Assembly (NCBI GenBank): GCA_022827945.1
Contig: JAJEIT010000032.1
Location: forward strand, 1 to 36,815
Length of the DNA stretch: 36,815 nucleotides
Origin: Dehalococcoidia bacterium
Lineage (GTDB): Bacteria; Chloroflexota; Dehalococcoidia; Tepidiformales; Tepidiformaceae
Direction: 5' to 3'
Part shown: positions 1 through 36,815 of the stretch, one piece after another
Numbering within the stretch: the first letter of the stretch is position 1
Layout: each line of letters begins with the position of its first letter
The notes under the pieces: generated by a model
What the model saw: only the letters and a program-made list of their open reading frames with translations
The model's database searches: none
What the model was told of the DNA's origin: nothing
Translations under genes and position numbers: made by a program

Positions 1-282
1 GCGCCGGCCGCGGTCACGGCCGGCGCCTCCGCTGCCGCCACGACCGCCACGGCCGCGGGGGATGCTGGTGTCGGGCGGTTCGGGCGCTTGCTCGCGCGGC
101 CCGTCCGCGCGGCGCTCGACGCGCACGACGGCATCGCGGGCGCCGCGCCCGAAGAGGCGTCCGCCGCGCTGGCCTTCGTCCAGCACGACGATCTCGACTT
201 CATCAACGGTGGCGTTGAGCTTTGCCAGCGCCGCCCTAAGCGCGTCGTCGACGGTTTTTCCGTTTGCTTCGGCGTGATCCAT
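1..282 (-). CDS. jag: Jag/KhpB-type RNA-binding protein, N-terminal part
   Basis: This is the first 94 codons of a gene that runs off the left edge. The N-terminus (MDHAEANGKTVDDAL, then a VEIVVLDEG segment and LFGRGARDAVV) matches the Jag_N domain that precedes the KH and R3H domains in Jag/KhpB/EloR proteins. It is followed by an Arg/Gly/Pro-rich linker. The KH and R3H domains lie outside the window. Jag proteins bind RNA and are linked to cell elongation in Gram-positives. The chosen ATG at 282 lies inside the end of yidC in another frame, a 47-bp overlap. No better start is visible downstream because the Jag_N motif begins at once. The order yidC-jag is the classical one. Confidence 0.85.
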   Translation of the reverse strand, partial: MDHAEANGKTVDDALRAALAKLNATVDEVEIVVLDEGQRGGRLFGRGARDAVVRVERRADGPREQAPEPPDTSIPRGRGGRGGSGGAGRDRGRR

Positions 283-1216
283 GAGCAGAAGACCTCAATT
301 CGCGGGAGGGTCGCGAGCGTGTCTGGCCCGAGCCCTCCGAAGTTACGGTTGCGGTTGCCTCGACCGGGGCGGGGGGATTGGGTGGCCCCACCAGAGGCGG
401 AATGTTGAGCGCGGGGAAGCCGTAGACCATGACGTTCAGGCCCACGCTCACGAAGGAGGTGACGACCCAGTAGAGGCTCACTCCACTGGGGAAGCTGAGA
501 CCGAAGAACATGAACATGATGGGCAGCATCCAGGTCATCATCTGTTGCTGCGTGCGCGCCCGTTCGTCCGTGGCGACGGTGACCGTCGTCTTCGACTGGG
601 CCCAGGTGGAGAACCCGACCAGCACCACGATCAGGAGGTTGAGGTTGAGCACGCTGATGGACGCGCCCTCGGCCAGGTTGATGCCGATGAAGCTCTCCTC
701 GAGCGGAATGGCGCTCTGGATGTAGCTCCACGAGTAGAGGTGGCTGGAGAGGTTGTCGAGCGCCTCGGGCGAGATCGCGAGGGTCTGGCGGATGGCGTAG
801 AAGAGCGCGATCAGGATGGGGAACTGGAGCACCAGCGGCCCCAGGCAGCCGAGCGGATTGACCCCCGCCTCGCGGTAGGCCTTCATCATCTCTTCCTGGC
901 GCCGCTTGGGGTCGGTGAACTTCTTCTGGATCTCCTGCACGCGCGGCTGCAGCGCCTGCATCGCGCGCGTCTGCTGGAGCTGGCGCATGGTCAGCGGGAA
1001 GGTGACCAGCCGCACGAGAATGGTGAAGGCGATGACCGCGAGCCCGAAGCTGCCCCAGAGCGCGTGGTTGAGCACCACGAGCACGTTGATCATCGGGTCC
1101 AGCAAGCCGACGGTGAACGTCCGCCCGAAGCCGAAGGTCGCGATCGCGAAGACGAGGGCGACGCCGCCTATCAGGGCGAGGCCGAGGAAAGCCCGCTGCG
1201 GGACCGCTTGGATCAC
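236..1216 (-). CDS. yidC: YidC/Oxa1 membrane protein insertase
   Basis: The 326-residue product inserts and folds membrane proteins, alone or with SecYEG. It has the short Gram-positive layout: one N-terminal membrane segment, then a second with the conserved Arg (ILVRLVTFPLT, about residues 63-75), a charged cytoplasmic hairpin (QLQQTRAMQALQPRVQEIQKK), and three more hydrophobic segments including LGCLGPLVLQFPILIALFYAI. The C-terminal tail is rich in Arg and Lys, as expected for ribosome contact. No large periplasmic domain is present. The start is GTG at 1216, overlapping the TGA of the upstream lipoprotein gene (GTGA), so translation is probably coupled. The last 47 bp overlap jag. Confidence 0.95.
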   Translation of the reverse strand: MIQAVPQRAFLGLALIGGVALVFAIATFGFGRTFTVGLLDPMINVLVVLNHALWGSFGLAVIAFTILVRLVTFPLTMRQLQQTRAMQALQPRVQEIQKKFTDPKRRQEEMMKAYREAGVNPLGCLGPLVLQFPILIALFYAIRQTLAISPEALDNLSSHLYSWSYIQSAIPLEESFIGINLAEGASISVLNLNLLIVVLVGFSTWAQSKTTVTVATDERARTQQQMMTWMLPIMFMFFGLSFPSGVSLYWVVTSFVSVGLNVMVYGFPALNIPPLVGPPNPPAPVEATATVTSEGSGQTRSRPSRELRSSAHGSRRSKRKNRRRRA

Positions 1217-2349
1217 GGCAGGCCTCGCACTTCACGCTCGATGACGGTGAGCGTCGCCGGGTCGGCGAGGTAGAGCCTGCCCTCGGTGCCGAGGATCCAG
1301 GCAAAACCTTCCTTTTCCACCAAACCTGCTCGAATCTTCCCGGCCCCGTCGAGTTTCACGGCATTCCGCCGCACGCCGCTTGCCAGATCCACGAAGTGCA
1401 CCGTGCCGCCCTCGTCGCCAACGATAAGCGTTTCATCGATTATGACGCCCTGGGCCTTGACCTTGTCCTCGGCCCGGTAGGTCCAGAGCGTGCGGCCGGA
1501 GTCCATGTCCCAGGCGTACACGAAGTCCTCGAAGTCGCCGAAGTAGGCGATGCCGTCACGGACCACGGGGCGCGTCCACACCCAGCCCTCGGCCTCGAAC
1601 GGGTCGCGCAGGGCGGCGCCGGTCTCCGCGTCCACCAGCCACACCTGGCCCCGGAGCGTCGGCACGAACAGAACCCCTTCGCCGATGTACGCCAGGTCGG
1701 CGATTGCGCCGCCCGCTTCGAACGGCCGCGTCCACAGCTCCTGTGCCGACTCGAGGTCGAAGGCGTAGAGGTTCCCGTCCATGGTCCCGACGTAGAGGAC
1801 CCCGCCAACTATTACCGGTTGAGACCAGATCTCACCTTTGAGCTTCCGGCCATCGGATGGCCAGGGCGCGACCCCGCCACCGTCAACGACGTTTCGTACG
1901 TAGAGCCGCTGTTCAGTGGTGCCGAACACGAAGCGGTCGCCGGCCAGGGTGGCGCCCCCGACGATGCTGCCGTTCACATCATCGCGCCACCAGCTCCCCC
2001 GCCCCGCGATGTAGCGCCCCTCGGGCCCCAGGGCGACCATCTCCCCCGAAAAACCGGCGAGGATAATGCGGTCCCCGGCGAACAGGGGCGGTCCGTACAC
2101 CGCCTCGAGGTCGATCTCGCTCTCGGCGTCGAGATCGTCGTCGGGGAACGTCCAGCTCCACTGCGCCCCGAGCTCGTCGAGACTCGCGGCGACGAACTCG
2201 TCGCGATCGAGGAACACGTAGACGGTCTCGCCGTCGAATACGGGCGCTGCCCAGCCCCGGGGCTCGGAAAAGCCCACGCAGGCGCTGGAAAGCACCGCCA
2301 CGACCAGGATCACGGGAATCAGGAGCTTCGACAGGCGCACAGAGGGCAT
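1213..2349 (-). CDS. PQQ-type beta-propeller lipoprotein (BamB-like)
   Basis: The product has 378 residues if translation starts at ATG 2349. It then opens with MPSVRLSKLL, a hydrophobic stretch and the lipobox-like LSSAC, a lipoprotein signal. The longer reading frame to 2406 begins MFHVKQ, but that is simply the parS palindrome translated, so I reject it as the start. The mature part is a PQQ-like propeller with repeated blades of the type VLYVGTMDGNLYAFDLESA, VLFVPTLRGQVWLVDAETG and IAYFGDFEDFVYAWDMDSG. Such proteins (BamB class) are usually scaffolds. It sits between yidD and yidC and shares GTGA with yidC. That placement suggests a part in membrane-protein or lipoprotein biogenesis, which is inference only. 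Confidence 0.85.
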   Translation of the reverse strand: MPSVRLSKLLIPVILVVAVLSSACVGFSEPRGWAAPVFDGETVYVFLDRDEFVAASLDELGAQWSWTFPDDDLDAESEIDLEAVYGPPLFAGDRIILAGFSGEMVALGPEGRYIAGRGSWWRDDVNGSIVGGATLAGDRFVFGTTEQRLYVRNVVDGGGVAPWPSDGRKLKGEIWSQPVIVGGVLYVGTMDGNLYAFDLESAQELWTRPFEAGGAIADLAYIGEGVLFVPTLRGQVWLVDAETGAALRDPFEAEGWVWTRPVVRDGIAYFGDFEDFVYAWDMDSGRTLWTYRAEDKVKAQGVIIDETLIVGDEGGTVHFVDLASGVRRNAVKLDGAGKIRAGLVEKEGFAWILGTEGRLYLADPATLTVIEREVRGLP

Positions 2350-2389
2350 CCTAGCAGCCAACCCCTTACGGTCAGCAGACGTAAGTATC

Positions 2390-2405
2390 TGTTTCACGTG
2401 AAACA
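2390..2405. other. parS centromere site 1
   Basis: Perfect 16-bp palindrome TGTTTCACGTGAAACA, the known chromosomal ParB-binding consensus. It lies 41 bp upstream of the lipoprotein ATG. Confidence 0.92.
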
Positions 2406-2517
2406 CGGCAACTCAGCAACTTTCTCGGGCAGGCGGTCTCCCTTTCGTCAACCCACCCAAGCGCTTTAACCATTCCGGCGAGGACATCCCGTGCTCACGC
2501 CGCCCCGACTTCGCATT

Positions 2518-2533
2518 TGTTTCACGTGAAACA
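2518..2533. other. parS centromere site 2
   Basis: Second perfect copy of TGTTTCACGTGAAACA, 128 bp from site 1 and fully intergenic. Confidence 0.92.
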
Positions 2534-2955
2534 GTGCCGGCCCAGCCTTGCTCTCGCCCCGATGTCGTCCACCCCTCTCGCCGGGCTCTCCTTCAACACA
2601 AGGCGGTTCGTCATCACCCAGCTGCTCACCCCTCCCCATCCTGGAACCTCACTCCTGGTTCTTCACTGCAGCCAGTCGGGCCAACAAGCTGTCAGCGATC
2701 AGGAGAGGCACGCTGTTTCTCCCCCCCCCCAAGCGGTCCAGCGGCCTTCCCCAACCTCTCGAACGGAATCTTCGACCACTCTCGGCCGGCCAGTCGCACC
2801 CGTTTCGCCACTGCCACGCCTCGCGGAGCCTCTCGCATGACACGACACCCCTGAAAGCCGCAGCCCTACCCTGCCAGCAGCACCCAGATCTTGGTCTGCA
2901 CCGCCCGCGGGCGCCTCCCACCCCTTCTTCTGCCGGCGCGCCACGCCCACCCGAC

Positions 2956-2971
2956 TGTTTCACGTGAAACA
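2956..2971. other. parS centromere site 3
   Basis: Third perfect copy of TGTTTCACGTGAAACA, just downstream of the yidD stop codon. Three identical copies in 582 bp cannot be chance. Confidence 0.92.
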
Positions 2972-2985
2972 GCGCCCGACGCCGC

Positions 2986-3198
2986 CTAGTCCGGAACGGG
3001 GTCGTACCCGTACCCCCCACCCGGTCGACACCGGCCGAGGCGCTTCGCCGTGAGCCAGGTGCCCCGTAGCGCACCGTGCCGGCGCAAGGCCTCCTCCCCG
3101 TAGCGCGAACAGCTCGGCTCAAACCGGCAGTTCCCCATGAACAGGGCCGCCAGCGTCACCTGGTACACGCGAATGGCACCGATCAGCACCCACCTCAC
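2986..3198 (-). CDS. yidD: YidD membrane protein insertion efficiency factor
   Basis: The 70-residue protein has the family pattern: an N-terminal amphipathic helix (IGAIRVYQVTLA), then the Cys-containing core NCRFEPSCSRYGEEAL, then RRHGALRGTWLTAKRLGRCRPGG and a Gly-Tyr-Asp-Pro-Val-Pro end. YidD acts at the inner face of the membrane next to YidC. I chose GTG 3198 because it overlaps the rnpA stop as GTGA and gives the usual family length. The longer frame to 3240 lies wholly within rnpA. The three-gene run rpmH-rnpA-yidD is standard near bacterial origins. Confidence 0.93.
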   Translation of the reverse strand: MRWVLIGAIRVYQVTLAALFMGNCRFEPSCSRYGEEALRRHGALRGTWLTAKRLGRCRPGGGYGYDPVPD

Positions 3199-3536
3199 GC
3201 CGAACTCTCCTCTCCCAGCAGCAGGCCCGCCCGTCCACACACCGCCGCCACATCCTCCCGCAGCTCCGGCGCCCCATCCGTAAGGGCCCGCCGACGCGCG
3301 ATCACGACCACGTCGTACCCGTCCCGTAACTCGAGGCGGCGCAGCACTTCGCGAAGACGCCGGCGGATGCGGTTCCTGATCACCGCCCGCTTGTCCAGCC
3401 GCTTGCCGACCGCATACCCGACCCGCGTCGGGCCCTCGCCGCGCTCCAGGATCCTGAGCGAGACGGTACGGCCCCGTACGAACGTCCCCGATAAGAACAC
3501 TTGTTCGAAATCTGCGCGCCGCCGCAGTGGCTCCAC
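3195..3536 (-). CDS. rnpA: Ribonuclease P protein component
   Basis: The 113-residue basic protein supports the RNase P RNA in trimming the 5' end of pre-tRNAs. The family signature is clear: LRRRADFEQVFLSG at the N-terminus, VGYAVGKRLDKRAVIRNRIRRRLRE in the middle (the RNR motif helix) and GYDVVVIARRRA after it. It starts 14 bp after the rpmH stop and overlaps yidD by 4 bp, so the three genes are one transcript. Confidence 0.96.
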   Translation of the reverse strand: MEPLRRRADFEQVFLSGTFVRGRTVSLRILERGEGPTRVGYAVGKRLDKRAVIRNRIRRRLREVLRRLELRDGYDVVVIARRRALTDGAPELREDVAAVCGRAGLLLGEESSA

Positions 3537-3550
3537 CGCGCGCCCCCCGC

Positions 3551-3694
3551 CTAGACGACCGTCAGCCGCCTCCGGCCCTTCACACGCCGCGCCTTCAGGA
3601 TCGCCCGGCCCGAGCGCGACGCCATCCGCCGGCGAAAGCCGTGACGGCGGCGGCGTGGGCGGCGGTGCGGTTGATACGTTCTCTTCGGCGACAC
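3551..3694 (-). CDS. rpmH: 50S ribosomal protein L34
   Basis: A short gene of 47 residues read directly from the minus strand. It opens [18 protein letters not shown] after the initiator, continues [14 protein letters not shown] and [13 protein letters not shown], and ends in Val. This is the canonical L34 pattern (KRTYQP, HGFR-RM, GR-VL, RR-KGR--L). The start is GTG 3694, preceded by a good Shine-Dalgarno sequence (GAGGAAA) about 6 nt upstream. It is the first gene of the rnpA-yidD operon. Confidence 0.95.
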
Positions 3695-3715
3695 GGCTGT
3701 TTTCCTCGGCCCACT

Positions 3716-3721
3716 AACCTA
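3716..3721 (-). promoter_or_regulatory. Probable -10 box for rpmH
   Basis: TAGGTT on the minus strand, 21 nt ahead of the rpmH GTG. This leaves a short leader that contains the GAGGAAA ribosome site. No convincing -35 was identified. Confidence 0.4.
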
Positions 3722-3734
3722 CGACCCATTCCCC

Positions 3735-5981
3735 CTACCCGCCAGTCCCTTCGCCGTACAGCGCCCGGTACCAGGCGTAGTGCTCCATCACAAGCTGTAC
3801 ATAATCCCGGGTCTCCTGGAACGCGATCGCCTCCACGAAGTCGGCCGGCGGCCACGACGCCACCAGCCCCCACCGCTCCGCGTTCGTCGGGCCGCCGTTG
3901 TACGCCGCCAGGGCCTGGTGCGCGTTCCCGAACTCCCGCATCTGGACGCCCAGGTAGTAGGCGCCGAATTCGATCGACAAGGCCGGCCGGAACAGCTCCC
4001 CCAGGGCCACGTCGGGCCTGCCGATCCGCTGGCCGATCCACTCGGCCGTCGGGCCGATGACCTGCGTGAGCCCGACGGCGTCCGCGATTGACACCGCCAC
4101 GGGGTCCCAGCGGCTCTCCTGGTGGATGAGCGCCGCCAGAAACAGCGGGTCGAGGCCGTTGGCCTTGCCGTGCTCCTCCAGGAGGGCCGCATGGGGCAGG
4201 GGGTAGCGCAGCCGCGCGAACGCGTCCGGGAGCGCTCCATCATTGAGACCCAGTATCTCCTGTATCCGCACCGCGATCGCCGTGACCTGGTCCGGCAGGC
4301 CCGCCTCCGTCGCCTGCCGCGCCAGCGAGAGCAGCGCCCACGGGTCGCTGGTGCGGGCGGCCGCGAGCGCGATCGTCTCCGCCGCCCGCACCCGCAGCCC
4401 CACGAGGACCAGCTCGGGCGCCTCCGAGGCAACCTCGTGCAGCGCCCCTCCGGGTCGGTGCGTCGCCAGCCAGGCCGCCAGCCCCTCCCAGTCGGGCACG
4501 GGCGGCGGCGCGAGCCGCCGGTAGCGCCCCTCCCCGCCCACGTCGAGCGCCAGCGCGCGACGCGCCTCGATGCCGTGAAACGCCCGGGGCTGCAGCGCGA
4601 CCGCGTCCAGGTAGGCGCGTTGCGCCTCCTCGGCGTCGCCCAGCTCTTCGAGCGCCCGGCCGCGCCAGTAGTGCGTGCGCGCCTCCGTGACGTCCTGCGC
4701 CGCCCACGCCTCCAGCGCGCCGGCCACGTCCCCCGCCCGGAGCCGCGCGAACCCGCTCCGGAACGCCGCTTCCTCGGCGAACTCGGCGCCGGTCTCCCCC
4801 GCCACGAGGTCGTACCGCAGGACCGCCTCGTCGAAGCGCCCCGCGTTCTCGAGGGCGCGCGCGGCCCAGTACCGCGCCCGGTGCGCGAACACCCCCGCCT
4901 CCGGCAGCGCCGCCACGGCGTCGTAGAGGGCGACGGACTCCAGGTAGAACCCGTCGTCGTCGTACGAGGCCGCGAAGAAGTAGGTGCGGTAGGCCAGGTC
5001 CTCCCCGCTCGCCAACGGATCCTGCACCGCTTGCAGAAGCACGGTCCGCGCCTGGACGAAGGCGCGATGGCGGTAGTACACGTACCCCTCGTCGCCCGGG
5101 TCGACCTCGTAGCCGGCCTGGCGCAGGTCGCGCACGGAGAACAGGGCCTCGTCGGTCCCGGGGCTCTCGGCGATGATGGCGCGCAGCTGCGCCTCGAACA
5201 GGTCGAGATCGCCGAGCAGGAAACCAACGGCCGCGAGCTCGTGCCTGACCTCCGGATCGCCGGTGAGCGCGACCAGCTCGCCCAGCCAGCGCCGCCGCCC
5301 TTCCAGGTCGTCCTCGACGCGGGCGATGGCCGCGCGCTGCCGCAGGATCGGCAGCCGCAGCTGCTCGCCCAGCCCCGGCGTCGCCAGCAGCGACTGCCAG
5401 ACTGTCTCCGCCCGCTCGACGTCTCCGTTCCCGGCGAGCGCGCGGGCGTACTCGGACGCGATCGAGGGGGCGAGCGCGAGCCCGCTGCCGAGCACGGAGT
5501 GGGGCCGCAGCAACGCCACCGCCTCCTCGAAGGCGCGCGCCTCGTTCAACCGCACCCCCAGCAGGTAGACCGCCCGCGCCTCCTCGGGCGACCCGTGGGT
5601 GGCCGCTTCCAGCGCCCGGCGCAGAAGCGCCGTCGAGCGCCCGTGCGCGCCCATGTCGTAGGCGGCAACGGCCTCCCCCAGCCACGCCGTCGAGCGGAGT
5701 TGCGGGTCGGTCGCACGCTCGGCCACGGTCGCGAACGCCGCCGCGGCTTCGGCGTAGCGACCGCCGCGCAGCAGCACGTACGCCTCGTCGAGAAGGGCCG
5801 CCGGTTCCGGCGTGGGCGTGGCGGCAGGGGTAGCGACGGTCGTCGGCGTGGGGGAAGGGGTGGGAGGAGGGGTGTCCTCGCCGCAGGCGACCAGCGCGAG
5901 CGCCGCGATCAGGGCAGCCGGCGCACCGCGCCGCACGCCCCTCAGCGGGCGAGGGCCGGGCCGGTTGCGTCTGGCCTCCAC
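3735..5981 (-). CDS. Lytic transglycosylase lipoprotein with TPR-like repeats
   Basis: The 748-residue protein resembles Slt70/MltC-class soluble lytic transglycosylases, which cleave the glycan strand of peptidoglycan. It has an Arg-rich N-terminus, a hydrophobic core ending ALALVACGED (lipobox Cys), a Pro/Thr linker, then about 500 residues of helical TPR-like repeats (for example LLDEAYVLLRGGRYAEAAAAF). The C-terminal SLT domain covers about 600-735. HQESRWDP contains the likely catalytic Glu622, followed by VGLTQVIGPTA and ALAAYNGGP. The start is GTG 5981, exactly 7 nt after TAGCAT, so a leaderless mRNA is likely. It lies divergent from alanine racemase, another wall enzyme. Confidence 0.93.
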   Translation of the reverse strand: MEARRNRPGPRPLRGVRRGAPAALIAALALVACGEDTPPPTPSPTPTTVATPAATPTPEPAALLDEAYVLLRGGRYAEAAAAFATVAERATDPQLRSTAWLGEAVAAYDMGAHGRSTALLRRALEAATHGSPEEARAVYLLGVRLNEARAFEEAVALLRPHSVLGSGLALAPSIASEYARALAGNGDVERAETVWQSLLATPGLGEQLRLPILRQRAAIARVEDDLEGRRRWLGELVALTGDPEVRHELAAVGFLLGDLDLFEAQLRAIIAESPGTDEALFSVRDLRQAGYEVDPGDEGYVYYRHRAFVQARTVLLQAVQDPLASGEDLAYRTYFFAASYDDDGFYLESVALYDAVAALPEAGVFAHRARYWAARALENAGRFDEAVLRYDLVAGETGAEFAEEAAFRSGFARLRAGDVAGALEAWAAQDVTEARTHYWRGRALEELGDAEEAQRAYLDAVALQPRAFHGIEARRALALDVGGEGRYRRLAPPPVPDWEGLAAWLATHRPGGALHEVASEAPELVLVGLRVRAAETIALAAARTSDPWALLSLARQATEAGLPDQVTAIAVRIQEILGLNDGALPDAFARLRYPLPHAALLEEHGKANGLDPLFLAALIHQESRWDPVAVSIADAVGLTQVIGPTAEWIGQRIGRPDVALGELFRPALSIEFGAYYLGVQMREFGNAHQALAAYNGGPTNAERWGLVASWPPADFVEAIAFQETRDYVQLVMEHYAWYRALYGEGTGG

Positions 5982-5988
5982 CCCATCG

Positions 5989-5994
5989 ATGCTA
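5989..5994 (-). promoter_or_regulatory. -10 box of the transglycosylase gene (leaderless type)
   Basis: TAGCAT on the minus strand, followed by 7 nt and then the GTG start codon at 5981. Confidence 0.5.
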
Positions 5995-6044
5995 GGCCCG
6001 TTCTCGCGGGCGGGTCAAAGCGCCGCCCGGGGAAGGGGGCCGCC

Positions 6045-7217
6045 GTGACCGCCAGCAGTCCCGGAACCGCCGGAACGCCCCTCGAAAGCGCCACGAGAGC
6101 GCTCAACGCCTGGATCGAGCTCGACCTCGACGCCCTCGACACCAACGCCCGCGTTCTCCGCGAGACCGCCGGCGACGCCACCGTCATGGCCGTCGTGAAG
6201 GCGAACGCCTACGGCCACGGCGCGGACGTTGTCGGGCCCGCGCTCGAAGCCGCCGGCATCGAACGGTTCGCCGTCGTGTACCTGCCGGAAGGCGTCGCCC
6301 TGCGCGAGGCCGGCGTCACCCGGCCCGTGCTCGTCCTCGGCCACTCCTTCGCCGAGGACGCCGGGACGGCGGTCGCGCACGACATCACCCTGACCGTCGA
6401 CAGCGAGGAGCAGGCCGCCGCCGTCTCCGAGGCGGCGCTGAGCGCCGGCAAGGCGCCCGTGCCGGTCCACGTGAAGGTCGACAGCGGCATGCACCGCTTC
6501 GGCCTGGCCCCGGACGCAGTCGCAACGCTCGCGGACCGCGTGCGCGCCCTCGAGGGCGTCACGCTCGAGGCGCTCTGGACGCACCTCGCCAACGCCGACC
6601 ACGAGGACGACTCCTTCACCGTCGAGCAGGACCGCGTCGTGGCCGAGGCGGTTCGCCTCGCCGGGCCGGTTCCGATGCGCCACATCGCCAACACCGCGAC
6701 CACCATCCGCCACCCCGAGTTTCGCTATGACGCGGTTCGGACGGGGCTCGGCCTCTACGGCGCCCTTCCCGACCACACCCCCAACCCCGGCCTGCAGCGC
6801 GTGCTCAGCATGAAGGCGCGCCTCGCCCGCGTCTTCGACGTCGCCGCCGGCGAGGGCGTCAGCTACGGCCTGACCTGGACCGCCCCGCGCCGGTCGCGCG
6901 TCGCGCTCGTGCCCATCGGCTACGCCGACGGCTACAACCGCGCCCTCAGCAACCGCGGCCATGTGCTCGCCGGCGGCCATCGCTGCCCCATCGTGGGGCG
7001 CATCTGCATGGACCAGTTCCTCATCGACGTCACGGGCGTCCCCGGCGTCTCCGAGGGCGACGAGGCCGTGCTCATCGGCGAGCAGGGCGGCGAGGAGATT
7101 ACTGCCGTCGAGGTCGCCGCCCACATCGACACCATCAACTACGAGGTGCTCGCCAACCTCAACCGCCGTCTCCCCCGCCTCGGCCACCGCCAGGGCATCA
7201 TCGAGGCGACCTGCTAG
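6045..7217 (+). CDS. alr: Alanine racemase
   Basis: The 390-residue PLP enzyme interconverts L- and D-alanine for peptidoglycan. The PLP lysine is Lys52 in VVKANAYGHG. The second catalytic base is Tyr274 in GVSYGLTW. Family motifs HVKVDSGMHRFG, RTGLGLYG, IGYADGY and ICMDQ are all present. The open frame extends far upstream but only as antisense of the transglycosylase gene. I place the start at GTG 6045 because of the strong GGAAGGGGG site at 6031-6039 and because the N-terminal ALNAWIELDLDAL motif follows within 20 codons. Its TAG stop shares the tetranucleotide CTAG with the stop of the convergent methyltransferase gene. Confidence 0.96.
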   Translation: MTASSPGTAGTPLESATRALNAWIELDLDALDTNARVLRETAGDATVMAVVKANAYGHGADVVGPALEAAGIERFAVVYLPEGVALREAGVTRPVLVLGHSFAEDAGTAVAHDITLTVDSEEQAAAVSEAALSAGKAPVPVHVKVDSGMHRFGLAPDAVATLADRVRALEGVTLEALWTHLANADHEDDSFTVEQDRVVAEAVRLAGPVPMRHIANTATTIRHPEFRYDAVRTGLGLYGALPDHTPNPGLQRVLSMKARLARVFDVAAGEGVSYGLTWTAPRRSRVALVPIGYADGYNRALSNRGHVLAGGHRCPIVGRICMDQFLIDVTGVPGVSEGDEAVLIGEQGGEEITAVEVAAHIDTINYEVLANLNRRLPRLGHRQGIIEATC

Positions 7218-7852
7218 GGGCTGCGGCGCACCAGCACGCAGACTCGCGGGATTGGGGGCAGGGCGAACGGACCCAGCTCGACCAGGTCGATCGCGTCGAA
7301 GCCGCACTCCGTCAGGAGGGCGGCCATGCGCCCCCAGCCGCGCAGGTCGACCTCCACGCAGCCTCCCGACACGATGCGCCGGTGGAGGTCGTTGAGCAGC
7401 CCCGAGCGCACCGGCGCGAACTCAACGATGAGCCCCGCACCGCCCGGCGCCAGGATCCGCGAAAGCTCCTCGGCGAATCCGTGCACGGCATCGTCGTCGA
7501 GGGCGCGGAGCACGTGCAGCACCGTGACCGCGTCGAAGGACGCGTCCCGGAAGGGGAGCTGCTCGGGCCAGGCGACGAGGTCCACCGAGTCGCCCGCCGC
7601 CGACACGTCGAGCACGACCGGGCGGGCGGGCGACCCTGCTCCCCTCGCCAGCAGCTCGGCGAAGCCGCCCCCGCCGTGGCTGACGTCGAGGTAGGTGCGG
7701 GCCGTGTCGAGCTGGAGCAGCTCGACCATCTTCTCGGCACGGGGAAAGAGAAGCGCCCGCCCCGAGGGCGAGTCGAAGGCGCGCCTCAACGCTTGCGGCC
7801 CCGCAAGCCAGCGCTCCCGCGCGCTGATGGCTTCCCGGCGTCGGCGAATCAC
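7214..7852 (-). CDS. Class I SAM-dependent methyltransferase
   Basis: The 212-residue protein has the Methyltransf_11 layout. Motif I is degenerate (TYLDVSHGGGGFAELLA). It is followed by PVVLDVSAAGDSVDL, the motif FRDASFDAVTVLHVLRAL, and LSRILAPGGAGLIVEF. The substrate is unknown. The start is GTG 7852, overlapping the TGA of the preceding gene as GTGA. The open frame continues far upstream, but that part is out-of-frame shadow of the M23 gene. It is third in the operon M23 peptidase, hypothetical, methyltransferase. Its stop meets the alr stop in CTAG. Confidence 0.85.
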   Translation of the reverse strand: MIRRRREAISARERWLAGPQALRRAFDSPSGRALLFPRAEKMVELLQLDTARTYLDVSHGGGGFAELLARGAGSPARPVVLDVSAAGDSVDLVAWPEQLPFRDASFDAVTVLHVLRALDDDAVHGFAEELSRILAPGGAGLIVEFAPVRSGLLNDLHRRIVSGGCVEVDLRGWGRMAALLTECGFDAIDLVELGPFALPPIPRVCVLVRRSP

Positions 7853-8274
7853 AGGTCGTAGGTTAGGCGCACGCGGCGCTTGGCGCGCCCCGCCTCCTCG
7901 ACGATGTCGCGCAGCGCGGCCGCCTCCTCGCCCAGCGACTCCGCTTCCGCGCGCCTCACGAAGACGGCCGCGCGCTCGTCCCCGACCAGCGCCCCGACAA
8001 GCGCCGCCAGGCTCGCCGCCAGCGGGCCGGCGTCCTGCCAGGCCCGCTCCAGGTTCGCCTCGTCCTCGGAGTCTTCGGCGCCGCGCTCGTAGAAGGTCGT
8101 GAGCGGCCCCATCCGCACGCCCAGATCGGCGACCCGCTCCGACAGCGCGATCAGCGGGTGGCGCGCGCCGAACCCGCGCACCGCCGCGAACGACATGAAC
8201 GCCACGAGCGCCGCGCCCTGCCCGGGCAGGGCGCCCGCGTCGCCTTCGCCCTCGACCTCGACCGTCAGCCGCAT
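7849..8274 (-). CDS. Hypothetical protein between M23 peptidase and methyltransferase
   Basis: A 141-residue acidic protein I do not recognise. It begins MRLTVEVEGEGDAG, has a small hydrophobic patch (ALVAFMSFAAV), a helical Ala/Glu-rich middle and ends RAKRRVRLTYDL. No catalytic motif or signal peptide is visible. It starts 3 nt after the M23 stop and overlaps the methyltransferase GTG by 4 bp, so it is a genuine member of this operon. Confidence 0.7.
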   Translation of the reverse strand: MRLTVEVEGEGDAGALPGQGAALVAFMSFAAVRGFGARHPLIALSERVADLGVRMGPLTTFYERGAEDSEDEANLERAWQDAGPLAASLAALVGALVGDERAAVFVRRAEAESLGEEAAALRDIVEEAGRAKRRVRLTYDL

Positions 8275-8277
8275 CGC

Positions 8278-9240
8278 CTAGAACCCGTTCCGCCCGTCGA
8301 TGAAGCGCATCGGGTCGACGAGCACGCCGTGGATGGAGATCTCCCAGTGCAGGTGGGGCGCCGTCGAAAGGCCCGAGTTGCCGACGAAGCCGATCAGCTG
8401 GCCCTTCGCCACCTCCTGCCCCTCGGCGACGGCGAAGGCGCTCAGGTGGGCGTAACCCGAGAACACGCCCCCGCCGTGATCGATGATGACCGTGTTTCCG
8501 CGCAGGGCCAGCTGTCGCGCCAGCGCCACGCGACCGCTGTTGGTGGCGGTCACGGGCGCGCCTTCGGGGGCGGCGAAGTCGGTGCCGCCGTGGTTGCCCC
8601 CCACGGGCCCGCCGTTGAAGGAACGCCGTTCCCCGAACTGGCTCGAGATCTGCCCACCGGAGGGCGAACGCCAGCGGCCCTCCCACAGCTTCTCGGGCGT
8701 GACGCCGGCGTACGTTTCGGCCAGGAGGGCGTCTTCCCGATCGCGCTCCGCCTGGTCCAGCACCGGATCGCCGGCCCCTTCCTCGTAGTAGAGGGTGGCG
8801 ACGTCCCACACGGTCTCGGCGATGGTGATCTCGTGCTCGAAGTTGCCCTCCGTGCCGTTCACCATCGTGAGCTGCACCAGCATGGTGTGCGTTCCCGGGG
8901 CGTCGAAGACGCCGATGCCGACGTAGCTGTACATGCTGAAGTCGCCCTGGGTGAGGGGATGGCGCCGGCCGAGGAAGACAACCTGGCCTTCCTCCACGCT
9001 CCCCGTGACCGACACGAGCACGGCCCCGCCCTGCGGGACCTCGCCGACGGACACGATCAGCTCGGGCGGCACGATGGCGGCCTCTGCGGTCGCCACGCCC
9101 ACACGCGGCGGCGGCGTCTCCTCGGAGGCGGGGGTCACCGTCTTGACCGTCACCCCCGAACCGCCGCCGCCCGCGCAGCCTCCCGCGAGCAGCGTCAGCG
9201 CCGCCAGCGACAGGGCCAGCCGCAATCCCGAGACGAGCAC
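8278..9240 (-). CDS. M23-family peptidase lipoprotein
   Basis: The protein has 320 residues with start GTG 9240. It opens with a hydrophobic signal ending LLAGGC, so it is a probable lipoprotein with Cys22. A beta-rich domain of about 130 residues precedes the peptidase. The LytM/M23 domain has the zinc ligands His217 and Asp221 in NHGGTDFAAP and His298 in HLHWE, plus catalytic His265 in GYAHLS. It should be an active peptidoglycan endopeptidase or a carrier-domain sensor outside the membrane. The start is the least certain part: longer in-frame ATGs exist up to 9315, but they precede the signal peptide with an uncharged tail. Confidence 0.9.
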   Translation of the reverse strand: MLVSGLRLALSLAALTLLAGGCAGGGGSGVTVKTVTPASEETPPPRVGVATAEAAIVPPELIVSVGEVPQGGAVLVSVTGSVEEGQVVFLGRRHPLTQGDFSMYSYVGIGVFDAPGTHTMLVQLTMVNGTEGNFEHEITIAETVWDVATLYYEEGAGDPVLDQAERDREDALLAETYAGVTPEKLWEGRWRSPSGGQISSQFGERRSFNGGPVGGNHGGTDFAAPEGAPVTATNSGRVALARQLALRGNTVIIDHGGGVFSGYAHLSAFAVAEGQEVAKGQLIGFVGNSGLSTAPHLHWEISIHGVLVDPMRFIDGRNGF

Positions 9241-9300
9241 GACACAAGGGTGCGCCAGCCGCCCGCCACCGTCGACCGCGCCCCGACCCTGCCACCCTGC

Positions 9301-9306
9301 TACCAT
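9301..9306 (+). promoter_or_regulatory. -10 box of the DUF302 gene (leaderless type)
   Basis: TACCAT followed by 7 nt and the ATG at 9314. No Shine-Dalgarno sequence is present. Confidence 0.45.
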
Positions 9307-9313
9307 CCCGCGC

Positions 9314-9715
9314 ATGTCAGCGTCATCCGTCGAGGAGCGCCCCTTCGCCCTGCGGCGCACCGCCAGCTTCGACTTCATCGAGGGGCTGAACCGCACGAAG
9401 GAGGCCCTGCGCGAGCAGGGCTTCGACATCGCCACCACGCTCGACGCCAGCGGCGCCCTCGGCGGCGCCTGCACCATCCTCGGGGTCTGCGACGACGACC
9501 TGCTCCGCCGCGCCCTGGAAGCCGACCCCGACGCGGGCGCGCTGCTGCCCTGCAGCGTCGCCGTCCACGCGAGCGGGGAGGGGATCGTCGTCGAGGCGGT
9601 CGACCCGATGGTCACGCTGGGCGGGGTGGGGAACGAGGCGCTCGCCGCAATCGCCGGCGAGGTGCGGGAGCGGCTCGCGAACGCGCTCGGCCGCCTGCCC
9701 GCGGGCCGCCGCTGA
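9314..9715 (+). CDS. DUF302 domain protein
   Basis: The 133-residue protein carries a DUF302 fold. The visible pattern is DFIEGLNRTKEALREQGFDI, ATTLDASGAL, ILGVCDDDLLRRALEADPDAG, then ALLPCSVAVHASGEG and VEAVDPMVTLG. The ALLPC motif with its Cys and the VDPM motif are typical of the family, whose biochemical role is unknown. It is divergent from the M23 operon. The ATG at 9314 follows a TACCAT box by 7 nt. The frame upstream is antisense of the M23 gene and is not part of this protein. Confidence 0.85.
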   Translation: MSASSVEERPFALRRTASFDFIEGLNRTKEALREQGFDIATTLDASGALGGACTILGVCDDDLLRRALEADPDAGALLPCSVAVHASGEGIVVEAVDPMVTLGGVGNEALAAIAGEVRERLANALGRLPAGRR

Positions 9716-9738
9716 CGCCTGTGTTGGTGGGGGAAGGC

Positions 9739-9815
9739 TGGTCGGGGTGCCCGGATTTGAACCGGGGACCTCTTCGTCCCGAACGAAGCACTCTACCTGG
9801 CTGAGCTACACCCCG
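9739..9815 (-). tRNA. tRNA-Pro (CGG)
   Basis: Read on the minus strand, a 77-nt cloverleaf starts CGGGGTG and ends CACCCCG-A-CCA, with CCA encoded. The D stem is GCTC/GAGT. The anticodon stem is CTTCG/CGAAG around loop TTCGGGA, giving anticodon CGG. The T arm is CCCGG-TTCAAAT-CCGGG. CGGGGTGTAGC at the 5' end is the usual bacterial tRNA-Pro opening. Confidence 0.95.
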
Positions 9816-9826
9816 AGCGAACTCCC

Positions 9827-9832
9827 AGAATA
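9827..9832 (-). promoter_or_regulatory. Probable -10 box of tRNA-Pro
   Basis: TATTCT on the minus strand, 11 nt ahead of the mature tRNA 5' end. Confidence 0.4.
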
Positions 9833-9876
9833 GCGCCGCCGCCCCTACCCGTCGCCCCCTGCGCGCTCCGCTCTCC

Positions 9877-9910
9877 TAGACTACGCCCGCGGGCCGCCGG
9901 CCCGGGGAGG
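9877..9910 (+). promoter_or_regulatory. SDR promoter and 5' leader with hairpin and ribosome site
   Basis: TAGACT at 9877-9882 is a -10 candidate. About 8 nt later comes a tight hairpin, CGGGCC-GCC-GGCCCG (9890-9904), which runs straight into GGGGAGG (9904-9910), a strong Shine-Dalgarno sequence 5 nt before the ATG. This is one of the few genes here with a clear leader. The hairpin abuts the ribosome site and could affect initiation. Confidence 0.45.
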
Positions 9911-9915
9911 ATCCG

Positions 9916-10743
9916 ATGAGCGAGCGCGAAGCAGTCGAGCGCCCGGAGAACATGAGCGAGCGCGAAGCAGCCCGGCGTTTCGAGGGCAAGGTCGTCGTCA
10001 TCACCGGCGCAGCCGGCGGCATCGGCCGCGCCACCTGCGTGCGGCTCGCCCGGGAGGGCGCGCGCATCGTCGCCGTCGACCTCGCGGGAAGCGACCTCGC
10101 CGGCGCTGTCGAGGCGGTCGAGGGCGCCGGCGGCGAGGCCATCGCCGTCCCCACCGACGTGACCGTCTGGGACGACCACCAGCGCTACGTGCGCGAGGCA
10201 GTCGACAACTTCGGCGGCATCGACGGGTTCTTCAACAACGCGGGCATCGAGGGCGTGGTCACCCCCCTCACCGACTACCCCGAGGACATGTTCGACAAGG
10301 TTCTCGACGTCAACGTGAAAGGCGTCTGGCTGGGGCTGAAGGCGGTCGCCCCGGCGATGCGCGCGCGTGGGGGAGGCGCCGTCGTCAACACCGCCTCCAC
10401 CGCCGGGCTGGGCGGCACGCCCCACCTCGTCGCCTACGGGGCGAGCAAGCACGCCGTCATCGGCATCACGCGCACGGCCGCGCTCGAGTTCGCCCGCGAC
10501 AACATCCGCGTGAACGCCATCTGCCCCGCGCCCATCGAGACGCGCATGATGCGTTCCATCGAGCGGGGCGGCGATCCCGACGACCCCGAGGGCCGCTACC
10601 GCGACATCGCCGCGGGCCTGCCCCTGCGCCGCTACGGCGAGCCCCACGAGGTGGCCGCCCTGGCCGCCTTCCTCCTGAGCGACGAGTCATCCTTCATGAC
10701 GGGCGCCTACTACCAGGTCGACGGCGGCTCCAAGGCGCGCTAG
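9916..10743 (+). CDS. Short-chain dehydrogenase/reductase (classical SDR)
   Basis: The 275-residue NAD(P)-dependent oxidoreductase has the glycine motif TGAAGGIG at 30-37, Asp55 after beta-2 (which favours NAD), NNAG at 107-110, catalytic Ser161, and Tyr174-x-x-x-Lys178. It ends in the usual VDGG. The substrate cannot be told. The N-terminus is odd: the first 19 nt, ATGAGCGAGCGCGAAGCAG, recur exactly 36 bp later, so MSEREA appears twice and two in-frame starts exist. The first has the better ribosome site. A ghost of this gene's 3' end is found at 13221. Confidence 0.93.
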   Translation: MSEREAVERPENMSEREAARRFEGKVVVITGAAGGIGRATCVRLAREGARIVAVDLAGSDLAGAVEAVEGAGGEAIAVPTDVTVWDDHQRYVREAVDNFGGIDGFFNNAGIEGVVTPLTDYPEDMFDKVLDVNVKGVWLGLKAVAPAMRARGGGAVVNTASTAGLGGTPHLVAYGASKHAVIGITRTAALEFARDNIRVNAICPAPIETRMMRSIERGGDPDDPEGRYRDIAAGLPLRRYGEPHEVAALAAFLLSDESSFMTGAYYQVDGGSKAR

Positions 10744-10757
10744 GGCGCCTATTCCTG

Positions 10758-13136
10758 CTACTCCTCGATGGTGATCTTGACGATCACGCTCCTGGAGTCC
10801 GAGACGAAGAGCGCGCCGTCGGGAGCCACGACGAGACTCGTTGGATCGATGCCTTCATCCGCGACGATCGAGATGACCCCATCGCGCGTCACCCTGAGAA
10901 CGCGGTTGTAGCCGCTATCGACAACATAGAGTTCGCCGTCCGGACCCACCCCGATGGCGGACAGGAAGGCCGAGAACGCTCCCCCGTACCGGTGGCTGGG
11001 CGTGCTGACGACGGGCGCGACCTCGCCGCCGCGATCGATCCTGTGGATCGTTCTATTGCCGTCAGTCAGGAAGATGACACCCTCGCTGTCGACGGCGATC
11101 CCCTTGGGCGAATGAAAGCTGGCGATGGTGGAAACCTGGCCATCCGGGGTGAGGCGTTGGAGGGGACCATACGGAGAGTCGGCGACAAGCAGGTTGCCCT
11201 CACCGTCGAAGGCAAGCGTACGGGGCGCCAGGAACCGATCCCCGGCGCCCGCGACGGTCGTGACCGAGCAACCGGCGTCAATCCGGCGAATGAGGTCCGA
11301 CCCTCGTTCGGACACATAGATCATGCCGGTGTCGTCCACGGCCACGCCCACCGGAGAGTCGAACCGGGCGTCCTTGCACGGTCCGTCGAGTACTCCCGCG
11401 CCGTGGCCGCCCGCGATCGTGGTCACGACTCCATCCGGGTCGACGCGCCGGATTGCGTGGTTCAGGGTGTCGGCAACGATGAGGTTGCCGCGGCGATCAA
11501 ACGCAAGCTGGTCGGGCAGCGTGAACCTGGCCTGGTCGGCGGGACCGTCCACCAATCCCTGGCCGCCTTGCCCGGAGAAGACGCTGACTCGCACACCAGC
11601 CACGCGCGGCAGCTCCTCGAAGTCCGCGAGCGGGATGTCGCCAAACTCCGCCTCACCACGGTCGGGCAGGATCCTGCGAACCACCCTGCCATCCTGGTCG
11701 GACACGACGAGGGCGCCGTTCGGCGCCAGCGCCAACGCCTGCGGCGCGTGGAAGAGCGCGTGCCCGCGCGGACCCTGGACATGGCCCGGCTCGCCTGTGC
11801 CGGCTACTCCCCGGAACTCACCCTCCGGCGTCAGCCGGACGATCTGATGCGCACCCGTGTTGGCGATGTAGACAACGCCCGCGCCGGTTACCGCCAGCCC
11901 ATCGGGACTGGCCAGCGTTCCGCCCAGTGCCGGATACCTTCCCTGGTAGAGGGTCGAGACCATGCCGGAAGTGTCGATCTTTCGAATGGTGAAGGCCGCC
12001 TCACGCGAGTGAATCGAACCTCGATTATCATCAATCAGGTAGACGTTGCCGGCGTCATCCACGGCGATGCCCCGGAGCCCCTGGAACTGCGCGCCGGCCT
12101 TTGGACCATCGCGCCAGCCATGCCCGTTGTCTCCGGCGAACGTCGAAACCCAGCCTGACGCCGAAAGGCGCCTGACGGCGTAATGCTCAGTGATGTACAG
12201 GTCGCCATACGCGTCCAGGGCAAGTTTGCGCGGGTTGTCGAGCACCGCCTGCAGGGCAGGGCCGTCCCGGGTTTCCCGGGGCCCGCCGTCGGACCGGTCG
12301 CTTCCCGCGACCGTCGACACGGTGCCATCCGGCGAGATCTTGCGGATACGGTCATTCCCGCTGTCGGCGACATAGATAGCGCCGTCCGCACCTACCGCAA
12401 CGTCGGCGGGGAACCTGAACCGGGCAGTCTCCGCGGGACCATCCTGCAAACCACGCCCGCTGGCGCCGGCGATTGTGCTCACCGTTCCATCGGGCGCGAT
12501 CCTGCGGATGGCGTGGTTGTAGTAGTCCGCAACGACCACCCCGCCGTCGCGCTCGACGGCCAGCCCGAGTTTCCCGTACTCAAGTCTCCCGCCACCAAAG
12601 CGCGCCGTTCGCCCGCTCCCGTCGACATACCCCCAGACCCCCGGCGAGCCGGCCACGGTCGACACCGGGGATTCCGGATACGGAACATCGAGCGTGATGT
12701 CGCCGTAGCGGAACCTTCCGCCGGAGCTCAGACCGTCATCCAGCGCCAGCGGGATCGTGCCCAGTGTGCGCCACGAGCCGCCCTCGGGCCGGGCGCTGAT
12801 GTAGATCCGGGCGCTGTCGTACACGTCCTGCCAGACGCGCACCTCCACGGTGACCGGCACCGCCCGGTTCGCCAGCGGCACGTCGACGTCGATATCGCCG
12901 TAGCGGTACTGACCCGTCGAGCTGACGCCGTCGTCCAGCGGCAGGGGGATGGTGCCCAGCGTCCGCCACGAGCCCGTGGCCGGGCGGGCGCTCACGTAGA
13001 TGTCGAGCTCATCCCCTACGTCCTGCCAGACCCGCACCTCGACCCGGACCGTGCCGGGGTCGCCCTGCGCCGCTCCGGGCGCCAGCACCGCAAGCCCCAG
13101 CAGGATGCCAACGGCTGCGACAGCCAGCCTTCTCAC
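10758..13136 (-). CDS. Secreted double NHL-propeller protein, paralogue 1
   Basis: The protein has 792 residues from GTG 13136 (VRRLAVAAV). A signal peptide ends near PGAAQG. Two copies of a ~60-residue module follow, each starting VEVRVWQDV and containing SWRTLGTIPL and a YRYGDI- or FRYGDI-type end. The rest is twelve NHL/SMP-30-like repeats of the type VSTVAG, DGPA--ARF, P-GVAVD, G-IYVADS and RIRKISPDG. A break after the sixth suggests two six-bladed propellers. NHL propellers bind ligands or carbohydrate, or act as scaffolds; no enzyme residues can be claimed. The longer start is a TTG in a region that instead fits a promoter and mini-ORF. It is intact and has the same orientation as its two paralogues. 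Confidence 0.88.
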   Translation of the reverse strand: MRRLAVAAVGILLGLAVLAPGAAQGDPGTVRVEVRVWQDVGDELDIYVSARPATGSWRTLGTIPLPLDDGVSSTGQYRYGDIDVDVPLANRAVPVTVEVRVWQDVYDSARIYISARPEGGSWRTLGTIPLALDDGLSSGGRFRYGDITLDVPYPESPVSTVAGSPGVWGYVDGSGRTARFGGGRLEYGKLGLAVERDGGVVVADYYNHAIRRIAPDGTVSTIAGASGRGLQDGPAETARFRFPADVAVGADGAIYVADSGNDRIRKISPDGTVSTVAGSDRSDGGPRETRDGPALQAVLDNPRKLALDAYGDLYITEHYAVRRLSASGWVSTFAGDNGHGWRDGPKAGAQFQGLRGIAVDDAGNVYLIDDNRGSIHSREAAFTIRKIDTSGMVSTLYQGRYPALGGTLASPDGLAVTGAGVVYIANTGAHQIVRLTPEGEFRGVAGTGEPGHVQGPRGHALFHAPQALALAPNGALVVSDQDGRVVRRILPDRGEAEFGDIPLADFEELPRVAGVRVSVFSGQGGQGLVDGPADQARFTLPDQLAFDRRGNLIVADTLNHAIRRVDPDGVVTTIAGGHGAGVLDGPCKDARFDSPVGVAVDDTGMIYVSERGSDLIRRIDAGCSVTTVAGAGDRFLAPRTLAFDGEGNLLVADSPYGPLQRLTPDGQVSTIASFHSPKGIAVDSEGVIFLTDGNRTIHRIDRGGEVAPVVSTPSHRYGGAFSAFLSAIGVGPDGELYVVDSGYNRVLRVTRDGVISIVADEGIDPTSLVVAPDGALFVSDSRSVIVKITIEE

Positions 13137-13156
13137 GCACCACCCCGACGAGGCAT
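13133..13156 (-). CDS. Seven-residue leader mini-ORF before NHL paralogue 1
   Basis: ATG 13156 opens MPRRGGA followed by TGA, which overlaps the main GTG start as GTGA. A TATGGT box (13164-13169) ends 7 nt before this ATG, the same spacing seen at other leaderless genes. The mini-ORF also contains GGGGTGG, which may act as ribosome site for the main gene. The same design recurs in both other paralogues. Confidence 0.4.
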   Translation of the reverse strand: MPRRGGA

Positions 13157-13220
13157 CCGCGCGACCATAACGCAAACGTGGCAGGAAGGTATCGGGATGG
13201 GCGCCACGGGCTGGAAGAGG

Positions 13221-13263
13221 GGCGCGCTACTACCAGGTCGACGGCCGCTCGAAGGCGCTAGGG
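13221..13263 (+). pseudogene. Ghost of the SDR gene 3' end
   Basis: These 43 bp resemble 10702-10744, the last codons of the SDR gene (CTACTACCAGGTCGACGG is shared exactly, then CGCTCGAAGGCGCTAGGG against GGCTCCAAGGCGCGCTAGGG). No SDR body is attached. It lies just beyond NHL paralogue 2's stop, as the real SDR end lies just beyond paralogue 1's. It marks the edge of an old tandem duplication. Its TAG shares CTAG with the paralogue 2 stop. Confidence 0.8.
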
Positions 13264-15816
13264 ACCCTCCGCCTGCGCGTCCCCGAACGTGATCTTCCGG
13301 ATTGTGTTGCCGCCGGCATCCGACACGAGAAGAGAGCCGTCGGGCAGGACCAGAATCCCGTGGGGGCTGCCAAGCCGGTCCGCGACGATGGACAACTCCC
13401 CTTCCCGCGTGACCCTGACGACCCTCCCGTAATCCGGGTCAGCCACGTAGAGCGCGCCGTCCGCCCCGACCGCAATCCCGACAATGAAGGGGGAGAGCGC
13501 GCCCCCGTAGCGGCGGTCCGGGGTCTGGACCACCGTCGAGACGTAGCCGGTTTCGTCGATCATGCGAATGGCGCTGTTGCTCTCGGTGAAGAAGACGATC
13601 CCTTCGTCGTCGACCGCAATCCCGTCGGGAAGGGCGAAGAGGGCCGCGTGACTGTGTCCGTCCCGGCTCCCGGGATTGTAGGCACTGGCATTGGCCCCGC
13701 TCGGCGGGCCAGCGATCGTGGAGACGCGGCCATCGGGGGAGAGCCGCCGGATGAGGTTGTTGATGTGGTCGGCGATGAACAGGTTCCCTTCACGGTCAAA
13801 GGCGAGCGCGCCGGGACTGCGGAACCGGGCCTCGGCAGCCGGTCCGTCTCGAAAGCCGCCCGTATCGCGTTCGTCCGTTCCGAAGTCGGTTGCGCCGCCG
13901 GCAACCGTCGTGACGACGCAGCTGCCGGAGATGGTGCGAATCCGGTGGTTTCTCGTATCCGCCACGTAGATGAGGCCATCCTGGTCCACCGCCACTCCCC
14001 GCGGCTCCCTGAACAGCGCCTCGGAACAGGCTCCTTCCCGCAGGCCCTCCCCACCTCCTCCCGCCACCGTGGTGACTGTCCCGTCGGGGGCAATACGCCG
14101 GATGGCGTCGTTGCCCGAGTCGGCGACAATGACGCTGCCGTCGGGCTCAAGCGCCATTCCCCATGGCCGGTAGAAGAGCGCTTCAGCGGCCGGGCCGTCC
14201 TCGAACCTGGGCACCCCGCCGAACTTGGCCCCGGGCTTCCCCGCATAGACCTCCACGGTTACGCCCCGCACTCGCGGGATCCCCTCGGCCCCGGCGGTTT
14301 CAAGTCCCGGCGTTCCGAGCACGTTGTCTCCAAGGGCGACCCTGCGGATGACGTTGTTCCCTTCGTCGGCCACGACCAGAACGCCGGCCACCGAAACGGT
14401 TAGCGCGCCGGGCAGGTTGAAGAGCGCCTCGTCGAGGGCGCCGTCCGTGTAGCCAGGCTCGCCCGTGCCCGCCACCGCCCGGAGGTTCCCGCTGCTGGTA
14501 AGCCGGACGATCTGGTGCCGGCCGGTATTGGCGATGTAGATGAGGCCATCGCCGGCGACGGCGAGCCCCACCGGATACGCGAGCGCTCCCCCGTGGGCGG
14601 CGGGGACATCCCGATAGAGCGTGGACACGGTTCCATCGGTGTCGATGGCGCGGATCGCGATTCCCGGGTCGGCATTCGGCAAGTACCGATTGTCGATGAC
14701 GTAGATCCTTCCCTCGTCGTCGATGTCGATCGCGAGCAGACTGAAGAACCGGGCGTGCGCGGCAGGACCGTCCCGGTAGCCGAGCTCGGATCCCCCGGCG
14801 AAGGTCGAAACCCACCCCGATGGCGATATCCGCCTGATGCGCCGATGTTGGTCGATCACATACAGGTCGCCGAGGTCGTCAATCGCGATACCGTGGGGAA
14901 AGGCGAATCTCGCTTCCGCGCCCGGACCGTCGGCGAACTCCCCCCACGCGCCATCTTCGTAAGGATGCCCGTAGATGGGACCGCTGCCCGCGACCGTCGT
15001 CACCATCCCATCGGGTGCGATCTTGCGGATGCGGTGGCCGTAGGAGTCGGCGACGTAGATCGAGCCGTCGCCCGCGATGGCCACGTCCGTCGGGCCGGCG
15101 AACTGCGCCTCGTCGGCGGGACCGTCGCGCACGCCCTTGCCGTTGCCGCCGGCGATCGTGGTCACGGTGCCATCGGGGGCGATACGGCGAATGGCGCGGC
15201 TCTCGCGATCCGCCACGACGACACTGCCGTCGCGGTCCCCCTCCAGTCCCAGGCCCAGGTCTTCGTAGTAGCGGCCGAACCGCGCCTCACTCCCGGGCCC
15301 GTCCCGGTACCCGCGCACCCCCGGCTGCCCCGCGAGGGTCGTCACGGCCGCGTCGGGCGGCGGGACGTCCAGGGAGACGTCGCCAAACCGGAACCGCCCC
15401 GTCGAACTAAGGCCGTCGTCCAGCAGGAGGCGAATGGTGCCCAGCGTTCGCCAGTCGCCACCCGCCGGCCGGGCGCTGATGTAGATGCGGGCGCCATCGC
15501 GCACGTCCTGCCAGACGCGCACCTCCACGGTCGCCGGCGACGCCCGGTTCGCCAGCGGCACCTCGAGGGCGATGTCCCCATAGCGGTACTGACCCGTCGA
15601 GCTGACGCCGTCGTCCAGCGGCAGGGGGATGGTGCCCAGCGTCCGCCACGAGCCCGTGGACGGGCGGGCGCTCACGTAGATGTCGAGCTCATCGCCGACG
15701 TCCTGCCAGACCCGCACCTCGACCCGGACCGTGCCCGGGTTGCCCTGCGCCGCCCCGGGCGCCAGCACCGCGAGCCCAAGCAGGATGCCGACGGACGTCA
15801 CGGCCAGCCTTCTCAC
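13258..15816 (-). CDS. Secreted double NHL-propeller protein, paralogue 2
   Basis: The protein has 852 residues from GTG 15816 (VRRLAVTSV). The layout matches paralogue 1: signal peptide, two VEVRVWQDV modules, and twelve NHL-type repeats in two sets of six. Blades read for instance VTTIAGGNGKGVRDGP, DVAIAGDGSIYVADS and RIRKIAPDG. Signal peptide and first module are nearly identical to paralogue 1 at the DNA level (VSSTGQYRYGDI in both), while propeller blades have diverged. This suggests recent duplication or gene conversion of the 5' part. The length difference comes from longer inter-blade loops. The stop codon lies inside the SDR ghost. Confidence 0.88.
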   Translation of the reverse strand: MRRLAVTSVGILLGLAVLAPGAAQGNPGTVRVEVRVWQDVGDELDIYVSARPSTGSWRTLGTIPLPLDDGVSSTGQYRYGDIALEVPLANRASPATVEVRVWQDVRDGARIYISARPAGGDWRTLGTIRLLLDDGLSSTGRFRFGDVSLDVPPPDAAVTTLAGQPGVRGYRDGPGSEARFGRYYEDLGLGLEGDRDGSVVVADRESRAIRRIAPDGTVTTIAGGNGKGVRDGPADEAQFAGPTDVAIAGDGSIYVADSYGHRIRKIAPDGMVTTVAGSGPIYGHPYEDGAWGEFADGPGAEARFAFPHGIAIDDLGDLYVIDQHRRIRRISPSGWVSTFAGGSELGYRDGPAAHARFFSLLAIDIDDEGRIYVIDNRYLPNADPGIAIRAIDTDGTVSTLYRDVPAAHGGALAYPVGLAVAGDGLIYIANTGRHQIVRLTSSGNLRAVAGTGEPGYTDGALDEALFNLPGALTVSVAGVLVVADEGNNVIRRVALGDNVLGTPGLETAGAEGIPRVRGVTVEVYAGKPGAKFGGVPRFEDGPAAEALFYRPWGMALEPDGSVIVADSGNDAIRRIAPDGTVTTVAGGGGEGLREGACSEALFREPRGVAVDQDGLIYVADTRNHRIRTISGSCVVTTVAGGATDFGTDERDTGGFRDGPAAEARFRSPGALAFDREGNLFIADHINNLIRRLSPDGRVSTIAGPPSGANASAYNPGSRDGHSHAALFALPDGIAVDDEGIVFFTESNSAIRMIDETGYVSTVVQTPDRRYGGALSPFIVGIAVGADGALYVADPDYGRVVRVTREGELSIVADRLGSPHGILVLPDGSLLVSDAGGNTIRKITFGDAQAEGP

Positions 15817-15836
15817 GCACCACCCCGACCAGGCAT
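15813..15836 (-). CDS. Seven-residue leader mini-ORF before NHL paralogue 2
   Basis: ATG 15836 encodes MPGRGGA and stops at a TGA overlapping the main GTG (GTGA). A TATGGT box (15844-15849) lies 7 nt upstream of the ATG. Confidence 0.4.
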   Translation of the reverse strand: MPGRGGA

Positions 15837-15880
15837 CCGCGCGACCATAACGCAAACGTGGCGGGCATTACCCCACCCGG

Positions 15881-18238
15881 CTACTCGTCCGGGAGCGTGA
15901 TCTCCCAGATCGTCCCCTGGATGCCCCCCAGCCCTCCACCGGCGACGAGCAGGCGTCCTCCTGGCGTAACAACGAGCCCGCGCGGTCGGAACTCGCCGCC
16001 GCCAAAGTCCTCTCGGTCGACGACGGTCGCGACGCTGCCGTCGGGAGCGATCCTGAGGATGCGGCCATACTTCTCGTCGGTTACGTAGGCCATGCCGTCG
16101 GCGGAGAAGTCCAGCCCCCGGGCGTGTATGGAGAACAGGCCTCCCCACTGGCCGCTGGAGGTCTCCAGCACAATCGCGAAATCGCCATTGCTGGTGCGTC
16201 TCAAGATCGTCGTTCCGGTGAGGTAGTCCGTTCCAACGACCCACAGCTCGCCGTCCGGGCTCACACCCATGCCACTGATGCTGTCGTGCCGGGGGACCGG
16301 CAATTCAGACTGGGAACCGTCGGGACGAATCCGCTGAACCTCGTCGTTTCCGGCCCCATCTCCCTTGAGGACTACCAGCAGGTTGCCATCACCGTCGTGG
16401 TCCAACAGGTGCGGCTTCTTCCCGAACGTGTGCAGCGTAGAGACCGTGCCATCGGTCGTGATCTGGCGAATGGCCCGGTTGCCATACTCGGCAAGGACGA
16501 TGTTGCCGTCGGCATCCAGCACGATGCCCTCGGGCGACCTGAACTCGGCCTCGTCCGCGGGCCCGTCGACGAAGCCCCTTCCGTTCCCGCCCGCCAGGGA
16601 AACGATCCTCCTGCCGGGTGTGACGCGCCAGACGCCATCGTTGTTGTCTCCGACGTAGACGTTGCCGTCGTCGGCGAGGGCGAGGTCCACGGGGACGAGC
16701 CCGAACCGGCGCGCGTAGACCCTTACGGTTACGCCCTCGATGCGCGGGACTCGCAGCCCCTCCGCGACCGCAATGCTCCCGAGCGGGAACCCCTCCTCGG
16801 CGGGCGTGATCCGGCGAATGACCGTGCCGTCCTGGTCGAACAAGACGAGCGAGCCATCCGCGGCGATGTCGAGCGACTTCGGCCGGTAGAACGTGGCCTC
16901 GCCGGCAAGCCCGTCGTCGGCGCCTTCCGCTCCGGTTCCGGCGATCCCCAGCAGCTCTCCATCGGATGTGAGCGACACGATCTGGTGGCGCCCCGAGTTC
17001 GACACGTAGATCGTGCCCCCTCCCGTCACCGCGATGCCGTTCGGATAGGCCAGCAGTCCGCCAAGGGCCGGGGGATCGCTGTGGAGCAGCGTCGTGACCA
17101 CGCCGTCCGGGTCGACCTTCCGGATCGTGGCGAACTCGGTGGCCGCCCCATCGTCGATGTCGATCACGTAGAGGTTGCCGGCGTCATCCACATCGATGTC
17201 GTGCAGGCCGGCGAACTGGGCGCGCCCGGGGGGACCGTCGATCTGGCTCCGGCCTCCTCCCCCGGCAACCACCGACAAGAGGCCATCCGGCGAGAGAACC
17301 AGGATCCGGTTGCGCTCGATGATGTACAGGTTGCCTTCGGTATCAAGGGCGAGGCCGCGCGGCTGGTCGAGCTCTGCCTCCAGGGCGGGGCCGCCAGCGA
17401 CACCTTCCCCGCCGCCCGCGACCGTCGACACGTTTCCGTCCGGTGAGATCTTCCGGATCAGCTCATTGCCCCGGTCGGCGACGAAGATGTTCCCTTCCGG
17501 GTCGACGGCGACATCGCCGAGAGCCCGGAACTGCGCCTCCGACGTATGCCCGTCGTTATCGCCATATCCGTTGCGGCCGGCGATGGTGGCGACGGCGCCC
17601 CCGGTCGAGAGCTCGCGAATCGCGTTGCTCCAGCTATCGGCAATGATGACGCTGCCATCAGGGTGGGCCGCCAGCGCGACTTGCCGGGCGGCTCCCGCCC
17701 GGCCACCGAACAGCACGTTGGAGCCGCTTCCATCGCGGAACCCCCAGGAGCCCGCGCGGCCGACGAGTGTCGTGACTCGCCCTTCCGGGAGCGGCACGGC
17801 GAGCACCGTGTCGCTGTAGCGGAACCGGCCCGTGAGGCTGATCTCTTCCATGGGAAGGCGGATGGTTCCGAGCGTTGCCTAGGAGCCGCCCGCCGGCCGC
17901 GCGCTGATGTAGAGAAGCCGTGGGTTCCCGACGTTCTGCCAGACCCGTATCTCCACGGTGGCTGCCGGCCCTCCGCTTCGGAGGGGGACATCGAGCAGGA
18001 TGTCGCCATAGCGGAATCGCGACGCGCTGACGCCGTCGTCGAGCGGCAGATCCACCGTGCCGAGCGTCCGCCACGATCCGCCCTGGGGCCGAGCGCTGAT
18101 GCTGATGTCGAGGTTGTCCCTGACGTTCTGCCAGACACGCACCTCCACGTTGATGGTCGGGCCTCCCTGGGCCGACCCTCCGGCCAGCATGACCACGCCC
18201 AGCAGCGCCGCCAGCGCCAGAACCGCCAGCCGTCTCAC
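15881..18238 (-). pseudogene. Secreted double NHL-propeller protein, paralogue 3, interrupted by an amber codon
   Basis: From GTG 18238 (VRRLAVLAL) the frame encodes a signal peptide and two VRVWQNV modules. It then hits TAG at 17879-17881, codon 120. The frame continues unshifted to 15881 with twelve NHL-like blades (NVSTVAGGGEG, GNIFVADRGNELIRKISPDG and so on). The paralogues have TGG-CGC (Trp-Arg) in the same SWRTLGTI motif, so one G-to-A change explains the stop. As read, the product is a 119-residue secreted double module without propeller. Downstream codons show no further breaks, so the lesion is recent, an assembly error, or read through. The blades are more diverged than in the other two. 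Confidence 0.8.
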
Positions 18239-18258
18239 GCACCACCCCCGCGAAGCAT
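18235..18258 (-). CDS. Seven-residue leader mini-ORF before NHL paralogue 3
   Basis: ATG 18258 encodes MLRGGGA with TGA overlapping the main GTG. A TATCGT box (18266-18271) is 7 nt upstream. Peptide sequence differs from the other two copies but length, spacing and overlap are kept. Confidence 0.4.
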   Translation of the reverse strand: MLRGGGA

Positions 18259-18347
18259 CCGCGAGACGATAACGCAAACGCGGCGGGAATTTCCCCAGCC
18301 CCCCTCTGCAGCCGCCACCGCCGGACACGCCGCCACCCCGCGGCATC

Positions 18348-18353
18348 TATCAT
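18348..18353 (+). promoter_or_regulatory. -10 box (leaderless type) of the 18360 gene
   Basis: TATCAT ends 6 nt before the GTG start at 18360. The divergent NHL paralogue 3 promoter lies about 80 bp away. Confidence 0.5.
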
Positions 18354-18359
18354 GGGCGC

Positions 18360-19103
18360 GTGGCACTCGAAGAGCCCCTGACGCCCCCCTCGCCGTCCAG
18401 GCGCCGGCTGGTCGCGCCCGTGACGGCGGCCGCGCTCGTGCTGGCGCTGCTCGTCGCGGGCGGGATCGTCGCCTTCGTCGTCTCGCAGTCGGCCGCCAGC
18501 GACGCGCCGCCCGAGGCGGGGCCGTTCGTGACGCCGCCGCCCGCGAATCCCGTCGCCACCTTCGACGTGCGCGAGGCGAACGGCGCGACGCTCACGCTGC
18601 TGCCCGCCAACATCGAGGGCGAGGCGCTCACGGCGACGCTCTCCCCCGGCGTCACGCTCGAGGCGTTCGTCCCCGGCCTCCCTTCCCGCATCGAGCCCGG
18701 CACCTGGCTCACCTTCATCGGCGAGCACGACCCGGTGCGGAACTACGTCATCCGCCAGGTGATCGCCATCCGCGACGCGGGCGCGCCCGGCGCCGACGGC
18801 CTCGGGCGGTCACCCGCGGGCTTCACCGGCGTCGAGATGCTGAGCAACCCGAACCAGCGGCCCGTCCTCTGGGGCCGGGTCGAGTCCATCACCGTCTACC
18901 CCAGCGACGGAGGCGCCGATGTCGTCCTGGCCGGTCCCGACGGCCCGATCACGGTCGAGATCCTGGCGCGCATTCCCCTCTACTTCGTCGAGCCCTACGA
19001 CGCGCCCATCACCGACGGCGACCACATCGCCATCCTCGCCCCCGCCGGCACCAGCCCCGCCGGCGCCGATGCCATCCTCGTCTCCCCCCAGGGCGCGCGC
19101 TAG
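18360..19103 (+). CDS. Membrane-anchored hypothetical protein
   Basis: The 247-residue protein has a short cytoplasmic N-terminus ending SRRR, one membrane helix (about 17-41, VAPVTAAALVLALLVAGG), a Pro-rich stalk and an extracellular beta-rich domain. Segments such as VREANGATLTLLPANIEGEA and LWGRVESITVYPSDGG alternate like small OB or DUF5666-type strands. I cannot name the family. The start is GTG 18360 after a TATCAT box. The nearby ATG at 18351 is in another frame. The stop shares CTAG with the convergent lipoprotein gene. Confidence 0.75.
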   Translation: MALEEPLTPPSPSRRRLVAPVTAAALVLALLVAGGIVAFVVSQSAASDAPPEAGPFVTPPPANPVATFDVREANGATLTLLPANIEGEALTATLSPGVTLEAFVPGLPSRIEPGTWLTFIGEHDPVRNYVIRQVIAIRDAGAPGADGLGRSPAGFTGVEMLSNPNQRPVLWGRVESITVYPSDGGADVVLAGPDGPITVEILARIPLYFVEPYDAPITDGDHIAILAPAGTSPAGADAILVSPQGAR

Positions 19104-21352
19104 TCGGGCGCGGGGCGGGCGGCGAGAAAGACATAAACGCTTTGCCACGCTTGGCCTTCCGTGGGCCCCGCCATCACTGTGGAGAGACCCTCAATGGGAT
19201 GGATACTCAGAGTGGCGAGATCGAGCAGCGCGCCACCTTCAAGCCTCGTCGACTCGAAGACGGCAGGAAGATAAGGAGAAGGCAGGCTCACGGGGCCGAT
19301 CGAGAGGCGGTATGCCCAGGAAGGCTCCCAGAGCGGCTCTGCCGAGCCAAACACCTTCTCAACCGTGCCTTCCGCACTGGCAATGGCAAGCAGGTAGACG
19401 CCCTCCGCCACGGCACTCCACGCAACGGACCCGCTCGGCAGCGGCGCTAGTCGTCTCCAGTCCACCCCACCCAGACCAACTGGAGTCGCTTCAGGAACAA
19501 CGGGGGTGTGCTCTTCGCCGGACACCACCCAGCGGAGCCAGTGCTCTTGTCCCTCCAGTGCATCCAGGCCCAACGGCTCCAGCAGGCCCCGCATATGCTC
19601 CAGTGCGTCATCTGTGTACTTCTGGTCGGCGTATCTCCAGAAGTTCCAAGTCCGCAAAAGGACGTCGTCGTCCGTTACGTCAAGGATCACCGTCTCGGGA
19701 AGCAGGAGACCCCGGTCTTCCCACGTGCGCCCACTGTCGTCAGAGACCCAGAGGCGCAGTTCCCAGTCGGGAGTCGGGTAGACGCCTTCTATGGACCCAA
19801 CTTGGCAACGGCCAACGTGGCAGAGGGTTACAGCCAATGTACGTCCGCTCCTGCTCGCGCCAAAGCTAGTCACCTTCTGCGTGCCGTAGTCGAGCGACGA
19901 ATGGTCAAAGAAGTCGATTACTCCATCGAAGAAGGAGAGCGGCCGGTCCTCACGCAGTCCTCCCACCACTTCGTCGAACACGACACGCCGTAAGTCGTAC
20001 GGAAGGGGCTCACAGAGTGTGCATGGGAGCGCCAGGTAGTAGTACAGCGCCGTTCCCGGCGGCAGCGGTCGCGGCTCGCCCAGCGTGAGCGCCGTAAACG
20101 GGATCGCAGGCGCAGGCCGAGCGGCCATGAAGCGGTAATACTCCTCTTGCGGGTAGACCTCGACCTCCCGGGGGAGCCTCAGGCCAGCAACCTCGTGGAC
20201 GACGGCCGCTTCCAGGTCGATGATCTCGGCCGTGGCCTGGACTGGTTCCGGGGCCGTCCAGGAAGGACGGACCAGCAAGTCGTCGGTCACGAACCGGGGA
20301 ATCCAGGATGGGTCGCCATCCGGCTCGGGCCCCCATCTCCACTCCGCTGTGCCGTACACATGCTGGACGGCGCCCTGCTCGGTCGCGATCGCGAGCAGGT
20401 TGATATCTCGCTGCCGAGCGGCCCACAGGAAGAGCCCTTCAGTCGCCTTCCCTACGCTCACCCAGTCGAGACCGCCGAGGGCGGGAGACTCCGGCTCGGA
20501 TGCCGGCGGCGCCTCCTCCCCCGAGACAACCCAGAGCGAGCGCCTCTCCCAGCCCTCCCGGCTATCGAGCCCCAGCGCCGCCAATCCCTCCAGCAGGGCC
20601 TCCCACGCCTCATCGTCAAGGTCAATCCAGCGTTGCCGGTCGGACCAGTAGTTCTCCTGTTCAACGAGAACGTCGCCATCGACCACGTCCCTGATTGCCG
20701 AGCCGGGGAGGACGAGGCCGAGATCCTCCCACCGCCGCCCCGCGTCGCGCGAGATCCACAGGCGCTGCTCAGCCTCCGGGCCAGGTATGTACTCGCTGTA
20801 CTCGCCGCCACAGGGCTGAACGTGGCAGACCATGACAGCGACCTCCTGCCCGTCGACGCTTACGGCAGCGCTGTTGATTATTCCGATGGCATCGAAGAAG
20901 GCAGCGGGACGGGTCTCGCCGTACTCCCCGGCAGCCTCATCGAACACAACGCGCCTGAGGTCGCCAAACCCGGCCCCGCATCCGTCGCAGTGGTTGACCC
21001 GGTAATACAGCGCCACACTCCACGGCAGCGGTCGCGGCTCGCCACGAGTGATGGGCGTGTACTCGATGGCAGGGGGCTCCGGGGTCGGCTTAGGCGTCGG
21101 TTCCGGCGTGGCTGCCGGCGTCACGGTTGGTGGGGGTGTGGGGCTGGGGGACGGCGATGGGCTGGGGGTGGCCGTGGACACTGATGTCGGGGACGGCATG
21201 GCAGTGGGGGTCGGGGTCGGGCTTGCTGTCACGGCAGGTGGGCGATGCGCCGGGCCCGGGGCGGGAGGGATGCTCTCCCCGCCGCACGCCGCTACTGCGA
21301 GGGGTAGCACGACGGCGAACAGCGGGAGAGAGGCACGGGCCCGACGCATCAT
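19100..21352 (-). CDS. Lipoprotein with two homologous Asp-box (BNR-like) units
   Basis: The protein has 750 residues from ATG 21352. The signal ends LAVAACGG with lipobox Cys23, followed by a Pro/Ser/Thr linker to about residue 95. Two homologous units follow (about 98-412 and 418-750). Each starts GEPRPLP, continues DLRRVVFDE and has a Cys-x-x-Cys pair (122/125; 444/447). Each has a second Cys pair in CHVQPC or CHVGRC, an Asp box (SRDAGRRW at 201; SDDSGRTW at 537) and WVVSGEE. Asp boxes occur in sialidase-like and photosystem-assembly propellers, but no catalytic residues are evident. The paired Cys motifs could form disulfides or bind metal. I chose ATG 21352 over the upstream GTG because it lies 7 nt after TAGGGT. 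Confidence 0.8.
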   Translation of the reverse strand: MMRRARASLPLFAVVLPLAVAACGGESIPPAPGPAHRPPAVTASPTPTPTAMPSPTSVSTATPSPSPSPSPTPPPTVTPAATPEPTPKPTPEPPAIEYTPITRGEPRPLPWSVALYYRVNHCDGCGAGFGDLRRVVFDEAAGEYGETRPAAFFDAIGIINSAAVSVDGQEVAVMVCHVQPCGGEYSEYIPGPEAEQRLWISRDAGRRWEDLGLVLPGSAIRDVVDGDVLVEQENYWSDRQRWIDLDDEAWEALLEGLAALGLDSREGWERRSLWVVSGEEAPPASEPESPALGGLDWVSVGKATEGLFLWAARQRDINLLAIATEQGAVQHVYGTAEWRWGPEPDGDPSWIPRFVTDDLLVRPSWTAPEPVQATAEIIDLEAAVVHEVAGLRLPREVEVYPQEEYYRFMAARPAPAIPFTALTLGEPRPLPPGTALYYYLALPCTLCEPLPYDLRRVVFDEVVGGLREDRPLSFFDGVIDFFDHSSLDYGTQKVTSFGASRSGRTLAVTLCHVGRCQVGSIEGVYPTPDWELRLWVSDDSGRTWEDRGLLLPETVILDVTDDDVLLRTWNFWRYADQKYTDDALEHMRGLLEPLGLDALEGQEHWLRWVVSGEEHTPVVPEATPVGLGGVDWRRLAPLPSGSVAWSAVAEGVYLLAIASAEGTVEKVFGSAEPLWEPSWAYRLSIGPVSLPSPYLPAVFESTRLEGGALLDLATLSIHPIEGLSTVMAGPTEGQAWQSVYVFLAARPAPD

Positions 21353-21359
21353 GGGCCCC

Positions 21360-21365
21360 ACCCTA
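21360..21365 (-). promoter_or_regulatory. -10 box (leaderless type) of the Asp-box lipoprotein gene
   Basis: TAGGGT on the minus strand, then GGGGCCC (7 nt), then ATG at 21352. Confidence 0.45.
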
Positions 21366-21430
21366 GCCAGCGAAGGGCCGAATTACCCCGTCCGTTTCGG
21401 AAATTCGTTCGACGGCTCCCGGACCCCCGG

Positions 21431-21459
21431 GCCGCGCGCCTGGCGCGGCGCGCTCCTAC
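21431..21459. repeat. Short GC hairpin repeat at the 3' end of permease 1
   Basis: GCCGCGCGCC followed by an inverted GCGCGGCGC arm and CTCCTAC. It closely resembles the first unit of the array at 31371, which begins with the same 10 bp. It overlaps the permease stop codon. Confidence 0.4.
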
Positions 21460-24400
21460 TCCGTGCGCAGGACGGCCGCGTCGGACGTGCGCGACAGCGC
21501 CTGCACCGTCGCGACCAGCGCCACCGCGAACACCGCCGCCACCGCCGCCGCGCCCACGATTACGAACGTCCACTCGGTCTGCAGCACGAAGCCCGGCTCG
21601 ACGGGCAGGCCCGCCTCGGTCACGTCGAGGAAGGAGAGCATGCGGCGCCCCACGAACTGCCCGACGAGCACGCCCGCGGCCACGCCCACCACCCCCACGA
21701 TGGCGTACTCCAGCCCCAGCACCGCCATCACCTGGCGGCGCGTCAGTCCGATCGCGCCGAGCACCGCGAACTCGATGCGCCTCCGCTGGATCGCCATCCA
21801 CAGCGAGACGAGCAGCGCCACCGCCACCAGCACCAGCGTGGCCACGAACGAGACGGAGAGGATGCCGGTGCCGCTCGCCGCGATCAGCGGGTTCGAGCGG
21901 ACCGCCTCGAGGGTCGCTTCCTGGTCCACGACGCGGCGCAGCCCCAGCTCGTCCAGCGCCTCCAGGAGCTGCCGGCGGTCGGCGCCCGGCGCCACGTCGA
22001 GCCACACCTCGTTCGCGCGCGAGAGGTCCCCGGGAGCGGTGCTCACCATGTAGCCCCAGCGCAGGAGCTGGTCGCGGTTGAACACGACCGATGGCCCCTC
22101 CAGCGTGGGCAGGGTGGGGAAGCGTTCGTACACGCCCCGCACGACGAAGGGCACGATGATGTTGTCGATCTCGAGCAGATCCTCGTCGCCCACCTCCAGC
22201 CGGTTCCGTTCGAGGAAGGCCTCGCTCGCGAGGACGGGCATGGGGATGCCGCGGTCGGCGGGGAAGAGTCCGCGCCGTTCGCCCGTGGTGCCCCGCCGGA
22301 AGCCGAGGCGCGCCGCCTGCGACCCCGACCGGACCTCTTCGCGGCTCAGCTGCAGGCTGTCCGTGAATCGCTCGGCGCTGGGGACGGCCTCCCAGCGCAC
22401 GACCCCTTCGAAGCCCTCCAGCAGGTTCAGCGTTCCGTCCGGGTCCACGGAGGAAAGGTCGTCGATGTAGACGGGTTCGTCGCTCGCGTTGAACTGGTTC
22501 GCGGGCTCGGTGAGGATGAGCGCGACCAGCACGAGCGGCTCCTGGAGCGGGCGGAAGCTCTCGTCGTGGACGACGGCGCGCATCTCCTCCCAGCCGGTGA
22601 AACCGAGCTTCCCGAAGGGGAGCAGGTCGTGGCGGCCGGTCGCGTCGCGGACGCGCGCCCAGATGGTCACGGTGGGGCGGTCGAGGGCGGGGTTCACCCA
22701 CACGGAAAGCTCGGTCGAGCCCGGCGGGATGGGCATGCCCCGCAGGATCTCGCCGCTGTCGACGCGGTCGAGGATGGCGTCGAGCGGGCGATCGGCGAAG
22801 TCGTCCCGCCACCAGAGCAGCTCGCCCGCGTCCCCATCGATGCCGAGCACGGTCACCCCTGGCCCGGAGCTGTTGGGCGTGGCGATGGCGCCCTGCAGCC
22901 GTACCACGGCGGAGACGTCGTCGACGCCCTCGATCTCGCCGACCGTGGCCTCGAGTTTCGCCGGGTCGGAAGGCAGGAAGGTCGTGTCGCCGGCGGTCGC
23001 GCGCAGCTCCACGCCGGAGGAGAAGCGCGCGCGGTCCTCGTAGGAGCGCTCCGTCGTGCTCGTGTAGCTGGCCGCGAACATGCCGACCGCCACGGCCATC
23101 ATCAGGAGCAGCGCGAGCTGCGTGTACGGTCCCGGCCTGCGCACGAGCTGCCAGAGGCCCATCGCCACGGCCACCCCGGCCACGCGACCGGCAACCTGCA
23201 CGATGACGCGCAGCGCAATCGGGTAGAGGCGGGCCAGCACCGCCGCCGCGGCGGCGATGATGAGCGCGGGCGAGGCGAGCAGGAGCGGGTCGCTCGTGAC
23301 GCCGCCGGTGGAGGAGGGCGTGTAGACCGAGTTGCGCTCGTTCAGCTCCCACAGGGCCAGCAAGGCGAACCCCACGAGCACCACGTCGAGGTAGTAGCGC
23401 TGGATGAGGCCGGCCGTCGGACGGGCGAGCGCGCGGCGCTGCCCCTGCGGCCCGCGCCGCGCGACAAGGAACGCCGGAGCCGTCAGGGCGATGATTGAGA
23501 GCGCGGCACCGAGCGCCGCCAGGGGGAAGGCGAGCGGGTCGAAGGAGACCGGCAGGGGCTGGCCGCCGGAGATGTCGCTGAAGACGGGCGTGAACCCGAG
23601 GAGCGCGGTCACGCCGGCGGCGATGAAGGGCGCCACAAGGATCGCGGGCAGGCCCAGGGCAAGCCCTTCGAGGGCGTACAGGCCGACTATCTGCGCGGTG
23701 CTCGACCCGCGCCCGCGCAGCAGCGCGATCTGCTCGCTCTGGCGCTCCACCACGGCCACGGAGATGAGCGCCACGTAGAAGAGCGCGATCGCCGCGATCT
23801 GGATCAGCAGGATCGTGAGCGGCGCCCGCTGGAAGTCCGCGCTCCGTCCGAAGGCGGCGAGCGTGACCGTGAGCGGGCTGGTCGCGTACCCGTTGTAGAT
23901 GCGGAGGTCCTGGTTGAGCTCCTGGATGTCCCGGCGCGCCCGCTCGAAGTTGCCCTGGTCGAGCTGGTCGATGTCGGCGAGCACGTTCCAGCGCAGCGTC
24001 AGCAGCTGCCCCGGATAGCGCACCGCCAGGTCGCCAAGGACGGCGTCGACGTGCGCGACCATGGGCGAGACGAGGCCGGAGTCGGCGATCGGGGCGGTGG
24101 GCATCACGTACCGGTCGCTGACCGCCGACCAGAACGAAGCGTCCGGATTCTCGATCGCAATGATGCCAGTGAGCACCGCCGGTACGGAGTAGCGCGCGCG
24201 CACCTGCAGGTCGCACGGGAGCTGTGGCTGCATGCCCTGCGGGATGATGCGGTCGCAGTTGTCGATCTCCTCGATCAGCATGAAGTGGTCGCCGGGGCTC
24301 AGACGCGCCACCGCCGCGGCGCGCGCGCCCATCACGACCTCGAGGGGCGCGTCGGGGCCTCCGGCGGACGGCAGGTGTCCCTCCAGCACGGAGACGTGCT

Positions 24401-24806
24401 GCTCGAACCCCTCGATCGCGTAGAGCACGCCCAGGGGGGTGCCGGCTCGCGACTCCTCGCCCGTCTCCCCGATCGAGAGCCGCGCCGACTCGACGACGAC
24501 GGAACGTTCGCTTGCAAACCACCCCAGCCGCTCGTCGATCCGCTGCTCGACGGCCTCGCGGACGGCGAGCGAGTCGGGCGTGGCCAGCTGCTGCGCCTCG
24601 ATCCCGGCGCGGATGGAGGGTTCGCCCCGCAGCTCGTCGCGCACGGTGAACTTGAGGCCGAGGTCGGCCATGGCGCGGGCGTAGATGGGGGCGCTGGCGA
24701 GCAGCGTCGAGGCCACGAGCACGCCGAGGGCGAGCACGGCCAGCATGCGCCAGCTGGCGGCGACGTGGCGCAACAGCAGCGCCCAGAGGACGGCAAGGCT
24801 CCCCAT
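21456..24806 (-). CDS. FtsX-family ABC transporter permease, large (permease 1)
   Basis: The 1,116-residue membrane protein begins with LLLRHVAASWRMLAVLALGV, an uncleaved helix, then a ~300-residue extracellular domain. The first FtsX block follows (LLIQIAAIALFYVALISVAVVERQSEQIALLRGRG). Central helices come next (including GLWQLVRRPGPYTQLALLLMM), then a second extracellular domain of ~350 residues, and a C-terminal FtsX block with RRRIEFAVLGAIGLTRRQVMAV. This is the two-times-four helix MacB/LolC-like plan, doubled in size. It is clearly paralogous to permease 2 at 25789 (shared ADLGLKFT/RDLGLSFT, VGMFAAS, and motifs calling for a cytoplasmic ATPase). No ATPase adjoins it, so it probably shares those at 29.2-31.0 kb. 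ATG 24806 lies 7 nt after TACCCT. Confidence 0.9.
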   Translation of the reverse strand: MGSLAVLWALLLRHVAASWRMLAVLALGVLVASTLLASAPIYARAMADLGLKFTVRDELRGEPSIRAGIEAQQLATPDSLAVREAVEQRIDERLGWFASERSVVVESARLSIGETGEESRAGTPLGVLYAIEGFEQHVSVLEGHLPSAGGPDAPLEVVMGARAAAVARLSPGDHFMLIEEIDNCDRIIPQGMQPQLPCDLQVRARYSVPAVLTGIIAIENPDASFWSAVSDRYVMPTAPIADSGLVSPMVAHVDAVLGDLAVRYPGQLLTLRWNVLADIDQLDQGNFERARRDIQELNQDLRIYNGYATSPLTVTLAAFGRSADFQRAPLTILLIQIAAIALFYVALISVAVVERQSEQIALLRGRGSSTAQIVGLYALEGLALGLPAILVAPFIAAGVTALLGFTPVFSDISGGQPLPVSFDPLAFPLAALGAALSIIALTAPAFLVARRGPQGQRRALARPTAGLIQRYYLDVVLVGFALLALWELNERNSVYTPSSTGGVTSDPLLLASPALIIAAAAAVLARLYPIALRVIVQVAGRVAGVAVAMGLWQLVRRPGPYTQLALLLMMAVAVGMFAASYTSTTERSYEDRARFSSGVELRATAGDTTFLPSDPAKLEATVGEIEGVDDVSAVVRLQGAIATPNSSGPGVTVLGIDGDAGELLWWRDDFADRPLDAILDRVDSGEILRGMPIPPGSTELSVWVNPALDRPTVTIWARVRDATGRHDLLPFGKLGFTGWEEMRAVVHDESFRPLQEPLVLVALILTEPANQFNASDEPVYIDDLSSVDPDGTLNLLEGFEGVVRWEAVPSAERFTDSLQLSREEVRSGSQAARLGFRRGTTGERRGLFPADRGIPMPVLASEAFLERNRLEVGDEDLLEIDNIIVPFVVRGVYERFPTLPTLEGPSVVFNRDQLLRWGYMVSTAPGDLSRANEVWLDVAPGADRRQLLEALDELGLRRVVDQEATLEAVRSNPLIAASGTGILSVSFVATLVLVAVALLVSLWMAIQRRRIEFAVLGAIGLTRRQVMAVLGLEYAIVGVVGVAAGVLVGQFVGRRMLSFLDVTEAGLPVEPGFVLQTEWTFVIVGAAAVAAVFAVALVATVQALSRTSDAAVLRTE

Positions 24807-24813
24807 GCGCGCA

Positions 24814-24819
24814 CAAGGG
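24814..24819 (-). promoter_or_regulatory. -10 box (leaderless type) of permease 1
   Basis: TACCCT on the minus strand, 7 nt, then ATG 24806. Confidence 0.45.
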
Positions 24820-24905
24820 TAGCGGGCCGAAGCCCTCTAGCGCTCCCCCGCCTTGCCGGAGAGCCGCCGGGGATGCGAACCTGTCGGTGCGTCCTCACGG
24901 GCGGA

Positions 24906-24958
24906 CTGTTCCCCGCCGTTCTCCATCCTGGCGGAAAACTGGCGAGGGTTCTTTCTTG
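24906..24958 (+). repeat. 53-bp direct repeat, copy A
   Basis: Begins CTGTTCCCCG and ends TTCTTTCTTG. It matches 25060-25111 at most positions. No gene occupies it. Confidence 0.7.
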
Positions 24959-25009
24959 TCCGCCCCCGACCTCTCTTGCTGAATAAGCAACTTCCCGTAA
25001 CCAATAGGG

Positions 25010-25038
25010 TTGACAACGGGTGTGCGCGCGGCCATACT
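25010..25038 (+). promoter_or_regulatory. Sigma-70-type promoter of the NYN gene
   Basis: A perfect TTGACA at 25010-25015, a 17-bp spacer and CATACT at 25033-25038. It is the best -35/-10 pair I saw in the window, and it drives a leader that contains repeat copy B. Confidence 0.6.
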
Positions 25039-25059
25039 GGGCGTTGCCCGTTAGGGTCA

Positions 25060-25111
25060 CTGTTCCCCGTCGTTCTCCACCTTGGTGGCGAATTGGCGGG
25101 GGTCTTTCTTG
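25060..25111 (+). repeat. 53-bp direct repeat, copy B
   Basis: Begins CTGTTCCCCG and ends GTCTTTCTTG, directly ahead of the NYN start. Copies A and B are 154 bp apart and differ at roughly nine positions including two single-base gaps. Confidence 0.7.
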
Positions 25112-25119
25112 GACTGGCT

Positions 25120-25731
25120 GTGAACCGCATCCGCGTGTTCGTCGACTACCGAAACGTTTACGGGGGGCGCCCGGGACGCCTTCCTCTCGCGCCGGGCTCC
25201 CAGGCGCGAAGGCCACATTGCTCCGCTCGCCCTCGGCGAACTCCTCGCCGGCCGCGCCTCCCTTCCTAGACATCCGCCGTCAGAAAGGCTCCTGGAACAG
25301 GTCCGGGTCTACACAGGCCGCCCGGTTCCGAGCGGGATCCCCGCACCCATGCGGCTCACCTTCGCCAATGCGCGGCATGGGAACGGTCCGGCGCCGTCGT
25401 CATCACCCGCCCGCTCCGCTATCCACGACGCTGGCCGGAGCAGCGGGCTGAAGAGAAGGGCATCGACGTGCAACTCGCAATCGACTTCGTGGCCGGGGCC
25501 ATCCACGACGCGTACGACACCGGGGTCATCTGCTCAACCGACACGGATCTCCTTCCCGCCCTGGAGTTCGTGGCCACTCGCTTCGGGCGGCAGCGCGCCG
25601 AGACCGCTGCCTGGCTCGCGGGGGGCAAGGGCAGCGAACTCCGCCTTCAACAGCCTTCGACGTGGTGCCACCGCCTCGACCTGCCGGACTACGAGGCCGT
25701 GCGTGACCCCACCGACTACGCCCGTCCCTGA
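25120..25731 (+). pseudogene. NYN-domain (LabA/DUF88-like) ribonuclease gene with two compensating frameshifts
   Basis: From GTG 25120 the frame gives VNRIRVFVDYRNVYGG, the NYN start with its catalytic Asp. It then loses frame at a run of six G (25162-25167); with five G it would read GARDAFLSRRAP. The next frame carries GHIAPLALGELLAGRA and SERLLEQVRVYTGRP. A second shift near 25320-25327 returns to the first frame: SERDPRTHAAHLRQC, SGAVVITRPLRYPRRW, EEKGIDVQLAIDFVAGAIHD and VICSTDTDLLPALEFVATRF. That last segment is the classic acidic NYN motif (S-x-D-x-D). It ends at TGA 25731. NYN proteins are PIN-like RNases. Both shifts are in homopolymers, so decay and sequencing error are equally possible. 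The promoter is intact. Confidence 0.8.
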
Positions 25732-25745
25732 AGGCAACCCTCACG

Positions 25746-25776
25746 CGAGCGTTAGCGCGGCGCTCTCCTGTACGCT
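25746..25776 (+). promoter_or_regulatory. Hairpin-repeat unit merging into the permease 2 promoter
   Basis: GCGAGCGTTAGCGCG, then GCGCTCTCCT, then TACGCT (25771-25776), a TANNNT box 12 nt before the ATG at 25789. The same module in the same order occurs at 31459-31488 before another gene. Confidence 0.4.
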
Positions 25777-25788
25777 GTCCGCTGCTCC

Positions 25789-28700
25789 ATGACAAGCTTC
25801 GGCTCCCTCCTCCGGATCGTCGCCCAGCGAAGCCTCGCCAACTGGCGGCTGCTCGCCACCGTCATCTTCGGCATGGTGCTCGCCTCCGCCCTCATGTCGA
25901 GCGTCATCCTCTACTCCGACGCCGTGCGCGACCTCGGCCTCAGCTTCACCCTCCGCCAGCAGGAGCCCCTCGAACTCGACCTCAAGGTCGTCAGCAACAG
26001 CCAGCCCGGCGAAACCGACATCTACCGGGAACGCCGCGACACCACCGTCTCGCTGCTGTGGCGCTACGGCGGGGGCCTCATCGAGGAAACGGGGCTGTAC
26101 GCCCGCTCCTCCACCTTCTTCCTGGCCGAGCCCGGCGTCCCCATCAACTACGACGACGACCTGCGCCCCCGCGCCCACTTCCTTTTCTTCTCCGACGTGC
26201 AGGAACACGTGACCCTCGTCGAGGGCGCCCCACCCACACCCTCGCCCCCCACCACCGACCCTTCCCGGCCCCCCAGCATCGAGGTCTGGATGAGCGCCAC
26301 CGCCGCCCGCGACCTCGGCGTCGGGCCCGGGGACACGTTCGACCTGCAGCCCTTCTGGCGCGAGGACGTCGACCCCGTGGAGGTCACCATCGTCGGGCTG
26401 GTCGAGCCGAACGACCCGGACGAGGAATACTGGTTCGGCAACGCCCACCGCCTCGTGGTCGACACCACGCGCTGGCCGACGTTCCCCCTGATCATCGACG
26501 AGCGCACGTTCGTCGAGGTGATCGCGCCCTACCTGCCCTCCATCGACGGCACCTTCGAGACGTTCGCCTTTATCGACACCGACCGCGTGAACAGCCGCAA
26601 CGCGGAGCGCTACGAACGCAACCTGCGCGCCCTCGATCGCGCGGTCCGGGCGGAGCTCGAGCTGTCCGTGCTCCGCACGGAGCTGCCCGACGTCATCTCC
26701 GAGTACCAGGAGAAGCTGTTCTTCACGCGGCTGCCGCTCTTCGCGCTCATGCTCCTCATCGTCGGCATCGCCCTCTACTACCTGGTGCTGGTGGCGACGA
26801 TGCTGGTGGAGCGCCAGGCGGGCGAGATCGCGCTCCTGAAGAGCCGCGGCGCGGGCCTCGGCCAGATCATGACCGTCTACCTGGTCGAGGGGTCGGCCCT
26901 GACCATCTTCGCGGTCGTCCTCGGGCCGCTGGTCGCCGCCGGCGTGATCCGGCTGCTCGGCCCCACGCCCCCCTTCGCCGACCTGAGCCAGGGCGATCTG
27001 CTGAGCGTCACCCTCACCGCCGAGGCCTTCGGCATGGCCGCCCTGGGGGCCGTGCTCGCCCTCGTCGCCCTTCTCTGGCCCGCCTACCGCGCCTCCGGGG
27101 CGAGCATGGTGCACTACAAGCAGAGCCTCGCCCGTCCCCCGAAGCAGCCCCTCTTCCTGCGCTACTACCTGGATCTCGTGCTCGTGGGCGTGGGCGCCTT
27201 CCTCTTCTACCAGCTCCGCCAGCGCGGCTCGCTGGTAACCGAGAGCCTCTTCGGCGACCTCTCCGCCGACCCGCTCCTCCTCGTCTCGCCGGCGCTCTTC
27301 ACGCTCATGATCGCGCTCGTCTTCCTGCGGCTCTTCCCGGTCGTCCTGCGCGTGGCCTCGTGGGCGCTGCGCGGCCTGAGCGGGGCGACCATCCTGCTCG
27401 GGCTCTGGCGCATGGTGCGGAGCCCGCTCCACTACAGCCGCCTCATCCTCCTGCTCCTGCTGGCCACCTCCGTGGGCATGTTCGCCGCCGGATTCCGGGC
27501 CACGCTCGACCGCAGCTTCGAGGACCGCGCCGCCTACGAGGCCGGAGCGCCCGGCCGCATCGTCGACATCCGCACACCCTCGCGCCTCTCCCCCACGCGC
27601 ATGGAGGAGACCTTCGAGTCGATGGAGGGGCTCGGCGAGGCTAGCGCGGCCGCGCGCCTGGAGGTCTCCTACGTGCCCACCGCCGGGCGCTCCGTCTCCG
27701 CCCAGCTCCTGGGGGTGGGCGAGAACTTCGCCGGCGTCGCCTTCTGGCGCGACGACTTCGGGGGCGACCTCCCCTCCCTCCTCGCCAACCTCCAGCCCGG
27801 CGACGAGGTGGACCTGCCCGACGGGGCCGTCGTGCCCGGCGGCTCCCGCGCCCTCGGCATCTGGACGCGCATCTCCCTGCCCGGAAACGCCGCCCGCCCC
27901 GGCGTCCGCGTCCGTGACGACAACGGCCTCCTCTACGAGTACCTGTTCGTCAGCGACCCGGTCGAGGAAGACGACGGCTGGCTCCTCTATGTCGTCGACC
28001 TCACTCGACCCTTCAACCCCCGCAACAGCCCGCCCGACCTCAGCGGCGACCTCGAGGTCGAGTCCATCTTCCTCAGCGTCCGCCGCTTCGCCGCCGCTCC
28101 CGGCCGCGTGACTGCCGTGCTCGACAACCTCGTCGCCTACCCCGAGGGCGGGGATCGCGACGACGCCATGGTCATCGAGCCGTTCGAGTCGCTCGACCGC
28201 TACCAGTCGATCACGGGCGCCTCCGGAGCGGCGCAGACGACGATCACGCGCGCCGAGGTCGGCAACGATCGCGGGCGCTACGCCGCCCAGGTCAGCTTCA
28301 ACTACGACAGCTTCTCCGTGACCGCGGTGGGGCTGCGCCTGCGCCGCTCCCCCGAGCCCCTGCCCGTGCTCGCCAGCGAGTCGTTCCTCGACGCCACCGG
28401 CGTCGCCCCGGGCGACACCTTCCCCCTGCGCGTCAACCGCCAGGTGCTGACGGCGCGCATCGCGGGCTCCTTCGAGCTCTTCCCCGGCTACTACCCCGGC
28501 GGCCGCGACCACCTGCTCGTCGCCGACCTGCCCACGCTGCGGGGGGCGGGCGCGGGCATCCCCCGCGTGGCCGGCGGCATTGCCGCGAACGAGGTCTGGC
28601 TGGGCAGCGTCGAGGGGGTCGAGCTCACGCCCGAGTGGCTCGAGGAGCAGGGCATCCGCGCCCGCGAGGTCCACGACCAGGCCGCGCTCTTCGCCCTCGA

Positions 28701-29151
28701 GTCCTCCGACCCGCTTGTCGCGGCCAGCTGGGAGGGCATCCTCTTCCTCTCCTTCGGGGCGGTCCTGCTGCTCACGGCCCTCGGCTTCATCGTCTTCTCC
28801 TACCTGGCCGCGCAGACGCGCTCGCTGGAGTTCGCCATCCTCCGCACGATGGGCTTCTCCGGACGCCAGATCGTGGGCGTCGTCGGCTTCGAGCAGCTCT
28901 TCGTGATCGTCGCGGGCGTGGCCGCCGGCACCGCCCTCGGCTTCCCCCTGGGACGCCTCATGATCGGCGCCCTCGCCCTCACCGAGGACGGGAGCGACGT
29001 GGTCCCGCCCCTCCTTTCGCAGGTAAGCTGGGAGACCGTGCTCTCCGTCTACGGCCTCCTCGCCCTCGTCTTCATCGCCACCGTGGCCGCGCTCGCGCGG
29101 CTCTACTCGCGGCTGGCCCTGCATCGCGCCCTCCGCATCGGCGAGCTTTAG
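25789..29151 (+). CDS. FtsX-family ABC transporter permease, large (permease 2)
   Basis: The 1,120-residue paralogue of permease 1 has an N-terminal helix (LLATVIFGMVLASALMSSVI), a first extracellular domain (~residues 45-310) and an FtsX block (LPLFALMLLIVGIALYYLVLVATMLVERQAGEIALLKSRG). Central helices include GLWRMVRSPLHYSRLILLLL. A second extracellular domain and a C-terminal FtsX block (GILFLSFGAVLLLTALGFIVFSY, LEFAILRTMGFSGRQIVGVV) complete it. It is followed at 9 bp by two ATPase genes, so the three form one operon. The family covers lipoprotein release, peptide or drug export and mechanotransmission; the substrate here is unknown. Confidence 0.92.
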   Translation: MTSFGSLLRIVAQRSLANWRLLATVIFGMVLASALMSSVILYSDAVRDLGLSFTLRQQEPLELDLKVVSNSQPGETDIYRERRDTTVSLLWRYGGGLIEETGLYARSSTFFLAEPGVPINYDDDLRPRAHFLFFSDVQEHVTLVEGAPPTPSPPTTDPSRPPSIEVWMSATAARDLGVGPGDTFDLQPFWREDVDPVEVTIVGLVEPNDPDEEYWFGNAHRLVVDTTRWPTFPLIIDERTFVEVIAPYLPSIDGTFETFAFIDTDRVNSRNAERYERNLRALDRAVRAELELSVLRTELPDVISEYQEKLFFTRLPLFALMLLIVGIALYYLVLVATMLVERQAGEIALLKSRGAGLGQIMTVYLVEGSALTIFAVVLGPLVAAGVIRLLGPTPPFADLSQGDLLSVTLTAEAFGMAALGAVLALVALLWPAYRASGASMVHYKQSLARPPKQPLFLRYYLDLVLVGVGAFLFYQLRQRGSLVTESLFGDLSADPLLLVSPALFTLMIALVFLRLFPVVLRVASWALRGLSGATILLGLWRMVRSPLHYSRLILLLLLATSVGMFAAGFRATLDRSFEDRAAYEAGAPGRIVDIRTPSRLSPTRMEETFESMEGLGEASAAARLEVSYVPTAGRSVSAQLLGVGENFAGVAFWRDDFGGDLPSLLANLQPGDEVDLPDGAVVPGGSRALGIWTRISLPGNAARPGVRVRDDNGLLYEYLFVSDPVEEDDGWLLYVVDLTRPFNPRNSPPDLSGDLEVESIFLSVRRFAAAPGRVTAVLDNLVAYPEGGDRDDAMVIEPFESLDRYQSITGASGAAQTTITRAEVGNDRGRYAAQVSFNYDSFSVTAVGLRLRRSPEPLPVLASESFLDATGVAPGDTFPLRVNRQVLTARIAGSFELFPGYYPGGRDHLLVADLPTLRGAGAGIPRVAGGIAANEVWLGSVEGVELTPEWLEEQGIRAREVHDQAALFALESSDPLVAASWEGILFLSFGAVLLLTALGFIVFSYLAAQTRSLEFAILRTMGFSGRQIVGVVGFEQLFVIVAGVAAGTALGFPLGRLMIGALALTEDGSDVVPPLLSQVSWETVLSVYGLLALVFIATVAALARLYSRLALHRALRIGEL

Positions 29152-29160
29152 GACGGCCGC

Positions 29161-30078
29161 ATGACCACCTTCCCCGACACCGAAACCGAGGCTCCTCCCT
29201 ACATCGTCTGCGAGGACCTTTTCAAGATTCACAAGAGCGAGGACCTTGAGGTCGTCGCCCTGCGCGGGCTCGACCTGAAGGTGCGCGGCGGCGAGCTGAT
29301 GGCGATCGTCGGCGCCTCCGGCTCCGGCAAGAGCACCCTGCTCAACATCCTCGCCGGACTCGACCAGCCCAGCGCCGGCCGCGCCTTCGTCGGCGGGCGC
29401 GACCTGCTGACCATGACCGAGGCGGAGATGGTGGGCTACCGCCGCAAGAACGTCGGCTTCATCTGGCAGCAGACCGGGCGCAACCTCATCCCCTACCTCT
29501 CCGCCACGCAGAACGTCGAGCTGCCGCTCATGCTCGACGGCGTCGAGGCCGGGGCCGCCCGCGAGCGCGCCGACGAGCTCCTCGAAGCGGTGAACCTGAC
29601 CCACCGCCGCGAGCACCACCCCGAGCAGCTCTCCGGCGGCGAACAGCAGCGCGTCTCCATCGCCGTGGCGCTCGCCAATCAGCCGCCCCTGCTCCTCGCG
29701 GACGAGCCCACCGGCGAGCTCGACGCCATCGGCGCCGACAGCGTCTACGAGGTCCTGGGGGATCTGAACGCGCGCTACGGCGTGACCGTCATCATCGTCA
29801 CCCACGACCCCGAGATCGCCTCGCGCGTGAACCGCGTCGTCGCCATCCGCGACGGGCGCACGAGCATGGAGATCTTCCGCCGCGTCGAGCAGACGGGCGG
29901 CGTCACCCACGTCGTCCACGACGAGTACGTGCTGGTCGACTCCGCCGGACGCCTGCAGGTGCCGCGCGAGTTCCTCGACCGCCTCAGCATCAGCGAGCGC
30001 GCCAAGCTCTTCCTGGGCGAAGGGCGCGTCGAGGTGCTGCCCGACCGCGTCCACCGCGTGAGCGAGGAGGAAGCCTGA
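29161..30078 (+). CDS. ABC transporter ATPase with AbrB-like C-terminal extension
   Basis: The 305-residue MacB/LolD-type ATPase has Walker A GASGSGKS (51-58), Q-loop in WQQ (~103), signature LSGGE (157-161), Walker B LLLADE (177-182) and H-loop His215. The ATPase body ends near 240. The tail of about 65 residues is unusual: EYVLVDSAGRLQVPREFL, then DRLSI, AKLFLGEG, and RVEVLP. This resembles the AbrB/SpoVT looped-hinge hairpin (V-D-x-x-G-R-x-x-x-P-x-x-x). The stop overlaps the next ATG by one base (TGATG). It should power permease 2 and probably permease 1. Confidence 0.92.
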   Translation: MTTFPDTETEAPPYIVCEDLFKIHKSEDLEVVALRGLDLKVRGGELMAIVGASGSGKSTLLNILAGLDQPSAGRAFVGGRDLLTMTEAEMVGYRRKNVGFIWQQTGRNLIPYLSATQNVELPLMLDGVEAGAARERADELLEAVNLTHRREHHPEQLSGGEQQRVSIAVALANQPPLLLADEPTGELDAIGADSVYEVLGDLNARYGVTVIIVTHDPEIASRVNRVVAIRDGRTSMEIFRRVEQTGGVTHVVHDEYVLVDSAGRLQVPREFLDRLSISERAKLFLGEGRVEVLPDRVHRVSEEEA

Positions 30079-30971
30079 TGGCCGGGGCGGCAGTCGAGCT
30101 GCGCAACGTTTCCCGCCGCTTCGAGCTGGGCTCGGAGGAAGTCTGGGCCGTGCGCGACATCAGTCTCAGCGTCGAGCCGGGCGACTTCCTCGCCCTCATC
30201 GGGCGCTCCGGCTCGGGCAAGACGACCCTGCTCAACACCATCGCCGGCCTCGACCGCCCCACCGGCGGCGAGGTCGAGATCGACGGCGAGCGCGTCGACC
30301 TGATGGGCGAAGCCGATCTGATCGCGCTCCGCCGCCAGAAGCTCGGCTTCATCTTCCAGTCGTTCGGCCTCCTCCCGCTCCTCTCCGCCCAGGAGAACGT
30401 GGAGCTGCCCCTGCGCATCGCCGGCGTTCACCGCGACCGCCCCGCCCGCGCGCGCGAGGTGCTGGAGTTGGTCGGGCTCGAGCGGCGCGCCCACCACCGC
30501 CCCTACGAGCTCTCCGGCGGCGAGCAGCAGCGCGTGGCCATCGCCCGCGCGCTCGTGACCGAGCCCACGCTCGTGCTCGCCGACGAGCCCACGGGCGAGC
30601 TCGACTCGGCCACCGCCACCGCCGTCTTCACCCTCATCCGCGACATCTGCCGCGAGCGGGGCGTCTCTATCATCACCTGCACGCACGACCGCCTCGTGAT
30701 GGAGATGGCCAGCCGCGTCGAGGAGCTGGAGGACGGCCACCTCGTGACGGGCCACCGGGGCGACGTCTGGGGCCGGGTGCAGTCGCGCGAGCGCACGCCC
30801 TTCGAGGCGCCCGCCGGCGAGGACGAGGCCAGCCAGTCGCTGCCCTCTCTCATCGGCGCCGACACCCGGAACTTCGGCGTCGCCGGCACCGAACCCGAGC
30901 CGGAACCGGAGCCAGAGGAGCCCGAAGAGGTCGAGGACATCCCCGAAGACCGCTGGGCGCGGCCTACGTAG
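30078..30971 (+). CDS. ABC transporter ATPase, MacB/LolD type
   Basis: The 297-residue protein has Walker A GRSGSGKT (42-49), Q-loop Gln94 in FIFQSF, signature LSGGE (145-149), Walker B LVLADE (165-170) and H-loop His203. After residue ~240 comes an acidic, low-complexity tail (repeated Glu-Pro) that ends DRWARPT and has no AbrB-like segment. Two different ATPases beside two different permeases suggest a hetero-oligomeric exporter. It is translationally coupled to the gene before it. Confidence 0.92.
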   Translation: MAGAAVELRNVSRRFELGSEEVWAVRDISLSVEPGDFLALIGRSGSGKTTLLNTIAGLDRPTGGEVEIDGERVDLMGEADLIALRRQKLGFIFQSFGLLPLLSAQENVELPLRIAGVHRDRPARAREVLELVGLERRAHHRPYELSGGEQQRVAIARALVTEPTLVLADEPTGELDSATATAVFTLIRDICRERGVSIITCTHDRLVMEMASRVEELEDGHLVTGHRGDVWGRVQSRERTPFEAPAGEDEASQSLPSLIGADTRNFGVAGTEPEPEPEPEEPEEVEDIPEDRWARPT

Positions 30972-30976
30972 CGCGA

Positions 30977-31000
30977 GTGTCGCGACACCGATACGGTGTC
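30977..31000. promoter_or_regulatory. Nested palindromic operator before the HicB-like gene
   Basis: GTGTCGCGACAC (30977-30988) is a perfect 12-bp palindrome. It overlaps a second one, GACACCG-ATA-CGGTGTC (30984-31000), so GTGTC/GACAC half-sites occur three times. TACGGT at 30992-30997 is a possible -10 inside it, 10 nt before ATG 31008. Autoregulation by the downstream protein is likely but inferred. Confidence 0.5.
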
Positions 31001-31007
31001 AGGCGAG

Positions 31008-31226
31008 ATGCAGCCGGCCGACTACCTGAAGCTCCCCTACCACCGCGTCATCGAGCCCGATGAGGGAGGGTATTGGTCTGCCCACGTCCTGGAGTTTGAC
31101 GGCGTCTTCAGCGAGGGCAAGACGGCCGCTCAGGCGGCGGAGAACCTGAACGCCGCGATGGAACTCTGGATCGACCACGAGCTTGCCGAGGGGCACGCGA
31201 CTCCGAGCCCCTGGGCTGCCAGTTAG
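31008..31226 (+). CDS. HicB-like antitoxin-family protein, solitary
   Basis: The 72-residue protein carries the HicB_lk_antitox core: YHRVIEPDEGGYWSAHVLEF, GVFSEGKTAAQAAENLNAAM and ELWIDHELAEG. This matches the RNase-H-like fold of HicB N-terminal domains. There is no C-terminal DNA-binding helix-turn-helix of useful length, and no HicA toxin gene is visible within several hundred bases on either side. I prefer ATG 31008 to GTG 30996 because the latter lies inside the operator palindrome. It may be an orphan antitoxin or a housekeeping UPF0150-type protein. Confidence 0.8.
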   Translation: MQPADYLKLPYHRVIEPDEGGYWSAHVLEFDGVFSEGKTAAQAAENLNAAMELWIDHELAEGHATPSPWAAS

Positions 31227-31235
31227 AACCTGCCG

Positions 31236-31369
31236 TCACGCCTCCCCCACCCGGCGGCGGTCGTCCGTGAGCTCGCGCTTCAGGTAGAGGCACGTGGCGT
31301 CCAGCGAGTCCACCTTCGCCGAGCCGACCAGCTCCCAGCCCCAGCATCGTACTTGCGCGCAACCCACTC
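31236..31369 (-). pseudogene. DUF4177-like gene remnant
   Basis: On the minus strand the frame ending at TGA 31236 reads GWELVGSAKVDSLDATCLYL and KRELTDDRRRVGEA, like the C-terminal half of DUF4177 proteins (GWELV ... KR). One base must be added in the GGGG run near 31341 to join it to the preceding EWVARKYDA. Upstream, the coding sense dissolves into the hairpin array, so the gene has lost its 5' half. Confidence 0.4.
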
Positions 31370-31370
31370 A

Positions 31371-31482
31371 GCCGCGCGCCAGCGCGGCGCTCTCCTCAGT
31401 GAAGGCGCTCGGCGCCGAGCGCTCTCCTCAGGCGGGCTTTACCCGGCGCTCCACTCAGCGAGCGTAGCGAGCGCTCTCCTCG
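31371..31482 (+). repeat. Array of four degenerate GC-hairpin repeats
   Basis: Four units of 25-32 bp each consist of an inverted GC arm pair followed by a GCGCTCTCCTCA-like end (31387, 31419, 31446 and 31471). One unit contains the perfect 18-bp palindrome GCGCTCGGCGCCGAGCGC. The last unit runs into the promoter of the next gene. Single related units lie at 21431 and 25746. Confidence 0.55.
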
Positions 31483-31488
31483 TACACT
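31483..31488 (+). promoter_or_regulatory. -10 box (leaderless type) of the SCP2-like gene
   Basis: TACACT, 6 nt, then ATG 31495. Confidence 0.45.
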
Positions 31489-31494
31489 CTGGCC

Positions 31495-31917
31495 ATGCCC
31501 GTTTTTCCCTCCACCGAGTGGTTCCAGGAGGCCGCCGACCGCCTCAACGCCTCCGACAGCTTCGAGCGCCTCGGCTCCTGCGACGCCGACGTCGGCGTGC
31601 GCGTGGGCGACCGCTGCTTCGCCATCACCTTCGACGCCTTCGCCGTCACGGACATCGCCGAGGTTCCCTGCGACGCGCCCGGCGACCTCGACTTCATCCT
31701 CCTCCAGAGCCCCGACCAGTGGCGCGCCATGCTCGAGAACATCAAGGCGAACGGCGGCGCCGACGCGCTCTTCACCCTCAACTCGCTCGACCTGCAGCAC
31801 AGCGACGGCCTCGCCACCGGCGAGGACTACACGCGCCGCGACCTCTTCTACCGCTTCAACCAGACGTTCCAGGAGTACTTCGACATGTCCGCGGAGATGG
31901 ACACGACGTTCGCCTGA
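31495..31917 (+). CDS. Small SCP2-like (sterol-carrier fold) protein
   Basis: The 140-residue soluble acidic protein begins MPVFPSTEWFQEAADRLN. The middle has alternating strands (VGVRVGDRCFAITFDAFAV) and then a segment typical of SCP2-like proteins: DFILLQSPDQWRAMLENIK followed by LNSLDLQ. It ends RRDLFYRFNQTFQEYFDMSA. The match to the SCP2 fold is from pattern only and is moderate. If correct it binds a hydrophobic ligand. It has its own leaderless-type promoter and a convergent neighbour. Confidence 0.6.
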   Translation: MPVFPSTEWFQEAADRLNASDSFERLGSCDADVGVRVGDRCFAITFDAFAVTDIAEVPCDAPGDLDFILLQSPDQWRAMLENIKANGGADALFTLNSLDLQHSDGLATGEDYTRRDLFYRFNQTFQEYFDMSAEMDTTFA

Positions 31918-31923
31918 TCCCGT

Positions 31924-32454
31924 CTAGCGGCGCGCGCGGCGGTGCCAGCGCCGTCCCCGACCCGAACCCCCGTGCCGTCCCGCCGCGGGCGCCGGCGTGG
32001 CCACGGCGATGGCTGCGGCGCCCTCCTCGATGAGCGGGTGCAGCACCGTCATCGCGCGGGCGACCTCGCCCGCGACCTCGTGCGCGAGCTCCGTCGTGAG
32101 GCGGTCGAATGGGAAGGGGTGGTGCAGCCGCCGCCAGGTCGAGGTCCACTCCTCCAGCTCCCAGTCGGGACCGAGCTCCCCGAGCAGGTCGGCGGCATTC
32201 GCCGCGAGCAGCTCCACCCAGGCGTCGTTCGCCTCGACCGGACCCTCGAAGTGCAGCCCCGCCTCGACGACGCCCCGCCCCATCTGCGGCTGCAATTCGA
32301 AGTGGACGTGCGGGTTGCCGAAGTGCATCTGCAGCATCGTCCAGCGCACGCGCCGTTCGGGCTGAGGGATGGCGGCCGGGAGCTGCGTCAGGATCTGGTC
32401 CTCGCAGAAGTACACGAACTCGCGCGCCTTGAGGGATCCGTCCCGCTTCGGCAT
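31924..32454 (-). CDS. Hypothetical protein
   Basis: The protein has 176 residues from ATG 32454. It begins MPKRDGSLKAREFVYFCEDQ, with a central MLQMHFGNPHVHFELQPQM and VEAGLHFEGP containing several His and Glu, then a helical part and a basic tail (SGRGRRWHRRARR). The paired HVHFELQ and GLHFEGP strands suggest a beta sheet, but I do not know the family. The longer frame to 32556 is rejected because ATG 32454 lies 7 nt after TAGAGT. Confidence 0.7.
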   Translation of the reverse strand: MPKRDGSLKAREFVYFCEDQILTQLPAAIPQPERRVRWTMLQMHFGNPHVHFELQPQMGRGVVEAGLHFEGPVEANDAWVELLAANAADLLGELGPDWELEEWTSTWRRLHHPFPFDRLTTELAHEVAGEVARAMTVLHPLIEEGAAAIAVATPAPAAGRHGGSGRGRRWHRRARR

Positions 32455-32461
32455 CGCCCCA

Positions 32462-32467
32462 ACTCTA
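32462..32467 (-). promoter_or_regulatory. -10 box (leaderless type) of the 32454 gene
   Basis: TAGAGT on the minus strand, 7 nt (TGGGGCG), then ATG 32454. Confidence 0.45.
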
Positions 32468-32544
32468 GCGAACCACGCCGCCACGGGAAGCGGACGGCCC
32501 CGGAGGCAGGCCTCGTGCCTCCCGAACCGAGAAGGGTGACGCCG

Positions 32545-32572
32545 TTGACCCCACACTGATACTTAGTATCAT
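32545..32572 (+). promoter_or_regulatory. Metal-responsive-type promoter and operator before the metal-binding lipoprotein gene
   Basis: TTGACC at 32545-32550, a 16-bp spacer and TATCAT at 32567-32572, then 6 nt to ATG 32579. The perfect palindrome TGATAC-TTA-GTATCA (32557-32571) covers the -10 box, so a bound repressor would block transcription. Size and symmetry fit Zur- or MntR-class operators, but the sequence matches no consensus I know well enough to name. Confidence 0.6.
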
Positions 32573-32578
32573 TACCGT

Positions 32579-33517
32579 ATGACTACTCGACTTGGAACCG
32601 CCGCGGTCATCGCCATTGCCCTGCTTGCTCTCGCCTGCGGTGGCGGACATGCCACCACGACCACGCTCTCGGTCGTGACATCCACGACGATCGTCGAGGA
32701 CCTGGTGAAACAGGTTGGCGGCGACCGCGTGTCGGTCACGGGCATCGTTCCTCTCAGGGCGGACGTGCACACCTACAGAATCACACCGAGTGACATCGAC
32801 CAGACGTTGGAGGCGGACCTCCTGGTGATCGTGGGCGGCGGGCTAAGCGCGATCGAGGGATTTCTTGCCGACGGCGCCGAAGGCCCTGTGCTCGAGTTGA
32901 CCCACGACATGGACCTGGGGCCGTTTCCGGAGGCCCTGGCGCACGCCGATGAGGACGCCCACGACGAACACGACGACGAAGGCGAGGACGGGCACCATGG
33001 GCACGACCATGGCGAATTCGACCCGCACTTCTGGATGGACATCGACCTCGCCATCCACGCCGTCGAGGCGATCCGGGACGAGCTGGCGCGCCTCGATCCC
33101 GACGGGGCGGACTACTACCGCGAGCGCACCGGGGCCTACGTCGCGGAGCTGCGCGAGGTCGACGCGGAGATCCGTGAGCAGCTTGCCGGGCTTCCGGGGG
33201 AGCGCCGCTACCTGGTCACGTTCCACGACGCCTTCGGCTATTTCGCAGACCGCTACGGGCTGACGATCCTGGGCTTCGTGGTGGAAAGTCCCGAAGAGCA
33301 GCCAAGCGCATCGGCGATAACGGAGCTGGTGGAGAGCATCGCCGAGCTGGGAATACGTTTCATCTTCAGCGAACCGCAGTTCAGCGCGCGGGCCATCGAG
33401 CAGATCGCCGCCGATACGGACACGACCGTGCGCGCGATTCCCTCCGTGGCCCTGGCGGAGGAGTACCCAACGTACGTGGAGTTCCTCCGGGCCATCGCCA
33501 ACGGCATCGCCGAGTGA
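32579..33517 (+). CDS. Zinc/manganese ABC transporter substrate-binding lipoprotein (ZnuA-like)
   Basis: The 312-residue cluster A-I metal-binding protein has a signal ending LLALAC (Cys20). Likely ligands are His64 (DVHTYRITPSD), His150 (DPHFWMDIDLA) and His216 (TFHDAFGYF). A His/Asp/Glu-rich loop at about 122-146 is typical of zinc importers. FSEPQFSA is present. The usual LDPLG motif, whose Asp is a fourth ligand, is replaced by IPSVALAE, so metal preference may be altered. No membrane or ATPase partner gene is near. It has its own promoter with a palindromic operator and probably a leaderless mRNA. Confidence 0.93.
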   Translation: MTTRLGTAAVIAIALLALACGGGHATTTTLSVVTSTTIVEDLVKQVGGDRVSVTGIVPLRADVHTYRITPSDIDQTLEADLLVIVGGGLSAIEGFLADGAEGPVLELTHDMDLGPFPEALAHADEDAHDEHDDEGEDGHHGHDHGEFDPHFWMDIDLAIHAVEAIRDELARLDPDGADYYRERTGAYVAELREVDAEIREQLAGLPGERRYLVTFHDAFGYFADRYGLTILGFVVESPEEQPSASAITELVESIAELGIRFIFSEPQFSARAIEQIAADTDTTVRAIPSVALAEEYPTYVEFLRAIANGIAE

Positions 33518-33560
33518 GGGGCGCTGTACCCGCATCGGGGGCAAGAGCCTGACGGCAGGC

Positions 33561-33609
33561 TGCCGGGCGATGCTGCCGCTCGACGTGCAGCTCGCAGCAT
33601 CGCCCGGCA
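33561..33609. repeat. Perfect 16-bp inverted repeat after the ZnuA-like gene
   Basis: TGCCGGGCGATGCTGC at 33561-33576 and its exact reverse complement at 33594-33609, with a 17-nt loop. No T-run follows on either strand, so it is not a standard intrinsic terminator. It lies 11 nt ahead of the next gene's -10 box. Confidence 0.75.
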
Positions 33610-33619
33610 CATGCGCCGC

Positions 33620-33625
33620 TACACT
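33620..33625 (+). promoter_or_regulatory. -10 box (leaderless type) of the DUF2007 gene
   Basis: TACACT, 8 nt, then ATG 33634. Confidence 0.45.
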
Positions 33626-33633
33626 GGCTCCAC

Positions 33634-33999
33634 ATGGCCACGCAGACGGAAGCGAGCGGAGCCACGATCGTGGCCGAGGCGCGCGACATCGCCGAGGCCC
33701 ACATCTGGGTCGACGCCCTCCGCGACGAGGACATCGAGGCCGCCTTCGTCGAGCGCGGCCCGGGCAGCGCCTTCGGGGGCGCGAGCCTGTTCGGCTCCTC
33801 CTACGCCGTGCTCGTGCCGCGCTCCCGCATCGGTGAGGCCCGCAGCGTCATCGCCGAGCTCGGGGGCGGAGGCGCGCTCGTCGCCTACCGCACGGCCGAC
33901 GAGGAGCGACAGAGCTCACGACGGGCCTTCCTCACAGTCGCGGGGCCGATCGCGCTCGTGGCCGTCCTCGCCGTCGTCCTGCGCTTCGCTCTCGGTTAG
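33634..33999 (+). CDS. DUF2007-like protein with C-terminal membrane helix
   Basis: The 121-residue protein starts with IVAEARDIAEAHIWVDALRD and IEAAFVERG, then YAVLVPRSRIGEARSVIAEL. This is the DUF2007 (putative signal-transducing) fold. A linker with Arg follows, then one membrane helix (FLTVAGPIALVAVLAVVLRF) near the C-terminus, so it is a tail-anchored protein. Its function is unknown. The gene stands alone; its downstream neighbour CLC is convergent. Confidence 0.8.
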   Translation: MATQTEASGATIVAEARDIAEAHIWVDALRDEDIEAAFVERGPGSAFGGASLFGSSYAVLVPRSRIGEARSVIAELGGGGALVAYRTADEERQSSRRAFLTVAGPIALVAVLAVVLRFALG

Positions 34000-34016
34000 G
34001 GGCCGGCAGCCGGGGA

Positions 34017-36062
34017 TCAGTCGCCGAGAATCAGGGCCAGCACCTCGCCGCGCGTGCCGCGTGTCATCGCCAGCGTCAGGCGGTCGCCGCGGCGCAGCAC
34101 CGTATCGCCGGAGGGCGCCGAGAGCCGCCCCATGTGCTCCATCGTCAGGACGCGCGCGCCCTGGGGCAGGCCCGCCTCCGCCAGCCGCTTGCCTTCGACC
34201 GGCGCTCCCGCCGCCACGGTCAGCTCCATGGTGCTGATCTGCTCGTCGACCGGCGTCAGCGGTCGCACCTGCTGGCGCGCCGCCTGGCGGAAGGACCGCA
34301 CGAGCGCTCGCGCGTCGATCGCGCCGAGCACCGGCCCGTCATTCCCGTCGAGCACGGGCAACCAGCGGCGATCGTGGCTCGCGAGGCGGTCGAGCGCCTC
34401 GTCGAGGGGCGTGTCGGCGAGGACGACGGCGGGCAGGTCGGCCGCGAACCCCTCCACTGGTGAGCCCGCGTCGGGGACGGCGCGCAGCTCCTCGCTCGTG
34501 ATCTCGCCCACGAGCCGGCCGCCCTCGTCGATCACGACGCCGTCCGTGCTACGCCGCCGCTCGAGGCTGGCGAGCGCATCGGCCACGGTGGCGGTATCGC
34601 GCACCGTGGCCAGGGGAACCACCGCCCGCTGCGCCGGCAGGGCTTCGAGCAGGGGGAAGGCGAAGCGATGGCGGTGGGCCATCGAGTCGGCGCGCGTCGG
34701 CACCTGGCTGCGGTAGATGCTCGTGTTCCCCACGAGCAGCGTCGCCACCGCCACGGCCACCATCGCGGGGGCCAGCAGCGAGAGGTTCCCCGTCATCTCG
34801 CCCACCATCAGCATCATCGCGAGGGGGGCGTGGGCGATGCTGCCGAAGACCGCGATCATGCCGATGATGACGAGCGGCGCGGGGTCGGCGGGGAAGCCGG
34901 GCAGGTCGTGGAACAGCCGCCAGAAGAGCGCGCCCAGCATGCCCCCGGCGACCATCCCGGGCGCGAAGATGCCGCCCGAAGCGCCGGACCCGACCGTCAG
35001 GGAGGCGGCGAGGATGCGCAGCAGCGGCAGCGCGATGATCAGCCAAAGAGAGAAGTCCATCACGTCGTCGGGGGTGATGGAGCGCTGCACCCAGCCGTAC
35101 CCGATGTGGATGGCCTCGGGAGCGAACATCCCGATGCAGCCCACGAGCACGCCGCCGATGGCCGGCTTCACCCAGCGCGGGGCGGTGAGACGGCGAAAGA
35201 GCTCCTGGGCCCCCTCGAAGCCGCGCGCGTAGAGGATGCCCAGCAGCCCGCAGGCCACCCCCAGCGCGAGGTAGTACGGCAGCTCCTCGGGGTTCTGGAA
35301 GGAGAAGCCCGCCGTCCCGCCGAAGATGGGCGTGTAGTCGTACCAGGCGCCGTACACGGCGAAGGCGACGATCGAGGAGATGAGGGAGAGCAGGATCGCG
35401 TCCGCCTCGAAGTCGTCGCGGTAGAGGGCCTCGGCGGCCATCATCGCGCCGCCCAGGGGGGCGCGGAAGATGGCGCCCACGCCCGCGCCCATGCCCGCCA
35501 CCAGCGCGCGCCGCCGCTCGACCGCGTCGAGGCCGAGCCGGGCGGCGATAACCGAACCGATGCCGCCCGAGATCTGCGCCGCCGGACCCTCCCTCCCGGC
35601 CGCGCCGCCGCTCCCGATCGTGATCGCCGAGGCGATCAGCTTCACCGGGATGGCGCGCAGGCGAATGCGTCCGCCACGCTGGTGGAAGGCGTCGATCACC
35701 TGGTCCGCGCCCGCCCCCTCGGCCTCCGGCGCGAGGGAGTAGACGAGCAGGCCGGAGACCAGCCCGCCCAGCCCCACCACGATTGGCAGCGCCCAGCGGC
35801 GCGTCGGGTCGGAGGCTTCCTGGCCGCCCTCGCCCAGGGGATGGGGCGGCTGGTAGCCCGTCAGGTCGGCAAGCAGGTGCTGGGTGGCGAATTCGAGCGC
35901 CTCGAAGAAGAGGATGGCGACGAAGCCGGTGACGACCCCGATGAGGGCGCCCAGCCACAGCGCGCGAATGACGTCCTGGGTCGTGACCCGCCCGAGGCGG
36001 CGCCGCAGGCGCCCGCCCGCCCGCCTTCTCCAGCGACGCCCCCGCGCGCGCCTCATCGCCAC
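34017..36062 (-). CDS. CLC chloride channel/antiporter with CBS pair and TrkA_C domain
   Basis: The 681-residue protein has a very basic N-terminus, then the CLC membrane domain (about 30-450). Its motifs are GSGGAAGREGP (150-160, gating Glu158), GIFAP, and the pore Tyr in TSIYRSQ. A CBS pair (~480-595) and a C-terminal TrkA_C (RCK_C) domain (~600-681, VLRRGDRLTL) follow. The internal proton glutamate of E. coli ClC (Glu203) aligns with Ala212 (AAEAL), so proton coupling may be lost. The start GTG 36062 lies 7 nt after TACGAT. Confidence 0.92.
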   Translation of the reverse strand: MAMRRARGRRWRRRAGGRLRRRLGRVTTQDVIRALWLGALIGVVTGFVAILFFEALEFATQHLLADLTGYQPPHPLGEGGQEASDPTRRWALPIVVGLGGLVSGLLVYSLAPEAEGAGADQVIDAFHQRGGRIRLRAIPVKLIASAITIGSGGAAGREGPAAQISGGIGSVIAARLGLDAVERRRALVAGMGAGVGAIFRAPLGGAMMAAEALYRDDFEADAILLSLISSIVAFAVYGAWYDYTPIFGGTAGFSFQNPEELPYYLALGVACGLLGILYARGFEGAQELFRRLTAPRWVKPAIGGVLVGCIGMFAPEAIHIGYGWVQRSITPDDVMDFSLWLIIALPLLRILAASLTVGSGASGGIFAPGMVAGGMLGALFWRLFHDLPGFPADPAPLVIIGMIAVFGSIAHAPLAMMLMVGEMTGNLSLLAPAMVAVAVATLLVGNTSIYRSQVPTRADSMAHRHRFAFPLLEALPAQRAVVPLATVRDTATVADALASLERRRSTDGVVIDEGGRLVGEITSEELRAVPDAGSPVEGFAADLPAVVLADTPLDEALDRLASHDRRWLPVLDGNDGPVLGAIDARALVRSFRQAARQQVRPLTPVDEQISTMELTVAAGAPVEGKRLAEAGLPQGARVLTMEHMGRLSAPSGDTVLRRGDRLTLAMTRGTRGEVLALILGD

Positions 36063-36069
36063 GCGCTAA

Positions 36070-36075
36070 ATCGTA
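36070..36075 (-). promoter_or_regulatory. -10 box (leaderless type) of the CLC gene
   Basis: TACGAT on the minus strand, 7 nt (TTAGCGC), then GTG 36062. Confidence 0.5.
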
Positions 36076-36151
36076 CGCCTATGGCCCCCTCGGGCTACTC
36101 CGCATATTTCGGGACGCCCGGCAGCGGCTGTGGGGGAACTCCTAAACGCAC

Positions 36152-36184
36152 AAAACGCGGCCCCCCCGTAAGGGGCCACGTTCT
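36152..36184 (-). terminator. Rho-independent terminator after groEL and the miniprotein gene
   Basis: On the minus strand, ACGTGGCCCC, a loop and GGGGCCGCGT form a 10-bp stem with one mismatch, followed by a short T-run (TTTTG). It lies about 30 bp after the miniprotein stop. Confidence 0.75.
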
Positions 36185-36210
36185 GTGAATGGGTGCCTGA
36201 AGGGCTGCCG

Positions 36211-36330
36211 TTACGCCTCTTCGGCGTCTCCGCCGCCCACGAACCTGCGGATGACCACGAAGGCCAGCCCGAGCAGGATGATGGGGAAGGCGATGTACTT
36301 GATGGGGCCTGATCGCAGCCGTTCCAACAT
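36211..36330 (-). CDS. 39-residue membrane miniprotein behind groEL
   Basis: ATG 36330 lies 2 nt after the groEL stop. The product begins MLERLRSGPIKYIAFPIILL and continues GLAFVVIRRFVGGGDAEEA. It has a short basic N-terminus, one membrane helix of about 20 residues, an Arg-Arg pair and an acidic tail. GAGGAG in the end of groEL is a Shine-Dalgarno sequence about 9 nt upstream. A terminator follows the stop codon closely, so the gene belongs to the groEL transcript. No family is recognised. Confidence 0.6.
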   Translation of the reverse strand: MLERLRSGPIKYIAFPIILLGLAFVVIRRFVGGGDAEEA

Positions 36331-36332
36331 AC

Positions 36333-36815
36333 CTAGTACTCCTCGGGGAGCGGTGCGGCGGCGGCAGCCAGATCGGGAACCTCCGCCACGAGCGATTCCG
36401 TCGTGAGCACCATAGCACTTACGGAAGCGGCGTTCTCAAGCGCGGAGCGCACGACCTTCACCGGATCGACGATGCCGAGCTCGAACATGTCGCCCCAGCG
36501 ATCGGCGGCGGCGTCCCAGCCTTCGCTCTCGTTCTCGAGCCGCTTGATGCGATTGACGATGACGGAGCCCTCGAGCCCCGCGTTGTCGGCAATCATCCAG
36601 GCCGGCTCCTCGAGCGCCTCGGCGAGCAGGAGCGCACCCGTGCGCTCGTCGCCTTCCAGCTCCTCGGCGTAGACCTCGACGGCCCGCTGCGCGCGGATGA
36701 GGGAGACGCCGCCACCCGGGACCACGCCTTCCTCGACGGCGGCGCGGGTGGCGCTGAGGGCGTCCTCGACGCGCGCCTTCTTCTCCTTCAGCTCGACCTC
36801 GGTGGCCGCGCCGAC
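36333..36815 (-). CDS. groEL: GroEL chaperonin, C-terminal 160 residues
   Basis: This is the 3' part of a chaperonin gene that enters from the right edge. It is recognisable by [20 protein letters not shown], then [15 protein letters not shown], and later [17 protein letters not shown] and [10 protein letters not shown]. These belong to the equatorial ATP-binding domain. The C-terminus is Ala-rich and ends PLPEEY instead of the usual Gly-Gly-Met tail. The tail sequence of GroEL influences the folding chamber, and some bacterial GroEL copies lack the GGM repeat. A 39-codon gene follows 2 nt later. Confidence 0.97.

Follow-up and report, generated by a model that had tools for sequence, protein, structure and literature searches.

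Leaderless small ORFs that are coupled to the following gene by an RTGA overlap have been described in mycobacteria, where they are backed by RNA-seq, transcription start site mapping and ribosome profiling (Shell et al. 2015, PMC4633059). This RTGA-coupled class is enriched genome-wide (23/220 vs 32/1000), and two options have been proposed for it: restart after termination, or direct entry at the Shine-Dalgarno (SD) sequence (Shell et al. 2015, PMC4633059). In E. coli ptrB, changing the 5'-AUG to AUC lowered downstream expression by 93%, and a start-stop arrangement lowered it by 59% (Beck et al. 2016, PMC4965119). At overlapping genes, an SD motif can aid restart, and coupling may operate alongside direct entry (Huber et al. 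2019, PMC6728339).

Here we analyse a leader found three times in a 36,815-nt stretch of DNA (the window) from an uncultured bacterium of the Dehalococcoidia (Chloroflexota), in front of three NHL paralogues. The original prediction was that a leaderless ribosome enters at a seven-codon mini-ORF and reinitiates on the main gene. The leader architecture and the proposed mechanism are already described in mycobacteria (Shell et al. 2015, PMC4633059); the present case belongs to another phylum.

Results

The exact pattern TANNNT-N7-ATG-N17-GTGA matched three times in the window, always on the minus strand, with no match expected in shuffled sequence, and the whole 2.85 Mb genome contained these three matches only. 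The search recovered in all three paralogues the predicted layout of a TANNNT box, 7 nt, an ATG, six codons and a TGA overlapping the main GTG, and the peptides MPRRGGA, MPGRGGA and MLRGGGA are as originally given. The features are as follows.

13169-13133, 15849-15813 and 18271-18235, minus: whole motif, copies 1, 2 and 3 (exact pattern match)
13164-13169, minus: TANNNT -10 box TATGGT, copy 1 (exact match)
13133-13156, minus: mini-ORF MPRRGGA*, copy 1, its final 4 bases forming the GTGA overlap (pattern and translation)
13139-13147, minus: SD-like stretch in mini-ORF 1, for the main GTG (duplex with the 16S tail, -12.5 kcal/mol)
10758-13136, minus: NHL-repeat secreted protein 1, GTG start, 792 aa (Pfam NHL E=2e-40; signal peptide after the GTG)
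15844-15849, minus: TANNNT -10 box TATGGT, copy 2 (exact match)
15813-15836, minus: mini-ORF MPGRGGA*, copy 2, GTGA overlap (pattern and translation)
15819-15827, minus: SD-like stretch in mini-ORF 2 (duplex -12.5 kcal/mol)
13258-15816, minus: NHL-repeat secreted protein 2, GTG start, 852 aa (Pfam NHL E=8e-53)
18266-18271, minus: TANNNT -10 box TATCGT, copy 3 (exact match)
18235-18258, minus: mini-ORF MLRGGGA*, copy 3, GTGA overlap (pattern and translation)
18241-18249, minus: SD-like stretch in mini-ORF 3 (duplex -16.1 kcal/mol)
15881-18238, minus: NHL-repeat gene 3, broken by TAG at 17881-17879, codon 120 (translation)

The NHL assignment of the three paralogues was borne out by Pfam PF01436, which scored genes 1, 2 and 3 at 135, 174 and 102 bits against a gathering cut-off of 20. 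In each of them the signal peptide begins right at the main GTG, and each protein carries N-terminal copies of the repeat VEVRVWQ..ISARP..GSWRTLGTI..FRYGDI; many further genes of the genome have a VEVRVWQ-type N-terminal repeat, and the majority of these have no mini-ORF. The TAG in gene 3 (window 17879-17881) takes the place of the Trp that is conserved in the GSWRTLG motif; the frame is still open past it, with an ATG at 17851, and the TAG marks a pseudogene, a recent mutation or an assembly error. An Rfam search of the window returned one tRNA and nothing else, and folding of the 5' ends did not find a shared RNA structure.

The 5' regions of copies 1 and 2 share 91% identity over 124 bp and are recent duplicates, near-identical by descent; these copies are therefore not independent evidence, and the likeness on which the original prediction drew is partly plain descent. 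The near-identical 5' ends of genes 1 and 2 (window 13060-15865), set against bodies that are only 61% identical, point to gene conversion or to an exchange of cassettes between the tandem copies.

Across the genus, the cassette occurs in eight copies in 4 of 9 genomes, with no indels; the five added copies, which give independent support, come from three other genomes (L054 and L068 in G003, L056 and L069 in G002, L065 in G006). The mini-ORF length, the ATG and the GTGA overlap are kept in 8/8 copies, and the peptides (MPRRGGA, MPGRGGA, MLRGGGA, MPLGSGV, MPCSGGL, MPRGGDA twice and MPRGGDG) are of seven different kinds, so that the alignment check proposed with the original prediction, which looked for a constant frame and overlap with a varying peptide, came out as anticipated in every cassette-bearing copy. 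The predicted leader layout is thus kept by related species of the genus. Conservation among homologues in general is more restricted: the ATG/TGA frame stands in all eight cassette copies, but most homologues lack the mini-ORF. Changes within the mini-ORF fall about evenly on the three codon positions (7, 8 and 5), so the conserved element is not the peptide; a functional peptide was rejected, as third-position changes are not in excess. The A at +3, which completes the TGA, is invariant even though codon 2 is AGA, AGC or AAA; A occupies that position in 252 of 728 sampled genes (35%), and 40 of 47 Arg codons there are CGN.

A tree of the protein bodies does not group the eight copies together, and the 5' cassette has consequently been either exchanged among tandem genes or repeatedly lost. 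Together with the homogenised 5' end of copies 1 and 2, this scatter implies recombination between the tandem copies, which leaves fewer independent observations. Run over 38 genomes of the family, a sequence model of the leader gave confident matches to the eight known copies only, the next best having E = 5e-4; a weak match of that value is L218 (G026:C349:12242-12283), in another genus of the family. A mismatch-tolerant pattern search of 148 relatives gave only scattered single matches in unrelated contexts.

Spacing between TANNNT boxes and start codons was counted in 0.8 Mb samples of the own genome and of G003, in which a simple hexamer model had served to predict the genes. A TANNNT preceded an in-frame ATG or GTG by 6, 7 or 8 nt in 106 cases in the own genome and 86 in G003, compared with about five per spacing elsewhere, and out-of-frame starts at the same spacing were at background level. 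This leaderless signature marks about 12% of the predicted genes in the two samples (L115-L154, L245-L284) of this high-GC genus, which suggests a fraction above the published Chloroflexi values of 4-6% (PMC3160421). The 7-nt spacing between box and mini-ORF ATG lies inside the leaderless peak of both genomes; the mRNA 5' end is therefore probably the mini-ORF ATG.

Two relatives bear on the origin of this ATG. The corresponding start is in frame in L156 (isolate APA_bin_13), which closely resembles gene 2 in its body, and in the more distant L073 (G006) (MLRSGTLLGRLAVAA, VRQCESIVGRLAILG), and L061 and L067 also look direct leaderless. The distance from the start to the conserved Arg-Leu codons is 27 nt in L156 and L073 and 26 nt in the mini-ORF copies, so that one base separates a direct leaderless start from the arrangement with a mini-ORF; any direction given to this change would be conjectural. 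The mini-ORF start is homologous to the in-frame leaderless start of the sister genes.

In copies B2, B3 and B4 of sub-group B (the divergent sub-groups A, with A1-A4, and B, with B1-B4, were told apart by signal peptide), a TGA stands at -6 in the main frame, two codons ahead of the GTG; there can accordingly be no upstream protein start in these copies, and the GTG is the first possible one. An upstream TTG start, which the original prediction had named as counting against it, is thereby ruled out in three orthologues. The remaining copies have a TTG or GTG at -39, ahead of the -10 box, and A4 has a further TTG at -15. The 16S tail of the genome is the usual one, CCTCCTT, and in all eight mini-ORFs it can form an SD-like duplex ahead of the GTG of -9.9 to -16.7 kcal/mol, whereas internal GTGs have a median of -5.7 and leaderless genes one of -4.9; the mini-ORF energies are reached by 0.2-11% of internal GTGs. 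A4 has lost the run of G, and its pairing with the 16S tail is still -11.6. The proposal that a stretch inside the mini-ORF could serve the main start thus holds for 8/8 leaders at the level of complementarity.

Outside this family, coupled mini-ORFs behind a box were not significantly enriched across 1.6 Mb of two genomes, RTGA following boxed out-of-frame starts in 7/19 cases vs 617/2855 (p = 0.10). The closest lookalike mini-ORF, at a transporter gene (contig C75 position 25503), was rejected, its ATG being absent in 6/6 relatives. From these two results, the device appears specific to the NHL gene family, and the broader suggestion that mini-ORFs are a way to give leaderless transcripts an internal start does not describe a general device of this genome. 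In seven genomes (L285-L291), a transporter gene has a TAGNGT box 18 nt before its GTG, which is a TTG in one relative; its very short leader is thus conserved.

Discussion

We consider that entry of a leaderless ribosome at the mini-ORF, followed by SD-aided termination and restart at the GTG, is the best explanation as a whole, and we hold it with about even confidence. Each NHL gene would have its own TANNNT promoter, from which an mRNA would begin at the mini-ORF ATG or within a base of it. The GTG with its embedded ribosome site would be the real start, one nucleotide out of frame from the mini-ORF, and the SD-like stretch in the last mini-ORF codons would hold the terminating ribosome there or recruit further subunits. 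The mini-ORF peptide itself would have no function. In favour of this reading are the constant length, ATG and GTGA of the eight copies, the higher identity of the leader than of its flanks between sub-groups, the 7-nt spacing, the absence of any earlier start in B2, B3 and B4, the SD-like duplex energies, the invariant A at +3 and the position of the start in L156 and L073. Of the two halves of the original prediction, leaderless entry is a well-supported inference from the box spacing and the in-frame relatives, whereas reinitiation is no more than plausible, since the SD-like stretch could load the GTG directly. Against the reading, the embedded SD may be sufficient alone, and other paralogues manage without a mini-ORF.

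The embedded SD-like stretch leaves two live models, SD-aided termination and restart or direct SD entry. In the latter, the SD-like stretch of a 20-nt leader would bind 30S subunits, which would initiate at the GTG; the ATG would be a frame-shifted relic of an old leaderless start or a mere landing site, as in E. coli ptrB, and ribosomes would not have to read through the mini-ORF. This is a serious possibility, if a somewhat less than probable one: the strong complementarity persists in 8/8 leaders despite sequence change, including A4, at energies that few internal GTGs attain, and part of the boost that a 5'-AUG can give to downstream expression does not require the uORF to be translated (Beck et al. 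2016, PMC4965119). By itself, however, direct initiation gives no account of the ATG, the frame and the A of the TGA being kept in all eight copies, and the leader of the transporter gene, which is unrelated but has a box and GTG like these, lacks the ATG in 6/6 relatives, indicating that such leaders need none.

The remaining explanations are considerably weaker. That the leader is merely a promoter which recombination has spread through the tandem genes, with a mini-ORF devoid of any role, would fit the contrast between the 5' regions and the bodies of copies 1 and 2 and the scatter of the cassette over the body tree; we regard it as improbable, since block-copying would take the flanks too, and conservation between A and B spans the box to the GTG and drops on both sides (0.48 and 0.57 vs 0.81). 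Identity is 81% over the 33-nt leader from box to GTG, 48% in the 27 bases upstream and about 31-32% in the stretch before those, and 57-62% in the signal peptide, with 42% at its third codon positions; within the leader, it is 100% for the ATG, 71% for the mini-ORF interior and 76% for the SD-like stretch. A protein start further upstream in the main frame, at the TTG at -39, would make the mini-ORF internal to the gene, and the frame is indeed open to a TTG in A1, A2, A3 and B1; that TTG precedes the -10 box, the GTG is where the signal peptide begins, and the TGA at -6 has already refuted this start for three orthologues, leaving it very improbable. Just as hard to credit is a -1 ribosomal frameshift that fuses the mini-ORF to the main frame: some copies do have a G run before the overlap, but a canonical slippery heptamer is not seen and A4 is without the run (CAGTGGTGGT).

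Returning to termination and restart, its strictest form is that a leaderless start lying out of frame by one nucleotide has been kept as an obligate relay, the GTG being reached only after mini-ORF termination, and that a cassette of promoter, relay and signal peptide has been exchanged among tandem secreted NHL proteins in the genus; we consider this unlikely. The sister genes, with the start either in frame (direct leaderless) or one base off (relay), constitute a natural set, which makes the ribosome-delivery idea testable by very small changes.

Among known systems, the E. coli class of Beck et al. (2016, PMC4965119) likewise places a 5' AUG before a main start that is led by an SD, but requires no conserved GTGA overlap, and its 5' end was mapped experimentally whereas ours is predicted. 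The gene pairs of Huber et al. (2019, PMC6728339) share the four-base stop/start overlap and an SD motif able to aid reinitiation, with a normal gene as the upstream partner in place of a seven-codon leaderless ORF. The mycobacterial class of Shell et al. (2015, PMC4633059) resembles the NHL leaders, whose leaderless start is predicted, in several ways: a short ORF begins at a leaderless RTG and ends in a TGA that overlaps the RTG of the following gene in the -1 frame, the architecture is kept between species and the peptide is not, an SD is embedded in the coding sequence, and ribosome delivery has been proposed. Unlike that class, the present case is computed only, in one gene family of one Chloroflexota genus, and its length is constant at seven codons, with a homologous counterpart in frame in sister genes. 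The enrichment of the mycobacterial class is not significant here (p = 0.10); it characterises the mycobacterial set collectively and is not required of each member. The NHL leaders, as putative leaderless RTGA-coupled ORFs, thus extend the mycobacterial architecture to the Chloroflexota.
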